From Shouchella clausii (GTDB taxonomy: Bacteria; Bacillota; Bacilli; Bacillales; Bacillaceae_D): 64,000 nucleotides of DNA. Location of the stretch: contig NZ_BCXJ01000001.1 in NCBI RefSeq assembly GCF_001598215.1, forward strand, positions 806,001 to 870,000, written 5' to 3'. The notes beneath the pieces are model-generated. The model saw only the letters and a program-made list of their open reading frames with translations. It made no database searches and was not told the DNA's origin. A program made the translations under genes and the position numbers. Positions 1 to 64,000 of this stretch are shown in pieces; position 1 is the stretch's first letter; each line of letters starts with the position of its first letter.

Positions 1-1
1 A

Positions 2-2599
2 TCATCCATGCGATTCCCGTTAGGGCTTTATACATTTTCAGGTGAAGAACAGTCCGTTGTCATCGACGGCAAAGTGACTACACTTGATGATTTGCGGAAT
101 TTGCAGCTTCCGTCCATCCCTGCTGACGGTGGTACGCCAGAAATGGGGCAATTGCCTGAAGGCGGCATGCCTGAAGGTGAAATGCCTGAAGGTGAAATGC
201 CACAAATGCCGGAGGGGGAAATACCTGAAGGAAACGGGCCAATTGAAGGGCAACAAGGCATGGAAGGTGGAGAACTGACTGGAGAAATGCCTGAGCTTGC
301 GCTTGAAACGGTTGCGCTTGAAGATGTAGCTGACATTGAAGTTGTCAATGAGTCGAATTCGATTTCAAGAACGAACGGCCAAACGGCAATCGGGGTCGAA
401 ATCGTTAAAGCAGGGGATGCCAACACAGTCGCAGTAGCTGACGAAGTAAAAGAAGCGATTGCTTCTTTTGAAGAAGACGGGCTATCGCTTTCCATTACAA
501 CGGATCAGGCAAAACCAATTGAAGAATCTGTTGCGACAATGGTAAACAAAGCGTTGTTTGGCGCGCTGTTTGCAGTGGTTATCATCCTGTTGTTTTTGCG
601 GAATATCCGTACGACAGTAATTTCCGTTATCTCCATTCCAGTTTCGCTATTTATCGCTTTAATCGTGCTTCAGCAGTTGGATATTACTTTAAATATCATG
701 ACTCTTGGCGCGATGACCGTTGCCATTGGCCGGGTTATTGATGACTCCATTGTTGTCGTTGAAAATATTTTTAGGCGAATGGGGTCAAAAGAAGAAAAAC
801 TGTCTGGCCGTGCATTGATCCAAGATGCAACGAAAGAAGTGTTTAAGCCAATTCTGTCTTCCACGATTGTGACAGCGGTTGTGTTCCTGCCGCTCGGGCT
901 TGTCGAGGGAATGGTTGGGGAGTTGTTCCTTCCATTTGGCTTAACGGTTATTTTCGCTTTATTTGCCTCTTTGCTTGTTGCCATTACGGTTGTGCCGATG
1001 ATGGCAAATTCGCTCTTTAAAAAGGGCGCACCTGAAAAACATAAAAAGCAAGAAGAAAAGCCAGGGAAGTTGGCATCTGGCTACCGGCGCCTATTGGAAG
1101 CGGCTCTTAACCATAAAATCATCACTTCGCTTATCGCCATTGCCCTGTTAGTAGGCAGCTTGTTCCTTACGCCTTTTGTCGGTGTAAGCTTTTTGCCAGA
1201 AGAAGAAGAGAAGCTTGTTTTTGCAACCTATTCGCCTAATGCAGGGACAACGTTTGAAGATGCAGAAAACGACGTCAACGCAGCGGAAGAAGTGCTCCTT
1301 GACAGAGAAGGAGTTGACGTATTCCAACTTTCCCTTGGGGCGCAAAGCTCATCGATGGCCATGATGCAGGCGGGAGATAATTCGGCGATCTTCTATATTC
1401 AATATGAAGATGATTTTGAAGGCTTTACACAAGAAAAAGAAGCTGTTGTCGAGGCGTTAGAAGAAGTAACGGAAAACGGCACATGGACTGGGCAAGACAT
1501 TGCGACTGGTGGCGTAGGTTCAAGCGAATTTTCGGTAACGGTGTTTGGCGATTCGGAAGAAGAGATCGAGCCGGCAGTTGAAGACATCAAAGCGCTTCTA
1601 GAGGAGCACGATGACTTGGCTGATCCCGAAACGTCTATTGCTGACCGCTATCAAGAGTACACGCTGAAAGTCGATCAAGAACGATTGAGTGAACTAGGCT
1701 TGACAACAGCACAGCTTGGCATGGCTCTGTACCATATTGATGACCATAACGCCGTTACGACGGTGGAAGCAGACGGGGAAGAGCTTGATGTGGTCATTGC
1801 AACAAATGAGGAAGAGTATGGCTCCCTTGAAGAACTAACTGACGTTGAAGTGGAAACGCAACTTGGTACAAAAGTAGCGATCGCTGATCTTGTCTCAGTT
1901 GAAGAAGGTACGTCTTCTTCAACGATTACAAGAAGGGATGGGCAGATTTATGCTGAAGCATCGGCAAAAATTTTGTCTGATGATGTAGCTGGCGTCTCCA
2001 CAACCGTTTTAAATGAAATTGAGGAATTAGCGCTTCCTGAAGGGGTTGACGTCCAAGTCGGAGGCGTAACCGCTGATATCGAAGAATCATTTACACAGTT
2101 AGGAATTGCCATGCTTGTTGCGATTGCGATCGTTTACTTTGTTTTAGTTGTAACTTTTGGCGGTGGACTTGCGCCATTTGCGATTCTATTCTCACTGCCG
2201 TTTATTGTAATTGGCGCCCTTGTTGGCTTGTTTGTGACAGGGGAAACCATTAGCATTTCTGTGTTAATTGGGATATTGATGTTAATCGGCATTGTCGTTA
2301 CCAACGCAATTGTTCTGATTGACCGTGTGATCCATAAGGAAAAAGAAGGCCTTTCCACAAGAGAAGCACTTTTGGAAGCTGGAACAGTGCGGCTGCGCCC
2401 AATTTTGATGACCGCTCTTGTTACGATTGGCGCGTTGATTCCCCTTGCAATTGGTGCTGAAGGAGGCGGGCTCATTTCGAAAGGGCTAGGCATTACCGTC
2501 ATTGGCGGTTTGACAAGCTCGACTTTGCTCACTTTGGTCATCGTTCCAATTGTTTACGAACTGTTAATGAAAATGCGCGGGAAACTTTTGCGCAAATAG
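2..2599 (+). CDS. RND-family efflux transporter (SwrC/AcrB-like), 5' end missing
   Basis: Inner-membrane proton-driven exporter of the RND superfamily. The frame is open to the window edge, and the visible 863 residues lack TM1 and the first half of the first periplasmic-type loop, so the gene starts upstream and the ATG at 8 is internal. Visible features are TM segments from about residue 180 (FGALFAVVIILLFLRNI), the RND signature region with two Asp in TM4 (GRVIDDSIVVVENIF), the second large extracytoplasmic loop (about 400-690), and the last TM cluster ending in a basic tail. In Firmicutes such pumps (SwrC/YerP) work without an outer-membrane channel and export surfactants, lipids or drugs; the substrate here is unknown. 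Residues 44-96 are a Met/Pro/Glu/Gly repeat unusual for the family (see findings). A strong terminator follows. Confidence 0.9.
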   Translation, partial: SSMRFPLGLYTFSGEEQSVVIDGKVTTLDDLRNLQLPSIPADGGTPEMGQLPEGGMPEGEMPEGEMPQMPEGEIPEGNGPIEGQQGMEGGELTGEMPELALETVALEDVADIEVVNESNSISRTNGQTAIGVEIVKAGDANTVAVADEVKEAIASFEEDGLSLSITTDQAKPIEESVATMVNKALFGALFAVVIILLFLRNIRTTVISVISIPVSLFIALIVLQQLDITLNIMTLGAMTVAIGRVIDDSIVVVENIFRRMGSKEEKLSGRALIQDATKEVFKPILSSTIVTAVVFLPLGLVEGMVGELFLPFGLTVIFALFASLLVAITVVPMMANSLFKKGAPEKHKKQEEKPGKLASGYRRLLEAALNHKIITSLIAIALLVGSLFLTPFVGVSFLPEEEEKLVFATYSPNAGTTFEDAENDVNAAEEVLLDREGVDVFQLSLGAQSSSMAMMQAGDNSAIFYIQYEDDFEGFTQEKEAVVEALEEVTENGTWTGQDIATGGVGSSEFSVTVFGDSEEEIEPAVEDIKALLEEHDDLADPETSIADRYQEYTLKVDQERLSELGLTTAQLGMALYHIDDHNAVTTVEADGEELDVVIATNEEEYGSLEELTDVEVETQLGTKVAIADLVSVEEGTSSSTITRRDGQIYAEASAKILSDDVAGVSTTVLNEIEELALPEGVDVQVGGVTADIEESFTQLGIAMLVAIAIVYFVLVVTFGGGLAPFAILFSLPFIVIGALVGLFVTGETISISVLIGILMLIGIVVTNAIVLIDRVIHKEKEGLSTREALLEAGTVRLRPILMTALVTIGALIPLAIGAEGGGLISKGLGITVIGGLTSSTLLTLVIVPIVYELLMKMRGKLLRK

Positions 2600-2606
2600 C
2601 ACGATT

Positions 2607-2638
2607 GCCCTCTGGCTTTATGAGCCAGAGGGCTTTTT
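2607..2638 (+). terminator. Rho-independent terminator of the RND gene
   Basis: An 11-bp perfect stem (GCCCTCTGGCT / AGCCAGAGGGC) with a 5-nt loop is followed by TTTTT, 7 nt after the stop codon. Confidence 0.9.
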
Positions 2639-2675
2639 CATCAAAATGAAAGTGATGTCCTTCCATATCATTCCT

Positions 2676-2706
2676 CGGATAGACGTTTTTGCTGTTTGGC
2701 ATTCTA
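2676..2706 (+). promoter_or_regulatory. Sigma-G-like forespore promoter of first SASP gene
   Basis: CGGATA (2676-2681), an 18-bp spacer, then CATTCTA (2700-2706) resembles the sigma-G consensus TGHATR-18-CATWMTA. It lies about 30 bp before the SASP start. Sigma-G control is the known mode for alpha/beta SASP genes. Confidence 0.6.
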
Positions 2707-2735
2707 GAAATACAAACCCAAGGAGGTGAAACGAT

Positions 2736-2939
2736 ATGGCAGACAACAGAAGCTCAAACAACTTGGTTGTACCTGGTGTGGAACAAGCACTTGACCAAAT
2801 GAAGTATGAAATCGCGAGCGAGTTTGGCGTAAACCTCGGTGCTGATACAACTTCTCGTGCAAATGGTTCAGTAGGCGGAGAAATCACAAAACGCCTTGTG
2901 CAAATGGCTGAACAGCAAATGGGTGGCAAACAGTTTTAA
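2736..2939 (+). CDS. Alpha/beta-type small acid-soluble spore protein
   Basis: DNA-binding protein that coats the chromosome in the dormant spore and protects it from UV and heat; it is degraded at germination by the GPR protease. The 67-residue length is normal. It carries the family core NLVVPG, the GPR cleavage region [11 protein letters not shown] and the conserved [18 protein letters not shown]. The start follows a strong AGGAGGTGA site. It is a tandem paralogue of the gene at 3148, with 61 of 67 residues identical by eye. Both genes have sigma-G-like promoters. Confidence 0.96.
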
Positions 2940-2954
2940 TTAAATAAACATGGC

Positions 2955-2978
2955 GAAGGCGGCTTACTAGCCGCCTTC
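2955..2978 (+). terminator. Hairpin after first SASP gene
   Basis: A perfect 9-bp stem GAAGGCGGC / GCCGCCTTC with loop TTACTA lies 15 nt after the stop. The downstream T tract is weak (AGACTTTCT), so this could be a weak terminator or an mRNA-stabilising 3' hairpin. A degenerate second copy lies at 3027-3050. Confidence 0.6.
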
Positions 2979-3026
2979 AGACTTTCTATCAGTCTGAGTG
3001 CGGTTATCGACTTTGCCGACAACCTC

Positions 3027-3050
3027 AAGGTGGTTTACTAGCCGCCTTTC
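3027..3050 (+). repeat. Degenerate second copy of the SASP terminator hairpin
   Basis: AAGGTGGTTTACTAGCCGCC repeats the hairpin at 2955-2978 with C-to-T changes that keep G-U pairing. It suggests the SASP gene and its 3' hairpin were duplicated together. Confidence 0.6.
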
Positions 3051-3093
3051 TATATAAGCATTACAAATGGATAAATAAGGATAAAAATACTCA

Positions 3094-3123
3094 TACATAG
3101 TTCTTTAGCAAATGGTCATTCTA
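3094..3123 (+). promoter_or_regulatory. Sigma-G-like promoter of second SASP gene
   Basis: TACATA (3094-3099), a 17-bp spacer and CATTCTA (3117-3123). The -10 element is identical to that of the first SASP gene. Confidence 0.6.
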
Positions 3124-3147
3124 GTGGTATAGGGAGGTGAAACAACA

Positions 3148-3351
3148 ATGGCAAACAACAGAAGTTCAAACAACTTGGTTGTACCTGGTGCTGAGCAAGC
3201 CCTTGAACAAATGAAAAACGAAATCGCAAGCGAATTTGGTGTAAACCTTGGCGCTGATACGACTTCCCGTGCAAACGGTTCTGTGGGCGGTGAAATCACA
3301 AAACGCCTCGTTCAAATGGCAGAGCAGCAAATGGGCGGACAACAACGTTAA
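3148..3351 (+). CDS. Alpha/beta-type small acid-soluble spore protein (second copy)
   Basis: A 67-residue paralogue of the gene at 2736, with the same GPR cleavage segment (EIASEFGV) and C-terminal DNA-binding helix region ([17 protein letters not shown]). It differs at six positions, including Tyr24 to Asn and a C-terminal KQF to QQR. AGGGAGGTGA precedes the ATG. It protects spore DNA. It has its own sigma-G-like promoter and its own strong terminator, so it is transcribed separately. Confidence 0.96.
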
Positions 3352-3368
3352 ACCCTATATGATGGCTT

Positions 3369-3400
3369 GAAAGGCGGCATCGTGCCGCCTTTCCTTTTTT
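3369..3400 (+). terminator. Rho-independent terminator of second SASP gene
   Basis: A 10-bp perfect stem GAAAGGCGGC / GCCGCCTTTC with a 5-nt loop is followed by CTTTTTT. Confidence 0.9.
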
Positions 3401-3476
3401 CTCGGAGTAAAAAAGAAGGATAACTGTTCCCTGTTTGACGCACACTGTTAAAAGAACCGATCTATGGAGGGATAGT

Positions 3477-4154
3477 GTGGGAGAACTACTTCAAACTAGT
3501 GTAGAACTTACAATTGGCCTAGTTGCATTATTGGTTTTAACCAAAGTGATGGGGAAAACATCGTTTGCGCAAATTACCCCATTTGACTTTATTTCAGCAC
3601 TGATTCTGGGGGAACTTGTAGGGAATGCCATCTATGATGAGAAAGTCAAAATTGGCGCGATTCTGTTCTCCATTTTTATATGGGGGCTTCTGCTTTATAT
3701 TATAGAGTGGCTCACACAGCAATTTCGGAAGTCGCGAAAAATTCTCGAAGGAAACCCATCCATTATTATTCAAAACGGCCACTTAAATCGCGCTGAGATG
3801 AAAAAGAATAAACTTGATATGAACCAACTTCAACATTTGTTGCGTAAACAACAAGCTTTTTCCGTCAGAGAGGTCGAACACGCTATTTTAGAAACAGATG
3901 GAACCGTCAGCGTATTAAAGAAACCACAGTACGACCAACCAACTTACGAAGACTTAAATGTTCCTGAAAAACCGGTTTATTTACCGGTAACGTTTATTAA
4001 TGATGGCACGGTTGACTGGGAAAACCTCCATAAAGCTGGCTTTAACGAAAACTGGCTCAAAAAACAGCTTGATCAGCATCAAATCGACAAATTTGAGGAC
4101 GTTTTTTATTTGGAATGGAAGCAAGACGAGGGCATTTATATTGAAAAAATGTAA
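3477..4154 (+). CDS. DUF421 / YetF-family membrane protein
   Basis: Integral membrane protein of the YetF/YcaP (DUF421) family, with about three N-terminal TM segments (from about residue 5 to 80) and a cytoplasmic alpha/beta C-terminal domain. The family motif region FDFISALILGELVGNAIYDEKV is largely conserved and is followed by the LEGNPSIIIQNGHLN segment of the soluble domain. I chose the GTG at 3477, which follows GGAGGG; an upstream TTG at 3435 would add 14 residues but has no ribosome site. Spacing to the GTG is only 4-5 nt. Family members are often found in sporulation or germination contexts; no biochemical role can be assigned here. Confidence 0.85.
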   Translation: MGELLQTSVELTIGLVALLVLTKVMGKTSFAQITPFDFISALILGELVGNAIYDEKVKIGAILFSIFIWGLLLYIIEWLTQQFRKSRKILEGNPSIIIQNGHLNRAEMKKNKLDMNQLQHLLRKQQAFSVREVEHAILETDGTVSVLKKPQYDQPTYEDLNVPEKPVYLPVTFINDGTVDWENLHKAGFNENWLKKQLDQHQIDKFEDVFYLEWKQDEGIYIEKM

Positions 4155-4421
4155 GCTATGAGAAAATCGGTAGTCCATTTTACAAAACAGCCTTAAAGAC
4201 ACGAAAGTCCAGCACCAACCGATGTAGGAAACACGATGCAACGGATAAATAAACGACAACACCCAAGTACCTATAGGACATGTGGTTGCTTGCTGCAGCC
4301 TAGACGTTCATTTGACAGAAATGTGAAGATGCTTGATGTCCCTTGCGTAACCAGCAAGACTGTACTATGATGAAAGCGATTTACAACATGTGCAGGATCA
4401 AAGGTTATCCGAGGTGAACTT

Positions 4422-5021
4422 ATGACGAATAAACTATACTTGTCTGTATTGTCTTTTGCAGCGCTTTTGCTTTTGTCATCCTGTGGGTGGATCTACCAGA
4501 TTGGCGGGGCGCAAAGCGAATTTGACGCCACGGAAGCAGAATTGGAAGTTGCCGATTTTGCTTATACCAATCAAAACGGGGAGGAAGTATCGTTAAGCGA
4601 TTTTGAAGGGGAATATTGGTTGGCTGACATGATTTTTACGTCTTGTCCCACGGTTTGTCCGATTATGACCCCTAATATGCGGGAATTGCAAGATATGGCG
4701 ATTGCCGAGAACTTGGATTTGTCGTTTGTGTCGTTTTCGATTGACCCAGAAAACGATACGGTTGAGCACTTGAAAGGCTATACGGAAAATATTGGCGTAA
4801 ACGATGTGTACTGGGATTTTTTAACGGGTTATGAGTTAGAGGAGATCCAGGCATTTGCTTTGGATTCGTTTAAAGCACCTGTTGAAAAAACAGAAGACGA
4901 TTTTCTTCATAGCACCCGATTTTTTCTAATCGATGGGGAAGGGAAAGTTGTTCGGATCTATGACGGGTTGGCTTCTGACTTAAGTGATATTAAAGCAGAC
5001 ATTCAACGGACAGTGAAGTAA
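4422..5021 (+). CDS. Sco1/SenC-family copper-binding lipoprotein
   Basis: Thioredoxin-fold lipoprotein on the outer face of the membrane. Family members deliver Cu to, or reduce, the CuA site of cytochrome c oxidase (B. subtilis YpmQ/BsSco). A lipoprotein signal ends at LLLSSC (Cys21). The copper site CPTVC (Cys75, Cys79) and the distal His163 in FLHST are all present, so the protein should be functional. Length (199 residues) is normal. It stands alone: no oxidase genes are adjacent, and a terminator follows. The start is preceded by GAGGTGAAC. Confidence 0.93.
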   Translation: MTNKLYLSVLSFAALLLLSSCGWIYQIGGAQSEFDATEAELEVADFAYTNQNGEEVSLSDFEGEYWLADMIFTSCPTVCPIMTPNMRELQDMAIAENLDLSFVSFSIDPENDTVEHLKGYTENIGVNDVYWDFLTGYELEEIQAFALDSFKAPVEKTEDDFLHSTRFFLIDGEGKVVRIYDGLASDLSDIKADIQRTVK

Positions 5022-5037
5022 GAGTATAAGAGGAAGG

Positions 5038-5072
5038 AAAGGCGAGCAGGCAAGTCGATTTCGCCTTTTTTT
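5038..5072 (+). terminator. Terminator of the Sco gene
   Basis: Stem AAAGGCGA / TCGCCTTT with a 15-nt loop, followed by a run of seven T. Confidence 0.75.
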
Positions 5073-5193
5073 ATTTTGGCTGGGGTCGTTTTACAACCGC
5101 GGCGCTTATGTATATTTATAGTTTAGTAAATTGATAAGAAATACTTGAATAGTGTGTTTTGGAAAGCTACTATATGACGTAAGGAGGGTGGTT

Positions 5194-6093
5194 ATGGATT
5201 TAAGAAGCATTAAGACCTTTCAAACGATTATCAAGCATGGCAGCTTTCAAAAAGCTGCAGAAGAGCTGTCCTACGCACAATCGACGATTACGATGCAAAT
5301 GAAAAAACTGGAAAGTGAGCTAGGAGTGGTTCTTATTGAACGTGGGAAGCCATTTCAATTAACAGAGGCTGGACGTCTCCTCGCATTACAAGGTGATTTG
5401 CTCCTTCAAGAATTTGAACGATTACAAGAACGGATGAATGCATTAGTAAAAGGAGAAACTGGGCATATCCGGGTTGGTGCAATGGAACCAGCAGCTAGCT
5501 ATCGCTTGCCTTACGCACTCGCACCGTTTTACGAAAAGTTTCCGAGGGTAAATGTCAGCGTCCAAATAGAAAGCAGCAGAAAGCTAATCGAGATGGTTGA
5601 GGCCGATGAGCTTGACTTGGCTATTTGTACAGCTGCAAATGTGCCGACGACAGTTCGCTTTTTGCCGCTGTTTCTTGAAGAGGTCGCCATATTAATGCCA
5701 GATGGCCATCCCCTTGCTAATGAGAAGGACATTTCATTGCCCCAGTTGGAAAACGAGCCCATGTTAATTACAACTGCTGCGTGTCCATTCAGGAGAAACA
5801 TTGAAAAGCAAATGCAGGATCGTGGACTGCGGCCAACTTATCGAATGGAGATAAGCAATATGTTGGCGCTAAAGCATTATGTTCAAGCAGGGTATGGGAT
5901 AGCAGCGGTTCCCATCCGTTGTGTGATGCCTCCTCCTAAAGGAACAGTCCTGAAGGCGATCCGCCTGTTTGAAGAAGATTTGCTAGTCGGTCTTGCGGAA
6001 AATAAAACAAAACCGTTTGGCAGAGTAGCGACATCGCTTAAAGACATTCTTCAAAAAAACCTCCGATATGAAAAGGAACCAATTCAAAAATAA
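5194..6093 (+). CDS. LysR-family regulator, probably of the adjacent organosulfur operon
   Basis: A 299-residue LysR protein: N-terminal winged HTH (LRSIKTFQTIIKHGSFQKAAEELSYAQSTIT split over residues 3-33), linker helix, then a type-2 periplasmic-binding-protein-like effector domain starting near GHIRVGAMEP. The ATG at 5194 follows AAGGAGGGTG; a GTG at 5152 in the same frame has no ribosome site. It lies 100 bp upstream of, and on the same strand as, the flavin reductase/ssu genes. LysR proteins (CysL, YtlI, Cbl) are the usual activators of sulfonate-use genes, so it is inferred to sense sulfur status or an acetylserine-type effector. Confidence 0.9.
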   Translation: MDLRSIKTFQTIIKHGSFQKAAEELSYAQSTITMQMKKLESELGVVLIERGKPFQLTEAGRLLALQGDLLLQEFERLQERMNALVKGETGHIRVGAMEPAASYRLPYALAPFYEKFPRVNVSVQIESSRKLIEMVEADELDLAICTAANVPTTVRFLPLFLEEVAILMPDGHPLANEKDISLPQLENEPMLITTAACPFRRNIEKQMQDRGLRPTYRMEISNMLALKHYVQAGYGIAAVPIRCVMPPPKGTVLKAIRLFEEDLLVGLAENKTKPFGRVATSLKDILQKNLRYEKEPIQK

Positions 6094-6193
6094 TGAATAG
6101 AAACTTCATTTTTTTCAATTATACAAAAGCGTTATGTTTCGTTATAGTAGTATTAATCCGATGGGTTAACTTTAATTTAAGAGGGGTGATTGT

Positions 6194-6739
6194 GTGAGCA
6201 AGACTGTATTAATATATGGAGGAATTAGCAAGCAGTCCAGGTTGATCGGTTTATGGCAAAAGGCGTCTTCTGTTTTTGCTGAGTACAGCGAAAAAGTAGA
6301 AACGATCTTTGTTCATGAGTTGCCTGGAAATGACTTATTGGCCGCCAACTCTAAAAGCGAAGCGGTACAACAGGCGAAGCAGAAGGTGGAACAAGCGAGC
6401 ACCATTGTTGTGTTTACTCCGATTTATAAAGCGTCATTTAGTGGGATTTTAAAAACGTTCCTTGATTTGTTGCCTCAAAAAGTATTTTCCGAAAAAATCG
6501 TTTTGCCGATAGCAATTGGCGGTACTTTTGGCCATCTTCTTGCAATTGACTACGCACTTAAGCCTGTTTTAGCGGCCTTAGGGGCGACCACCATTCTTAG
6601 CGGTGTTTTTGTGCTCGATCAAGACGTAAAACAAGGAGATTCAGGTACATATGTGTTAACGGGACCAGCGGATGAACGTCTCGAACAACAAGTGCGCCTC
6701 GCTCAAAGAACGGCGCAGTTGTCCTTTATAACCAACTAA
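6194..6739 (+). CDS. NADPH-dependent FMN reductase (SsuE-like)
   Basis: Flavodoxin-fold flavin reductase, 181 residues, of the SsuE family. It supplies free FMNH2 to the two-component monooxygenases encoded next to it. The family signature TPIYKASFSGILKTFLDLLP (about residues 76-95) and the GGTFGHLLAIDYALKP segment are clear. The GTG start at 6194 follows GAGGGGTGAT. It is the first gene of a run of seven same-strand genes with short or overlapping junctions (to 12071), so it is likely co-transcribed with both monooxygenases and the SsuBAC importer. Confidence 0.9.
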   Translation: MSKTVLIYGGISKQSRLIGLWQKASSVFAEYSEKVETIFVHELPGNDLLAANSKSEAVQQAKQKVEQASTIVVFTPIYKASFSGILKTFLDLLPQKVFSEKIVLPIAIGGTFGHLLAIDYALKPVLAALGATTILSGVFVLDQDVKQGDSGTYVLTGPADERLEQQVRLAQRTAQLSFITN

Positions 6740-6764
6740 ATTTATGAGAAAAGAAGGAAACATG

Positions 6765-8069
6765 ATGAGCAAAAAGATGAGGCTTGGAGTGTTTTTAATG
6801 GGTGCTGGCCACCATATTGGTGCTTGGCGCCACCCCAAAGCAGCAGCTGATGCCTACGAAAGCATCGACTTTTATAGACAAGTGGCTCTGTTAGCTGAAA
6901 AAGGGAAGCTTGATATGTTGTTTATTAGTGATGCCCTGTCATTGACAGAAAAAAGCCATCCGTCTGAGTTGGTCCGATTCGAACCGCTTACGCTCGTGTC
7001 TGCTCTAGCAATGACGACAGCTAAAATTGGATTGGCGGCTACCGCAAGCACGACTTATAATGAACCGTTTCATATCGCCCGCAAGTTTGCATCAATCGAC
7101 CATTTAAGTAATGGCCGCTCTGCTTGGAACATTGTTACCTCTTATTACGAAGAGGAAGCGTACAACTTCGGCGATTTGCCTCACCCGCCACATGCAAAGC
7201 GTTACGAACGAGCAGCAGAATTCGTCGAGGTCGCCAAAAAACTGTGGCGTAGCTGGGAAAGAGGGGCAGTCATCCGAAATCAACAAACAGGGATTTACTT
7301 TGACGCAAACAAAGTCCATGCCGTCAACCATAAAGGCAAATATTTTTCGGTCAAAGGCCCATTAAATGCATCGGCGCTGCCGCAAGGGGAGCCTGTCCTG
7401 ATTCAAGCCGGTTCCTCCACTTATGGCACTAAGTTTGCAGCTCGATACGCAGATGTTGTCTTTACAGCACAACAGCATTTAAGAGGGGCAAAGCGATTTT
7501 ACCGTAACTTAAAAGAGCAAGTCGCCGCCGCCGGGCGGCTGCCGGAAGAGGTTCTCGTGATGCCAGGCATTTCGCCGATAACAGCCAACTCAAAAGAAGA
7601 AGCAGAGGCGATTTACGAAGAGTTGCAGTCGCTGTTAGATGAGGAAACGAGTTTGGCTTTTTTATCAGACTATTTAGGGAAAGTATCTTTTTCGAGAAAA
7701 CAGCTTCACCAACCGTTATCTATTGCTGACTTGCCGCCTACAAATGGCAACCAAAGCAGGCGCGACCTAATCGTCGAGCTTGCTAGCCGCGAGCAATTGA
7801 CCGTTTTGCAATTGGCACGGCGTGTTGCCGGGGCGAGAGGGCACCATATTGTTTGCGGTTCCCCTACACAAATTGCAGATGTCATGGAGACATGGTTTCG
7901 GGAAAAAGGAGCAGACGGCTTTAATTTAATGTTTCCTTATTACCCAGGCTTAATGGAAACATTTATCGAACAGGTCATTCCCATTTTGCAACAACGAGGG
8001 CTGTTCCGCCTTGATTATGAAGGGGAAACATTACGTTCTCATCTTGGTTTACATGAACATCAAGTTTAA
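6765..8069 (+). CDS. FMNH2-dependent monooxygenase, NtaA/SnaA/DszA family
   Basis: Bacterial-luciferase-fold oxygenase of about 434 residues. It belongs to the NtaA/SoxA/DszA/SnaA group, which uses FMNH2 from a partner reductase and attacks C-S or C-N bonds. Family features visible are the N-terminal MGAGHHIGAWRHP segment, the DHLSNGRSAWNIVTS motif and YPIxF-type C-terminal PYYPGLMETFIEQVIP. Two ATGs (6762, 6765) follow AAGAAGGA; 6765 has better spacing, and an in-frame ATG at 6744 lacks a ribosome site. It lies between the SsuE-like reductase and a small conserved gene. The substrate is probably an organosulfur compound (sulfide, sulfone or thiophene type) but cannot be read from sequence. 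Confidence 0.88.
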   Translation: MSKKMRLGVFLMGAGHHIGAWRHPKAAADAYESIDFYRQVALLAEKGKLDMLFISDALSLTEKSHPSELVRFEPLTLVSALAMTTAKIGLAATASTTYNEPFHIARKFASIDHLSNGRSAWNIVTSYYEEEAYNFGDLPHPPHAKRYERAAEFVEVAKKLWRSWERGAVIRNQQTGIYFDANKVHAVNHKGKYFSVKGPLNASALPQGEPVLIQAGSSTYGTKFAARYADVVFTAQQHLRGAKRFYRNLKEQVAAAGRLPEEVLVMPGISPITANSKEEAEAIYEELQSLLDEETSLAFLSDYLGKVSFSRKQLHQPLSIADLPPTNGNQSRRDLIVELASREQLTVLQLARRVAGARGHHIVCGSPTQIADVMETWFREKGADGFNLMFPYYPGLMETFIEQVIPILQQRGLFRLDYEGETLRSHLGLHEHQV

Positions 8070-8083
8070 AAGGAGGAGTAGCT

Positions 8084-8413
8084 ATGAAAATCGCCTTTGT
8101 TTTAAATGAATCAGAAGACATTGTCCCGATTACAGAAGGGATCGTTCTGCGTGTTTATGATAGCTCGTCGAAGAGCTACATAGAACAAAAAGAGGGGAGA
8201 CGGTCCGCTGCACTCCAATTTGCCATTAAACAGGGCGTCCATGCGCTGGCAGCTCCACCAGAAACATTATGCGAACAGTCATACAAGTTTGCGCGCAAAG
8301 AGCAGCTATCGTTTATTTCTTTGCCTGGCCCCGTCCCTTTCAACCAAATCATTAGCCAACCACTTGCCTTGACGGACCAGCTGCCAAAAAAAGAAATTAG
8401 CCCAAGTGTTTAA
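8084..8413 (+). CDS. Small protein of the organosulfur operon, function unknown
   Basis: A 109-residue soluble protein with a good AAAGGAGGAG site. I do not recognise it firmly. Its beta-strand start ([14 protein letters not shown]), the [21 protein letters not shown] middle and the later LSFISLPGP strand faintly resemble NifX/NifB-type dinitrogenase-cofactor-domain proteins (an RNase H-like fold with a small-ligand pocket), but that is a guess from pattern. It sits between the DszA-like monooxygenase and ssuB, so a role in substrate or flavin handling is plausible. No signal peptide or TM segment. Confidence 0.7.
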
Positions 8414-8438
8414 CGGAGGAAGGAGGCTTATAACGGAT

Positions 8439-9209
8439 ATGGCAACCGAATTGCAACACGGTGCAGCAATTGAGATCGATCAGCTCTACAAGCAATTTGG
8501 CAATAAAAACGTTCTTCAAGGCATAGATGCAACCATACATGGAGGCGAATTTGTTGCTGTAGTAGGGAAAAGCGGCTGCGGCAAGAGCACATTGTTGCGG
8601 CACGTGGCAGGGCTTGAGACGGCGACTTCAGGAGAAGTGAGGCAGAATGGAGAACGGATCGACGGCATCAATCAGCAAGCACGCCTCATGTTCCAAGAGT
8701 CGCGCCTTTTGCCGTGGCAAAATGTGCTAACCAATGTTGGCGTTGGGCTTCGTCTCGAAGGAGAGTGGCAACAGCAAGCAGCGGCGCTTCTTAAAGATGT
8801 CGGCTTGGATGGTCGCGGCAATGAGTGGCCGGCTGTACTATCTGGTGGGCAAAAACAACGCGTTGCCTTAGCCCGTGCCCTTGCAGGCGGACCGAAACTG
8901 CTGTTACTCGACGAACCTCTTGGAGCCTTAGACGCACTTACCCGAATGGAGATGCAGCAGTTGGTTGAAAGGCTGTGGCTCATACACCGATTTACAGCGT
9001 TGCTCGTCACCCACGATGTCAGCGAAGCAGTCATGCTTGCTGATCGGATCATCGTGATTGAGGAAGGGAGAATTGTGATGACGAAAGACGTTCCATTGCC
9101 CCGTCCCCGTGTACCAACGGCGCCAGATTTTGCTGACATTCAAGAAACGATTTTAAATGAATTATTAGGCATTCAGGCGGAGAAACCACTCCTGCAGCAA
9201 ACGAATTAA
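8439..9209 (+). CDS. ssuB: Aliphatic sulfonate ABC transporter ATPase SsuB
   Basis: ATPase of the SsuABC sulfonate importer, 256 residues. Walker [11 protein letters not shown]-loop FQESRLLPW, signature [15 protein letters not shown], Walker [13 protein letters not shown] and the H-loop THDVSEAV are all intact. The ATG at 8439 is about 12 nt from AAGGAGG, a long but workable spacing; no better start lies in between. It is followed directly by ssuD, with SsuA and SsuC further down; the order B-D-A-C differs from E. coli ssuEADCB. The nitrate/sulfonate/taurine ATPase family cannot be resolved by motif alone; the SsuD neighbour decides the name. Confidence 0.9.
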
Positions 9210-9214
9210 AGGGG

Positions 9215-10330
9215 ATGAGGAAATTGGTTGAGTTTATTACAATGGCACCTACTTCAGGAGATGGCACGAGCATTTCCACCGGAAACGCTGGCTGGACAAC
9301 GGCAAAAGGAACAACGCAGCGTGAGCCTTCTTTTTCCTATATAAAGGCAATTGCCGAAGCGGCTGAAGCCGGCGGCTTTACGTCGCTATTGCTTCCAACA
9401 GGCGCTGGCTGCTTAGATTCAGTAGCGGTAGCTGCCAATTTGATTAACTGCACCAAATCATTGAAATTTTTATTTGCCGTTCGACCTGGCGTCATGTCGC
9501 CAACGACGTTTGCTAAGCAATTTGCCACGATCGACAATTGGTCGGAAGGAAGGGCGCAAGTGAATATTGTCACAGGCGGTTCGCCGAAAGAACTGGCTGG
9601 CTATGGCGATTTTTTGCCTCATGATGACCGTTATCGTCGTACAGAAGAATATATCCATGTTTTGAAGCGTCTATTTTCAGAAAAGGAAGTTAGTCACACA
9701 GGAGAATTTTATGAGCTAAAAAAGGCAACGCTGTTTCCAACATTAAAGCAAACAAGCAGTCCCAAAATTTTCTTTGGCGGGGCCTCGGAAACGGGAAAAC
9801 AGGTAGCGGCAAATGTCGCCGATGTATACATGATGTGGGGCGAGCCGCTTGAAATAGCACGAGAGCGGATTAACGACATGAAAGCGCGCTACGCAAGAGC
9901 GGGCAGACAAGCAAGCTACAGCATTTCTTTTCAAGTTGTGCTCGGAAAAACGGAAGCAGAAGCATGGACAAACGCGAATGCGCTCGTTCAACATTTAGCG
10001 CCAGAAGCCCTTGAACAAAAACAGCAGGACAGGGCAAAAGGCGATTCTGTCGGCGTTAATCGCCTTCATGATTTGATGGAAGCGAGCCGTAAAGACAATT
10101 TTGTCATTGGCCCTAATTTGTGGGCAGGATTGACACAAGTACTGTCCGGCAATTCCATTGCCCTTGTCGGTACGGCAGACCAAATTGCTGACCGTGTTGT
10201 TGAATTTGTCAGTCTCGGCTTCGATAAAGTCCTTTTGCGCGGTTTTCCCCATTTGGAAGTGATTACGGAAATTGGTGCAGAAGTGATCCCGCGTGTAAAT
10301 GAGCGCTTATCCCACGCCGTAACACATTAA
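9215..10330 (+). CDS. ssuD: FMNH2-dependent alkanesulfonate monooxygenase SsuD
   Basis: Luciferase-fold oxygenase of 371 residues. It cleaves C1-C10 alkanesulfonates to aldehyde and sulfite using FMNH2 and O2. It follows E. coli SsuD closely along its length: PTGAGCLDS, KFLFAVRPGVMSPT, the NIVTGGSPKELAGYGDFLPHD segment, IFFGGAS, MMWGEP, and SPNLWAGL-like GPNLWAGL. The ATG at 9215 sits almost on the ribosome site (AAAGGGG); a TTG at 9224 (three codons later) has better spacing, so the true start is uncertain. The partner reductase is the SsuE-like protein at 6194. Confidence 0.93.
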   Translation: MRKLVEFITMAPTSGDGTSISTGNAGWTTAKGTTQREPSFSYIKAIAEAAEAGGFTSLLLPTGAGCLDSVAVAANLINCTKSLKFLFAVRPGVMSPTTFAKQFATIDNWSEGRAQVNIVTGGSPKELAGYGDFLPHDDRYRRTEEYIHVLKRLFSEKEVSHTGEFYELKKATLFPTLKQTSSPKIFFGGASETGKQVAANVADVYMMWGEPLEIARERINDMKARYARAGRQASYSISFQVVLGKTEAEAWTNANALVQHLAPEALEQKQQDRAKGDSVGVNRLHDLMEASRKDNFVIGPNLWAGLTQVLSGNSIALVGTADQIADRVVEFVSLGFDKVLLRGFPHLEVITEIGAEVIPRVNERLSHAVTH

Positions 10331-10341
10331 AGGGAGTGACG

Positions 10342-11304
10342 ATGTTGAGAAAGATGGCAATCTTTGGCCTTTCGTTTGGGATTGCGGTAGTGTTGGCGGG
10401 TTGCAATGACCCTGGCGCGGCAGCAGAGAAAGGCGAAACGGTGACAATTGGCTACCAGAAAGGAGCGTTAACGCTGTCTCTTAAAGAAGATGAGGCGTTC
10501 GCGAGGACAATGGCTGACTTGGGTTACTCCCTTGAATGGGCAGAATTTAATACAGGCAGCTCCACGCTTGAAGCATTAGGGAGCGGGAGTACAGACCTTG
10601 CCAATGCCGGGGATACGCCTTCGATTTATGCCATTGCCAACAGGCAGCCGATCCATTACATCGCCGCTACAGATAATGCCCCTTACAGTGAAGGCATTTT
10701 AGTCCACCCCAATTCAGGCATCGATCGCGTGGAAGATTTGGAAGGGAAGCGGATCGCCTTTAACCGAGCATCAATCGCCCAATATTTGTTGTATAAAGCA
10801 TTAGACTCGGTTGGGCTAACTTTTGCAGAGATAGAGCCTGTGTATCTAGGGCCAGCAGATGCACATTTGGCCTTTGAACAAGGGAATGTCGATGCATGGG
10901 TCACGTGGGATCCGTATTTAGCCGTATCTGAAGAAAAAGGCAATCATGTCATTGCGACGGCGGACGGCCTTGCTTCCTATCGATCATTTTACTTTGCCAA
11001 CAGTGATTTTGCCGATCAACATCCAGAAGCGGTACAGGCGTATGTCGAAGCTTTGCAACGGGTAGGAACTACAATTGAAAGCGATGCAAGCGAGGCTGCA
11101 GCGATTATGGAAAAAGCGACAGGATTGCCGCAAAATACGTGGGTTGGCATTTTAAACCGTCTTGATCATGTTCCGGATTTTATTGATGAAGAGGCAGTAT
11201 CTGACCTCCAAGAACAGGCAGATGATTTAATGGCCATCGGTTTGCTAGAAGGCGAAGTGTCAATTGTTGATTATGTCTGGAATCGAGAGGAGGAAAGTGA
11301 ATGA
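10342..11304 (+). CDS. ssuA: Aliphatic sulfonate-binding lipoprotein SsuA
   Basis: Extracytoplasmic solute-binding protein of the SsuABC importer, about 320 residues. Lipoprotein signal with lipobox VLAGC (Cys about 21). The NMT1/SsuA fold is recognised by VTIGYQKGAL, GSGSTDLANAGDTPSIYA, and WVTWDPYLAVSE near the hinge. The start was set at the ATG at 10342, 6 nt after AAGGGAG, rather than the GTG at 10336. Its stop overlaps the ATG of ssuC. Confidence 0.92.
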   Translation: MLRKMAIFGLSFGIAVVLAGCNDPGAAAEKGETVTIGYQKGALTLSLKEDEAFARTMADLGYSLEWAEFNTGSSTLEALGSGSTDLANAGDTPSIYAIANRQPIHYIAATDNAPYSEGILVHPNSGIDRVEDLEGKRIAFNRASIAQYLLYKALDSVGLTFAEIEPVYLGPADAHLAFEQGNVDAWVTWDPYLAVSEEKGNHVIATADGLASYRSFYFANSDFADQHPEAVQAYVEALQRVGTTIESDASEAAAIMEKATGLPQNTWVGILNRLDHVPDFIDEEAVSDLQEQADDLMAIGLLEGEVSIVDYVWNREEESE

Positions 11305-12071
11305 ACAGTTGGAGACAACGGTACCAAGATGGAGTAGCGCCATGGATCGTGCCCCTCTTGTTACTCATTTCTTGGCAATTTATGAGCGTTTACGGTTTGT
11401 TCTCCAATTTACTTGCAAGCCCATTGGAGGTCGTCCAAGCAGCGTGGCGGATGATTGCGAATGGGGAACTGGTTAGCCACATGGCAACCAGTTTTTATCG
11501 AGCGTTAGCAGGCTTTATCATAGGCGGCGGGCTTGGCCTTTTGCTAGGCATTGCCAATGGCTTATCCCCATTTTCAAGAAAGTATTTAGATAGTACAATT
11601 CAAATGTTGCGGAATGTGCCAAACCTTGCACTAATTCCACTTGTCGTCATTTACATGGGGGTAGGCGAAAGTGCCAAAATTTTTCTTGTGGCAGTCGGTG
11701 TGTTGTTCCCTGTATACATTAACACGTTCCATGGCATTCGCTCGATTGATCAAAATATGCTAGAAATGAGCAAAATGTATGGGTTATCAAAATGGAAGTT
11801 ATTCACTAAAGTGATTTTTCCTGGTGCGATGCCATCCATTTTAGTTGGCATCCGTTACGCTTTAGGAGTGATGTGGGTAACCCTTATTGTTGCCGAAACA
11901 ATTGCCGCTACTTCAGGAATCGGCTATATGTCAATGAACGCAAGGGAATTTATGCAAGTTGATGTCATCATTTTAGCCATTCTTCTTTATGCGTTTTTAG
12001 GGAAGCTGGCAGATACGTTGGCAACGTTTGCCGAAAAGCGGCTGCTGCGTTGGAACCCAACTTACCGTTGA
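11301..12071 (+). CDS. ssuC: Aliphatic sulfonate ABC transporter permease SsuC
   Basis: Membrane component of the importer, 256 residues, about six TM segments. The permease motif (EAA loop) is visible at about residues 155-175 (MYGLSKWKLFTKVIFPGAMP). It starts with an ATGA overlap with ssuA, showing translational coupling. It is the last gene of the organosulfur operon, and a long bidirectional terminator follows. Confidence 0.92.
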   Translation: MNSWRQRYQDGVAPWIVPLLLLISWQFMSVYGLFSNLLASPLEVVQAAWRMIANGELVSHMATSFYRALAGFIIGGGLGLLLGIANGLSPFSRKYLDSTIQMLRNVPNLALIPLVVIYMGVGESAKIFLVAVGVLFPVYINTFHGIRSIDQNMLEMSKMYGLSKWKLFTKVIFPGAMPSILVGIRYALGVMWVTLIVAETIAATSGIGYMSMNAREFMQVDVIILAILLYAFLGKLADTLATFAEKRLLRWNPTYR

Positions 12072-12131
12072 CCTGTTTTGATTAAAAATTTGTCCATAAC
12101 AAAAAGAGAAAAACGTACAAAGTTTGAAACC

Positions 12132-12171
12132 AACAAGCAGCTCGTTTGGATTAAAAACGAGCTGCTTGTTT
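12132..12171. terminator. Bidirectional terminator between ssuC and gdhA
   Basis: A long hairpin, AACAAGCAGCTCGTTT paired with AAACGAGCTGCTTGTT, sits between converging ssuC (+) and gdhA (-). T/A-rich arms serve both directions. Confidence 0.8.
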
Positions 12172-12192
12172 CAATGTGCGTTTGCTTATTTG

Positions 12193-13608
<1,416 letters not shown>

Positions 13609-13773
13609 CTATGGAAATGAAATCGTTTTCAAGGTCCTGGCATATAAGACTGCCCTTTGAAACAGGATTCGCTATCTGCTATCAAGTATTTTATAATTAA
13701 GTGAATCATCTAATCAATATTAATAACTGATGGATTTAATGCCTTTTTTAGATGAATGAAAGGGAGAGCTGCG

Positions 13774-14679
13774 ATGGAAATCAGACAGTTGCTGTATTTT
13801 ATGGAAGTAGCGAAACGGGAGCATGTTACCGAAGCTGCAGCGGCCTTGCATGTCGCACAGTCTGCCGTCAGCAGACAGATCTTTAATTTAGAAAGCGAAT
13901 TAGGCGTCGATTTGTTTATTCGAGAAGGCCGGAGAGTGAAATTGACACCAATCGGAAAAATTTTTTTAGAACGAATCAAACATGCTATGAATGTGATTGA
14001 AGATGCTAAACGGGAAGTTCAGGAGTATCTTGATCCGAAAAAGGGAACGATTCGCGTTGCTTTCCCTATCAGTTTGGCTGCTTATACGTTGCCAACAGCG
14101 ATTTATGCGTTTCGAAAGCGCTACCCGGAAGCGAAATTCCAGCTAAAACAGGGCCTTTATCGTGAATTGATAGACGGGGTTATTAAAGGGGATTACAATA
14201 TGGCGCTGATTGGCCCAGTGCCGATGGAAGAAAAGAAAATCACCCCTCGAATTCTGTTTGCAGAAAAAATTGTCGCTCTTTTGCCGATACACCATCCATT
14301 AGCGAAAAGCACCGAAATCAATTTGCTCGATTTAAAAAATGATCCGTTTGTTTTGTTGCCAGAAGGGTTTGTTTTTCGGGATCTTGTCATTGAAGCCTGT
14401 TCCGAAACAGGCTTTATCCCACAAATTGCTTTCGAAGGAGACGACATTGATGCTTTAAAAGGCTTAGTAGCGGCTGGTCTTGGCGTCACATTAATGCCGG
14501 AAGTCACACTCGTTGACAATACGCCGCGCTCAACTGTAAAAATCCCATTAAGTGAACCGGATGTCACGCGAACGGTTGGTGTCATTACACCGACAGAACG
14601 TGGACTGTTGCCAACGGAAGAATTGTTTTATGAATTTCTGCAGGAGTTTTTTACGAAGCTGAATCATTTTAAAGATTAA
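13774..14679 (+). CDS. LysR-family regulator divergent from gdhA (GltC-like)
   Basis: A 301-residue LysR protein with an N-terminal HTH (MEIRQLLYFMEVAKREHVTE; AQSAVSRQIFNLE) and an effector domain from GTIRVAFPIS. The sequence style resembles GltC, the B. subtilis activator of glutamate synthase gltAB. Here it is divergent from gdhA, so the likely target is gdhA or another glutamate gene. The ATG at 13774 follows AAAGGGAGAG; an upstream in-frame ATG at 13756 has no site. The 198-bp shared intergenic region should hold both promoters; I could not define a LysR box with certainty. Confidence 0.88.
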   Translation: MEIRQLLYFMEVAKREHVTEAAAALHVAQSAVSRQIFNLESELGVDLFIREGRRVKLTPIGKIFLERIKHAMNVIEDAKREVQEYLDPKKGTIRVAFPISLAAYTLPTAIYAFRKRYPEAKFQLKQGLYRELIDGVIKGDYNMALIGPVPMEEKKITPRILFAEKIVALLPIHHPLAKSTEINLLDLKNDPFVLLPEGFVFRDLVIEACSETGFIPQIAFEGDDIDALKGLVAAGLGVTLMPEVTLVDNTPRSTVKIPLSEPDVTRTVGVITPTERGLLPTEELFYEFLQEFFTKLNHFKD

Positions 14680-14797
14680 ACGGTTGTTGATGCTTGTTTT
14701 TTTCTCCAGACGTCCAAGCTTATGGGAATATTGGTGTCCACAGCTGAAAAATGGCTTGGTATAAAAAAAAGGTTGAAAAAAAGACAATAAAATCATA

Positions 14798-14817
14798 ATA
14801 TGAACATATAATCATAT
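14798..14817. promoter_or_regulatory. Candidate CzrA/ArsR operator
   Basis: Perfect inverted repeat ATATGA-N8-TCATAT ending just before the ribosome site of the czrA-like gene. SmtB/CzrA-class operators have this AT-rich 12-2-12-type shape. Confidence 0.6.
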
Positions 14818-14832
14818 ATAGGGGGTATGGGA

Positions 14833-15138
14833 ATGGAAAACAACTATGTTGATTTAGATGAAGAAACGTTGTTTATTGTCTCGCAAACATTCAAAGCTCT
14901 TGGGGACCCAACACGGATACGAATCTTGCATTTGCTTGCTGAAAAAGAATGCGCTGTTGGCGAAATTGTAGAAGCGTTGGCGCTCGGCCAATCAAATGTG
15001 TCCCATCAGCTTCGTTTTCTTAAAAACTTGCGGTTGGTAAAGTCGCGGCGAGTAGGCACAGCCATGTATTATTCGCCGGAAGACGAGCATGTAATGGAAA
15101 TACTAGAAAAGACGATCCAACATGCCAAACATGATTAG
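14833..15138 (+). CDS. czrA: Zinc/cobalt-sensing ArsR-SmtB repressor CzrA
   Basis: Metal-responsive repressor of 101 residues; it releases its operator when Zn(II) or Co(II) binds. Winged HTH with [15 protein letters not shown] and the recognition helix region [15 protein letters not shown]. Counting from the ATG at 14833, the alpha5 metal site Asp84, His86, His97, His100 is present at exactly the positions known for CzrA, which argues for Zn/Co sensing over As or Cd sensing. 14833 is 7 nt from AGGGGG; the in-frame ATG at 14827 is too close. It forms an operon with the CDF exporter that follows. Confidence 0.93.
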
Positions 15139-15149
15139 GAGGGGTTAGG

Positions 15150-16073
15150 ATGGGACATTCTCATGATCACAGCCATTCTCATGGAGTGGGCCATAGCCAC
15201 ATTCACACGAACAATAAAAAAGTGCTATTGATTGCTTTTGTGCTTATTACCATGTTTATGGTTGTTGAAGTTATTGGCGGCTTCCTCACGAATAGCTTGG
15301 CACTTCTTGCTGATGCTGGTCATATGTTAAGCGATGCGGTTGCCTTAGGGCTTGCACTAGCAGCGTTCAAATATGGGGAACGGGCAGCGAGTAACTCAAA
15401 AACATACGGCTACAAGCGCTTTGAAATCTTGGCAGCATTTATGAACGGCCTAACATTAATTGGCATTTCCGGCTATATCATCTATGAAGCAATAACACGC
15501 TTTGCCGAGCCACCAGAAGTGGCAAGTGTTGGTATGCTTGTTGTCGCTGTTTGCGGTTTGCTTATCAACATGATTGTCGCTTGGATTCTTATGCGTGGTT
15601 CCGATGTGAAAGGAAACCTGAATATGCGTGGCGCATTTCTCCACGTTCTTGGTGATTTGCTCGGTTCTGTTGGTGCAATTGCCGCCGGCCTCCTCATGCT
15701 TTTTTTTGGCTGGACGATAGCGGACCCAATTGCTAGCCTGCTAGTGGCGGCGCTGATTTTAGTTAGCGGCTTCAGAGTGACGAGGGATTCAGTCCATGTG
15801 CTCATGGAAGGCAAACCGGCATCTGTTGATGTCGACGAGGTAAAAAACGAATTGCAATCATTGCCTGGCGTTTTAAGCATCCACGACTTGCATACATGGT
15901 CGATCACGTCTGATTTTCCAGCATTGACGGCACATGTAGTCGTTGGGCATGGTATTGACCGCGACGACTTGTTGAAAACAGCCAAGCGCCTGCTCCATGA
16001 TCGTTTCGGGATCCACCATACAACGCTTCAACTGGAAGGCGAAGAAAAGCAATGCAACCACTCGTGTAATTAA
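15150..16073 (+). CDS. czcD: Cation diffusion facilitator CzcD (Zn/Co exporter)
   Basis: Membrane exporter that moves Zn2+ or Co2+ out in exchange for protons, 307 residues. A His-rich N-terminus (GHSHDHSHSHGVGHSHIH, residues 2-19), six TM segments, transport-site motifs in TM2 (LADAGHMLSDA) and TM5 (HVLGDLLGS), and a C-terminal cytoplasmic domain (LSIHDLHTWSITSD). It starts 11 nt after czrA behind AGGAGGGG, so czrA-czcD is an auto-controlled zinc-efflux operon. Confidence 0.95.
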   Translation: MGHSHDHSHSHGVGHSHIHTNNKKVLLIAFVLITMFMVVEVIGGFLTNSLALLADAGHMLSDAVALGLALAAFKYGERAASNSKTYGYKRFEILAAFMNGLTLIGISGYIIYEAITRFAEPPEVASVGMLVVAVCGLLINMIVAWILMRGSDVKGNLNMRGAFLHVLGDLLGSVGAIAAGLLMLFFGWTIADPIASLLVAALILVSGFRVTRDSVHVLMEGKPASVDVDEVKNELQSLPGVLSIHDLHTWSITSDFPALTAHVVVGHGIDRDDLLKTAKRLLHDRFGIHHTTLQLEGEEKQCNHSCN

Positions 16074-16190
16074 TACGAGGAAGGGAAGAATTCACGTACG
16101 AAATCTGCCAAAATGTAAAATTTGTTCGGATATTTATCTAAGCGCCCGCTATTTGTGTTACAATAGGAACGAATTAGAGGATGAATCTGT

Positions 16191-16254
16191 ATGTGACTGG
16201 CGCGAAGTGGATAACCACAAGGGAGCATACGGATCAAAGCCGTGCGCCTGGGCA
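16191..16254 (+). ncRNA. ZTP riboswitch (pfl motif) upstream of folD
   Basis: The leader contains GACTGGCGCGAAGTGGATAA, a G-rich GGGAGCA element, and the hallmark GCCGTGCGCCTGGGCA-like 3' domain (16240-16253), in the order and spacing of the pfl/ZTP aptamer. ZTP/ZMP (AICAR phosphates) accumulate when 10-formyl-THF is low, and these riboswitches commonly turn on folD. A -10-like TACAAT lies at 16159-16164. After the aptamer comes an 8-bp stem (16255-16262 / 16270-16277) without a T run, so control may be at translation. Confidence 0.85.
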
Positions 16255-16309
16255 AAGGAAGAGAGGAAGTCTTCCTTATATGTTCCGAATAAAGAAAGGA
16301 TGGTTTTAG

Positions 16310-17149
16310 GTGGCAGAGCCTATGATTTTGGATGGAAATGAAGTTTCAAAACGAATAAAAGACAAACTGGCGTTACAAGTCGCAGCCTTAGAACAAAAAG
16401 GGGTACGCCCATGCCTTGCGACCATTCTTGTTGGCGATGATCCCGCTTCTGCAACGTATGTACGGATGAAAGGCAATGCCTGCAAACGCCTAGGAATTGA
16501 ATCGAAAAAAATCGAGCTTCCTAAAGAGACAACGACGAAGGAATTGCTCGCCGTCATTCGCGAGTTAAACAATGACAGCAGTGTCCATGGGATTTTGCTG
16601 CAACATCCAGTCCCAAGCCAAATTGATGAACGTGCTGCATTTGATGAGATTGCGATCGAAAAAGATGTCGACGGCGTCACAACGCTAGGCTTTGCCCAAA
16701 ACGCGTTTGGCTTTGCCCATTATCCCTCTTGCACACCGGCTGCGATTCTCGCTATTATTGACCACTACCAGTTGCCAATCGAAGGCAAACATGCCGTGGT
16801 CGTTGGCCGCAGCCCGATTCTTGGAAAACCTGTGTCCCAAATGTTATTGAACCGCAATGCAACGGTGACGATTTGCCATTCGCGCACGGAAAACGTAAGT
16901 GACTTTGTCAAAAAGGCTGACATTGTTGTAGCAGCAGTCGGCAAGCCAGAATTTATTCAAGGAGAGTGGATAAAATCAGGGGCTGTTGTCCTCGATGCCG
17001 GTTACAATAAAGGCAATATTGGTGACTGTGATTATGACGGATGCGCCCAACGGGCTTCAGCGATCACGCCTGTACCTGGCGGCGTAGGACCTGTAACGAT
17101 TTCTATGTTGCTAAAACACACGGTTGAAGCAGCTGAGCGATCTGTCTAA
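16310..17149 (+). CDS. folD: Methylenetetrahydrofolate dehydrogenase / cyclohydrolase FolD
   Basis: Bifunctional enzyme that interconverts 5,10-methylene-THF, 5,10-methenyl-THF and 10-formyl-THF, 279 residues. Catalytic Tyr-Lys pair in ATYVRMKGNAC (Lys about 56), GILLQHPVP, KDVDGVT, the NADP site VVGRSPILGKP, and the C-terminal TPVPGGVGPVTISMLL. The GTG at 16310 is used, with AAAGGA upstream; an ATG follows four codons later. It is monocistronic under a ZTP riboswitch, which suggests this copy is tuned to purine/one-carbon stress. Confidence 0.95.
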   Translation: MAEPMILDGNEVSKRIKDKLALQVAALEQKGVRPCLATILVGDDPASATYVRMKGNACKRLGIESKKIELPKETTTKELLAVIRELNNDSSVHGILLQHPVPSQIDERAAFDEIAIEKDVDGVTTLGFAQNAFGFAHYPSCTPAAILAIIDHYQLPIEGKHAVVVGRSPILGKPVSQMLLNRNATVTICHSRTENVSDFVKKADIVVAAVGKPEFIQGEWIKSGAVVLDAGYNKGNIGDCDYDGCAQRASAITPVPGGVGPVTISMLLKHTVEAAERSV

Positions 17150-17211
17150 CTTAGTATAAATGGCAAACAGGCTAGTACTTGTATGCCAGCTGATTTATCG
17201 GTCATTTACGC

Positions 17212-17249
17212 AAAAAGAACGCCAGTTGCGGGAAACGCGACTGGCGTTC
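17212..17249 (-). terminator. Terminator of the Cu/Zn-SOD gene
   Basis: A 14-bp stem (GAACGCCAGTTGCG / CGCGACTGGCGTTC) is followed, reading leftward, by TTTTT (17216-17212). The + side lacks a T run, so it serves the minus-strand gene; it may also end folD transcripts weakly. Confidence 0.75.
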
Positions 17250-17331
17250 AGACGATAGATAAATGCTCGCAAAATCATGTTTGATGGCATACCTTGTTCC
17301 AAAGAAACGGTTCGAATCGTATCGCCTTTTC

Positions 17332-17952
17332 CTACGGTGCCTCACTGACAACGATGCCACATGCAATCCGATCACCGGCATCGCCGGTGGCTTCCGTATC
17401 TGCATCAGGGCCGCCTTCCTCTTCACCTTCGGCTATATAGCGTTCAGGAATGTGGCCAAAGTTGTCAGGATCGGCATGGACGATGACAGCCCGTTCATCT
17501 GCCAAATTAGCAGGAGTAAAGCGGTCGGTCGTAAACGATAAATAGGCGCTGCCATCTTCGCTTACATAGAGAGGTGGCATGTCGCCACTATGATCGCTAT
17601 GCTGCCCGTCTTCGTCATGGTAATGCCCACCTGCTGATTGAAAAGGCCCTTCGTTGTCATCCGCGTCACAGGCTGCTTCTTCATGGACGTGAAAGCCGTG
17701 GTACCCTGGGGCAAGCCCATCGACAGTCACATCGACCCTAGTTTTGTTATCACCTAGTTCAAAAAAAGAAACATCGCCAACACGGCTTCCTTGCTCGTCG
17801 TTTAATTCAGCAAAGGCATCGGCTTGTTCTTGCTCGCCATTGTCAGGAGCGATGCCACTGTCCCCTTCTTCCGGCAAGTCAATCTGGTCATTTCCGCATG
17901 CCACCAGCATTCCTGCTGCTGCGCATACCCCTACTGCTTTGCGGAACTGCAT
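17332..17952 (-). CDS. Cu/Zn superoxide dismutase-family lipoprotein (SodC/YojM-like)
   Basis: Extracytoplasmic lipoprotein of 206 residues: lipobox MLVAC, an acidic linker, then the SOD beta-barrel. Copper ligands appear complete: GFHVHE (two His), GGHYHD, and VIVHADPDN, with the zinc-loop Asp and the catalytic Arg near the end in GDRIACGIV. B. subtilis YojM lacks some Cu ligands and is inactive, so this protein may be a real superoxide dismutase. The C-terminal loop EGEEEGGPDADTEA is unusually acidic. AAGGAGGGGG precedes the ATG. Confidence 0.9.
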   Translation of the reverse strand: MQFRKAVGVCAAAGMLVACGNDQIDLPEEGDSGIAPDNGEQEQADAFAELNDEQGSRVGDVSFFELGDNKTRVDVTVDGLAPGYHGFHVHEEAACDADDNEGPFQSAGGHYHDEDGQHSDHSGDMPPLYVSEDGSAYLSFTTDRFTPANLADERAVIVHADPDNFGHIPERYIAEGEEEGGPDADTEATGDAGDRIACGIVVSEAP

Positions 17953-18039
17953 GTTCTAGTCCCCCTCCTTGGAATGTTCATGTGCTACAGGACTATATCA
18001 CCAATCCCTCTCTTTAAAACGTCGAAATCAAAAATGAAA

Positions 18040-19005
18040 TTAGCCATTAGCGGTATGGGCTTTTAAGGCTTGTTTGGCAATCATCCAAACGTGTTCTTTT
18101 AGATCGGTCGGGGCGATAATTTTCACCTTGTTTCCGAAGCCAACAATATAGGCAGCTGCCTCCTCTTTTGTATCGAAAGACAGTCTAACAGTTAGCCAGC
18201 CGTCTTCGCCTGACGCATAGAAGTCGAGCACACGCACATAACGGCCTGAGCTGTGCAACATATCTTTTTGTTCATAGGCAACGAGAAGGTTCACTTCATA
18301 GGAAGGCAGTGTGCGAATAAACGCATTTTTGGAGTCATGCCAGTAACGGGCCAAATTGAAGCTTTCTGGCCGTTCAAATCGCTTTGGCAAAAGCTGCGCT
18401 GAACGAATCCGCGACGCCCTAAATGTTTTCAGTTCTTGTTGTTCGGCTGCAATTAAGTACCAAGTACTGCCTTTGGCGACGAGCCCTAGAGGCTCTACTT
18501 CACGCTCTGTCGCAGCAGAACCGTATTTTTCATAAGAGATGGACAGGGCGCGCTGTTCCCACAGCCCTTGGTTAAGCAAGCTGAAGGCCTCGACGGTTTC
18601 TTTTTTGCCACGCCAAGTACTAGCGTCAATGTAGATGCGGTTTTGTGCGTCGGCAAAGTCAACAGAGGCGGCAGAAGATAGAGAAGCCAGCAGTTTTTCG
18701 CGCGCTTCCTGCCAGTTTTTTGTGTAGCCTAAGTCGCCAAGCAAGTCGATTGGCGGGGAAAGAAACAGTGTTCTAACTTCCTCTTTTGTTAGGCCAGTCA
18801 ACTGTGTTCTGTAACCATCTAGAAGCTTCCAGCCTCCCATTTTTCCACGCTCGGCATATACAGGAATGCCTGCACTGCTTAACGCATCCATATCGCGGTG
18901 GATCGTCCGCTCTGAAACGCCAAGTTCCTCAGCTAATGCCTTTGTCGACATGATTTTTCGGTTTTGCAATAACAATACGATTGACAAGAGTCTTTCAGCT
19001 CTCAT
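18040..19005 (-). CDS. HTH/WYL-domain transcriptional regulator (YafY/DeoR type)
   Basis: A 321-residue regulator with an N-terminal HTH_11 wing (AERLLSIVLLLQNRKIMSTK; VSERTIHRDMDAL), a middle region, and a WYL ligand-sensing domain (about 140-220; GLVAKGSTWYLIA) plus a C-terminal WCX-like extension. The ATG at 19005 is used, 10 nt from AAAGG; an in-frame GTG at 19014 sits too close. It is divergent from the SDR gene at 19093, and a TGACA-N5-TGTCA inverted repeat lies between them, so the SDR gene is its likely target. Confidence 0.88.
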   Translation of the reverse strand: MRAERLLSIVLLLQNRKIMSTKALAEELGVSERTIHRDMDALSSAGIPVYAERGKMGGWKLLDGYRTQLTGLTKEEVRTLFLSPPIDLLGDLGYTKNWQEAREKLLASLSSAASVDFADAQNRIYIDASTWRGKKETVEAFSLLNQGLWEQRALSISYEKYGSAATEREVEPLGLVAKGSTWYLIAAEQQELKTFRASRIRSAQLLPKRFERPESFNLARYWHDSKNAFIRTLPSYEVNLLVAYEQKDMLHSSGRYVRVLDFYASGEDGWLTVRLSFDTKEEAAAYIVGFGNKVKIIAPTDLKEHVWMIAKQALKAHTANG

Positions 19006-19036
19006 TTCAACCACGCCTTTTTCTATTTTTTATATA

Positions 19037-19051
19037 TGACATTAGGTGTCA
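19037..19051. promoter_or_regulatory. Inverted repeat in the WYL-SDR divergent region
   Basis: TGACATTAGGTGTCA, a 5-5-5 inverted repeat, lies in the 87-bp gap between the two divergent genes. Read on the minus strand it overlaps a TTGACA -35-like element. Candidate operator. Confidence 0.45.
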
Positions 19052-19092
19052 ACTTTAGGGGATAGAGTAAACATACGTGAGGAAGGAGGAAT

Positions 19093-20010
19093 ATGCAAAT
19101 GAATGCTTTAGCAAACAAAGTGGCACTCGTAGCTGGCGGTACGCGGGGAGCAGGGCGCGGGATTGCCGTTGAGCTTGGCGCAGCCGGTGCAATCGTTTAC
19201 GTGACTGGCCGGACAACACGAACAGAAACATCGGAATACAACCGGCCTGAGACGATTGAAGAAACAGCTGAACTAGTAACAAAAGCTGGTGGCATAGGGA
19301 TTGCTGTCCAAACCGATCACTTGGTACCAGAGCAAGTGGAAGCGTTAGCGAACAAAATCAAGTCAGACCACGGCAAATTAGATATTCTTGTGAATGATAT
19401 TTGGGGTGGGGAGTTACTGACGGAATGGCATGTTCCCATTTGGGAGCTGTCGCTTGAAAAAGGCTTTCGCCTGTTGCGGCTGGCCATTGATACTCATTTA
19501 ATCACAAACCATTATTTGCTGCCGTTGTTAATTGAGCAAAAGGGCGGGCTTGTGGTCGAAGTAACAGACGGAACGAAAGCCTACAACGATACTCATTACC
19601 GCCTTTCGATGTTTTATGACTTGGCCAAAAGTTCCATTATCCGCATAGCTGAGGGTCTTGCACACGAGCTTGCTCCGCACCATTGTACGGCTGTATCGCT
19701 CACTCCAGGATGGCTCCGTTCAGAAATGATGCTTGAGCTGTTTGGCGTGACGGAAGAAACGTGGCGCGACGGCATGAAAACAGATCCTCATTTCGCCATT
19801 TCAGAAACACCCCGTTTTATCGGCAGGGCGATCACGGCCCTCGCTGCTGATGGAGACAGGCACCGTTGGAATGGCCAATCGCTTTCAAGTGGGGAATTAG
19901 CAAAAGTCTATCACTTTACCGACGTCGATGGCTCACAGCCAGATTGTTTTCGCTATTTGCTCGAAGTCCAAGAAGCTGGAAAGCCAGCAGATGTGAGCGG
20001 TTATCGTTAA
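19093..20010 (+). CDS. Short-chain dehydrogenase/reductase
   Basis: NAD(P)-dependent oxidoreductase of the classical SDR fold, 305 residues. N-terminal nucleotide site GGTRGAGRG, an NNAG-equivalent that reads VNDIWGG (atypical), and YDLAKSS containing the catalytic Tyr-x-x-x-Lys as YDLAK. AAGGAGGA precedes the ATG. The atypical VNDIWGG in place of NNAG is typical of a subset of uncharacterised SDRs. The substrate is unknown. Probably controlled by the divergent WYL regulator. Confidence 0.87.
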   Translation: MQMNALANKVALVAGGTRGAGRGIAVELGAAGAIVYVTGRTTRTETSEYNRPETIEETAELVTKAGGIGIAVQTDHLVPEQVEALANKIKSDHGKLDILVNDIWGGELLTEWHVPIWELSLEKGFRLLRLAIDTHLITNHYLLPLLIEQKGGLVVEVTDGTKAYNDTHYRLSMFYDLAKSSIIRIAEGLAHELAPHHCTAVSLTPGWLRSEMMLELFGVTEETWRDGMKTDPHFAISETPRFIGRAITALAADGDRHRWNGQSLSSGELAKVYHFTDVDGSQPDCFRYLLEVQEAGKPADVSGYR

Positions 20011-20014
20011 CTAG

Positions 20015-20161
20015 AAGCCATCTGAACAAACGATATTAGAAAAGTTCAAAGGTTTGCTCCATAAAAGCATTGTGTTGCGACATGTTTATTTTGAGAGCAA
20101 GGAAGGGATGAAACGGTTAGAAGTGGAAGGCCGCCCGATTGGATTATTTATTGGAAACTAA
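20015..20161 (+). pseudogene. Possible 3' remnant of a degraded gene
   Basis: An open stretch of 48 codons without a good start (an in-frame stop lies just upstream at 20012), reading KPSEQTILEKFKGLLHK and ending KRLEVEGRPIGLFIGN. Composition is protein-like. No ribosome site fits the only ATG (20108). It may be the C-terminus of a deleted gene downstream of the SDR gene; I do not recognise the family. Confidence 0.35.
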
Positions 20162-20163
20162 AA

Positions 20164-20203
20164 ACCAGCACATGCACGGATTGCATGTGCTGGTGTCTCT
20201 TTT
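20164..20203. terminator. Bidirectional terminator between SDR region and glpK
   Basis: A 13-bp stem ACCAGCACATGCA / TGCATGTGCTGGT. T-rich sequence follows on the + side (TCTCTTTT), and the minus side reads GGTTTTTAG, so it also ends glpFK transcripts. Confidence 0.8.
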
Positions 20204-20207
20204 CAAA

Positions 20208-21722
<1,515 letters not shown>

Positions 21723-22427
21723 TTAGAAAATAAGGGTATAAAGAACAGCGCCAACAATACCGCCAACAATTGGCCCGAGAATGGGCACCCATGCGTAAGC
21801 CCAATCGGAGGGTCCTTTTTTGTGAATTGGCAATAAAGCGTGGGCAAGGCGTGGGCCAAGGTCACGCGCTGGGTTAATGGCATAGCCAGTCGTGCCTCCG
21901 AGGGAAAGGCCAATCGCAATGATAAGCAAGCCAACGACAATCGGATTCAATCCTTCACTGAATGTATTGGCGCCAATAGCCAATAACCCGAATACCAATA
22001 CAGCAGTGCCAATTAATTCGCTTAAGAAATTGGCTGGAAGGTGGCGGATCGCCGGGCCAGTTGCAAATACGCCTAGTTTGACTCCTGCATCTTCCGTTGC
22101 CTTCCAGTGTGGATAATAATGTAGAAAGACAATGACAGCACCAAGAAAAGCTCCGGCCAACTGTCCGATTATATAGCCGGGAACTTGCGCCCAAGGAAAC
22201 TGCCCGACGGCAGCAAATCCAAGCGTGACAGCAGGGTTCAAATGGGCGTCACTCACAGTGCCGGCCACATAAACGCCAAGCGCTACTGCAAAGCCCCAGC
22301 CTACCGAAATCGCAATCCAGCCTGCCCCTTCTCCTTTTGATTGTTTTAGCGTCACACCGGCGACAACGCCAGCGCCAAAAATGATAAGAACCATAGTGCC
22401 GATAAGCTCCGCCATGATTTCTGCCAT
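21723..22427 (-). CDS. glpF: Glycerol uptake facilitator GlpF
   Basis: Aquaglyceroporin, 234 residues, six TM segments. Both NPA boxes are present: AHLNPAVTLG and INPARDLGPR; Asp after NPAR is the glycerol-facilitator mark that separates GlpF from water-only aquaporins. I set the start at the ATG at 22427, just after GGAGGT; the longer in-frame reading upstream lies in the leader. Expression is probably controlled by antitermination at the leader hairpin (22488-22540). It is 18 bp upstream of glpK. Confidence 0.96.
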   Translation of the reverse strand: MAEIMAELIGTMVLIIFGAGVVAGVTLKQSKGEGAGWIAISVGWGFAVALGVYVAGTVSDAHLNPAVTLGFAAVGQFPWAQVPGYIIGQLAGAFLGAVIVFLHYYPHWKATEDAGVKLGVFATGPAIRHLPANFLSELIGTAVLVFGLLAIGANTFSEGLNPIVVGLLIIAIGLSLGGTTGYAINPARDLGPRLAHALLPIHKKGPSDWAYAWVPILGPIVGGIVGAVLYTLIF

Positions 22428-22487
22428 TTTTCGTACCTCCTTCATGATGTCAAGCCGAAAGCCTAATTGGAAGAAAGGAAAGTGCAT

Positions 22488-22540
22488 AAAAAAGAGCAGC
22501 CTTAATCACAGGGTCGCACAGGACGCTGTTATAAGGCTGC
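22488..22540 (-). terminator. Leader terminator of glpFK (GlpP-type antitermination target)
   Basis: On the minus strand, GCAGCCTTAT...ATTAAGGCTGC forms a stem followed by CTTTTTT, between the glpF promoter and the glpF start. B. subtilis glpFK and glpD carry such leader terminators, which are read through when GlpP with glycerol-3-P binds the mRNA. Confidence 0.75.
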
Positions 22541-22581
22541 CTCTCATTTGCTCATCAGCTCTCACTTTAACTTGTCCCCGC

Positions 22582-22610
22582 ATTATATCCTGTTTTAACA
22601 AATTTGTAAA
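22582..22610 (-). promoter_or_regulatory. Sigma-A promoter of glpFK
   Basis: On the minus strand, TTTACA (22610-22605), exactly 17 bp, then TATAAT (22587-22582). Transcription would start near 22575, some 35 nt before the leader hairpin. Confidence 0.8.
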
Positions 22611-22747
22611 CGGATACATCAAAATTTGGGAAAATCTACACAATGACTCTTTAAAATCGTATTCGCTCTTGTAATGGGTAGAACCATTTTTCGCTTTCGG
22701 AGCGCCTTTTTATTAACCTATGTATGAGCAATGAAGGAGGGAAAGTT

Positions 22748-22849
22748 GTGTGGGAAAGTACGGCAAGAGCGAATAAGAAGGTAGGAAGATGTCCTTGTCT
22801 GTACGTCCCATTGGACAAGCGGTTTCTGCCAGCCTGTGTAATGTTTTGA
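22748..22849 (+). CDS. Candidate small Cys-containing ORF (33 aa)
   Basis: A GTG start lies 6 nt after AAGGAGGG (22734-22741). The 33-codon frame reads through RCPCLYVPLDKRFLPACVMF at the end. I do not recognise it, and there is no visible terminator or promoter. The good ribosome site is the main support. The remainder of the 22.6-22.9 kb gap shows nothing else coding. Confidence 0.25.
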   Translation: MWESTARANKKVGRCPCLYVPLDKRFLPACVMF

Positions 22850-22932
22850 CAACGTCGCCAATCTTAATGGTCAGGTGTAATGCCTAACACATTAAAAAAA
22901 CGGCTAGGCGGATAATGAATGGGAATTTTACA

Positions 22933-22962
22933 TTGACAAATGGAAACGGAAGCGTTTACACT
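22933..22962 (+). promoter_or_regulatory. Promoter of the beta-glucan uptake operon with cre in spacer
   Basis: TTGACA (22933-22938), an 18-bp spacer, TACACT (22957-22962). The spacer contains TGGAAACGGAAGCGTTTACA (22941-22960), which matches the CcpA cre consensus at 13 of 14 core positions on both strands; this indicates catabolite repression. Confidence 0.75.
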
Positions 22963-22967
22963 ATTAC

Positions 22968-22981
22968 CGAAACCGGTTTCG
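22968..22981. promoter_or_regulatory. LacI-type operator, copy 1
   Basis: Perfect 14-bp palindrome CGAAACCGGTTTCG just downstream of the -10 element. A near-identical copy lies at 27181 before the GH81 gene. It is probably the site of the LacI-family repressor encoded at 26075. Confidence 0.75.
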
Positions 22982-23014
22982 TAAAATGTATATCCTATAC
23001 AAGGGGGAAACGAA

Positions 23015-24283
23015 ATGGCGAAGAAAGCATTTGGGCTGGCACTTGCGTCTACGCTGCTGTTAGCAGCTTGTGGAGGCGCAAGTACTGAAGATGCGTCGGG
23101 GGACGACCATGTTGAATTAACATTTTGGTTGTTTGGCACAACGAAATATGAAGAACTAGCAGAAGTGTATATGGAGGAAAATCCAGGTGTCACCATTCAT
23201 ATCCAAGAAGGAGACAATACCGATCACCACAATAATTTATTTACGGCCTTGTCTACTGGAAGCGGGGCACCGGATTTAGCGCTTGTGGAAATTAATGAAA
23301 TTGAACGGTACCGTGATGCTCAAGACCGGTTTATTAATTTATACGACTACGGCGCTGAGGAACTAAAAGACCATTATTTAGATTGGGTGTGGGCGACTGC
23401 TGAAAACCGAGACGGTGATTTCTTATTCGGCCTGCCAACAGATATTGGCCCAACGGCGATGTTTTATCGGACGGACGTCTTTGAAGAAGCGGGTTTGCCA
23501 ACCGATCCCGAAGAGGTGTCTGCCACAATTCAAACATGGGATGACTATACGGAAATGGCCAACACCATTTATGAAAAGACAGGAACCATTGTCACTGACA
23601 GCCCTGAATTAGTTTACAATGCGTTACGGGACCAAGCCAAGGACCATTATTTTAATGAAAATGAAGAGTTGATCGTTGAAAACAATGCGGCTATCCGCGA
23701 GGCTTATGACCGCACGGTTGAATTGATCGAAAATGGCGTCGTTGGTTCGTTGGAGCTTTGGACGCCTGAATGGGGCGGTGCCATGGATACTGGCGATTAT
23801 GCAACATTGCTTGGCCCGGCTTGGATGATTGCCGTCATCCAAGGAAACGCGCCAAATGCAGCAGGCAACTGGTCGATTGCTGATATGCCTGAAGGAGCAG
23901 GGAACTGGGGCGGTTCATTTGTGACGATTCCAGCAGAGACGGACCATCCGGAAGAAGCATACGATTTTGTAAAATGGCTATTGTCGCCTGAGAATCAATT
24001 ACAGTCGTTTGTCGATGCCGGTTTATTCCCGTCAGCGCCTGCTGTGTATGAAGAAGAAGCATTTATTAACCATACGGATGAGTACTTTAATGGTTTAAAC
24101 ACGGCCGCTGTATTTGGCAAGGCAGCGCAGCAAGTGGAAAGCGTCTATAAAGGCCGCAATTACATGCTTGTCCAAGAGGAGATTTTAACAGCGCTCGATA
24201 ATGTAAACAGCAACGGTGCTGATCCTGATGCAGAGTGGGATGCGGCAATGAAGCGGATCAATGATCGTTTGCAGCGCGGATAA
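23015..24283 (+). CDS. Sugar ABC transporter binding lipoprotein (beta-glucan oligosaccharides inferred)
   Basis: Family-1 extracellular solute-binding protein of 422 residues. Lipobox LLLAAC (Cys about 19); the acidic mature protein starts GGASTEDASGDD. Typical SBP_1 landmarks are ELTFWLFG, GSGAPDLALVEINEIERY and LYDYGAEELKD. It starts an operon with two permeases and a LacI repressor and is followed by a secreted GH81 glucanase, so laminari-oligosaccharides are the inferred ligand. No ATPase is present; such importers in Bacillus share MsmX. Confidence 0.9.
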   Translation: MAKKAFGLALASTLLLAACGGASTEDASGDDHVELTFWLFGTTKYEELAEVYMEENPGVTIHIQEGDNTDHHNNLFTALSTGSGAPDLALVEINEIERYRDAQDRFINLYDYGAEELKDHYLDWVWATAENRDGDFLFGLPTDIGPTAMFYRTDVFEEAGLPTDPEEVSATIQTWDDYTEMANTIYEKTGTIVTDSPELVYNALRDQAKDHYFNENEELIVENNAAIREAYDRTVELIENGVVGSLELWTPEWGGAMDTGDYATLLGPAWMIAVIQGNAPNAAGNWSIADMPEGAGNWGGSFVTIPAETDHPEEAYDFVKWLLSPENQLQSFVDAGLFPSAPAVYEEEAFINHTDEYFNGLNTAAVFGKAAQQVESVYKGRNYMLVQEEILTALDNVNSNGADPDAEWDAAMKRINDRLQRG

Positions 24284-24299
24284 AGAAGGAGAGACATAG

Positions 24300-25241
24300 A
24301 TGGAAACAGCAAAATCAAGCCCTCATCCTTTCGTGCGCAAACCAAAGCGAATATATAAAGATAAATGGCCTGGCCTTTTATTTATCTCGCCCTTTTTCCT
24401 GTTGTTTGCTGTTTTTGGCTTGATCCCCATGCTATTTAGTTTTTATCTAGCTTTTTTTAGCTGGAATGGGCTCGGGCCGATGACGTTTACAGGAATCGAA
24501 AACTTTCGCCTAGTCTTAGAAGATGCGTTGTTTTGGAAGTCGTTATCAAACACATTTATCATTGGCGTGATGGGAACATTGCCACAGCTGATTATTGGGA
24601 TTTTTTTGGCGTATGCGCTGAATTCCACCCTAATACGGTTTCGTAACGTGTTTAGGGTAGCGGTTTTTATTCCATATGTGACATCGATTGTAGCAGTAGC
24701 CGTTATTTTCGGTGTTTTGTTCAGCAACCAAACGCATGGCCTTGTGAACTCGATTTTAATTGGGCTAGGCTATGATGCCGTATCGTTTACGACAAGCGAA
24801 TGGGGCGCGAAAATCGCTATTTCACTAATGATTTTTTGGCGCTGGATTGGCTATAACACATTGATTTATTTGGCTGGGATGCAAAGCATTCCAAAAGAAT
24901 TATACGAAGCCGCCAAAATGGACGGCGCTTCCATTTGGTCTGAATTGCGTTATGTCGTCATTCCTATGCTTAAGCCTTTTATTATTTTTACAGTGTTTAC
25001 GGCAACGATTGGCGCCTTGCAAGTGTTTACCGAACCGCTTGTGTTCCTTGGAAGGAGCTTGCGTGAGGAAGGAATTACGATCGTCGCTTATTTGTACCGG
25101 GATGCATTTATGAATAATTTCTTTGGAACCGCTTCCGCTACAGCAGTGATGCTCTTTATTCTAATAATGATCATTACATGTGTGAATTTGCTCCTCACCA
25201 ACCAAATCGGAAGAAGCACATGGAAGGGAGGACCAAAGTGA
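24300..25241 (+). CDS. Sugar ABC transporter permease (MalF type)
   Basis: A 313-residue inner-membrane permease with six TM segments after a basic cytoplasmic N-terminus. The EAA motif for ATPase contact reads ELYEAAKMDGASIWSEL (about 200-217). It pairs with the permease at 25238, whose GTG overlaps this stop codon. Part of the beta-glucan uptake operon. Confidence 0.92.
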   Translation: METAKSSPHPFVRKPKRIYKDKWPGLLFISPFFLLFAVFGLIPMLFSFYLAFFSWNGLGPMTFTGIENFRLVLEDALFWKSLSNTFIIGVMGTLPQLIIGIFLAYALNSTLIRFRNVFRVAVFIPYVTSIVAVAVIFGVLFSNQTHGLVNSILIGLGYDAVSFTTSEWGAKIAISLMIFWRWIGYNTLIYLAGMQSIPKELYEAAKMDGASIWSELRYVVIPMLKPFIIFTVFTATIGALQVFTEPLVFLGRSLREEGITIVAYLYRDAFMNNFFGTASATAVMLFILIMIITCVNLLLTNQIGRSTWKGGPK

Positions 25242-26068
25242 AGAAAACGCAATCATTTGGAAAGATCATGTTGTATGTCACGTTAATCATCGCTTCGCTG
25301 CTGGCAGTTTTTCCGTTCTATTGGATGTTTGTCATGGCGACTAATCCAAGCCATTTAATTAACCAAACACCGCCAGTAGTCATTCCAGGAACGGAGCTAG
25401 TCCGTAATTTTCAAAATGTCATGGCCAATGTTGATTTTTTTGGCGCATTTAAAAATTCGTTTATTGTCTCGATTTCCGTTACGATTGGAACGCTTTTCCT
25501 ATGCTCTCTCGCTGGGTTTGCATTTGCTAAGCTCGATTTTCCATGGAAAACGTTTTGGTTTGCCGCGATCCTCGTGACGATGATGGTTCCACCGCAACTT
25601 GGGTTAATTCCCCAGTATTTTATTATTACAGAGCTAGGCTGGCTAAGCGATTTGCGAGCAGTTATCGTGCCTGGGCTTATAAACGCGTTCGGGATTTTTT
25701 GGATGAGGCAATACATTAAGGATTCGATTCCTGATGCATTAATAGAGGCAGGGAAGATCGATGGCCGCTCTACATTCAGGATGTATTGGAATGTCGTTGT
25801 GCCTGCGATCGCACCAGCCTTTGCGACACTAGGTATTATTGTTTTCATGAATGTATGGAATGATTTCCTATGGCCGCTCGTAGTCTTACAAGATTCGGCA
25901 AGCCATACCCTTCAGGTTGCTTTGCGTTCCCTTAATGATTCGTACGTGAATGATTATGGTATGATAATGTCAGGCACGCTTTGGGCAACAGCTCCGCTCA
26001 TTGCGATCTTTTTGCTATTCAACCGTTTCTTTATTAATAGCCTGACACAAGGCGCTGTGAAAGGATAG
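25238..26068 (+). CDS. Sugar ABC transporter permease (MalG type)
   Basis: A 276-residue permease with six TM segments. The EAA motif ALIEAGKIDGRSTFRMYWNV lies at about residues 168-187. The GTG at 25238 lies 6 nt after GGAGGACC and overlaps the upstream stop (GTGA), which indicates coupling; a longer frame from 25178 overlaps the previous gene and is unlikely. Confidence 0.9.
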   Translation: MKKTQSFGKIMLYVTLIIASLLAVFPFYWMFVMATNPSHLINQTPPVVIPGTELVRNFQNVMANVDFFGAFKNSFIVSISVTIGTLFLCSLAGFAFAKLDFPWKTFWFAAILVTMMVPPQLGLIPQYFIITELGWLSDLRAVIVPGLINAFGIFWMRQYIKDSIPDALIEAGKIDGRSTFRMYWNVVVPAIAPAFATLGIIVFMNVWNDFLWPLVVLQDSASHTLQVALRSLNDSYVNDYGMIMSGTLWATAPLIAIFLLFNRFFINSLTQGAVKG

Positions 26069-26074
26069 AGTCGT

Positions 26075-27106
26075 TTGAAAGAGAACAATGCAATCACCAT
26101 TAAAGACATTGCTAAAAAAGCCGGTGTTTCCCAAGCGACCATTTCGAAAATCCTAAATGATTACCCTGATGTGAGCCAGAAAACAAAAGAACGGGTTTTT
26201 CGAATTATGGAAGAAGCAGGATACCGGCCTTCCCACTCTGCCCGCACATTGGCGCAAAAAACGTCAAAGCTCATTGGCGTTATTTACGCAGGGCGGATAA
26301 ATGCAGATTTTGACCACCCATTTTTTACTGAAGTGCTAAACGCGTTTAAACGGACGATCGGCATGCACGGGTACGACTTGTTGTTTTTTTCTGATGAAAC
26401 TTTCCAAAAGGAAGAAAATTTCTATGCCAGATGCCTTTATTATAAAGTGGATGGCTGCATTATTATTGCTGGTGAAGATGTCCAGCAATCGATTGAGGAC
26501 TTAACAAAAAGTGAAATTCCCTGTATCGGTGTGGACATTCAATTAGATGGGCCCAAGTCAGGCTACGTGATGACCGATAACAAAAAAATTTCCCAATCCG
26601 TTGTCGACTATTTCTATTTGCAAGGCCACCGTGATATCGCTTACATTGGAGGGGCAAACGAATCGGCTGTTTCCAATATTCGGCTAAAAGGGTTTCGCGA
26701 AAGCATCCATGAATATGGGCTGACGCTCCGCTCAGAATGGGTAATTGAAGGGGATTTCTTTGAACAAAGCGGCTATGAGGCAGGTTTGTCCTTGTTTAAA
26801 GGAAACGCTGAGAAACCGACAGCTGTTTTTTCTTCCTCTGATTTGATGGCATTTGGCTTTATGAGGGCGATGCAAGAACTGGGAGTATCAATACCAGGCG
26901 ATGTCTCGCTTATTGGCTGTGACGACCAGCTGGCGGCAAGATACGTGCAGCCACCACTTACAACGGTGCGCCAAAACAAAGAGAAAATAGGGAGACTCGC
27001 TGCGTTAATGTTGCTTGATTTTATTGCCGGCAGGGCAAGTACAGCCCGGATTTTAGTCGAACCTGAGCTAATTAGTCGTGAAACGACCGCTTCTCTTTTG
27101 CTGTAA
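26075..27106 (+). CDS. LacI-family repressor of the beta-glucan locus
   Basis: A 343-residue LacI/GalR regulator: HTH TIKDIAKKAGVSQATISKIL followed by a hinge helix and a sugar-binding core (VSLIGCDDQLAARYVQPPLTTV). TTG start, 9 nt after AAGGA; no ATG fits. Last gene of the importer operon, next to GH81. The paired palindromes CGAAACCGRTTTCG at 22968 and 27181 flank its locus and have the shape of LacI-family operators, so it probably represses both transcription units until an oligosaccharide inducer arrives. Confidence 0.92.
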   Translation: MKENNAITIKDIAKKAGVSQATISKILNDYPDVSQKTKERVFRIMEEAGYRPSHSARTLAQKTSKLIGVIYAGRINADFDHPFFTEVLNAFKRTIGMHGYDLLFFSDETFQKEENFYARCLYYKVDGCIIIAGEDVQQSIEDLTKSEIPCIGVDIQLDGPKSGYVMTDNKKISQSVVDYFYLQGHRDIAYIGGANESAVSNIRLKGFRESIHEYGLTLRSEWVIEGDFFEQSGYEAGLSLFKGNAEKPTAVFSSSDLMAFGFMRAMQELGVSIPGDVSLIGCDDQLAARYVQPPLTTVRQNKEKIGRLAALMLLDFIAGRASTARILVEPELISRETTASLLL

Positions 27107-29881
<2,775 letters not shown>

Positions 29882-29898
29882 CGTATAAACGTAAAGCT

Positions 29899-29943
29899 AG
29901 CCTGTTAACCGATGCGATCAAACGGCGGTTAACAGGCTTTTTT
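29899..29943 (+). terminator. Terminator of the GH81 gene
   Basis: A 13-bp perfect stem AGCCTGTTAACCG / CGGTTAACAGGCT followed by TTTTTT. Confidence 0.92.
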
Positions 29944-29997
29944 GACAAAACGAATGAGTTGTTTGACGCATGTAATTATCTTATCTTTAAAAAGGTA

Positions 29998-30606
29998 TTA
30001 GTAACGATATGTTTGCGGGTGAGGGTGTTCTGTATAATAATGCTTGTATGAGGCGGTCCCTTTCGGAGGCTGCCCTTTCTCTTTGCACCATGTTGGCGGC
30101 CCTAGAATGACTGATTCCTGAATCGGCGCCACTACGTTTTCATAGGCGTTGCCATTGACACAATAAGCAAGCTCCATAATGCTGCCCGGCGTAAAGCGAA
30201 GGAAGTCAGAACCGTAGACGATATCGGGTGTCGGTTTATCAAAAATCGTTAGCAAATGGGTTCCATCCGTTAAAGCAACAATCCAATGAAACCAACCTTT
30301 TGGCAAGACGACCGCTTGCCCAGGAACAAGCTCGTATGTAAGCAAGTTTTGGGAGAATGGATTAAAAACAGATGCCTGTACTTTGCCGCCAATGACAAAT
30401 ACAAGCTCCGAGGCGTTCGTATGCCAATGTGGCGTTATGACAATGCCAGCGCTCATATGGACATTAAAAAATCCCGTGGGGATAGCGGGAAGCTGGGCAG
30501 CAAACAACTGGGTAATATAGTTTTGCGGATCTCGTTGGTAATTAAGTGTTCTTGTGGAGTCGCCTGCTAAATTCAATGAAGGTGACTGCAACACGGGCGT
30601 ATTCAT
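29998..30606 (-). CDS. Cupin-domain protein, possibly spore-associated
   Basis: A 202-residue single-domain cupin. Metal-binding motif 1 reads HWHTNASELVFVIGG (His-x-His ... Glu) and the second motif PKGWFHWIVAL supplies the last His. Germin/oxalate-decarboxylase-like in style but half the length of bicupin OxdD. The C-terminus is Tyr/His-rich (YKHYYTEHPHPQTYRY), as in many spore-surface proteins. The ATG at 30606 follows GGGAGGAG. No signal peptide. It lies next to a Cys/His/Asp-repeat protein that also looks spore-related. Catalytic role unknown. Confidence 0.75.
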   Translation of the reverse strand: MNTPVLQSPSLNLAGDSTRTLNYQRDPQNYITQLFAAQLPAIPTGFFNVHMSAGIVITPHWHTNASELVFVIGGKVQASVFNPFSQNLLTYELVPGQAVVLPKGWFHWIVALTDGTHLLTIFDKPTPDIVYGSDFLRFTPGSIMELAYCVNGNAYENVVAPIQESVILGPPTWCKEKGQPPKGTASYKHYYTEHPHPQTYRY

Positions 30607-30734
30607 GTACACTCCTCCCTTTTTTGTCATTGTATGCATAGAGAGAAAAGGTTAGCACACTTAGAGTTTGTTACCAGAGTGGTCCTTAAAAACGGTGACC
30701 AGCTAAGACAAACCGCTTCTTTCATTCAATCAAG

Positions 30735-30765
30735 AAAAGGCTTCTTGGCATTTGCCAAGAAGCCT
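30735..30765 (-). terminator. Terminator of the repeat-protein gene
   Basis: A 13-bp perfect stem AGGCTTCTTGGCA / TGCCAAGAAGCCT with a 2-nt loop, followed on the minus strand by TTTTCTTG. Confidence 0.85.
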
Positions 30766-30777
30766 AAAGGAGTTTGC

Positions 30778-31182
30778 TTACGTTTCGACAGCAGTGATGT
30801 CATCGCAACAAATCGTTACAATTCTTGATTTTTTATGGCAGTCACAATTTGCTAGGAAAACCATGTTTTTGCGGACATCAACAAACTCGCCACGGACGCA
30901 GCCGCCGCCTTTTAGAAAAACAGTAACAAATTGGCCACGGGCAATGTGTTTAAAGAAAGAATGGCAATCGCATTTGTCCCTGTCATGTCGATCGTGTCGA
31001 TCATGTCGATCATGTCGATCATGTCGATCATGTCGATCGTGCTTGTCGCACTTATCGCACTTATCGTGTCTGTCGTGCCTGTCACACTTATCGCACTTGT
31101 CGTGTCGATCGTGCCTGTCGTGCTTTTTGTGTTTACGGGAAGAAAAATCGGAAAAGTTGCTTGAATAGCTGTAATAGCTCAT
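30778..31182 (-). CDS. His/Asp/Cys tandem-repeat protein with C-terminal Sm-like (DUF2642-like) domain, putative spore coat
   Basis: A 134-residue protein in three parts: a Ser/Tyr head (MSYYSYSSNFSDFSS), a repeat zone at residues 21-74 made of HDR, HDK and CDK triplets (for example HDRHDRHDRHD and CDKCDK), and a C-terminal beta-rich domain (GQFVTVFLKGGGCVRGEFVD; ITAVET end) resembling DUF2642 spore-coat modules. It carries 11 Cys and about 24 His, which suggests metal binding or disulfide cross-linking. A GGGGGAAT site precedes the ATG. Spore location is inferred from composition and domain style, not proven. Confidence 0.75.
   Translation of the reverse strand: MSYYSYSSNFSDFSSRKHKKHDRHDRHDKCDKCDRHDRHDKCDKCDKHDRHDRHDRHDRHDRHDRHDRDKCDCHSFFKHIARGQFVTVFLKGGGCVRGEFVDVRKNMVFLANCDCHKKSRIVTICCDDITAVET
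30961..31122 (-). repeat. Nine-base tandem repeat coding for HDR/CDK triplets
   Basis: About 18 imperfect 9-nt units (plus-strand form TCGATCATG or near variants), fully inside and in frame with the gene at 30778. The purest run (five near-identical units) is at about 30990-31040. Such arrays change length by slippage while keeping the frame. Confidence 0.9.
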
Positions 31183-31491
31183 GTTTTATTCCCCCTTTCT
31201 GTTCTATGCTAGTACTATATGTACGATTCCGTTGTTTGCATAGGCAAGGCAAGCAGTACATTCGCACGTTTTGCCATAAACAAACAAATGCTGATAGATA
31301 GAAGTCTAATGGGGTTTTGCCGAATGGCTCGATCCTTGTCTGGTATGTGTTCATTTGCCTTTACACTGTGTGATTCCATACAGTGTTTTTTCATGTCTGG
31401 TGAATTGGTTTCCTGAAAAGCTGATTCGTGTCTCAGCCTCTAGTCGCAGAGGAAGTTCAATCTGCCGCTCGTTTTGCCAAACGGCGCTACT
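31183..31491. other. Non-coding gap before the lia operon
   Basis: No convincing gene. It holds a small hairpin ACACTGT-N10-ACAGTGT followed by TTTTT (31363-31391, + direction) that looks like a terminator but has no recognised + strand gene in front of it. Confidence 0.5.
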
Positions 31492-31512
31492 GTCTACAAT
31501 AAATGTATAGAC
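31492..31512. promoter_or_regulatory. Inverted repeat at the liaI promoter
   Basis: GTCTA-N11-TAGAC overlaps a -10-like TACAAT (31495-31500), 33 bp before the liaI start. A candidate control site; whether it is the LiaR box cannot be judged by eye. Confidence 0.35.
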
Positions 31513-31544
31513 GGCAGAACTTACACCAAAGGAGGTGAACGACA

Positions 31545-31841
31545 TTGACAAAACGCGGATGGATGGTTGTTGCAGCCATTGTGCTTGCAATCATTGTGCT
31601 ATCGTCGCTAGGGGCGATCATTGGCCTAGGCGCAGGCGCAGTGTTGGCATACTTTGGTTGGCGCCAAGCTACATTGAACGATCAAACGATTATGAAAGTG
31701 CTCTGGTGGGTGATTTTGCTTATCGGTGTATGCCTGACGGTTGGCAGCTTGCCAGGAATCATTGGCGTCGGTGCTCTTTATTTGCTAGTGAAGCTTTATG
31801 AGAAATGGAAAGAAATGAAGGAATATGATTTCGAGGTTTAA
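31545..31841 (+). CDS. liaI: Small membrane protein LiaI-like, first gene of lia operon
   Basis: A 98-residue membrane protein with three hydrophobic segments (about 6-20, 22-37, 50-80) and a charged C-terminus. Position and size fit LiaI, the membrane anchor that recruits the PspA-like LiaH under envelope stress. TTG start behind a full AAAGGAGGTGA. The name rests largely on synteny with liaH-liaF-liaS-liaR, since LiaI is poorly conserved. Confidence 0.75.
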   Translation: MTKRGWMVVAAIVLAIIVLSSLGAIIGLGAGAVLAYFGWRQATLNDQTIMKVLWWVILLIGVCLTVGSLPGIIGVGALYLLVKLYEKWKEMKEYDFEV

Positions 31842-31868
31842 ATAGACAACAAAGGAGAGTAAAACGAC

Positions 31869-32510
31869 ATGTCTTTTCTAAAACAGCTAAAAGAACAAGT
31901 GCAAGCTGACATTGAACATGTGTTTGATCGTAACGACAAGCCTTTTCAAACAGATGATGGCAAGTATGAAGCCGAATCAAAAAAACTCGACAAGCAATTA
32001 AAATTATGGAAACAGTCGATTGAAAAACAGCGTAGACTAGAACGTTATTTTTACCAAGAGTGGCAAGACGCCAAAAAGATGGCCAGTAAACGGGCGGAAC
32101 AATTAGAAATCGCGGAAAGTGCCGGGGTGGAAGAATTAGTTGCTCAAGCACAAAGTGAATTGGCAGCTTATCAAGAACTTGCAAGTGAATACAGTGATTC
32201 CTACGAAGAGCAAAAAGAAAGAGTAAAAAAATTAGAAGCACGAGGCCGGGAACTGGAATTTCTCCGCAAAAAAATTCGCCGCATGCAGCTTGATTACATT
32301 GCACGCACAGAAGAAGCCAAGCTTGAAAAAAATGCGGCAAAATGGACGTATTATGCAGAGGAGAACGGCGATCTTGACGGGTATGAAGAAGACGAGAACG
32401 AGCAAACTGAAGAAAGTGAAGCTGCAGCACTAAAGAAACAACCTAGTTTTGATGTGCAAATTGAGGAATTAAAGCAGCAATTAGATAAAAAAAGCGATGT
32501 TGCACCGTAA
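31869..32510 (+). CDS. liaH: PspA/IM30-family envelope-stress protein LiaH
   Basis: A 213-residue, almost wholly helical coiled-coil protein that oligomerises at the inner face of the membrane under cell-wall antibiotic stress. PspA/IM30 features are the N-terminal region with FDRNDKPFQ and long charged heptads (LDKQLKLWKQSIEKQRRLER). The last 45 residues are acidic and probably disordered (DGYEEDENEQTEESE). It is followed by an internal terminator before liaF, so liaIH can be expressed far above liaFSR, as known in B. subtilis. Confidence 0.87.
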   Translation: MSFLKQLKEQVQADIEHVFDRNDKPFQTDDGKYEAESKKLDKQLKLWKQSIEKQRRLERYFYQEWQDAKKMASKRAEQLEIAESAGVEELVAQAQSELAAYQELASEYSDSYEEQKERVKKLEARGRELEFLRKKIRRMQLDYIARTEEAKLEKNAAKWTYYAEENGDLDGYEEDENEQTEESEAAALKKQPSFDVQIEELKQQLDKKSDVAP

Positions 32511-32595
32511 AGCCTTATAGTATAATAGAGGTTGTCGACAAAAATGACCACGAAAGACGCGAGCGAATGTCTAGTCTTATAGCGTCATAAAACGA

Positions 32596-32626
32596 GCCCG
32601 CCTATTTAGCAGGCGGGCAATTTTTT
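32596..32626 (+). terminator. Internal terminator between liaH and liaF
   Basis: Stem GCCCGCCT / AGGCGGGC with a 7-nt loop, then AATTTTTT. Read-through would supply liaFSR. Confidence 0.85.
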
Positions 32627-32644
32627 AGAAGGGAGAGCAAAGGA

Positions 32645-33364
32645 ATGAAAAAGAATCGAACGGACATTATTGCTTATATTTTCTTTGCCTTGCTTGTTGC
32701 TGCCCTTCTAGAATTGGTATTAAGTGTTGGACCACTCATTATGCTCATCATTGCAGCAGGCTTTATTTATTATGGGCAAAAGCGAATGAGCCGTAGAAAA
32801 GGGCGTTTCGCTTTTTATATCGGGATCATCATGTTTGTATTCACGTTGTTCTCCTCTACGTTTTTTATCATTACACTATACGGTTTGCTCTTTTATTCAC
32901 TATATTTGTTTTGGGAAAAAATGCGTAAACCGCGGCGCGTGAATGTTAACATTGGCGATCAACCAACGGGTGAAGCTGTGCCGCAAAAAAAAGCGCTGTT
33001 TTTTAAAAACTTGATCTTTGGCGATCAGCGTGCTGAAGATCAAGTTTTTAGCAGTGATAATATCAATATTCTTTCGGGCATCGGTACAACGAATGTCCAT
33101 TTTGAAAATACCGTGTTGCCAGTAGGGGACACGATTGTGATCGTTCGCGGGTTTATCGGCCGTATTCAGCTATATGTCCCTTATGATGCAGGCGTTTCTG
33201 TCCAGCATTCCGCCATCTTTGGGCAAACGGTTGTATTTGACCACGAAGAAACGGGCTTTAACCAAAATGTCGCTATTAAAAATAGCCAATATGATGAGGC
33301 GCCGCGGAAGCTGCGGATCTACACATCCCTTGTCGCAGGAGATATTGAGGTGATTTACCGATGA
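32645..33364 (+). CDS. liaF: LiaF, membrane inhibitor of LiaRS
   Basis: A 239-residue protein with four TM segments in the first 100 residues and a C-terminal extracellular/cytosolic beta-solenoid domain (DUF2154; SGIGTTNVHFENTVLPVGDT, FGQTVVFDHEE). LiaF keeps the kinase LiaS off without stress. Its stop overlaps the ATG of liaS (GATG...TGA), the typical liaFS coupling. Confidence 0.9.
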   Translation: MKKNRTDIIAYIFFALLVAALLELVLSVGPLIMLIIAAGFIYYGQKRMSRRKGRFAFYIGIIMFVFTLFSSTFFIITLYGLLFYSLYLFWEKMRKPRRVNVNIGDQPTGEAVPQKKALFFKNLIFGDQRAEDQVFSSDNINILSGIGTTNVHFENTVLPVGDTIVIVRGFIGRIQLYVPYDAGVSVQHSAIFGQTVVFDHEETGFNQNVAIKNSQYDEAPRKLRIYTSLVAGDIEVIYR

Positions 33365-34425
33365 AATCAATGCAAAAGGTAGGCGTCCTTACATTCTGCC
33401 TCTTAGTTGTTTGTGCTGGATTCGTTAGCTCGTATTTTGTTTCCGTCGGGCTGCTTCATTGGAAGGCGTTTATAAAAATCGACCCTACTTTTTACAATGT
33501 TCCTCCTGTATTGTGGCTTGTTGCGATTTTTACGTTGATTGCGATCCTCGTTTACGTTGTTGCTATGCTCATTTGGAAGCGGGGAATGAATGATATTCGC
33601 GGGGCCTTGCAACAATTAAGTGATGGCCATATGGAAAAAGGGCGAGAACAAGCTGGTCAAATGTCTGCCGATTTTAAAGAGGCGAGCAGTTTAATTATTG
33701 ACATGGAACGACGGATGAGCAAGCAGGCAGACCGTTCACAAAAACTGATGGAACAATGGGCCGAAAAAGAAAGCCAGTTAAAAAGCGACATCGTATCACA
33801 AGAACGAAACCGGATCGCCCGTGAACTCCATGATTCGGTCTCACAGCAATTGTATGCGGCATCGATGCTCTTATCAGCGGCTGTAAATGGGAAGAATCCA
33901 GATATAGAAGCACTGCAAAAACGGTGTGAGCAAATTGAAAAAGTGGTGAATGACGCCCAAAATGACATGCGCGCTTTGCTGTTGCAACTACGTCCTATCC
34001 AATTGGAAGACCAATCCTTTAAAGAAGGAGTCGAACAGCTCGTAGACAGCCTTGCCGAAAAGCATCCACTATCTTTTTCTGTACGGATTGCCGATGCTCC
34101 CCTTTCACCAGGCATTGAGGATCAGCTCTTCCGCATTGCCCAAGAAGCGATTGCCAACGCATTGCGGCATGCTGAGGCAAAAGAAATTAGCTTGTACTAC
34201 GACAAGTTGGACCAATTTGCGCTTTTAAAGATTACAGACGATGGGGTGGGCTTTGACCGCAAAGAGCACACAGGTGGCTATGGTCTCAACAGCATTGAAG
34301 AACGAGCAGAAGAAATTGGCGCCACAACGCGGATTGTCAGCGTTCCAGGCCAAGGCACAAGCGTCGAGATCAAGGTGCCGATTGTAAAAGGAGGAGAAGA
34401 GGATGATTCAAGTGCTGATCGTTGA
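33361..34425 (+). CDS. liaS: Sensor histidine kinase LiaS
   Basis: A 354-residue membrane kinase of the HisKA_3 (NarX/LiaS) class: two TM helices (about 8-27 and 45-70) with a short extracytoplasmic loop (intramembrane-sensing type), HAMP-like linker, phospho-acceptor box ERNRIARELHDSVSQQLYA (His about 158), and ATPase motifs DDGVGFD and GGYGLNSIEERAEEIG. Detects cell-wall-active antibiotics such as bacitracin-type agents together with LiaF. Overlaps liaR by 23 nt. Confidence 0.94.
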   Translation: MKSMQKVGVLTFCLLVVCAGFVSSYFVSVGLLHWKAFIKIDPTFYNVPPVLWLVAIFTLIAILVYVVAMLIWKRGMNDIRGALQQLSDGHMEKGREQAGQMSADFKEASSLIIDMERRMSKQADRSQKLMEQWAEKESQLKSDIVSQERNRIARELHDSVSQQLYAASMLLSAAVNGKNPDIEALQKRCEQIEKVVNDAQNDMRALLLQLRPIQLEDQSFKEGVEQLVDSLAEKHPLSFSVRIADAPLSPGIEDQLFRIAQEAIANALRHAEAKEISLYYDKLDQFALLKITDDGVGFDRKEHTGGYGLNSIEERAEEIGATTRIVSVPGQGTSVEIKVPIVKGGEEDDSSADR

Positions 34426-35032
34426 TGACCACGAAACGGTGAGGATGGGGGTTTCGGCGTTCTTGTCGACCCAGGAAGACCTCCATGTCGCTGGAGAGGC
34501 GGCCAATGGCGAGGAAGGCGTCAAGTTGGCGCTTCAGTTAAAGCCAGATGTCATTTTAATGGACCTCGTTATGGACGGAATGGACGGGATTGAAGCCACG
34601 AAACAGATCAAAGCGAACTGGCCCCAAGCAAAAATCGTCGTAGTCACAAGTTTTGTGGACAGCGACAAGCTCCGTCCTGTACTGGAGGCAGGTGCGACGA
34701 GCTATGTGTTAAAAACGTCTAGTGCGATGCAAATTGCCGAAGCGATCCGAAAAACACACAATGGCGAGTCGGTGCTTGATGCCAAAGTACAAGGGCAAAT
34801 GATCTCAGCTTTTACCGCCAATGTCCCGTTACACCAAGCCCTGACAAAACGAGAAATGGAAATTTTAAAGCTCATGTCGGAAGGAAAGACCAACCAACAA
34901 ATTAGCGAAGAGCTTTACATAACGATTAAAACGGTAAAAACCCATGTTAGCCATATACTGGCCAAGTTAGAAGTGGAAGATAGGACACAAGCTGTGATCT
35001 ATGCGCTAAAAGAAAAATTATTCGGATCGTAA
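34403..35032 (+). CDS. liaR: Response regulator LiaR
   Basis: A 209-residue NarL/FixJ-type regulator. Receiver domain with acidic pair VDDHE, phospho-acceptor Asp in DVILMDLVMDG (about 53), Thr/Ser VVTS and Lys in YVLKTS. C-terminal LuxR HTH (LTKREMEILKLMSEGKTNQQ, TIKTVKTHVSHIL). Starts inside liaS behind AAGGAGG. Activates the liaI promoter in the known system. Confidence 0.95.
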   Translation: MIQVLIVDDHETVRMGVSAFLSTQEDLHVAGEAANGEEGVKLALQLKPDVILMDLVMDGMDGIEATKQIKANWPQAKIVVVTSFVDSDKLRPVLEAGATSYVLKTSSAMQIAEAIRKTHNGESVLDAKVQGQMISAFTANVPLHQALTKREMEILKLMSEGKTNQQISEELYITIKTVKTHVSHILAKLEVEDRTQAVIYALKEKLFGS

Positions 35033-35153
35033 AGCCTTGTCTACTGACGTCCAAGGCTTAGCGAACCGTTCTTGTTTGCTGGAGTTCGGAGTATGTCCCG
35101 CTGAGACAGCGTCGTTGAAGAAGCACAAGAGGACAATGACAAATTGGGATGAG

Positions 35154-35178
35154 GCTAACCGTTCATGGTTAGCTTTTT
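35154..35178 (+). terminator. Terminator of the lia operon
   Basis: Stem GCTAACC / GGTTAGC with a 6-nt loop, then TTTTT. The modB stop codon on the other strand lies inside the stem, so the converging operons are packed tightly. Confidence 0.75.
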
Positions 35179-35834
35179 GCTTTTAACCGCTGCACTGCCG
35201 CCAACAGGCAAAACGCGAACACGATAATAGACGCAACCCAATAAAAAGCGAAAACCATATTTCCTGATTCTGTTGCTATGTAGATGCTCGTAGGAATCGT
35301 TCGTGTGACGCCTTCGATACTGCCGGCAAACATCATCGTAGCGCCAAACTCGCCAAGTGCCCTTGCTAGGCCAAGCATTCCTCCTGACACGACTGTTTTG
35401 GAAGATAAGGGAAACGTTACATTCCAGAAAACTTGCCATTCGCTTGCCCCCATTTGCCGGGCTGCCTCTTCTAAGTCGCTATCGACTGCTTCAAAGCCGT
35501 TGACGAACGTTTGATAAATTAACGGGAACGCCACAACGGCAGCGGCTATGACAGCTGCCAAATAGGTAAAGACGATTGGCCGGCCAAACAGTGATTCAAA
35601 CCATGCGCCGATAAAGCTGCGACGCCCGAGCAAAACTAGCAGCGAAAAGCCGATCACTGTAGGCGGCAAGACGAGGGGCAGCATCAATGCTGTCTCTAAG
35701 GCAAGCTTGCCTGGGAAACGCCTTTTTTTAAGGAACGCAGCTGCCACGAGCGCGGCCACAAAAGCAAGTGCTCCCGCTACTAAAACGACACGAACGGAAA
35801 CGAAAATCGGTGTCCAAAATGCGTCTGCAGCCAT
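35169..35834 (-). CDS. modB: Molybdate ABC transporter permease ModB
   Basis: A 221-residue permease, five TM segments. Characteristic ModB segments: LMLPLVLPPTVIGFSLL, the EAA loop EEAARQMGASEWQVFWNVTF and LGLARALGEFGATMMFAGS. Its ATG overlaps the modA stop by one base (TAATG). No modC ATPase follows; B. subtilis modAB (yvgLM) also lacks one, and the ATPase must come from elsewhere. Confidence 0.95.
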   Translation of the reverse strand: MAADAFWTPIFVSVRVVLVAGALAFVAALVAAAFLKKRRFPGKLALETALMLPLVLPPTVIGFSLLVLLGRRSFIGAWFESLFGRPIVFTYLAAVIAAAVVAFPLIYQTFVNGFEAVDSDLEEAARQMGASEWQVFWNVTFPLSSKTVVSGGMLGLARALGEFGATMMFAGSIEGVTRTIPTSIYIATESGNMVFAFYWVASIIVFAFCLLAAVQRLKAKS

Positions 35835-36601
35835 TAAGAAACTCCTAAAAAGCCGAAGTCCTCGAAGACGGCGAGCGCTTCATCTGTTTGCAGCCATTCA
35901 TAAAAATGGCGAGCTTTTTCATCGTCATTGATGAGCCCGACTGGATAGTAGATCGGTTCGTGTGAGTGTTCAGGAGCTTCCGCCACAATTGTAACTTGCT
36001 CGGATGTTTCTGCATCTGTTTGATAGACGAGGCCAGCATCGGCATTTCCCGTTTCAACATAGGTAAGCACTTGGCGGACATCGCTGCCATAAATCAATGA
36101 TTCTTCGAGTTGATCCCACATTCCTAACGTTTCTAACGATTGTTTCGCATATTGGCCTGCAGGGACCGTTTCCGTTTGGCCGATGGCAAGGCTGCGCAAT
36201 TGAGTGCTTGTTAGGTCATCCCATTCACTAAGGCTGTCGGCGACTTCAGGGGCGGCCACAAGGACCAGCTTGTTTTCGAGTAAATCCACTGAGTCAACAA
36301 GGTGGCCGGCATTGGCGACGTGTTCCATATCTGCAACAGAAGCCGACAGAAACACGTCAGCTGGCGCGCCTTCATTGATTTGCTGACGCAGCTTTCCAGA
36401 TGAACCATAGTTAATCACAAGTGTTTCCCCTGTTTGTTCTTCATACATAGACTCTAATTTTGTTAATGCATCCGTCAAACTCGCTGCCGCCATAACATGA
36501 ATTCCATCATCTGTTTCCGGACTTGGTCCAGAGGGGGTACAGCCTGCTAAAAACATGAATAACAGCCCACAGGCACAAGAAGGAAGTTGTCGTTTCATCA
36601 T
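35834..36601 (-). CDS. modA: Molybdate-binding lipoprotein ModA
   Basis: A 255-residue lipoprotein (lipobox FLAGC at Cys about 21) with the ModA landmarks VMAAASLTDALTKLE, NYGSSGKLRQQINEGAPADVFLSA (in two parts) and GNADAGLVYQTDA. Binds molybdate or tungstate outside the membrane. Two tandem ATGs (36601, 36598) follow AGGAGA; either could start. Confidence 0.95.
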   Translation of the reverse strand: MMKRQLPSCACGLLFMFLAGCTPSGPSPETDDGIHVMAAASLTDALTKLESMYEEQTGETLVINYGSSGKLRQQINEGAPADVFLSASVADMEHVANAGHLVDSVDLLENKLVLVAAPEVADSLSEWDDLTSTQLRSLAIGQTETVPAGQYAKQSLETLGMWDQLEESLIYGSDVRQVLTYVETGNADAGLVYQTDAETSEQVTIVAEAPEHSHEPIYYPVGLINDDEKARHFYEWLQTDEALAVFEDFGFLGVS

Positions 36602-36768
36602 CGTTTCTCCTATCCGCTCATTCTAGTATCCTTTTTGATAAAAAGGCTAAGGCAATGCTTCGCGAAAGTCAATCCAAATGGTCTTGGAACAGAAGGTCAA
36701 GCAAATAGCAAAAGCTTTTGTTTAACAGCCGATGTTACGAGGCAAAAGGGAGGAAGGGGATAAGACAA

Positions 36769-36784
36769 ACTTGTACGTACGTTT
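36769..36784. promoter_or_regulatory. Candidate AraR operator upstream of araR
   Basis: ACTTGTACGTACGTTT matches the B. subtilis AraR box ATTTGTACGTACAAAT at 11 of 16 positions with a perfect TACGTAC core, 122 bp before araR. It suggests autoregulation. The rest of the 300-bp modA-araR gap shows nothing else firm. Confidence 0.45.
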
Positions 36785-36905
36785 ATGCTAATACCGATAC
36801 AAAACACATGAGACTTGCTTTGAACGAGTAACATTAGGAAAGCAACATATGGTATTCTACTTGTACTGATAGGTTACTTAAATGACCGGTACTGGAGGAA
36901 AAATT

Positions 36906-38018
36906 GTGGGTGAAACAAAGTATAGCAAAGTAAAAAGCTGGATTAAATCAAATATTTTGGACGGCACTTTTGAACCAAAGCAAAAAATCAGTTCAGAAAG
37001 CAAGTTGATGGACCAATTTAACGTGAGCAGGCATACGGTTAGGCTGGCAATTGGCGAATTAGTGAGTGAAGGTTGGCTTTACCGAGAACAGGGGTCTGGA
37101 ACCTACGTTTCAAATCGGGCCTCAATGGAAGTTGGCAAAAGCGAAAACGCACAAAAAAAAGTCGCGATTATTACGACTTATATATCTGATTATATTTTTC
37201 CCTCTATCATAAGGGGAGCGGAAAAGGTGTTAAGCAAAGAAGGGTATCAAGTCAGTTTGTTTAGCACAAACAATGACCATGAAAAAGAAAAACAAATATT
37301 AGAAACGATCATTCCACAAAGATTTGATGGACTTATCATTGAGCCGACAAAAAGCGCAACATCTAACCCGAACATTAAATATTACCTTCATTTAGAATTA
37401 TTGGGAATACCGTATATTATGATCAATGCCTATTATGACGAATTAGAGCCCCTGCATGTGACAGTGGATGATGAGGCTGGCGGATATTTGCAAACCAACC
37501 ATTTGTTAGAGTTGGGGCACTCTAACATTCTTGCTTTTTTTAAAACGGATGATATGCAAGGAACGAAACGAATGAAAGGATATTTAAAAGCATACCGGGC
37601 AACAGGCGTACCCATTAATCCAAAAAACATCGTAACATATGACACTGCCGGGAAGTTCGACGTTCCCGTACAAGTGTTAACAAACGTATTGAAACGTTCA
37701 ACCGATAAGCCGACAGCAATTATTTGCTATAACGATGAATTGGCTATGAAATTGCTGGATGTGATTAGACAATTCCATGTTTCTGTCCCAGGCGATCTAT
37801 CGTTAGTAGGGTTTGATGATACGTTTTTTGCAGAAGTATCGGAAGTAAAACTGACTAGTGTATCCCATCCAAAAAGCGAGCTAGGCGAAGTCGCTGCCAA
37901 TACGATTATTTCGTTAATTAGGAAGACAGCTGGCGGGAGTTTAGGACAAATCGAATCGCCTGTTTTTACGCCAAGTTTAGTTATCCGCAACTCGACAAAA
38001 GCGATTGACAGTCAGTAG
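36906..38018 (+). CDS. araR: Arabinose-responsive repressor AraR
   Basis: A 370-residue chimeric regulator: GntR-type winged HTH (YSKVKSWIKSNILDGTFEPK; FNVSRHTVRLAIGEL) joined to a LacI/GalR sugar-binding core (VAIITTYISDYIFPSIIRGA; SLVGFDDTFFAEV). This combination is diagnostic of AraR, which leaves DNA when L-arabinose binds. GTG start at 36906, 5 nt after GGAGGA. AraR-like boxes stand before araR itself, before the importer operon and before abfA. A clear terminator follows. Confidence 0.93.
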   Translation: MGETKYSKVKSWIKSNILDGTFEPKQKISSESKLMDQFNVSRHTVRLAIGELVSEGWLYREQGSGTYVSNRASMEVGKSENAQKKVAIITTYISDYIFPSIIRGAEKVLSKEGYQVSLFSTNNDHEKEKQILETIIPQRFDGLIIEPTKSATSNPNIKYYLHLELLGIPYIMINAYYDELEPLHVTVDDEAGGYLQTNHLLELGHSNILAFFKTDDMQGTKRMKGYLKAYRATGVPINPKNIVTYDTAGKFDVPVQVLTNVLKRSTDKPTAIICYNDELAMKLLDVIRQFHVSVPGDLSLVGFDDTFFAEVSEVKLTSVSHPKSELGEVAANTIISLIRKTAGGSLGQIESPVFTPSLVIRNSTKAIDSQ

Positions 38019-38054
38019 TTAGGGTTTTTGATCGGTCACTGCTCGACAACCTCG

Positions 38055-38078
38055 GCCTGCTTGCAGCAGGCTTTTTTT
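38055..38078 (+). terminator. Terminator of araR
   Basis: Stem GCCTGCT / AGCAGGC with a 3-nt loop, followed by seven T. Confidence 0.85.
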
Positions 38079-38107
38079 ATTACTGATGATAAACGAACTA
38101 AAATGAA

Positions 38108-38123
38108 TCTTATACGTACAAAT
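38108..38123. promoter_or_regulatory. AraR operator of the arabinan-oligosaccharide importer
   Basis: TCTTATACGTACAAAT matches the AraR consensus at 13 of 16 positions, 25 bp before the -35 element. Confidence 0.65.
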
Positions 38124-38147
38124 TTGTAACAATCTTTTGTTGAGTTA

Positions 38148-38176
38148 TTGACAACGCTTTCACGCTCACTTAAACT
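38148..38176 (+). promoter_or_regulatory. Sigma-A promoter of araN with overlapping cre
   Basis: TTGACA (38148-38153), 17 bp, TAAACT (38171-38176). TGACAACGCTTTCA (38149-38162) fits the CcpA cre core at 13 of 14 positions and overlaps the -35, so glucose repression is expected. Confidence 0.75.
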
Positions 38177-38230
38177 AAAGATAAAATTTAATAATTTCCA
38201 TAAAAAGTAAATTGGAGGAGGGTAAATTTG

Positions 38231-39457
38231 ATGAAACGCACGTTTATAAAAGCAGCGCCTATTGCTTGCATGTCTGTGCTGTTGTTAGCTGGCTGCGGCG
38301 ATAAAAACACGATTAGTTTTTGGACTCCGTTAACGGGGGATGATGGCGCTTTTATGGATGAGATGATCGATGAGTACAACGCCACTGACCCGGAATTTAA
38401 AGTAGAACATGTCATTACCTCTGATATGTATACAAAAATGTACACGGTCATGAATTCGGGCTCAGGTATACCCGATTTAGCGATTATTCATGCTGACCGT
38501 GTTCCTAGCTTTGTCAAGCAGGGGATGCTTGAACCAATGACTGACATCATTCGCTTACAAGAAGAACTGCAAGCAGAAAACTATTTAGAACAAGCGTATC
38601 ATTCAGGGAATGTCGACGGCGTCCAATATACGATTCCCTTAGATATTCACGCCAATGCGATGTATTACAATCAAGATTTGCTTAGCAAATACGGAGTCGA
38701 ACATTTTTTAGACGATGATGTGGTCACTTTTGATGAGCTATTATCGTTGCAAGGCAAGCTGGAAGATGGGGACTATGCTGTCAATGATTCATTAATCAGT
38801 TGGGTCATATTGGCGCAAATTCAAAACTTAGGCGGTGACATTGAAGATGAAAATGGGGATCCAGCTGTCAATACACCAGAGATGAAACAGGCAATCGAAG
38901 CGGTAAAAGACATTGCCGATGCAGGCTTAATGACTCCTTTTGGAGAAGATGGCTACTTAATGTTCCAGTCGGGAAATGTATTGTTTTCAACAGACGGAAC
39001 GTGGACGTCTACAGCACATGAGATGGTCGATGGCTTGAACTTTGGCGTAACCAATATTTATTCTTTTGATTCAGATGCCTTTCATAACCGTGCTTCCTCT
39101 CATTTGTTTGCGATGTTGATGAACGACGATAGGTCTGATGAGAAGGAAGCTGGGATTGCTGACTTTTTAGAGTGGCTCCGGGCCAATTCCATGAAGTGGG
39201 CAGAAGCAGGGCAAATCGTTGCTAGCAATCAAGTATTTGAAGATTCTTCTTATAGCCAATATACACAATCTTTCTTTACACAAAATCAAAAACAAGTTGA
39301 TTCGCTCTATATTTATACGTACGAGTATTACCCATACGTGGCCGAAGCGTTGGATACGTATGCGGCCGACATGGTTCACGGAAACTTAGACATCGAAGAA
39401 GGCCTGGAGACAATGCAAAAGTTTGTTGAAGATAAAATTGCTGAAGGAGTCAATTAA
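38231..39457 (+). CDS. araN: Arabino-oligosaccharide-binding lipoprotein (AraN-like)
   Basis: A 408-residue SBP_1 lipoprotein with lipobox LLLAGC (Cys about 21). The mature N-terminus ISFWTPLTGDDG and GSGIPDLAIIHADRVPSF are family-typical. First gene of an importer operon with two permeases, between araR and arabinan-degrading enzymes, which supports arabino-oligosaccharides as the ligand. ATG at 38231, 8 nt after GGAGGAGGG. No ATPase gene is present. Confidence 0.87.
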   Translation: MKRTFIKAAPIACMSVLLLAGCGDKNTISFWTPLTGDDGAFMDEMIDEYNATDPEFKVEHVITSDMYTKMYTVMNSGSGIPDLAIIHADRVPSFVKQGMLEPMTDIIRLQEELQAENYLEQAYHSGNVDGVQYTIPLDIHANAMYYNQDLLSKYGVEHFLDDDVVTFDELLSLQGKLEDGDYAVNDSLISWVILAQIQNLGGDIEDENGDPAVNTPEMKQAIEAVKDIADAGLMTPFGEDGYLMFQSGNVLFSTDGTWTSTAHEMVDGLNFGVTNIYSFDSDAFHNRASSHLFAMLMNDDRSDEKEAGIADFLEWLRANSMKWAEAGQIVASNQVFEDSSYSQYTQSFFTQNQKQVDSLYIYTYEYYPYVAEALDTYAADMVHGNLDIEEGLETMQKFVEDKIAEGVN

Positions 39458-39512
39458 ACGAGCTAAGTATGAAAATGTTTGTATATTGCCTCATAGAAGG
39501 GGAGGGGAAACG

Positions 39513-40391
39513 ATGAAGCTGAACGGCCGTTTGACGCCAACTTTTTTTATTGGCCCGCATTTAATCTTCTTTCTCGTTTTCTTTCTTTTGCCGTCGATAA
39601 CAGGTATCTATGCTTCTTTTACACAATGGAATTTAATGAACGATCCTGTGTGGGTAGGAGGAAGCAACTATAGGACGATTCTATTTGATACAAATTCAAC
39701 CTTTCATCACCAATTTTTCAATGGATTAAAGAACACGCTGCTGTTTGTTGCCTTAAGTGTCCCATTGCTGATCGTAATCCCTTTGTTAATCGCTGTTTCT
39801 TTAGAACATAAAAAAGTGAAAATGAAAAATCTCATCCAGGCGATCATCTATGTCCCAGGGCTGATCTCGATTTCGGCAGCGGCGCTAATTTGGGGGCTTA
39901 TTTTCAATAACCAGCTAGGCATAGCAAACAACCTATTTGGCGTTGATGTCGCATGGGCAGCAACACAACCTTATGCTTGGATCATCATTATTATCATTAC
40001 GTTATGGGGAGGAGTTGGCGGCAATTTAATTATTTACCGTGCCTCGATTCATGGCGTGTCCAGAGACTTGTTTGAAGCGGCAGAAATGGACGGTGCAGGG
40101 CCAATCCGAAAATTCTTTAGTGTGACCATTCCTTCCATTCGTTTTCCTTTAATCTATACATTTGTGATGACGACCGCTGGCTGTTTTAATGTCTTTGGCC
40201 AGCCACTCATGATGACTAGCGGCGGGCCAAACCAAAGCACGACGGTGTTAATGATGTATATCCGTGATTTGGCGTTCAGCCATGGGGAGTCCATTGCCGG
40301 AATGGCGTCAGCAATGGCTGTTTTACTAGGTTTGGTGATTTTAATCATTTCTGCTTTTCAGTACTACTTATTGAATAGAAACGCATCATAG
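39513..40391 (+). CDS. araP: Arabino-oligosaccharide ABC permease (AraP-like)
   Basis: MalF-type permease of 292 residues, six TM segments, EAA loop DLFEAAEMDGAGPIRKFFSV. ATG at 39513 behind GGGGAGGGG; the longer open frame from 39423 runs into the araN 3' end and has no ribosome site. Confidence 0.88.
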   Translation: MKLNGRLTPTFFIGPHLIFFLVFFLLPSITGIYASFTQWNLMNDPVWVGGSNYRTILFDTNSTFHHQFFNGLKNTLLFVALSVPLLIVIPLLIAVSLEHKKVKMKNLIQAIIYVPGLISISAAALIWGLIFNNQLGIANNLFGVDVAWAATQPYAWIIIIIITLWGGVGGNLIIYRASIHGVSRDLFEAAEMDGAGPIRKFFSVTIPSIRFPLIYTFVMTTAGCFNVFGQPLMMTSGGPNQSTTVLMMYIRDLAFSHGESIAGMASAMAVLLGLVILIISAFQYYLLNRNAS

Positions 40392-40437
40392 GGAGCTTTA
40401 AAGGAGGGAATGCAATGGAAGCGAAAGGAAGGGGATT

Positions 40438-41283
40438 ATGGCAAATCGGATTGATCTATCAAAATATGTAGCGTATCTATTTCTACTCATTGCTTGCTTT
40501 TTATGGGTGATCCCGTTAATTTTTGGCGTATCAACATCATTTCGGTCGCAAACGGAAGTCGTAAATGTTGGGTTTCGGCTGTTGCCTGTCAATTGGGTCG
40601 TCGAGAACTATATGGGTGTCTTAAACAATACGTCGACTGCGCCGATTTTAAAATGGTTATGGAATTCCATTTTTATTGCGACTTCCCATGCAGTGCTCGT
40701 TGTGGGAATGGTCGCGATTACGGCCTATGGCTATACACGCTTAACATTTAAAGGAAGAGACACGCTGTTTTTTGTCTTGTTAGCGATTTCCCTTTTTCCT
40801 GGCGTTGTCAACTTGATCCCTTCTTACAAAATTATTGATACATTAGGTTGGGTCAACACACCTTGGGCTATGATTTTCCCTGGGTTAGCAGGGATGGGCA
40901 ACTTATTTTTAGTAAGACAGTTCATGCTAGGCATTCCGAAAGAATTGGATGAGTGTGCGAAGATCGATGGGGCGAATGATTTTCGAATTTTCTATTCGAT
41001 TATATTGCCGCTAGTCCGTCCTGTTTTAATTGTTGTTTTTTTATTCTCCTTCACAGGTTCTTGGAATGACTTTCTCTGGCCAGTGATTGTTTATACGGAT
41101 GTCAATAAAATGCCAATAACGGCTGGCCTGTTATTGCTTCAGGACATTTACGGAAATTACCGGATGATTGGGCAACTAATGGCATCGGCATTGATCGCCA
41201 TTATTCCGACTGTGTTATTGTTTTTGTTCGCCCAAAAACACTTCGTCAAATCGATTAATTTGAATGCTGGGTTAAAAGGTTAG
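40438..41283 (+). CDS. araQ: Arabino-oligosaccharide ABC permease (AraQ-like)
   Basis: MalG-type permease of 281 residues with six TM segments and EAA loop KELDECAKIDGANDFRIFYS. It follows araP by 46 bp and completes the AraNPQ importer, which in B. subtilis depends on the shared ATPase MsmX. Confidence 0.88.
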   Translation: MANRIDLSKYVAYLFLLIACFLWVIPLIFGVSTSFRSQTEVVNVGFRLLPVNWVVENYMGVLNNTSTAPILKWLWNSIFIATSHAVLVVGMVAITAYGYTRLTFKGRDTLFFVLLAISLFPGVVNLIPSYKIIDTLGWVNTPWAMIFPGLAGMGNLFLVRQFMLGIPKELDECAKIDGANDFRIFYSIILPLVRPVLIVVFLFSFTGSWNDFLWPVIVYTDVNKMPITAGLLLLQDIYGNYRMIGQLMASALIAIIPTVLLFLFAQKHFVKSINLNAGLKG

Positions 41284-41354
41284 CACGGTGAGTGAGGTCA
41301 CGGGTCTAGTAAGAAAGGAGAATCACGAACAAAACACGAAGGGAGCGTGTAGCA

Positions 41355-41780
41355 GTGCGCCGGTCTTTCGAGCGAAGATGTTTATTAGTCGGCGGAGTTT
41401 GGAATATAACGACAGCGCTTTTAACCATTTTTGGCTATTCGGCTTGGTTTAAACAGTCAGGAGCAAAAAGGTTAGAGAATGAAACTGTGGACACGATGCT
41501 TGTAACATCACAACTAATTAGCGATGTGATCAATGTTGTTTTGCTATTTGGCTTGTTCATGTTAGTTGGAGGTGTCGTCAGCTTGGTCATTGCCAGAAAG
41601 CTCAAAGATAATGACATCCAAAATGGCATTTTAATATGGACCGGACTTTGGGGCGCACTTCTCTTTTTGGCAATGGACATTATCGGGTTTGCCCTCTATT
41701 TCATGGCCTTCATGATGTATGTATCAAAAAACAAAGCGATTAAAATCGCTGCTAAAGCAAGAGGGAACATCGGCCTTTAA
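41355..41780 (+). CDS. Hypothetical four-TM membrane protein
   Basis: A 141-residue protein with four predicted TM segments (about 10-28, 52-78, 90-104, 106-124) and a basic tail. GTG start 10 nt after AAGGGAG. I do not recognise the family. It sits between araQ and abfA and may be co-transcribed with the importer; its sequence says nothing about sugar chemistry. Confidence 0.65.
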   Translation: MRRSFERRCLLVGGVWNITTALLTIFGYSAWFKQSGAKRLENETVDTMLVTSQLISDVINVVLLFGLFMLVGGVVSLVIARKLKDNDIQNGILIWTGLWGALLFLAMDIIGFALYFMAFMMYVSKNKAIKIAAKARGNIGL

Positions 41781-41795
41781 TAGCATATACAAAGA

Positions 41796-41811
41796 ATTGT
41801 ACGTACTAGTA
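41796..41811. promoter_or_regulatory. Candidate AraR operator upstream of abfA
   Basis: AATTGTACGTACTAGT matches the AraR consensus at 13 of 16 positions, 155 bp before the arabinofuranosidase start. Confidence 0.6.
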
Positions 41812-41838
41812 CTCCTGTATCGCACTGCGGAAGTGGAG

Positions 41839-41940
41839 GTGTTAAAAGGTTTAAACACAACGAAGCAGAAAGCGGATGTAGTGGTTGTTGAAAACGGTAC
41901 CATTATTGGCGCCATTTCTACTGGCAGCGATTTCATTTAA
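41839..41940 (+). pseudogene. Short open frame, possible gene remnant
   Basis: A GTG inside GGAGGTG could start a 33-residue peptide ending [20 protein letters not shown]. The sequence looks like a strand-turn-strand end of a larger protein. Either a small gene or a remnant between the AraR box and abfA; not recognised. Confidence 0.25.
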
Positions 41941-41965
41941 TATGGATAAAGTGAGGCTGATAAAC

Positions 41966-43462
41966 ATGGAACGAGAAGTAAAAGTGTATACAGATTTACA
42001 ACGAGGGAAAATCAGCAAGCATATTTATGGCCATTTTTCAGAGCATTTAGGCCGTTGTATTTACGAAGGCCTCTGGGTTGGTGAAGACTCCCCTATCCCA
42101 AATACAGACGGAATTCGCAATGATGTGCTCGAAGCCTTACAAGAGCTGAATATTCCTGTTTTGCGGTGGCCTGGGGGATGCTTTGCCGATGAATACCATT
42201 GGAAAGACGGCATCGGCCCAAGAGAAAGCCGCAAACGGATGGTCAACACCCATTGGGGCGGTGTCATTGAGAACAATCACTTTGGCACCCATGAATTTTT
42301 GAGGTTGTGTGAATTGCTCGGAGCTGAACCTTATATTTGTGGAAATGTTGGCAGCGGCACAGTCCAAGAAATGCAAGAATGGGTTGAATACATGACATTT
42401 AATGGCGAGTCGCCAATGGCAAATTGGCGCGCAGAGAATGGCAAAAAGGAACCGTGGCGTTTAACGTACTTTGGCGTCGGAAACGAAAACTGGGGCTGCG
42501 GCGGTCATATGAGAGCCGAGTATTACGCAGACCTTTATCGGCGTTATCAAACGTATGTCAGGAATTACGGCGACAACAAGCTTTATAAAATTGCCGGAGG
42601 AGCCAATGTTGACGATTACCACTGGACGGAAGTGTTAATGCGGGAAGCGAGCCAGTTAATGGACGGGTTAAGCTTGCATTACTATACGATGCCAGGTGAT
42701 TTCTGGAATGAAAAAGGGGCAGCCTTAGATAAACGCGAATCACAATGGTTTAAAACATTGAAAAAAGCATTTCGTATGGATGAATTGCTAACGAGGCACT
42801 CAGCAATCATGGATCAATACGACCCTGCGAAGCGCGTAGGCTTAATTGTAGATGAATGGGGAACTTGGTTTGACGTGGAACCAGGGACGAATCCAGGCTT
42901 TTTATACCAGCAAAATACGATTCGTGACGCGTTGGTGGCGGGCGTCCATTTCCATATCTTCCACGAACATAATGACCGCGTCCACATGGCAAATATCGCA
43001 CAAATGGTCAATGTGCTCCAAGCGATGATTTTAACGGAAGGAGAGCGAATGCTGCGCACGCCAACTTATCATGTGTTTAATATGTATAAAGTCCATCAAG
43101 ATGCGACGAGGCTTGAAGTCAAAGTAGATGCCGGCTTGTATCGCTTCGATGATCAAGAGCTGCCAGCAATGACGGTTACCGCCTCAAAAGATAGCAACGG
43201 AGCCATTCATATTAGTATTTGTCATCTTGATCCAAACGATGCTGCATCACTAGCGCTCAAACTGGAAGGAATAGAGAAGCCATTGTCTGCTGCTAATGTT
43301 TCTGGAGAACTGCTAACAGCAAATGAGTTAAATGCGCATAACACATTTGAGCAACCGAATAAAGTCGAGCCTGTGGCGTACGTGCCGACATCTGTCAGTG
43401 GACAGGAACTGAAGCTAGATGTTCCCCCTTCTGCCGTATTGCGCGTAACGGTCAGGCCGTAA
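41966..43462 (+). CDS. abfA: Alpha-L-arabinofuranosidase, GH51
   Basis: Intracellular enzyme of 498 residues that removes terminal arabinofuranose from imported arabino-oligosaccharides. GH51 landmarks: [36 protein letters not shown], acid/base Glu in [11 protein letters not shown], and nucleophile Glu in [10 protein letters not shown]. No signal peptide. I place the start at the ATG at 41966 with GTGAGG upstream (weak); an in-frame ATG at 41942 lacks a site. It complements the secreted GH43 arabinanase at 43893. Confidence 0.95.
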
Positions 43463-43475
43463 ATGCCCGCGAATC

Positions 43476-43508
43476 AGGGGTTCCATTAAAAGGAAGCCCT
43501 TTCTTTGA
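43476..43508 (+). terminator. Weak terminator after abfA
   Basis: Imperfect stem AGGGGTTCC / GGAAGCCCT (one mismatch) followed by TTCTTT. Confidence 0.35.
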
Positions 43509-43546
43509 AAAAAGGCTATGAACATTCATGAAAGGGGTCGCCAATT

Positions 43547-43807
43547 ATGAATGAACCGCCTTGTAAAGGCTGCATGGCAAGTGTGCGATTAACGGCAAGT
43601 GAACTGGAGCGGCTTATTGCAGAATATAGCGAGGAGGAAAACGAACCTCTGGCCACAACAGCGGAGTATTTCCGGCGCCTCACCCAATGCGGCCAATGTT
43701 CAGCACTATTGTACGAAACAACGTGCCTTCATAGCGGGATGTTGATCCAGTACGTTGCCAGGTTTCAAAACAAAGGTTGTCCCCACCCAGACGGCGGGAA
43801 ATGGTGA
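43547..43807 (+). CDS. Small Cys-rich protein (DUF6171-like)
   Basis: An 86-residue protein with paired cysteines CKGC (7-10) and CGQC, then TTCLHS and GCPHP. The layout resembles DUF6171 zinc-ribbon-like proteins of Bacilli, where the third pair is usually CxxC; here it reads CLHS, so one ligand seems lost. AAAGGGG precedes the ATG. Function unknown; location between two arabinan enzymes may be chance. Confidence 0.7.
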   Translation: MNEPPCKGCMASVRLTASELERLIAEYSEEENEPLATTAEYFRRLTQCGQCSALLYETTCLHSGMLIQYVARFQNKGCPHPDGGKW

Positions 43808-43892
43808 TTTTTTACGTTCAATTTGGAACTTAGTGATGCGAGATGCGAAGTTAGAAACGGGGCCCGACCAATTTATTTGAGGAGGACTGCAA

Positions 43893-45386
43893 ATGAGAAT
43901 GAGAAATCAGTGGTTGTTCAGTAGCTTGTTCGCGTTTATGTTCATCTTGGCGATCACCACTCCTGCACAAGCAGGTGACATCCAGCAAAACCACCCGTTT
44001 CACAAACGAGGACTTGAAAGCAGTGAACCGACATTTACGGAAGCGTCTGTCCATGACCCTTCCGTCATTAAAGCAGACGGGATGTATTATGTGTTTGGTT
44101 CTCATTTGGCTTCAGCGAAAACAAGTGATTTACTGAACTGGCAGCAAGTCTCCACTCATGTTCACAATGGCAATCCATTAATACCAAATGTCTATGAGGA
44201 ACTAGCAGAAGCTTTTGAATGGGCAAATAGCGATACGCTTTGGGCTGCCGATGTGATCCAGCTTGAAGATGGCCGTTATTACATGTATTACAATGCGTGT
44301 CAAGGGGACGCTCCAAGGTCTGCACTTGGTGTTGCCGTGGCCGATGAAATTGAAGGCCCTTATAAAAATTTGGGTGTGTTTCTGAAGTCAGGAATGTGGG
44401 GAGAAGAAAGCCCTGACGGAACGATTTATGATGCCAATGTCCACCCAAATGCGATTGACCCTCACACATTCTTTGATCATGAAGGGAAGCTTTGGATGGT
44501 ATACGGCTCCTACTCAGGGGGAATTTTTATTTTGGAAATGGACCCGGACACGGGATTTCCCCTGCCTGGGCAAGGGTACGGCATTCACCTAACAGGTGGG
44601 AACCATAGCCGGATTGAGGCCCCTTACATCCATTATGATCATACAACTGGCTATTATTATTTGTATTTGACGTTTGGCGGGCTTGATGCGACGGGTGGCT
44701 ATAATATGCGCGTAGCACGAGCAAAACAGCCAACGGGGCCTTATGTCGATGCAGAAGGGCGTTTCATGAGCGAGGCGAAAGGGGCGCCAGGCACATTTTT
44801 TGATGACGCTTCGATTGAACCATTTGGCGTCAAACAAATGGGCAATTTCCTGTTTAAACGTGAGCCAGGTGAAACAGGTTCAAGTTTGAGCACAGGCTAC
44901 GTTTCCCCAGGACACAATTCCGTTTACTACGATGAAGACAAAGGAAAGATCTTTCTCTTTTTCCATACACGTTTCCCTGGGCGGGGAGAAATACACGAAA
45001 TTCGTGTACACCAAATGGTTATGAATGAGAAAGGTTGGCCGGTCATAGCTCCTTACCGTTATACAGGGGAATCATTGGCTAAAGTAGAAGACGAAGACGT
45101 AGTCGGTGACTACAAGTTCATTAACCATGGCAAGGAGATCACGGCTGACATTAAGGAGTCCACAACGATCCGTTTAGAGACAAACAAGCAACTTTCAGGC
45201 GCTGTGACAGGAACGTGGGAAAAAACAGGCGATTACAATGTGGAGTTGCAAATCAATGGCGCCATCTATAACGGCGTTTTCATCCGCCAATGGGACCCAG
45301 TGTCAAATAGGGAAACGCTGACCTTTACGGCCTTATCTGATGAAGGTATCGCGATTTGGGGCAGTCAAATGGAAAGAGATCGTTGA
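43893..45386 (+). CDS. Secreted endo-alpha-1,5-L-arabinanase, GH43 (Abn2-like)
   Basis: Secreted enzyme of 497 residues that cuts the arabinan backbone outside the cell. Signal peptide to about residue 28 (TTPAQA-GD). Five-bladed propeller catalytic domain: general base Asp in VHDPSVIKADGMYYVFGSH, the modulating Asp in IDPHTFFD, and acid Glu in SRIEAPYIHYD. The C-terminal beta domain (from about 400) and overall length fit B. subtilis Abn2 (YxiA) rather than the shorter AbnA. GAGGAGGA precedes the ATG. Its products would be taken up by AraNPQ and trimmed by AbfA. Confidence 0.93.
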   Translation: MRMRNQWLFSSLFAFMFILAITTPAQAGDIQQNHPFHKRGLESSEPTFTEASVHDPSVIKADGMYYVFGSHLASAKTSDLLNWQQVSTHVHNGNPLIPNVYEELAEAFEWANSDTLWAADVIQLEDGRYYMYYNACQGDAPRSALGVAVADEIEGPYKNLGVFLKSGMWGEESPDGTIYDANVHPNAIDPHTFFDHEGKLWMVYGSYSGGIFILEMDPDTGFPLPGQGYGIHLTGGNHSRIEAPYIHYDHTTGYYYLYLTFGGLDATGGYNMRVARAKQPTGPYVDAEGRFMSEAKGAPGTFFDDASIEPFGVKQMGNFLFKREPGETGSSLSTGYVSPGHNSVYYDEDKGKIFLFFHTRFPGRGEIHEIRVHQMVMNEKGWPVIAPYRYTGESLAKVEDEDVVGDYKFINHGKEITADIKESTTIRLETNKQLSGAVTGTWEKTGDYNVELQINGAIYNGVFIRQWDPVSNRETLTFTALSDEGIAIWGSQMERDR

Positions 45387-45457
45387 TTCTGCTCCTATGA
45401 CTTAATACTGGAACGCATCGAGCTGTACGACATCTAAGTGCTTCGAAAAACGCTGTT

Positions 45458-45506
45458 GCTGTCGCTAACATCTGGAACTCACCTAGATGTAAGCGACAGC
45501 GTTTTT
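45458..45506. terminator. Bidirectional terminator between arabinanase and P-type ATPase
   Basis: A 16-bp stem with one mismatch (GCTGTCGCTAACATCT / AGATGTAAGCGACAGC) is followed by GTTTTT on the + side, and the minus side also continues into TTTTT. The right arm encodes the last residues of the ATPase, whose stop codon lies in the loop. Confidence 0.85.
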
Positions 45507-48139
45507 GTAATCCGCTTTTCGATTTCCACGACAGCGAACACAAACAAACCCATTACAATCGGAATCGCCCACTGCCCGACGGTTAGTGGCGTTGTTTGGA
45601 ATACCGTATTCATAAACGGAATGTACGTTAAGGCAAGCTGTAATAGAAGCAAGAGAAAGGCGACACCGAATGCAACTTTGTTTTGAAAGAAGCCGCGCTT
45701 AAAGGCAAAGTCCAATTCGCTACGGCAGTTAAACATGTAAAAAAGTTGGGCCATGACAAACATTTGCAAAATAATCGTTTGTAGCGTGCTGCCATCGTAG
45801 CCTCTCGTTTGCATAAAATGATTCATCCAAAGCGTGCCAATGCCAATCATAACAGAAACGGCTGTAATCCGGAAAAGATAATAGGGGGAAAGCAACTTTG
45901 CTTTTGGATCTCGAGGCGGGCGTTGCATAGCGCCTGGTTCCAGTTGTTCAAAAGCAAGGCCTAGGGAAACGGTAATAGCGACAACCATATTGACCCAAAG
46001 GATTTGCACAGGAGTAAGCGGCATAGACATGCCGAGAAAAATACTTGCGACAATTAAAATTCCCCCTGCTCCATTCGTAGGCAAAATGAAGAGAATCGTT
46101 TTTTTGACATTGTCGTAGACGCGGCGCCCTTCTTCAACAGCATGGACAATCGTTTGGAAATTGTCGTCGGCGAGGACCATTTTTGCTGCGTCCTTTGTCA
46201 CTTCTGTGCCTTTGATGCCCATCGCTACCCCAATATCAGCCCGCTTTAAGGCAGCCGCATCGTTGACGCCGTCTCCTGTCATTGCGCAAATATGCCCTTG
46301 CTTTTGCAACGACTTGACAAGCCGTAATTTATTCTCTGGGCTTGTCCGTGCGAATATATGGGTGTTCGTTGCCGCTTCATCAAGCTCTTCATCGCTCATT
46401 TGATCCAACTCTTTGCCTGTAAGGGCTTTTGCCCCGTCGCCGATGCCAAGCTGTTTGCCGATTGCTTTGGCCGTGTCTCCATGGTCACCTGTGATCATTT
46501 TGACTTGAATGCCTGCTTTTTTACATGCTTGGACGGCGGCTATTGCTTCTTCTCTTGGCGGATCGACAATACCGGCCAGACCAAGAAACGTCACTCCTTT
46601 ATTTAAATCATGATGGCCGATGGAGTCTGCCTGAGCAGGCATTTCTTTGTACCCAGCAGCAAGTACGCGCTCGCCAGAATTGGCACGGGCAGACATTTGT
46701 TTTTCCCAATAGGCCCGGTCGAACGGAACGTCGCTGTTTTGTTCGGCCATGGCGAAAATTTGATCCGGAGCGCCTTTTACAAAGAGGACGCGCTTGCCGT
46801 TTGTTTCTGCTAATGCGGCCATATATTTGTACTCAGAATCAAAGGGGATTTTCGAAATTACCGTATAACGAGGCAAGTCCAATGTCGTTTTTCGTACAAG
46901 TGTTAAAAAACACCCGTCTGTTGGGTCGCCGTCAATCGTCCAATGACCGTCGTCGTCTTGACGCAAACTGGCGTCGTTGCATGTTTGTACGCAAGCAAGA
47001 AAGCGCTCTAGCACAGTGTTCGCTTTATTGCCTGTTTCAGCGTTAGGGACAATCGCGCCTTCAGGGGCATAGCCCGTTCCTGTAACTGTGTAACTGGCTG
47101 CAGTCGTTTCTACGGTTGTTACCGTCATTTCATTTTTTGTTAATGTTCCCGTCTTATCAGAACAGATTACAGACACAGAGCCGAGCGTTTCAACTGAAGG
47201 AAGGCTGCGTATAATCGCGTTTCGTCTAGCCATCCGTTTGACGCCGACAGCAAGTATGATCGATAAAATGGCAGGCAACCCTTCTGGAATCGCGGCGACT
47301 GCCAAGGCAATGACCGATAAAAGCAATTCCCCGGCAGGAAAGCCTCGAAATAGGTAGCCAAATAAAAACATTACGATGGCGATGCCAACGACAAAAAAAG
47401 CAATCGTTTTTCCGAACGTGGCAATTTGGCGCAAGAGCGGGGTCTGTGTGTATTCAACAGCGGCAATCGCTTCATTGATTTTACCGAGCTCTGTTGCCGA
47501 CCCAGTTGCCGTAACAATGCCGACGGCGCTTCCCGCAGCGACAGACGTGCCTGAGAATACCATATTGGTGCGGTCGTTTAATACAGTATCCGTATCAAGA
47601 ACCTCTGTTTGTTTATCAACAGCTGTCGATTCGCCTGTTAGTGCCGACTCCTCGACGCGAAGGTTGTGTGCTTCTATTAAACGGATATCGGCTGGCACTT
47701 TATCGCCAGCACTTAAGACAACGACATCACCGACAACCACTTCCGCCGCTTCAATTTCAAGACGCTCGCCATTGCGGCGGACATTCGCACTTAAGCTAAG
47801 CATCGCTTTAATGCCAGATAGCGCTTTTTCCGCTTGGCTCTCTTGAATATAGCCAATAAAAGCATTAATGATCGTAACAAGGAGGATGACGCTTGTATCG
47901 ATGTAATGGCCGAGCAAACCAGTAATAAGGGCGGCGGCAAGAAGAACATAAATTAACACATCATTAAAATGGCGAATAAACTTTTTCAGTTCTGAGTCTT
48001 TTTTCCTCTCTGGCAATTCATTGCGCCCATTTTCACGCAAGCGCCGATTTGCTTCTTTTGTATCTAAACCAGTCGTTTGATTTGTATGTAACGCACTTTC
48101 TACATTATCAATTGTCGTCGCATGCCATTGATTCTCCAT
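45479..48139 (-). CDS. P2A-type cation-transporting ATPase (Ca2+-ATPase family)
   Basis: An 886-residue P-type pump. Actuator motif LTGESTAV, phosphorylation motif [14 protein letters not shown], nucleotide domain KGAPDQ, hinge [22 protein letters not shown], and ten TM segments. TM4 reads AIPEGLPAI (PEGL), the SERCA/PMCA-type calcium-site motif; the N-terminal cation_ATPase_N and C-terminal four-TM domain are present. Start set at the ATG at 48139 behind GGAGGTGA. Likely exports Ca2+ (or another divalent/monovalent ion such as Mn2+ or Na+). Monocistronic. Confidence 0.92.
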
Positions 48140-48278
48140 TCGCTTCACCTCCATTGTATTATGTGACGACTGTCTTTTTTCATGCATGAACAGGGCAAGA
48201 CAAGAACGCGTTTGGAAATGATGTTGAACCAACTTATAGACTATCGGACTTTTTCTTATCGAATAAACGATTTTTCCT

Positions 48279-48284
48279 TATAAT
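48279..48284 (+). promoter_or_regulatory. -10 element of the GNAT gene
   Basis: TATAAT with a weak TTATCG 17 bp upstream, 30 bp before the start codon at 48314. Confidence 0.5.
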
Positions 48285-48313
48285 AGACAAAACCGTATGG
48301 GGGAGGAAAAGCG

Positions 48314-49099
48314 ATGATTCGATTGTTAACGCAAGACGATAAAGCACAGTGTTTAGCATTTTTAAGACAGCAAGCGGCCGAAAATTTATTTATTATTGGC
48401 GATATAGAGGCGTTTGGCTTTGAAACTGATTTTCAGCGTCTATGGGGGGAATTTGATGAAACTGGCAAGCTAAACGCGGTTTTGCTAAAATACTATGAAT
48501 CGTACATTCCTTATGGGAAAGAGCCGTTTGCGGCAGAAGCATTCGCAAACATTATGATCAATGACCACTCGTTCACACGGATGTCTGGGTTGAAATCTGT
48601 TTGTGAAAAAGTAGCAACCTATTTGCCTGCGTATAAACAAAAACGGCAAATGTATTATGCTAAATGCACACGTGTCGACTACGAAGTGGATGTTCCAGTC
48701 AAACTCGCACATGCGACGCCTGACGATGCAGAAGCATTGCTAACATTTATAAAACAAATTCCTGAGTTTGCTGACTCGGTGCCTACCTCTGTAGAAACAA
48801 AGCGCCAACATTTACAAACTGGTTTTGCAAGAGCGATTTATGTGAAAGACGAAGGGAAGATTGTCTCTAGCGCATCAACGACTGCGGAAAATTCTGCTTC
48901 AGCCATGGTTGTTGGCGTGGCAACATTAAAGACGCACAAACAAAAAGGCTTTGCGAGTGCTTGCGTTGCCAGGCTTTGCAGCGACTTGATCGCTGAAGGC
49001 AAGGTGCCGTGCTTGTTCTATGACAATCCAACTGCAGGTGCTATCTATAAGCGAATTGGCTTTTCTGACATTGGCTTGTGGATGGTATATGCTTATTAA
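48314..49099 (+). CDS. GNAT-family N-acetyltransferase
   Basis: A 261-residue protein with the acetyl-CoA fold in its C-terminal half: VVGVATLKTHKQKGFASACV, which contains the Q/KxxG-type CoA loop, then ASACVARLCSDLIAEGK and NPTAGAIYKRIGF. The N-terminal half may be a second degenerate GNAT or substrate domain. GGGGGAGG precedes the ATG. Substrate unknown. Confidence 0.88.
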   Translation: MIRLLTQDDKAQCLAFLRQQAAENLFIIGDIEAFGFETDFQRLWGEFDETGKLNAVLLKYYESYIPYGKEPFAAEAFANIMINDHSFTRMSGLKSVCEKVATYLPAYKQKRQMYYAKCTRVDYEVDVPVKLAHATPDDAEALLTFIKQIPEFADSVPTSVETKRQHLQTGFARAIYVKDEGKIVSSASTTAENSASAMVVGVATLKTHKQKGFASACVARLCSDLIAEGKVPCLFYDNPTAGAIYKRIGFSDIGLWMVYAY

Positions 49100-49189
49100 A
49101 TACGACGCGATGCTTAAAGCAGTTAGACTGATAGAAAGACTTGTCAACGAGACGATCAACGGAAAATACAGCGTTTCGCAGCAATCTGA

Positions 49190-49219
49190 AACAGTGCTAT
49201 GCCAAAAGCACTGTTTTTT
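49190..49219 (+). terminator. Terminator of the GNAT gene
   Basis: Stem AACAGTGCT / AGCACTGTT with an 8-nt loop, then TTTTT. Confidence 0.85.
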
Positions 49220-49421
49220 ATGATTGCCCTAATAAGGCGCTTGTTTTCCGCAATTTTGTCGGATTTCAATAATGGCGCTCGAGATTTGTAGATGGTATCA
49301 TATAGGGATGTGAAGACTATAAATATAGCGCACTGACAAACAGGCCAGAACATTGTTTTTAAGCTGGGCTGAAGCGTTTTTGCTAAAAGTGCAGCTAATT
49401 TACCATCAAGGAGTACAAGCT

Positions 49422-50225
49422 ATGAAGGCTGTTTTTCAATTGCTGAAAGAGCAATACGACAACAAACATCTTATTTTCCGCCTCGCTGCATTTGAGCAGA
49501 GGAGCAAGTTCCAGCTTCATTATTTAGGGGCGCTCTGGCAACTGTTTAGCCCGCTCATGCAAGTCGTTGTCTTTTTCGTAATCTTTGGTTTAGGGATTCG
49601 CCAAGGAAAAGATGTGGGCGACACGCCGTATTTTGTTTGGCTTTTGTGTGGTTTAATCCCATGGTTTTTTATTAGTCCTACCGTACTGCAAGCATCAAAT
49701 AGCATACACAAAAAAATCAACATGGTATCAAAAATGAAGTTTCCTGTCAGCGTGCTGCCGTCAATTGTTATTGTCGGTAATTCGATCAGCTTTTTTATCA
49801 TGCTGGGCGTTCTTGGTATTGTGTTGGCGATTTACTCGGTTTTTTCGGGTGCTTATTTGTTGCAACTGCCTTATTACTTGTTGTGCTTATACGCATTTCT
49901 ATACGTATTTACATTGTTTAGTGCTACGATAGCGACGGTCATCCGTGATTACTATAATTTTTTACAGGCAGGCATGCGGATGCTGTTTTTCTTGTCGCCA
50001 ATTGTCTGGGTGCCGGCGACGATGCCAGATAAGTTGTTGGCGATTTTGCAGATGAATCCATTTTATTACATTATGACTGGGTTCCGGGATACTTTTATCG
50101 GCGGACGCTGGTTTTATGAAGATTTGACGTATATGGTTTTTTTCTGGTCTGGGATTTTGTTAATTGGCTTCATCGGTTCCCATGTTTTCCATAAATTTAA
50201 AAACAGCTTTGTCGACTATTTATAA
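49422..50225 (+). CDS. tagG: Wall teichoic acid ABC exporter permease TagG
   Basis: A 267-residue ABC-2 type permease, six TM segments. FQLHYLGALWQLFSPLMQVV near the N-terminus is the amphipathic gate helix region, and MNPFYYIMTGFRDTFIGG is typical of TagG/RfbA permeases. ATG at 49422 follows AAGGAG. With TagH it flips completed wall teichoic acid across the membrane. The biosynthetic tag genes are not in this window. Confidence 0.93.
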   Translation: MKAVFQLLKEQYDNKHLIFRLAAFEQRSKFQLHYLGALWQLFSPLMQVVVFFVIFGLGIRQGKDVGDTPYFVWLLCGLIPWFFISPTVLQASNSIHKKINMVSKMKFPVSVLPSIVIVGNSISFFIMLGVLGIVLAIYSVFSGAYLLQLPYYLLCLYAFLYVFTLFSATIATVIRDYYNFLQAGMRMLFFLSPIVWVPATMPDKLLAILQMNPFYYIMTGFRDTFIGGRWFYEDLTYMVFFWSGILLIGFIGSHVFHKFKNSFVDYL

Positions 50226-50241
50226 AGGGGGGCAGGCAAAC

Positions 50242-51297
50242 ATGAACCCGAAAATGACATTAACGGGCGTATCGAAGAAATATACGCTCTATCGGAACAA
50301 CACAGAGAAGTTAAAGGCGATGTTCTTTCCGAACACCCGTGACCAGCACCGTGACTTCTATGCCCTCAAAGATATAAACCTTGAAGTCTATGAAGGTGAG
50401 ACAATCGGCGTCATCGGCATAAATGGGTCAGGAAAATCGACGATATCGAATATTTTAGCTAGCGTCATTCCACCGACGGAAGGCGAAATGAAGGTGAATG
50501 GCGAAACATCATTGATTGCCATTAATGTCGGCTTAAACAAAAATTTGAACGGCTACGAAAACATCGAACAAAAATGTTTAATGCATGGTTTCAGCAAAAA
50601 AGAAATTGAAGAGCTGATGCCAGCAATCGAAGAGTTTGCCGACATTGGCGATTTTATTGACCAGCCTGTTAAAAATTATTCATCAGGGATGAAATCCCGT
50701 TTAGGGTTTGCGATTTCTGCCCATACAAACCCCGATATATTAATTGTTGATGAAGCTTTGTCAGTTGGCGACAAAACGTTTTATCAAAAATGCAAAGACA
50801 AAATCGATGAGTTTAAAGCGCAAAACAAAACGATCGTGTTTATTAGCCATAATATAAAAGAGATCAAAAATCTTTCTGACCGGGTGTTATGGCTTCATAA
50901 TGGCGAAGTCCGGGAATTCGGCGACAAAAACGAAATCATTAAACAATACGAAGACTACATTAACTGGTTTAATAAGCTCTCTAAAGAAGAAAAAGAAGTA
51001 CACAAGCAAGAATTGAAAGAAATGCGCTCCCTTGCCCCAGGGAAAATAGACGCTAGCGACGGAACACCACCAATCGTACAGCCAAAGAGGGACAAACAAG
51101 CAGTGAAGCGCGCTGTTTGGTTTTTTGGCCAGCTTGTCGTGTACGCAGTCATTTTTTTAACGGCCGCTTATTTTCTTGTTGTGCCACAACTGAAGGATGC
51201 TTTAGGCAGTAATGAGGAGTTAGAAAATGGACACGCTGCAGAAGTACAAGCAGGTAGCAGCGTTGGTGAAATAGACGGTTCCGATATAAGTCTATGA
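50242..51297 (+). CDS. tagH: Wall teichoic acid ABC exporter ATPase TagH
   Basis: A 351-residue ATPase with Walker A GINGSGKST, signature YSSGMKSRLGFAI, Walker B ILIVDEALSVGD and H-loop FISHN. The C-terminal extension holds a TM segment (about 295-318) and a short Asp/Glu/Ser tail outside. B. subtilis TagH is longer (527 residues) with a bigger extracellular part, so this version is a short form. Starts 17 nt after tagG behind GGGGGG. Confidence 0.93.
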   Translation: MNPKMTLTGVSKKYTLYRNNTEKLKAMFFPNTRDQHRDFYALKDINLEVYEGETIGVIGINGSGKSTISNILASVIPPTEGEMKVNGETSLIAINVGLNKNLNGYENIEQKCLMHGFSKKEIEELMPAIEEFADIGDFIDQPVKNYSSGMKSRLGFAISAHTNPDILIVDEALSVGDKTFYQKCKDKIDEFKAQNKTIVFISHNIKEIKNLSDRVLWLHNGEVREFGDKNEIIKQYEDYINWFNKLSKEEKEVHKQELKEMRSLAPGKIDASDGTPPIVQPKRDKQAVKRAVWFFGQLVVYAVIFLTAAYFLVVPQLKDALGSNEELENGHAAEVQAGSSVGEIDGSDISL

Positions 51298-51374
51298 TCC
51301 TGTGATCAAACACTCCATCCTTTTTGAAGTTGTCAATAATTGCACGACTACAGTCTGAACTCTATATTTAGTGT

Positions 51375-51380
51375 TATAAT
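51375..51380 (+). promoter_or_regulatory. -10 element of the MazG-like gene
   Basis: TATAAT 35 bp before the GTG start; no clear -35 box. Confidence 0.45.
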
Positions 51381-51414
51381 GTGAGTTGTAATCTAAATAT
51401 GGGGTGGTAGTGAC

Positions 51415-51738
51415 GTGAATAGCAACGATTTTCAAAACTGGGTGGCAAACTATTATGAGAAACGGGGCTGGGCCGATTTAGGAATCTTTATTCGCATGGG
51501 GTTTTTGTCGGAAGAGACAGGAGAACTGGCTCGTGCGATCCGGGCGCTGGAAATTGGCCGCGACAGGCCAGATGAAACGGTTGCGACCATAGAAGAGAAT
51601 CGCCGCCAGCTCGCAGAGGAATTAGGGGATGTACTTGGCAATATTAGTATGATTGCCAGCCATTACGATCTTACCTTGGAAGATGTATTTACGACTCATC
51701 AAGAAAAGCTAAGTAAACGCTACGCGCAAAGTCTGTAA
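51415..51738 (+). CDS. MazG-like nucleotide pyrophosphohydrolase
   Basis: A 107-residue all-alpha NTP-PPase of the MazG superfamily. The metal site motif EExxE...ExxD is seen as SEETGELARAI and ELGDVLGNI. Family members hydrolyse NTPs or dNTPs to monophosphates for housecleaning. GTG start with GGGGTGG upstream. Followed at once by a strong terminator. Confidence 0.87.
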   Translation: MNSNDFQNWVANYYEKRGWADLGIFIRMGFLSEETGELARAIRALEIGRDRPDETVATIEENRRQLAEELGDVLGNISMIASHYDLTLEDVFTTHQEKLSKRYAQSL

Positions 51739-51740
51739 CA

Positions 51741-51768
51741 AAAAAAGGAGGAGCTCCTCCTTTTTTTT
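51741..51768. terminator. Bidirectional terminator after the MazG-like gene
   Basis: Perfect palindrome of AAAAAAGGAGGAG and its complement. It sits between converging genes and works both ways. Confidence 0.9.
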
Positions 51769-51787
51769 CGTACAGAAAAAATGCTTG

Positions 51788-52072
51788 TTAGCGGTCCACT
51801 GCAGCTTCAATGAGCAAAATAATGGCGGTAATAACATGGAAGAGCCAGCCTAAAAACGGGATCCAGCCAATCACCGACGTCGCTATGCCAAAGATATGCC
51901 CTGCTTTGCCACGGTTCGAGGCAACGGCCAAAAGAAGGCCGACAATATGAAAAACAAGCATGAACCATAACGGCGAGTAACCTGACAAAAGGATAAACAG
52001 CCCACCAAAAAAGGGGATGGCCAGAAGGCCTTCAAGTACCCCGCCGAGACCTTTCATTACACGGCTTACCAT
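51788..52072 (-). CDS. Small hydrophobic membrane protein
   Basis: A 94-residue protein with three TM segments (about 12-30, 33-52, 65-90) and Gly-rich turns. GAGGTG precedes the ATG. No family recognised; resembles the many small 2-4 TM proteins of Bacillus. Confidence 0.65.
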   Translation of the reverse strand: MVSRVMKGLGGVLEGLLAIPFFGGLFILLSGYSPLWFMLVFHIVGLLLAVASNRGKAGHIFGIATSVIGWIPFLGWLFHVITAIILLIEAAVDR

Positions 52073-52215
52073 ACATTCACCTCATCACGTAATTGTTCCA
52101 TTGGTAGTATAGCACGTTATTCAAAAAACGACCCACGATTCGCCTATTCGCTTTTGACGTTCACATTTAGTAAAATGAAAAAAGATCGTTATTTATTAGG
52201 AAGGGAGAGGCTTTC

Positions 52216-53283
52216 ATGGAATCTTCAGCACAACAATTTTTACACGAGTTGCTGTCAACACCCTCCCCGTCAGGGCTAGAAGCAGAAATTCAAAAGAAAT
52301 GGCTTGCCTACGTTGCGCCATTTGCCGATGAGTGTTATACGGACGAAGCTGGAAATGCAATTGCCGCACTGAACACTGGGGCGCCATTTAATGTCCTGCT
52401 GGCAGGCCATTGCGATGAAATTGGCTTTTTAGTCAAAGCGATTGATGAAAATGGGTTTGTATACGTCGAAAAACTAGGGGGAATTAGCCATAAACCAGCA
52501 CTTGGCATGGAAGTGACGATACTTGGCAGCAACGGCAACGTCACTGGCGTGTTTGGCACCAATGCAGAACACCATGGCGGCGCGGGCGACAACTTTTCGT
52601 TCGACGACCTTTTCATTGATTGCGGGGCTACTTCGGCTGAAGAAATAAAAGCCTATGTACAAATTGGCGATTATGCCGTTTATAGCCATGGAGCAATCAA
52701 TTTGCTTGGCGACCGATTAAGCGCAAGGGGGTTGGATAACCGTAGCGGTGCCTTTATGGTTGCCGAAATATTGCGGCGCCTCCAACAAAAACGCCCCCAA
52801 GTCGGCGTGTATGCTGTCAGCACAGTTAACGAGGAAACCAATTTGGGAGGTGCTTACTTTGCCGCAGCAGGGATCAAGCCTACTATCGCCATTGCCCTTG
52901 ACGTCACCTTTGCTACCGACTACCCAACGGTGAATGCAAAAAAATACGGCGATGTGAAAGTCGGCGGCGGGCCAGTGTTGGCAAAAGGAGCGCCAATTAA
53001 CCGCAACATCAATGCGCTGCTAGAACGCACAGCCAAAAAGGCAGGCATTGCTGTCCAATATGAGCTGACTCCTAGAAACACAGGTACCGACGCTGACCGT
53101 ATGCGCTTGACAGGCAAGGGCGTGCCGATTGCACTCGTATCATTGCCACTCCGCTATATGCACGCTCCCCGTGAAGTGGTTTCGAAACAAGATATGGAAC
53201 AAGAAATTGAGTTGTTGGTTCAGTTTATTGCAAACTTAACGGGCAAAGAAGAACTGCGCCCAGTCGTTTGGCCGGCAACCTAG
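52216..53283 (+). CDS. M42-family aminopeptidase (deblocking type)
   Basis: Cytoplasmic metallo-aminopeptidase of 355 residues, TET-like family (YsdC/YtoP/FrvX relatives). Metal and catalytic motifs: AGHCDEIGF (His), LDNRSGAF (bridging Asp), catalytic Glu pair STVNEETNLGGAY, ALDVTFATDYP (Asp), and RYMHAPREVV (last His). The NEET in place of the common QEEV is a mild variation. GGAAGGGAGAGG precedes the ATG. Confidence 0.92.
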   Translation: MESSAQQFLHELLSTPSPSGLEAEIQKKWLAYVAPFADECYTDEAGNAIAALNTGAPFNVLLAGHCDEIGFLVKAIDENGFVYVEKLGGISHKPALGMEVTILGSNGNVTGVFGTNAEHHGGAGDNFSFDDLFIDCGATSAEEIKAYVQIGDYAVYSHGAINLLGDRLSARGLDNRSGAFMVAEILRRLQQKRPQVGVYAVSTVNEETNLGGAYFAAAGIKPTIAIALDVTFATDYPTVNAKKYGDVKVGGGPVLAKGAPINRNINALLERTAKKAGIAVQYELTPRNTGTDADRMRLTGKGVPIALVSLPLRYMHAPREVVSKQDMEQEIELLVQFIANLTGKEELRPVVWPAT

Positions 53284-53326
53284 CAAAAACAAAAAAAGAG
53301 GCGTTCGCCTCTTTTTTGTTTTTGCT
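53282..53326. terminator. Bidirectional terminator after the M42 peptidase
   Basis: Near-perfect long palindrome: AGAGGCG / CGCCTCT core flanked by A7 and T6 and extended by GCAAAAAC / GTTTTTGC. Confidence 0.9.
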
Positions 53327-54098
53327 AAAACGAATGGCGCTTTTTCTGTTTATGCCAGTAAACATACATAGCAAGTGGCCACCATAAAACGGCAAAAATC
53401 ACAAACACAGCCCAAGGGATAAGTGGTGTTGTCAACGCATTGACGGCTACGAAAAACACAATGAGCAAGGTAGAGCCAGCTAATGAGAAGGCCAATGGTT
53501 TTTTGTAAAGAGCGATGGACATGGGCCACCAAATAAGAGCAAAAATCGGGTAAATCGCCCAAATGGCTTCAGGTGTCGTAATCCAGTTCACCACAACGAA
53601 AAATATAGACGAAAGGATCGTTCCCAGGACCGCATAAGCAAGAGGGCGGCGGGCAACGCCTATAGACAAAGGCCACCATAGGAGGACGAATGCCGGGAAA
53701 ATAGCCCAAGGAAAGCCAGTTTCCCAAAACATATTAAGGAGAATGTAATATAGGATCATTGAACTTGACGCAATGCCGGAAAAAAAGAGCGAGCGGCTCG
53801 CTTGGCCACAAAAGGCAGAAAGGGGCCACCACAACAATGGGAAGCAAATATACAAGATCCAAGGATAATCGGGCGTTTGTACCCAATTGACAAAACCTAA
53901 GTAAACGGTGAATGCAGTCGCCATCGTTGTGGCATAAAGCTTATAGCCAAGTTTTCTATCTAACAGAATGCTGAGCGAGCTTAATAACAGTAGTCCGGCT
54001 GGATACAGAGCCCACCAATCTCCAGGTGTGATCAAGAAATTAATAAGGAACAGAATGCCAATAAACACATGAGCCGCCAGATTAAATAGAACGATCAT
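53325..54098 (-). CDS. Multi-pass membrane protein with repeated LWWP motif
   Basis: A 257-residue membrane protein with about eight TM helices arranged as repeated two-TM units. Each unit ends in a WxxYPxFxLLWWPxS pattern: PLLWWPLS, VLLWWPLS, ALIWWPMS and AVLWWPLA. The same motif ends the neighbouring gene at 54095 (AVLWWPLS). Start at the ATG at 54098 behind AAAGGCGGG. Last gene of a PadR-HAAS operon. Transport or sensing role is possible; function unknown. Confidence 0.75.
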   Translation of the reverse strand: MIVLFNLAAHVFIGILFLINFLITPGDWWALYPAGLLLLSSLSILLDRKLGYKLYATTMATAFTVYLGFVNWVQTPDYPWILYICFPLLWWPLSAFCGQASRSLFFSGIASSSMILYYILLNMFWETGFPWAIFPAFVLLWWPLSIGVARRPLAYAVLGTILSSIFFVVVNWITTPEAIWAIYPIFALIWWPMSIALYKKPLAFSLAGSTLLIVFFVAVNALTTPLIPWAVFVIFAVLWWPLAMYVYWHKQKKRHSF

Positions 54099-54523
54099 TG
54101 GTGCCCGCCTTTCTGTTTGCGCCAGTGGAAAAAGAGTGAGAGCGGCCACCACAACACGGCAAACGTAGGGTAAACGAACCAGATGACAGTAGGGGTATAG
54201 TAAAAATTAATGAAAGCGAACAGTGCAATCAGCAGGGCGCTTCCCCACAAAGAGAATTCAAGATTTAAGCGCGCTCGCGACTTTTTTAGCCAATGTGGAG
54301 CCGCTTTGCTTTCTTCTTCCTGAAAGGCTTGCTCGATTTCGGAAATGTCGCCAAACTCCACAATCGCTTTATTGATAGCGTCTTCTTGTGATTTTCCTTC
54401 CCGAATGAGATCGTCGACTTTTTCTTCTAGATTCTCGATAATTTCTTCTTTCATTAACAAAGTTTCTTCGTTTTCCGGCACATCGCGGAATAAATGGTCA
54501 ACATGGTTGCGGATTGTTTTCAT
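54095..54523 (-). CDS. HAAS/DUF1700-like protein with C-terminal two-TM LWWP unit
   Basis: A 142-residue protein: N-terminal helical HAAS-type (permease prefix) signal domain (MKEEIIENLEEKVDDLIREG, AIVEFGDISEIEQAF) and a C-terminal pair of TM helices ending FVYPTFAVLWWPLSLFF. In other Bacilli, HAAS domains pair with PadR regulators just upstream, as here. The stop overlaps the next gene start by 4 nt. Confidence 0.8.
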   Translation of the reverse strand: MKTIRNHVDHLFRDVPENEETLLMKEEIIENLEEKVDDLIREGKSQEDAINKAIVEFGDISEIEQAFQEEESKAAPHWLKKSRARLNLEFSLWGSALLIALFAFINFYYTPTVIWFVYPTFAVLWWPLSLFFHWRKQKGGHQ

Positions 54524-54525
54524 GA

Positions 54526-54849
54526 CTAAACTCCCTTCAAAAATATGTCAATGACTGACTTAAGTTCATTCCATTCCACCGTTATTTCGCGCAAATACGC
54601 TTTGCCTAACGTTGTTATGGAATAATATTTGCGCTTGCCTCCGTGGGAGCGAGCACCATAATAAGATGCGATTAATTCCTTTTTCTCAAGCCGTTGGAAG
54701 ACAGCATAAAGCGTAGCTTCCTTTACTTCAAAGCGGCCATCGGTTTTACGGGCGATCTCTTTTGAGATTTCGTAGCCGTAACTATCCTTGGCTGCTAATA
54801 GGCTAAGCACGATTGAGTCGATGTGGCCCCTCAATAAATCACTGCGCAT
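54526..54849 (-). CDS. PadR-family transcriptional regulator
   Basis: A 107-residue winged-helix repressor: LRGHIDSIVLSLLAAKDSYG, ATLYAVFQRLEKKELI and GGKRKYYSITTLGKAYL are classic PadR. It starts an operon with the HAAS protein 2 nt downstream and the LWWP membrane protein, and probably represses that operon in response to membrane or envelope stress. Confidence 0.92.
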   Translation of the reverse strand: MRSDLLRGHIDSIVLSLLAAKDSYGYEISKEIARKTDGRFEVKEATLYAVFQRLEKKELIASYYGARSHGGKRKYYSITTLGKAYLREITVEWNELKSVIDIFLKGV

Positions 54850-55006
54850 TTAATCGGATCACCTCTTTTAGCAAATCAATATAAAGGACAATTACTCTTC
54901 TTCATAGAGTACTATCTGATGGAGTAATCGTACTATTAATTGCTCTGTCTGTCAAAGTAATTTTTAATAAAAAAGAACTTTTTTATAGACGCTCATACAT
55001 TTTCAC

Positions 55007-55035
55007 TTGAAAAAGCGCTTACAAAACGTTAAAAT
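55007..55035 (+). promoter_or_regulatory. Promoter of the TRAP/hexulose-type operon, cre-like spacer
   Basis: TTGAAA (55007-55012), 17 bp, TAAAAT (55030-55035). The spacer AAGCGCTTACA with the preceding A run is cre-like (about 12 of 14 positions), so CcpA control is likely. Confidence 0.7.
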
Positions 55036-55048
55036 GCAATTAGTTTAC

Positions 55049-55066
55049 TACTAAATCGGTTTAGTA
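55049..55066. promoter_or_regulatory. LacI-type operator of the TRAP operon
   Basis: TACTAAATCGGTTTAGTA, an 18-bp inverted repeat with one mismatch, between the -10 element and the ribosome site of the LacI gene. Autoregulation of the whole operon is expected. Confidence 0.7.
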
Positions 55067-55078
55067 AGGAGGAATTGA

Positions 55079-56083
55079 ATGGCTAGCGTCACAATGGCAG
55101 ACGTAGCAAAGCTTGCAGGTGTTTCAAAAAGCACCGTATCGCAATTTCTCAACAAACGCTATCACTATATGAGCGAAGAAACAAAGAGCCGAATCGAACA
55201 GGCGATTAATGAGTTAGGCTATAGCCCAAATGCGGTGGCGAGAAGTCTACGGCAGAAAAAAACGCAAACGATTGGCGTCATTGTTGCCAACATACTCCAT
55301 AGTTTTTCTACTGAAGTGATTCGCGCGATTGAAGATACATGTCATGCCTATGATGTCCATGTCATTGTCTGCAATGCAGATAACGACCCCCAGAAAGAAA
55401 AAAGGTATGTGGAGATGTTGCGAGCAAAGCAAGTTGACGGGTTGATCGTTTTTCCTACAAGCGACAATAAGGAGCTATTTAATGGACTCGTCGCTGCTCG
55501 TTTTCCTCTTGTTTTTATCGATAGGCTCATTCATGGTGTCCCTGTAAATGCTGTTCTTGCCGATAATGAAGAAGCGATGCGTTTGGCAGTCAATGCATTA
55601 GCAGCAAATGGTCGGCGTCGAGTTGGCTTAGTGCTTCCACCGCTTTTAGAGGAAATTACCCCGCGAATGGAACGGCGGGACGGCTTTATGAAGGCGATTA
55701 GTGAAGCAGGACTCGAGTATGAGGAAGCGTATGTAGCGGCGGGGCAAGTAGAGGAAGCCCCACGTTTTCTTGCCAAAATGCTGGCGCTGCCAACTCCGCC
55801 TGATGCCGTTATTGCCGGAAATGATCTAGTTCTGTATGAATTGCTGCGCTCAATCAAACAGCAAAAAATCGACGTTCCTGAACAAATTGCATTAATTGGG
55901 ATTGACGATGTGACCTTTGCTGATTTTTTTAATCCGTCCATTACGACTGTAGCTCAGCCGACATTTACAATGGGCCATAAAGCTGCTGAGCTACTGCTGG
56001 AAGAAATCAATGGAGGCAAGAAACGTTCAGAAAATCGCATTCACCGCTTTCAGCCAACCTTAAAGTGCAGGCAATCTTGCTAA
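55079..56083 (+). CDS. LacI-family regulator of the TRAP operon (KdgR-like)
   Basis: A 334-residue repressor with HTH TMADVAKLAGVSKSTVSQFL and an effector core (IGVIVANILHSFSTEVI; LIGIDDVTFADFF). General style is like KdgR of B. subtilis, which controls 2-keto-3-deoxygluconate use. First gene of an eight-gene operon with short or overlapping junctions, behind a promoter with its own operator. The effector is probably a sugar acid or phosphorylated sugar used by the pathway. Confidence 0.9.
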   Translation: MASVTMADVAKLAGVSKSTVSQFLNKRYHYMSEETKSRIEQAINELGYSPNAVARSLRQKKTQTIGVIVANILHSFSTEVIRAIEDTCHAYDVHVIVCNADNDPQKEKRYVEMLRAKQVDGLIVFPTSDNKELFNGLVAARFPLVFIDRLIHGVPVNAVLADNEEAMRLAVNALAANGRRRVGLVLPPLLEEITPRMERRDGFMKAISEAGLEYEEAYVAAGQVEEAPRFLAKMLALPTPPDAVIAGNDLVLYELLRSIKQQKIDVPEQIALIGIDDVTFADFFNPSITTVAQPTFTMGHKAAELLLEEINGGKKRSENRIHRFQPTLKCRQSC

Positions 56084-56102
56084 TGAAGGAGAGTGGGCAT
56101 TT

Positions 56103-57107
56103 GTGAGAAAACAGCTGTTTTTGTTGGCTACAGCCGTCTTATTGCTTAGCGGCTGTGCTGCCGTAAAAGAGACGGTGGACAACGATCCAGGGGATCCGAA
56201 AAAGCTAATTTTGGCGACACAACTAGATGCCAATAGCCCATACGCAGTCGGTTTTCAAGCGTTTAAAGAAGCGGTTGAGGAAAAGACGGGAGGCGCTGTG
56301 ACTGCAGAACTTCATACGAATGGCTCGCTAGGCGGCAATGAGGATATGCTGTTGCAAAGCATTGCCACAGGCGGGGTTGATATGGCTGTCATTTCGCCTG
56401 GGTTTATGACACAAGTCTTGCGTGAAGTTGACTTATTTTCGCTGCCGTATTTATTCACTAGCTATGAACATTGGGAGCGCGTTGTTGACGGCGAAATTGG
56501 CATGGAAATGAGCGAGATGATTGAAAGGGACACAAACTTGCAAGTGCTCGGCTACTGGACAGCGGGGGTACGACAGTACTATGGGCCAGAGCCTCTTGCT
56601 CATATAGACGATTTGCGCAATGTCAGCATTCGAACACAAGACTCGCCTGCCATCCAGGATAGTTGGACAGCGCTAGGAGCGCTGCCGACAAGTGTGGCCT
56701 GGGATGAGATGTATCAAGCGTTGCAAAATCGGGTTGTCGATGCATCGGAAAATGATTTTACAAATATTTATCAGTCGAGCCATCATGAAGTGACGCCTTA
56801 CTTGACGTTAACAAACCATGATTATACGACACGTTTCTTTTTAACATCGGACATTGTAATGGAGCGCTTCTCTAAAGCAGAACAACAGGCGATCTATGAA
56901 GCGGCGGATGAGGCGACTGTTGCCGCCCGCCAAGCGGATAAGGAATTGGCAAAACAGTCCCTTGAACGGCTAGAGGAGGAGGGGGCAATTGTCCACGAAA
57001 TCGACACCGGCCCATTTATTGAACGGACAGAAGAAGTAAGAGAGAAAGCAGCAGCGCAATTAGGCGCGACCGAACTTTATGAAAGAATCCGCTCCTTGGC
57101 GGATTAG
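56103..57107 (+). CDS. TRAP transporter solute-binding lipoprotein DctP family
   Basis: A 334-residue binding protein, lipobox LLSGC (Cys about 17). DctP fold: LILATQLDANSPYAVGFQAF, ELHTNGSLGGNEDMLLQSIATGGVDMAV, the substrate-carboxylate Arg in NVSIRTQDSP, and ALGALPTSVAWDEMYQALQ. The conserved Arg forms a salt bridge to a carboxylate in known members, so an organic or sugar acid is the probable ligand. GTG start, with AAGGAGAG upstream. Confidence 0.92.
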   Translation: MRKQLFLLATAVLLLSGCAAVKETVDNDPGDPKKLILATQLDANSPYAVGFQAFKEAVEEKTGGAVTAELHTNGSLGGNEDMLLQSIATGGVDMAVISPGFMTQVLREVDLFSLPYLFTSYEHWERVVDGEIGMEMSEMIERDTNLQVLGYWTAGVRQYYGPEPLAHIDDLRNVSIRTQDSPAIQDSWTALGALPTSVAWDEMYQALQNRVVDASENDFTNIYQSSHHEVTPYLTLTNHDYTTRFFLTSDIVMERFSKAEQQAIYEAADEATVAARQADKELAKQSLERLEEEGAIVHEIDTGPFIERTEEVREKAAAQLGATELYERIRSLAD

Positions 57108-57123
57108 AAGGAGGGCGCAAATC

Positions 57124-57618
57124 ATGAAGGCGTTTTTAAATAGTCTGGAGTGGGTACTCATGCGCGCTGCGGCGGTGTTCTTTGTTGGTTTTGTCGTATG
57201 CATATTTTTACAGCTGCTATCGCGTTACGTGCCGGGAATCACGATTTTATGGGCAGCGGAAATTGCCACATATGCGTTTATTTGGACAGTGTTTTTAGGC
57301 GCTGCTGTTATGGTCCGCCACCAAGAACATTTTAGAATTGATTATTTATATGAAAAACTTGCAGGCATGCCGTTGCTTTTAACCAAACTGGTCAGTCACG
57401 TGTTGATTGGTGCTTTCGGTGCTGCCATGGTCGTTTATGGCTCTAAGCTAACGCATTTGTTTTGGGAATGGACAGTGAACACGCTGCCAGGGCTACAGCA
57501 AGGATACTTGTGGCTTGTCCTTCCTGTATCTGGATTTGCGATGTTGGCCTTTGCCATTGGCAATGCTGTGGAAGATATTGGCGCACATTCTTTAAAAAAG
57601 GAAAGTGATGCGGCATGA
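57124..57618 (+). CDS. TRAP transporter small permease DctQ family
   Basis: A 164-residue protein with four TM segments, LSRYVPGITILWAAEIATYAF being the family core (WxEExxxY variant). ATG at 57124 follows AAGGAGGG. ATGA overlap with the large permease. Confidence 0.92.
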   Translation: MKAFLNSLEWVLMRAAAVFFVGFVVCIFLQLLSRYVPGITILWAAEIATYAFIWTVFLGAAVMVRHQEHFRIDYLYEKLAGMPLLLTKLVSHVLIGAFGAAMVVYGSKLTHLFWEWTVNTLPGLQQGYLWLVLPVSGFAMLAFAIGNAVEDIGAHSLKKESDAA

Positions 57619-58892
57619 TCGGGTTCTTTTTAGTGCTATTGTTTATTGTGCTCTTGTTTTTAGGGGTGCCCATTGCATTTACGCTTGGAATTGTCGCTTT
57701 TGTAGGCATCTGGCTTCTCGATGCCATGCCGTTGCAAATTGTTGTGCAGACGATGTTGAGTGGTGTGGAATCCTTTATTCTACTGGCAGTGCCTCTCTTT
57801 ATTTTAGCGGCAAACATTATGAACCAAGGGCAAATTTCAGAGCGTTTAATCCAATTGGCAGTATCGATGGTCGGTCACATTCGCGGCGGTCTCGCTCAAG
57901 CCAATATAGTTGTGTCGATGTTTTTCGGTGGCATTTCTGGTTCTGCACAGGCAGATACAGCTGGCGTCGGAAAAATCTTGATTCCAAGCATGATGAAGGA
58001 AGGCTATGGCAAATCAACCGCCGTCGGTACAACAGCGGCATCTTCTACAATGGGCTTGCTTATTCCGCCAAGCATTCCGATGGTTGTGTATGGCAGTGTG
58101 ACAAGTGTTTCTGTTGGGCAAATGTTTGTTGGCGGCATTATACCAGGCCTTTTAATGGGCGTAGCGATGATGGCTCTTGTCGCCTTCGTTTCTCATAGGC
58201 AAAATTATCCCCGCCATGAGCGTGTTAAACTCGCTGAAATTGGCCGACAATTTCTAAAGTGCGTGCCGCCATTATTGACGCCTTTGATTATTTTAGGGGG
58301 AATCATCGGTGGGTTTGTCACACCGACAGAAGCGGCGATTATTGCCTGCTTATATGCTCTCATTTTAGCGATGTTCGTCTACAAAACCATTAAATGGAGG
58401 GATATTCCAGAGATCTTATTTGATACGATCCGTCTAAGTTCCCTCACACTTTTTGCGTTAGCAACAGCAAGTGCCCTTGGTCGGCTATTTAGCTACTACC
58501 GCGTACCCGACACGATTGCCGAATTTTTTGATTCGACATTCTCAAGCGCCAGCCTGTTTTTGCTTGCGGTCATTTTATTGTTTCTGTTTGTCGGGATGTT
58601 TTTAGATGCCATTCCAGCAATGATTTTGTTTGTGCCAATCGTCCTGCCAGCGTCACAAACACTTGGCATCGATCCGATTCATTTTGGTATTGTCATCGTG
58701 ATGTGCTTGGCTGTCGGCATGATTACGCCGCCTTATGGCCTATGTATGCTGTTGGCAAGTTCAATAGCGAAATTGTCTGTTAGTCGTTCGATTGTTGCTT
58801 TATTGCCCTATGTAGCTGTCATCCTTGTGGCGATTTTAATTGTTGCGTTTGTGCCGGCTGTGGCGTTATGGCTGCCAAGCTTTTTAAATTGA
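57615..58892 (+). CDS. TRAP transporter large permease DctM family
   Basis: A 425-residue, about 12-TM permease driven by a Na+ or H+ gradient. Family motifs: GGISGSAQADTAGVGKILIPSM, GLLIPPSIPMVVYG, FVTPTEAA and GMITPPYGLCM. In an alkaliphile, Na+ coupling is likely. Starts inside the dctQ stop. Confidence 0.94.
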   Translation: MIGFFLVLLFIVLLFLGVPIAFTLGIVAFVGIWLLDAMPLQIVVQTMLSGVESFILLAVPLFILAANIMNQGQISERLIQLAVSMVGHIRGGLAQANIVVSMFFGGISGSAQADTAGVGKILIPSMMKEGYGKSTAVGTTAASSTMGLLIPPSIPMVVYGSVTSVSVGQMFVGGIIPGLLMGVAMMALVAFVSHRQNYPRHERVKLAEIGRQFLKCVPPLLTPLIILGGIIGGFVTPTEAAIIACLYALILAMFVYKTIKWRDIPEILFDTIRLSSLTLFALATASALGRLFSYYRVPDTIAEFFDSTFSSASLFLLAVILLFLFVGMFLDAIPAMILFVPIVLPASQTLGIDPIHFGIVIVMCLAVGMITPPYGLCMLLASSIAKLSVSRSIVALLPYVAVILVAILIVAFVPAVALWLPSFLN

Positions 58893-58910
58893 TACAAGGA
58901 GGAAGAACAA

Positions 58911-59462
58911 ATGGACTCATTTAAGGGGACAGCCCAAGCATGTGTAGAGGAAATAAGTACGGTTATTGCCCACACAAAGGAAGAAGAGCTGGTGGCGATT
59001 GCCCAAGGACTTAAACAAGCCCGGCGTATTTTTATTAGCGGCGATGGCCGTTCTGGCCTAATGGGCAAAGCGATTGCCATGCGTTTAATGCATGGAGGCT
59101 ACGAGGTGTACGTCGTCGGCGAAACGATTACACCAAGCATTGGTGAAGGCGATGTCCTGCTTCTCGTTTCTGGCTCAGCGACAGGAGTCGCAGCTAGGCA
59201 GTTTATTAAAAAAGCAAGGCAAGCTGGTGCCAAGGTGATGCTTGTGACCGCAAACCGGGAAACAGAATTCGGCGACCTTTGCGAAACATGTTTGTTAGTA
59301 CCAGCAGCGACAAAACAGCGAAAGCCGGATGAACCAAAAACGATTCAGCCCTTAGGTAACCAATTTGACCAAAGTATCCATCTTATATTGGATGCCATTG
59401 TTGTCAAGCTAACAAAAGAAAAACAGGCAGAAATGAAAGGGCGCCACGCCAATTTGGAATAG
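58911..59462 (+). CDS. SIS-domain sugar-phosphate isomerase, 6-phospho-3-hexuloisomerase (HxlB/PHI)-like
   Basis: A 183-residue SIS protein. PHI landmarks: SGDGRSGLMGKAIAMRLMH (residues 43-61), VVGETITPSIGEGD, LVSGSATG and LVTANRETEFGDL. PHIs convert D-arabino-3-hexulose-6-P to fructose-6-P by moving the keto group between C2 and C3. Where usual PHIs carry FEQ near the C-terminus, with a proposed catalytic Glu, this one has FDQ (Asp153), so its substrate may differ. AGGAGGAAG precedes the ATG. It is separated from the HPS-like gene by rpiA and a kinase, and no HxlR regulator is present. Confidence 0.85.
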   Translation: MDSFKGTAQACVEEISTVIAHTKEEELVAIAQGLKQARRIFISGDGRSGLMGKAIAMRLMHGGYEVYVVGETITPSIGEGDVLLLVSGSATGVAARQFIKKARQAGAKVMLVTANRETEFGDLCETCLLVPAATKQRKPDEPKTIQPLGNQFDQSIHLILDAIVVKLTKEKQAEMKGRHANLE

Positions 59463-59478
59463 GAGGGGAACGTCTTAT

Positions 59479-60165
59479 TTGGATAAGCTGAAGAGAATGG
59501 CGGCGGAAGCTGCAGCAGAGTATGTGAAAGATGGCATGAAGATCGGGCTAGGGTCAGGTTCAACTGTGTTTGAATTTGTCCGTGTGTTAGGAGAGAAAGC
59601 AAAACAAGGGCTGAACATACAAGCTGTGGCGGCCTCACGTAAAACGGAAGCGCTCGCTAAGGCGTGTGGCATACACCTCATCGACTTCCCAGCAAGGGGA
59701 AAGCTGGAGGTTACTTTTGACGGAGCCGATGAAATTGCCCCTGGCCTCATGCTGTTAAAAGGGGGCGGCGGGTCGCTTTTACGGGAAAAGCTGGTAGCGG
59801 CAGTGGCGAAGCGTCTCATCGTGATCGCTGATGAAAGCAAGCTTGTAAAGGAGCTAGGCGCTTTCAAACTGCCAGTCGAGATCATTCCATTTGGCTGGGA
59901 AACAACGGCGATGCGGATTGAAGCGCTAGGCGGTGTGGCGAGTTTACGGCAAACGGGAAAAAGTCCATTTGTTTCAGATAACCATAATTGGATACTTGAC
60001 TGTGATTTTGGCACCATTCGCGATCCCTATAGCTTGCACGACGAGTTGAAAAAACTTGTTGGTGTCGTAGAAACAGGCCTATTTTTGAACATGGCTTGCG
60101 AAGCGATTGTAGCAAGGCAAAACGGTATCCATCATTTAACAAAAGGAGACGAATTCAATGTTTGA
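59479..60165 (+). CDS. rpiA: Ribose-5-phosphate isomerase A
   Basis: Interconverts ribulose-5-P and ribose-5-P, 228 residues. RpiA motifs: GLGSGSTV (active-site loop), TFDGADEI, LLKGGGGSLLREKLVA and IADESKLV. TTG start behind AGGAGGGGAA. RpiA is unusual in Bacilli, where RpiB is the common housekeeping form; its place inside a catabolic operon says that the pathway yields ribulose-5-P (or ribose-5-P). Overlaps the kinase gene by 8 nt. Confidence 0.93.
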   Translation: MDKLKRMAAEAAAEYVKDGMKIGLGSGSTVFEFVRVLGEKAKQGLNIQAVAASRKTEALAKACGIHLIDFPARGKLEVTFDGADEIAPGLMLLKGGGGSLLREKLVAAVAKRLIVIADESKLVKELGAFKLPVEIIPFGWETTAMRIEALGGVASLRQTGKSPFVSDNHNWILDCDFGTIRDPYSLHDELKKLVGVVETGLFLNMACEAIVARQNGIHHLTKGDEFNV

Positions 60166-61108
60166 TGTCATTACACTAGGAGATGCAATGATCTCTTTTA
60201 GCCCAAATGCGACGGGACCATTAAAATTTGTCCACTCGTTCGAGCGCCGTGTCGGCGGAGCTGAATTAAATGTGGCGATCGGCTGTTCACGACTCGGTTT
60301 AAAAGCAGGCTGGATTACCCGGCTTGGGAAAGATGAATTTGGCCAGCATATTCAAACATTTGCCCGAGGCGAAGGCGTAGACGTCAGCGAAACGAAACTA
60401 GTCGATGGCTATGCAACATCGCTTAACTTTAAAGAAATCATGGCAAACGGGGCGGGGCGCACTCTTTATTATCGCAATCCGTCGCCTACAGAAACATTAA
60501 AGCCAGAGGATTTACAGCCAGGTTATTTCCAACAAGCAAAGATTCTCCATTTAACAGGGATTTACCCAGCTGTCGCCCCTGGCAATATGGCAGTGACCAA
60601 GCAAGCAATCAAGCTTGCCAAAGAAAATGGCGTAAAAGTTGCTTTTGACCCGAATATCCGTCTGCGCCTTTGGAGCAAAGAGGAAGCGCGACTTGCTCTG
60701 TACCCGCTTTTGCAAGAAGTCGATATTCTCCTCACAGGCGATGAAGAGATGGAAATTATTCTTGGGACAAGCGATCCAGCTGAGATTATCGCCGAAGCGA
60801 CCAAGCTTGGGATTGAACTAGTAGCAATCAAACGAGGGGAGAATGGCTCAATCGGCAGTTATCAGGGCAAAGTCGTCGAGGCAGCACCGGTGCCGGCAGC
60901 AAAAGTCGTCGACACAGTTGGCGCTGGTGACGGCTTTGATGCTGGACTGTTGTATGGCTATCTCCAAGGCTGGCCTCTTGAACGGATGCTGGCATTTGCC
61001 AACACAATAGGATCGATGGTCGTCAGCATTGTCGGGGACAACGAAGGCTTGCCTTATTTAGAAGAAGTGCAAGCGCAGCTCGGTGAGCTTGAACGAATTG
61101 AACGATAG
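60158..61108 (+). CDS. PfkB-family sugar (acid) kinase, KdgK-like
   Basis: A 316-residue ribokinase-fold kinase. Motif 1 GGAELNVAIGCSRLG and motif 2 DTVGAGDGFDAGLL with the catalytic Asp, plus FDPNIRLRLW. Closest in style to 2-keto-3-deoxygluconate kinases (MISFSPNATGPL; YYRNPSPTETL). In this operon it probably phosphorylates the imported sugar or sugar acid at its terminal hydroxyl. AAAGGAG precedes the ATG inside the rpiA end. Confidence 0.9.
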   Translation: MFDVITLGDAMISFSPNATGPLKFVHSFERRVGGAELNVAIGCSRLGLKAGWITRLGKDEFGQHIQTFARGEGVDVSETKLVDGYATSLNFKEIMANGAGRTLYYRNPSPTETLKPEDLQPGYFQQAKILHLTGIYPAVAPGNMAVTKQAIKLAKENGVKVAFDPNIRLRLWSKEEARLALYPLLQEVDILLTGDEEMEIILGTSDPAEIIAEATKLGIELVAIKRGENGSIGSYQGKVVEAAPVPAAKVVDTVGAGDGFDAGLLYGYLQGWPLERMLAFANTIGSMVVSIVGDNEGLPYLEEVQAQLGELERIER

Positions 61109-61131
61109 TTGTTGAGGAAAGGGGAATCGAC

Positions 61132-61761
61132 ATGAAGTTGCAGCTTGCCCTCGACCGCCTTGATTGGGAAACCTGTTTTGCGTTAGTGGAAGATACAAGT
61201 GACGCTATTGATATAATTGAAATAGGCACTGGCGTTATCAAAGAATATGGCATGGAAATCGTAAGGCAAATGCGCAAAGCATTTCCCCGGCACACGTTGC
61301 TTGCAGACATGAAAATTTGCGATGCCGGAAAGCATGAGGCACGACAAGCGTTTGCAGCAGGCGCCGATATCGCAACGGTAATGGCATTCGCTCCAACTAC
61401 CACTATTGGGGAGACAGTTTCAGTAGCCTGCCAAGAAGGCAAAGAAATGATGGTTGACCTCCTTGGCGTCGACAAAACTGAGCAAGTGAAGGCATTGAAA
61501 GAGCTAGGCGTTTCATTTGTCGGACTTCATCTCGGCAAGGACGAACAGCAGCATAAACAGCTGGGGCAAGGACTGTTTCAGTTAGTTGAGAGGACTGGAC
61601 TAAAAACTGCTATTGCCGGCGGTGTTACCATTGAATCGTTGCCAACGATTCTTCCATACCAGCCAGACATTATCATTGTCGGCAGCGGGATCACCAAGGC
61701 CGAAAAGCCAAAAGAAGCGGCGATGCGCATAAAAAAACAAATGAAAGCGTCATTAGGATAA
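61132..61761 (+). CDS. HPS/KGPDC-superfamily lyase (3-hexulose-6-phosphate synthase-like)
   Basis: A 209-residue (beta/alpha)8 protein of the OMP-decarboxylase superfamily. Asp8, Glu30, the DxKxxD motif (Asp59-Lys61-Asp64) and His133 match both HPS and KGPDC. At the discriminating places it is mixed: Lys67 after DAG is KGPDC-like (HPS has Glu), Asp109 is HPS-like (KGPDC Glu112), and Lys136 stands where KGPDC has Arg139 and HPS a neutral residue. So the reaction could be aldol cleavage (formaldehyde) or beta-keto-acid decarboxylation (CO2); both give a pentulose-5-P. AAAGGGG precedes the ATG. Last gene of the operon. Confidence 0.85.
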   Translation: MKLQLALDRLDWETCFALVEDTSDAIDIIEIGTGVIKEYGMEIVRQMRKAFPRHTLLADMKICDAGKHEARQAFAAGADIATVMAFAPTTTIGETVSVACQEGKEMMVDLLGVDKTEQVKALKELGVSFVGLHLGKDEQQHKQLGQGLFQLVERTGLKTAIAGGVTIESLPTILPYQPDIIIVGSGITKAEKPKEAAMRIKKQMKASLG

Positions 61762-61792
61762 CGTTCCTTTTTCCTTATTCACTCGTTTGGCG

Positions 61793-62833
61793 TTACGTGC
61801 AAACAATAGCTGGATTTCTTTCTAGGATGTTAAGCGCCGCTTCACACATCGTTCCCATCTCTGAACGAGTGTAGGCGGCTTTTTTTAGCAAATCAGCATG
61901 ATTAGCAATGCCGATATCGGCTAACGCTTCTTGAAAATAGCCGAACTCTGCTTGATGGCTAGTTGGGCAATCTGCAGCTAATATCATGTGGCAGCGGGCA
62001 AACGTGGCGATGATCCAAAAAACGGCCTCGCGGTGGTGGCCTTCATCAATCAGTTTTTCTGTGCCATCTACCGCCAGCGGACGTGCTTCTAGTGAAATAT
62101 CAGAGCTAAAAAAGAAAGGTGTTTTTTTCAGCTTTACCGTAACGTCAAACGTATGGGCCAGTGCCGTCAAATGACGCTTGGCCTGTTTGGCATCCATGTG
62201 TTGGCAATCTAGTTGGCTAAGCAAATGCTCATATACGTCCTCTAGTTGGTAAGAGGTGAGCACTTCTTTTGCCGCTAAATAACGAAGCCGTACAGTAGGG
62301 TTGCGTAAGGCGGCAACAAGAAAAAGATGGGCGACGACACCAGTCGGGAAAAGCCAGTTCATGACAAGCTCGTGAAACGGTTTTTTAACGTGAAGCTGTT
62401 CTAGCCCTCTCTCTGATTTTGAACGGACATCGTCAAGGCGGCGCTTGACCCATTGTTCTTGGCAAAATTGGCGTGATACTTCCTTTTGCAAAGGCTTGAG
62501 AAACCCTTCTAGGTCAACGATAATCGTATCGGTTTGAAAGGCATGGGCGATATGGTAGTGGGACAGAACGGCCTCAGACGATGAAAGCGCCCTTTCGGGA
62601 ATATATGAAACTTCTAGTAAAACACCTTTATAGCGAAATTTTCCAATTTTTAAAGGAGGCTCCTCTAAAGACGTGACAACCATGATGTCTAAGTCTGAGT
62701 GAGGCGCCAAGTACGAAGTATCTGCCTGTTCAGCGGCGGAACCACTAAAATAAGCTCCTTTGAACCACTTTTTTCCCTCGGCATATGCCCATACCCATTC
62801 ATGAGCAATTTCCTTGGCTTTCCATACCTTCAT
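61793..62833 (-). CDS. Nucleotidyltransferase-like (DNA polymerase beta superfamily) protein
   Basis: A 346-residue soluble protein. N-terminal nucleotidyltransferase motif GSAAEQ...HSDLDIMVV (Gly-Ser, then Asp-x-Asp) with the third acidic residue probably in VLLEVSYIPE. The remaining 220 residues are helical, as in aminoglycoside nucleotidyltransferase-like or KNTase C-domain proteins. ATG at 62833 follows GGGAGG. Antibiotic modification is one possibility, but many such proteins have other roles. Confidence 0.75.
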   Translation of the reverse strand: MKVWKAKEIAHEWVWAYAEGKKWFKGAYFSGSAAEQADTSYLAPHSDLDIMVVTSLEEPPLKIGKFRYKGVLLEVSYIPERALSSSEAVLSHYHIAHAFQTDTIIVDLEGFLKPLQKEVSRQFCQEQWVKRRLDDVRSKSERGLEQLHVKKPFHELVMNWLFPTGVVAHLFLVAALRNPTVRLRYLAAKEVLTSYQLEDVYEHLLSQLDCQHMDAKQAKRHLTALAHTFDVTVKLKKTPFFFSSDISLEARPLAVDGTEKLIDEGHHREAVFWIIATFARCHMILAADCPTSHQAEFGYFQEALADIGIANHADLLKKAAYTRSEMGTMCEAALNILERNPAIVCT

Positions 62834-62951
62834 CAAGCATTCCTCCCTTTATGACTGCTAGGCTTCGCGAGAAAGTCATTTTTTCCTCTATGAAAATTTT
62901 AAAATTAGCGATAAACACATACTCTCCCCCCGTGGTGTATAAGAGTGTAGG

Positions 62952-63008
62952 CTAACGTTCGCATACGTTGTTGTTTGTGGCAGTCACACGTTCTATATGC
63001 CTCTTCAT
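62952..63008 (-). CDS. Possible 18-residue peptide ORF
   Basis: An ATG behind AGGAGTGAGG opens a frame MKRHIERVTATNNNVCER. Too short to trust; reported for completeness of the 390-bp gap. Confidence 0.15.
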   Translation of the reverse strand: MKRHIERVTATNNNVCER

Positions 63009-63075
63009 TAGCCTCACTCCTAGCGTTCTACCAGTCTGAATGAGCTTTTATTTTTAAAATAGAATAACATTTTAA

Positions 63076-63090
63076 TGATAATTATTATCA
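63076..63090. promoter_or_regulatory. Perfect Fur/PerR-type box
   Basis: TGATAATTATTATCA, an exact 7-1-7 palindrome of the Fur consensus TGATAATNATTATCA. It lies where the -35 of the following promoter would be, 135 bp before the ATPase start. Confidence 0.8.
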
Positions 63091-63112
63091 TAAGAAAATC
63101 TTTATAATTATA

Positions 63113-63121
63113 TGGTATACT
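63113..63121 (+). promoter_or_regulatory. Extended -10 promoter of the P1B-ATPase gene
   Basis: TGGTATACT (TG-n-TATACT) without a clear -35 box; the Fur-type box covers the -35 region. Confidence 0.5.
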
Positions 63122-63225
63122 TAATTTTGAACGAATATAAGGCTGTTTTTAAGGACTTAAATGAAATAGAGAAAACGATATTCATTCTCAATTAGTGAAA
63201 ATAATTGAAAAGAGAGGGGATTACA

Positions 63226-64000
63226 ATGGCTGCTACTACAGAGAGACTTGTGATCAATAACCGAAGGAACTGGTTTGGAAAATGGAGGGACCATGCTGAA
63301 CTACTTGCAGCACTTGTATCGGGTGTGCTGATCGTTGTTGGCTGGCTCCTTGACAGCTACGGTCTGGCCGCTGCTGCTATTCCTGTATATTGCGGCGCTT
63401 TTATAATCGGCGGTTATGCAAAGGCAAGGGAAGGCATTGAAGAGACGTTTAAAAACAAACAATTGAACGTGGAAATGTTGATGGTATTCGCAGCGATTGG
63501 CGCAGCTATAATCGGTTACTGGGCAGAAGGAGCCATCTTAATTTTTATTTTCGCTTTAAGCGGCGCTTTAGAGACTTATACAATGGACAAAAGCCATAAA
63601 GAAATTTCGGCGTTGATGAAGTTACAGCCAGAGGAAGCTGTCCTGCTTGAAAGCGGCCAAGAAACGATTGTGCCAGCCGCGAAGTTGCGAATTGGCGATT
63701 CGATTTTAATTCGGCCAGGGGAACGTGTGCCAGCGGACGGAAACATCATAGAAGGAATGACTGCTTTAAATGAAGCGGCTATTACAGGGGAAGCAATCCC
63801 TGTTACGAAAGCAGTCGGGCAAGAGGTATTTGCTGGAACATTAAATGTGCAAGGCTCGGTGGTCGTAACGATAACTAAGCCGATGGAAGAAACAATGTTT
63901 CAAAAAATTATCCGCATGGTACAAACGGCAAAAGAAGAGAAATCGCCTTCGCAACTATTTATTGAGCGCTTTGAAGGACTCTATGTGAAAGTGGTGTTAA
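63226..64000 (+). CDS. P1B-type heavy-metal ATPase (PfeT/ZosA-like), 3' end beyond window
   Basis: The first 258 residues of a metal-transporting P-type ATPase. No N-terminal Cys-x-x-Cys HMA domain; TM segments begin at about residue 25, then the actuator domain with GDSILIRPGERVPADG and AAITGEAIPV. The phosphorylation motif lies past the window edge. Domain layout and the Fur/PerR-type box suggest PfeT (formerly ZosA/YkvW), the Fe(II) efflux pump of B. subtilis; zinc or cobalt transport cannot be excluded. AGAGGGGA precedes the ATG. Confidence 0.85.
   Translation, partial: MAATTERLVINNRRNWFGKWRDHAELLAALVSGVLIVVGWLLDSYGLAAAAIPVYCGAFIIGGYAKAREGIEETFKNKQLNVEMLMVFAAIGAAIIGYWAEGAILIFIFALSGALETYTMDKSHKEISALMKLQPEEAVLLESGQETIVPAAKLRIGDSILIRPGERVPADGNIIEGMTALNEAAITGEAIPVTKAVGQEVFAGTLNVQGSVVVTITKPMEETMFQKIIRMVQTAKEEKSPSQLFIERFEGLYVKVVL

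Follow-up and report, generated by a model that had tools for sequence, protein, structure and literature searches.

An operon of Shouchella clausii with a TRAP importer, a PfkB kinase and HxlA/HxlB relatives: a candidate route of 2-ketogluconate catabolism

Organisation of the operon and its control region

The window analysed is a stretch of 64,000 nucleotides of the Shouchella clausii genome. Eight open reading frames on one strand, all present in the window according to the ORF listing and the coordinates, follow a putative control region:

55007-55035, + strand, promoter-like site TTGAAA-17-TAAAAT (pattern match)
55050-55065, no strand, palindromic LacI-type putative operator ACTAAATCGGTTTAGT (exact place and palindromes of relatives)
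55079-56083, + strand, LacI-family regulator (family profile match)
56103-57107, + strand, DctP, TRAP solute-binding protein (family profile match)
57124-57618, + strand, DctQ, TRAP small permease (family profile match)
57615-58892, + strand, DctM, TRAP large permease (family profile match)
58911-59462, + strand, PHI-like SIS isomerase with Asp153 (family match, alignment, tree)
59479-60165, + strand, RpiA, TTG start (PF06026 match)
60158-61108, + strand, PfkB kinase from the sister clade of KguK (family match, tree)
61132-61761, + strand, HPS/KGPDC-like lyase with Lys136 and Cys63 (family match, alignment, tree)

The eight-gene operon is confirmed. The short or overlapping junctions described in the initial annotation correspond to gaps of 16-23 nt and otherwise to overlaps of 4 and 8 nt, a Shine-Dalgarno-like sequence was seen by eye ahead of every start, and the family assignments hold against the family profiles. 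The TRAP transporter is complete, its DctP, DctQ and DctM subunits all having been found; the mechanical ORF of DctQ begins earlier, at 57079, and overlaps DctP. The RpiA gene is the sole PF06026 match found in this genome. Neither a KguD reductase nor an aldolase gene was found among the eight ORFs of the operon.

One promoter and one operator had been proposed ahead of these genes, and the evidence favours the second. Palindromes centred on CG that match at 14 or more of 16 positions stand upstream of 57 of the 80 operon-type LacI genes (the window and 79 loci), and of 60 of 96 once the kgu-type LacI genes are added, whereas shuffled upstream sequences yield them in 1.9%. Promoter-like matches in the region were about as numerous as expected from shuffling (10 found vs 10.8), so that the site at 55007-55035 is weak evidence and only suggestive. 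The exact pattern ACTAAAYCGRTTTAGT occurs a single time in the window's own genome, at this operon. Since the operator pattern, searched with up to 2 mismatches, gave fewer matches than its reversed control in eight of nine genomes, no wider regulon is claimed. The regulator, which shares 31.6% identity with the LacI protein adjoining a Klebsiella kguEKTD-like operon, is predicted to respond to the substrate of the pathway.

Conservation in relatives and the kgu-type loci

The 80 best-matching named loci were picked by their lyase, and in 73 of them it occurs together with LacI, all TRAP subunits, the PfkB kinase and PHI. Taken singly, PHI is found in 79 loci, PfkB in 78 (it is missing from the operons L053 and L061) and RpiA, at a distance of up to 9.5 kb, in 42. 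Locus L186 contains a transketolase and a transaldolase. The 80 loci gave no match to HxlR, Zwf or SgbU and two weak, distant matches to SgbE (43 bits; L063, L068). KguE-like genes, which match KguE and not UlaE or SgbU, adjoin six of the TRAP-type operons. A KguD-like dehydrogenase was found in six loci (L082, the best with 255 bits, L097, L100, L106, L118 and L126), 4.7-8.9 kb from the lyase and outside the operon.

A survey of 299 Bacilli genomes returned 19 KguT-like loci. In 12 of these, HPS and PHI genes lie on the same strand within a few genes of the KguT-like transporter; for KguD-like matches, all 19 were negative over a distance of about 6 kb. L167 encodes KguE, KguK and KguT with 35, 55 and 65% identity to their counterparts on a Klebsiella plasmid, where the operon ends in a gene annotated as a GhrB reductase, and in L172 a KguE-KguK fusion stands next to KguT, HPS and PHI. 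In the window's own genome neither a KguT-like gene (at E 1e-120) nor a KguE-like one turned up, the latter empty answer being uninformative by itself. Relatives of the transporter occur in 856 plasmid records. Eight neighbourhoods were viewed: one (L198) is kguEKTD-like, four contain SDR and enolase-type genes, two more are uninformative, and that of L199, which has on the opposite strand a sugar kinase together with a dehydrogenase of the C-terminal-binding-protein type, may be related. Such mixed neighbourhoods indicate that the transporter by itself does not fix the substrate.

Divergence of the lyase, the isomerase and the kinase

Both enzymes score above the NCBIfam cut-offs, the lyase that of HxlA (250.1 bits vs 200) and the isomerase that of HxlB (205.2 bits vs 160). 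Trees were calculated from 23 of the 80 named lyases and the window lyase, picked for spread, and from similar subsets for the isomerase and the kinase; the lyase alignment A1 was made without the near-identical L013, the G001 match (L015, with one TGA) and the G009 match (L018/L026, in two pieces). In the lyase tree, 28 operon and 14 kgu-type rows form one branch (support 95/84), which stands apart from 21 canonical HxlA and four KGPDC rows, with a bootstrap that is not fully settled. The isomerase tree splits 38 operon and kgu-type rows from 18 HxlB rows (98/96). The common ancestry of the operon pair with the pairs of the kguEKT-type loci is thereby established at the level of sequence comparison.

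The specificity positions of KGPDC are taken here to be Glu112, Arg139 and Thr169, with which mutational work on KGPDC and HPS reportedly dealt. All 81 operon lyases have D, K and A at positions 112, 139 and 169, those at 112 and 169 being HPS-like, so that the basic character at 139 is all that they have in common with the KGPDC set. The Lys at the UlaD Arg139 position is Lys136 in the window; in this the operon lyases differ from five canonical HxlA rows, which have Tyr or Leu. The Glu of the F-E-Q motif of HxlB, presumably catalytic, is retained in 18 of 18 HxlB rows, whereas all 38 operon and kgu-type rows have Asp there (Asp153 in the window).

A survey of 55 lyase places was made independently of the operon. 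Within 6.5 kb, PfkB was found for seven of 13 Lys/Val/Ile lyases and for none of the 39 Tyr lyases; three further members of the 13 (L140-142) gain PfkB once the region is extended, and the last three (L143, L162, L184) have a KguT-like gene. The kgu-type lyases L185-187 contain Val or Ile, not Lys, at the UlaD-139 position, and the lyase of L184 has Arg in place of the active-site His found in others. The best reading of these comparisons is that the operon pair differs from the ordinary HxlA and HxlB of formaldehyde metabolism.

Orthology of the window kinase to KguK had been expected; the kinase tree places it in a clade sister to KguK and not inside it, long E. coli branches leaving the root of the tree uncertain. 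It is 38.6% identical to the Klebsiella kinase. Among families it matches 2-keto-3-deoxygluconate kinases best, with scores below their cut-offs, and its nearest solved relative is the Thermus 2-keto-3-deoxygluconate kinase. Such kinases have been reported to phosphorylate 2-ketogluconate as well, less efficiently (PMC6651773).

Proposed pathway and alternative readings

In the proposed pathway, the TRAP transporter would import a 2-keto sugar acid of six carbons, with 2-keto-D-gluconate as the most likely one, and the PfkB kinase would convert the 2-keto-hexonate to its 6-phosphate. The PHI-like isomerase would then shift the keto group from C2 to C3, yielding a 3-keto-6-phosphohexonate, and the lyase would decarboxylate this β-keto acid, 3-keto-6-phosphogluconate, to ribulose-5-phosphate and CO2; RpiA would supply ribose-5-phosphate. 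The isomerase and the lyase would thus replace KguD and 6-phosphogluconate dehydrogenase, and no NADPH would be spent and regained. Three independent observations suggest that the substrate is a 2-keto sugar acid and 2-ketogluconate the most likely one: relatives of the pair occur in kguE-kguK-kguT-type loci that gave no KguD-like match, KguE-like genes are adjacent in some operons, and the nearest solved kinase belongs to a kind reported to accept 2-ketogluconate. On these sequence-based grounds the gene set, the operator and the chemistry put forward in the initial annotation stand. Its suggestion of 2-ketogluconate as substrate is supported by the kgu-type relatives, the exact compound being a prediction for a kinase outside the KguK clade. 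Points that speak against the proposal are this position of the kinase, the missing KguT-like (at E 1e-120) and KguE-like matches in the window's genome, the aldolase-like genes of many relatives, the KguD-like dehydrogenases near six operons, the two operons that lack the kinase, the deviating residues of L184-187 and the HPS-like residues at 112 and 169. It is therefore considered likely that the operon catabolises a 2-keto-hexonate, most probably 2-ketogluconate, via kinase, isomerase, decarboxylase and RpiA. We also lean towards a wider reading, a widespread and redox-neutral 2-ketogluconate route of Bacilli in which HxlA/HxlB relatives, each altered at one residue of a conserved motif, have turned into a 2-keto-6-phosphogluconate 2,3-ketoisomerase and a 3-keto-6-phosphogluconate decarboxylase, without KguD or 6-phosphogluconate dehydrogenase.

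The E. coli yiaK-S and ula systems, which we take to act on 2,3-diketo-L-gulonate and L-ascorbate with SgbH/UlaD as KGPDC, offer one comparison. The window operon resembles yia in its TRAP importer, kinase, KGPDC/HPS-group lyase and basic residue at 139, and differs from yia and ula in the HPS-like D112 and A169, in its different kinase and in the presence of PHI and RpiA where those systems have L-pentulose-phosphate epimerases. With the RuMP pair HxlA-HxlB it shares the protein families and the lyase-isomerase pairing; the proposed order of reactions is reversed (isomerase first), and the LacI, kinase and TRAP context, Lys136, Asp153 and the separate clades set it apart. A 2-ketogluconate operon, kguEKTD, with the regulator PtxS is known from Pseudomonas (PMC11678583). 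The likeness to it lies in LacI-type control, a PfkB-family kinase, dedicated uptake and the same predicted substrate, KguE, KguK and KguT being common to loci related to the window operon; the latter has TRAP instead of KguT, a sister-clade kinase, and PHI with the lyase (and RpiA) instead of KguD.

PHI or hexulose-phosphate synthase is undescribed in 2-ketogluconate breakdown among the open-access matches listed, paywalled work being outside the scope; in agreement with the initial annotation, no described pathway with this gene set was found among the same matches. One listing of genes predicted for a nodule microbiome names hxlA, hxlB and kguK together, without a pathway (PMC10017544). Gracilibacillus timonensis, which carries the operon (L112), is recorded as API 50CH negative for 2-ketogluconate, which counts against the proposal, although glucose and almost all other compounds were negative too (PMC6485780). 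Oceanobacillus massiliensis, another species with API data, is recorded as negative for 2-ketogluconate (PMC4062624).

An unlikely alternative keeps the chemistry and changes the substrate, either to another 2-keto-hexonate giving D-ribulose-5-phosphate (e.g. 2-keto-D-allonate) or to an aldonate (D-mannonate, for instance) from which the Ldh2-type enzyme of some relatives would form 2-ketogluconate intracellularly. The position of the kinase outside the KguK clade agrees with it, as do the additional genes of some relatives: Ldh2 in six of the 80 loci, UxuA in three, and in some a mannonate-oxidoreductase-type SDR and a zinc dehydrogenase (likewise L140-142 with L239-241). DctP scores against the window protein span about 108 to 737, which suggests that the binding proteins differ between operons. 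Against this, the kgu-type relatives and the adjacent KguE genes point to 2-ketogluconate, and RpiA suits D-ribulose-5-phosphate, which 2-ketogluconate would reach directly.

It is improbable that the operon serves 2-keto-3-deoxygluconate or uronate breakdown with PHI and HPS as side players. The kinship of the kinase to the Thermus enzyme and the UxuA genes speak for it, and a KDPG-aldolase-like gene in 53 of the 80 loci, which with the related PfkB kinase recalls the kdg-type pathway (kinase and KDPG aldolase), suggests 2-keto-3-deoxygluconate as an additional, or even the main, substrate of those operons. The window operon, however, has no aldolase gene; PHI and PfkB are steadier in the relatives than the aldolase, in loci picked by their lyase; PHI would find no C3 hydroxyl to act on in a 3-deoxy acid; and in L120, L130 and L138 the HPS/PHI genes and the aldolase gene each have a kinase of their own alongside. 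Recruitment of an ordinary formaldehyde (RuMP) HxlA/HxlB pair to a sugar operon, where it would release or fix formaldehyde, a reading which in the form of normal HPS activity had been named beforehand as refuting the proposal, is highly improbable: both proteins exceed the family cut-offs and L143, a Lys lyase of another lineage, has an HxlR-like gene nearby on the opposite strand, but the genome has a second, separate hxlAB pair adjoining HxlR and Zwf, genes unmatched at all 80 operon loci, and the separate clades and the Lys-for-Tyr and Asp-for-Glu replacements make this reading less likely.

If the preferred reading, 2-ketogluconate breakdown by the isomerase-lyase pair, is true, two enzyme activities would be added, along with a route leading from a common sugar acid to pentose phosphates while skipping a reduction and a re-oxidation, and decarboxylase and aldolase functions would be seen diverging inside one family. 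Many Bacilli genes scoring as hxlA or hxlB would not be formaldehyde genes, and genome-based claims of formaldehyde assimilation by RuMP would need to be checked. A simple test would be Lys at the UlaD-139 position of the lyase, absent from three kgu-type lyases, together with Asp for Glu in the isomerase.

Conservation of the operon

The operon is predicted to work, probably, like a 2-ketogluconate operon. Its eight genes lie on a single strand, separated by 16-23 nt or overlapping slightly, and encode in order LacI, DctP, DctQ, DctM, a SIS/HxlB-type isomerase (PHI), RpiA, PfkB and an HxlA/KGPDC-type lyase (HPS); the ORFs, their spacing and the family matches confirmed this arrangement, first read from the DNA alone.

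55007-55024: sequence resembling a CcpA cre site, overlapping a promoter-like -35 element
55079-61761, + strand: the operon
61793-62836, convergent to the operon and downstream of it: gene with a nucleotidyltransferase-motif-like start, as judged by eye, and no Pfam match

Genome contigs were scanned with an alignment of 12 lyases, and the best 80 of at least 536 loci were kept, a set enriched in close relatives, mostly Bacillaceae. The nearest named locus is that of Shouchella tritolerans, whose lyase is 99% identical to that of the window. The neighbourhood check for conserved kinase-SIS-HPS-RpiA sets, proposed in the initial annotation, gave these counts: on the lyase strand and within 9.5 kb of these best 80 lyases, PHI was found in 79, PfkB in 78, LacI in 77 and each TRAP subunit in 77, all of them together in 73, while RpiA occurred within this distance in 42 (36 on the lyase strand, 6 on the opposite one). 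Among the seven incomplete loci, L053 and L061 have no kinase gene, contig ends truncate L074 and L102, L119 showed no TRAP genes in the 13.5 kb examined, and L075 and L125 have a LacI match slightly past the limit. For 57 of 80 operon-type regulators, the DNA upstream of the LacI gene contains a palindrome resembling the window operator. Small cupin (17), KguE-like (6) and Ldh2 (6) genes were also found in the 80 examined loci. In genome G001 (L036:5451-7801) some 1.8 kb more separates the isomerase start from the RpiA start than in the window, which suggests an insertion, and the lyase match contains one flagged TGA.

Separation from the HxlA/HxlB and KGPDC families

All 81 operon lyases carry Lys, Cys and Met at the positions of UlaD residues 139, 66 and 87. 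UlaD and SgbH have Arg at 139, a residue important in KGPDC; canonical HxlA proteins have Tyr (4/5) or Leu (1/5) at this position. The Glu of the isomerase F-E-Q motif, catalytic in HxlB, was present in 18/18 HxlB rows, in contrast to Asp in 38/38 operon and kgu-type rows, the latter coming from loci with KguT- or KguK-like genes. In the lyase tree the operon (28) and kgu-type (14) rows split from HxlA (21) and KGPDC (4) with support 95/84, the bootstrap being unsettled and L184, L110 and a Gluconobacter row forming long branches; the isomerase tree gave the same separation from HxlB (98/96). Against the 2-ketogluconate reading, the L185-187 lyases have Val/Ile in place of Lys, L186 and L187 possessing KguE-like and KguK-like genes, and the L184 lyase has Arg instead of the usual His.

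A lyase survey in which the operon was not used as guide gave 55 places, some on short contigs (54 from 151 Bacilli-class genomes and one from a family search), with Tyr (39), Lys (10), Val (2), Ile (1), Arg (2, both ula) or Ala (1) at position 139. Within 6.5 kb the Tyr lyases had HxlR in 26 cases, Zwf/Gnd in 10, LacI in one and PfkB in none. PfkB was found for four Lys lyases and for 3/3 Val/Ile lyases at this distance, and for three more Lys lyases (L140-142) after extension of the region; the remaining Lys lyases (L143, L162, L184) have a KguT-like transporter, L143 also having an HxlR-like gene nearby on the opposite strand. The window's own genome contains a second lyase-isomerase pair (G000:C1:156572 and 157228) adjoining HxlR and Zwf homologues, neither of which was matched in any of the 80 operon loci. 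By these sequence-based tests the operon pair is not the formaldehyde HxlA/HxlB pair.

Proposed route and kinase

PHI shifts a keto group between C2 and C3 and requires the C3 hydroxyl, which is present in 2-keto-6-phosphogluconate and absent from 3-deoxy acids. The PHI-like isomerase would convert 2-keto-6-phosphogluconate to the 3-keto product, a beta-keto acid, which would lose CO2 to give ribulose-5-phosphate, to be used by RpiA; the KGPDC and 6-phosphogluconate dehydrogenase reactions likewise proceed via a beta-keto acid. The operon RpiA is the only one found in its genome, and in L186:2723-6732 transketolase and transaldolase genes directly adjoin the isomerase-lyase pair. The Planococcus version (L128:8951-17620) includes a 6-phosphogluconate dehydrogenase gene, its usual kinase being replaced by one that groups with aldolase-linked kinases. 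A KDPG-aldolase-like gene in 53/80 loci speaks against the route.

The best solved match of the window kinase was the Thermus 2-keto-3-deoxygluconate kinase (203 bits), whose YYR, N-x-R and GAGD segments, which serve in binding the acid, are conserved. PMC6651773 states that kinases of this kind can phosphorylate 2-ketogluconate too, with lower efficiency, and that Cupriavidus necator KguK accepts 2-keto-3-deoxygluconate and none of 11 plain sugars tested. The window kinase falls in a 22-row clade (99/98) sister to the KguK-containing clade, which counts against the exact substrate more than against the proposed chemistry. Both kinase types occur in L120, L130 and L138, with the KguK-related one beside the aldolase.

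Operons of LacI, PfkB, PHI, Ldh2, TRAP, zinc dehydrogenase, KDPG aldolase, UxuA, SDR and lyase (L140-L142 with L239-L241) are perhaps a mannonate branch. Immediately upstream of the L138 operon, genes of FGGY-kinase and 6-phosphogluconate-dehydrogenase type (L138:8973-12028) perhaps form a gluconate operon.

Relation to 2-ketogluconate (kgu) loci

In several relatives an MFS transporter is encoded close to HPS and PHI, and six of these transporters are 62-67% identical to that of a Klebsiella plasmid operon (L198) annotated as LacI, sugar-phosphate isomerase/epimerase, sugar kinase, MFS and GhrB reductase. Since its gene order is that of kguEKTD, we infer a kgu operon. In Pseudomonas plecoglossicida all four kguEKTD genes, under control of the LacI-type PtxS, are required for normal 2-ketogluconate use, as stated in PMC11678583. 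A transporter search of 299 Bacilli genomes (E 1e-120) gave 19 matches, 12 of them only a few genes away from HPS and PHI, six of these already known from the lyase survey. Within about 6 kb, no GhrB/KguD match was found at any of the 19, and no match to the HPS/PHI pair or kinases at the other seven. KguE-, KguK- and KguT-like genes occur together with HPS and PHI in L167, L203, L205 and L211. Six TRAP-type operons likewise have a KguE-like gene as a neighbour, beside LacI, matching KguE at E 1.5e-19 or better and giving no match to UlaE or SgbU.

Contrary evidence is the KguD-like dehydrogenase, of a broad family, found 4.7-8.9 kb from the lyase and outside the operon in six other TRAP-type loci (L082, L097, L100, L106, L118, L126), and the lack of a KguE or KguT match (KguT at E 1e-120) in the window's own genome; weaker is the operon carrier Gracilibacillus timonensis, API-negative for 2-ketogluconate (PMC6485780). 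By the tests made the operon belongs to none of the three families: it differs from kgu in its sister-clade kinase and in having no KguE/KguT match in its own genome, from KGPDC in Lys rather than Arg at 139, and from HxlA/HxlB in Lys rather than Tyr (or Leu) and Asp rather than Glu. The conserved gene set, kgu-type relatives, trees and residue changes nevertheless support the initial reading of a kinase, isomerase, lyase and RpiA route for 2-ketogluconate.

Seven KguT-like genes (L207, L209, L210, L212-L215) have no nearby kinase, reductase or lyase match, and PtxS-site-like palindromes lie upstream of LacI in L207, L212, L213 and L214. In L172:2734-4713, at a locus with HPS and PHI, KguE-like and PfkB kinase domains are fused in one 659-residue protein, which may hint at the role of KguE.
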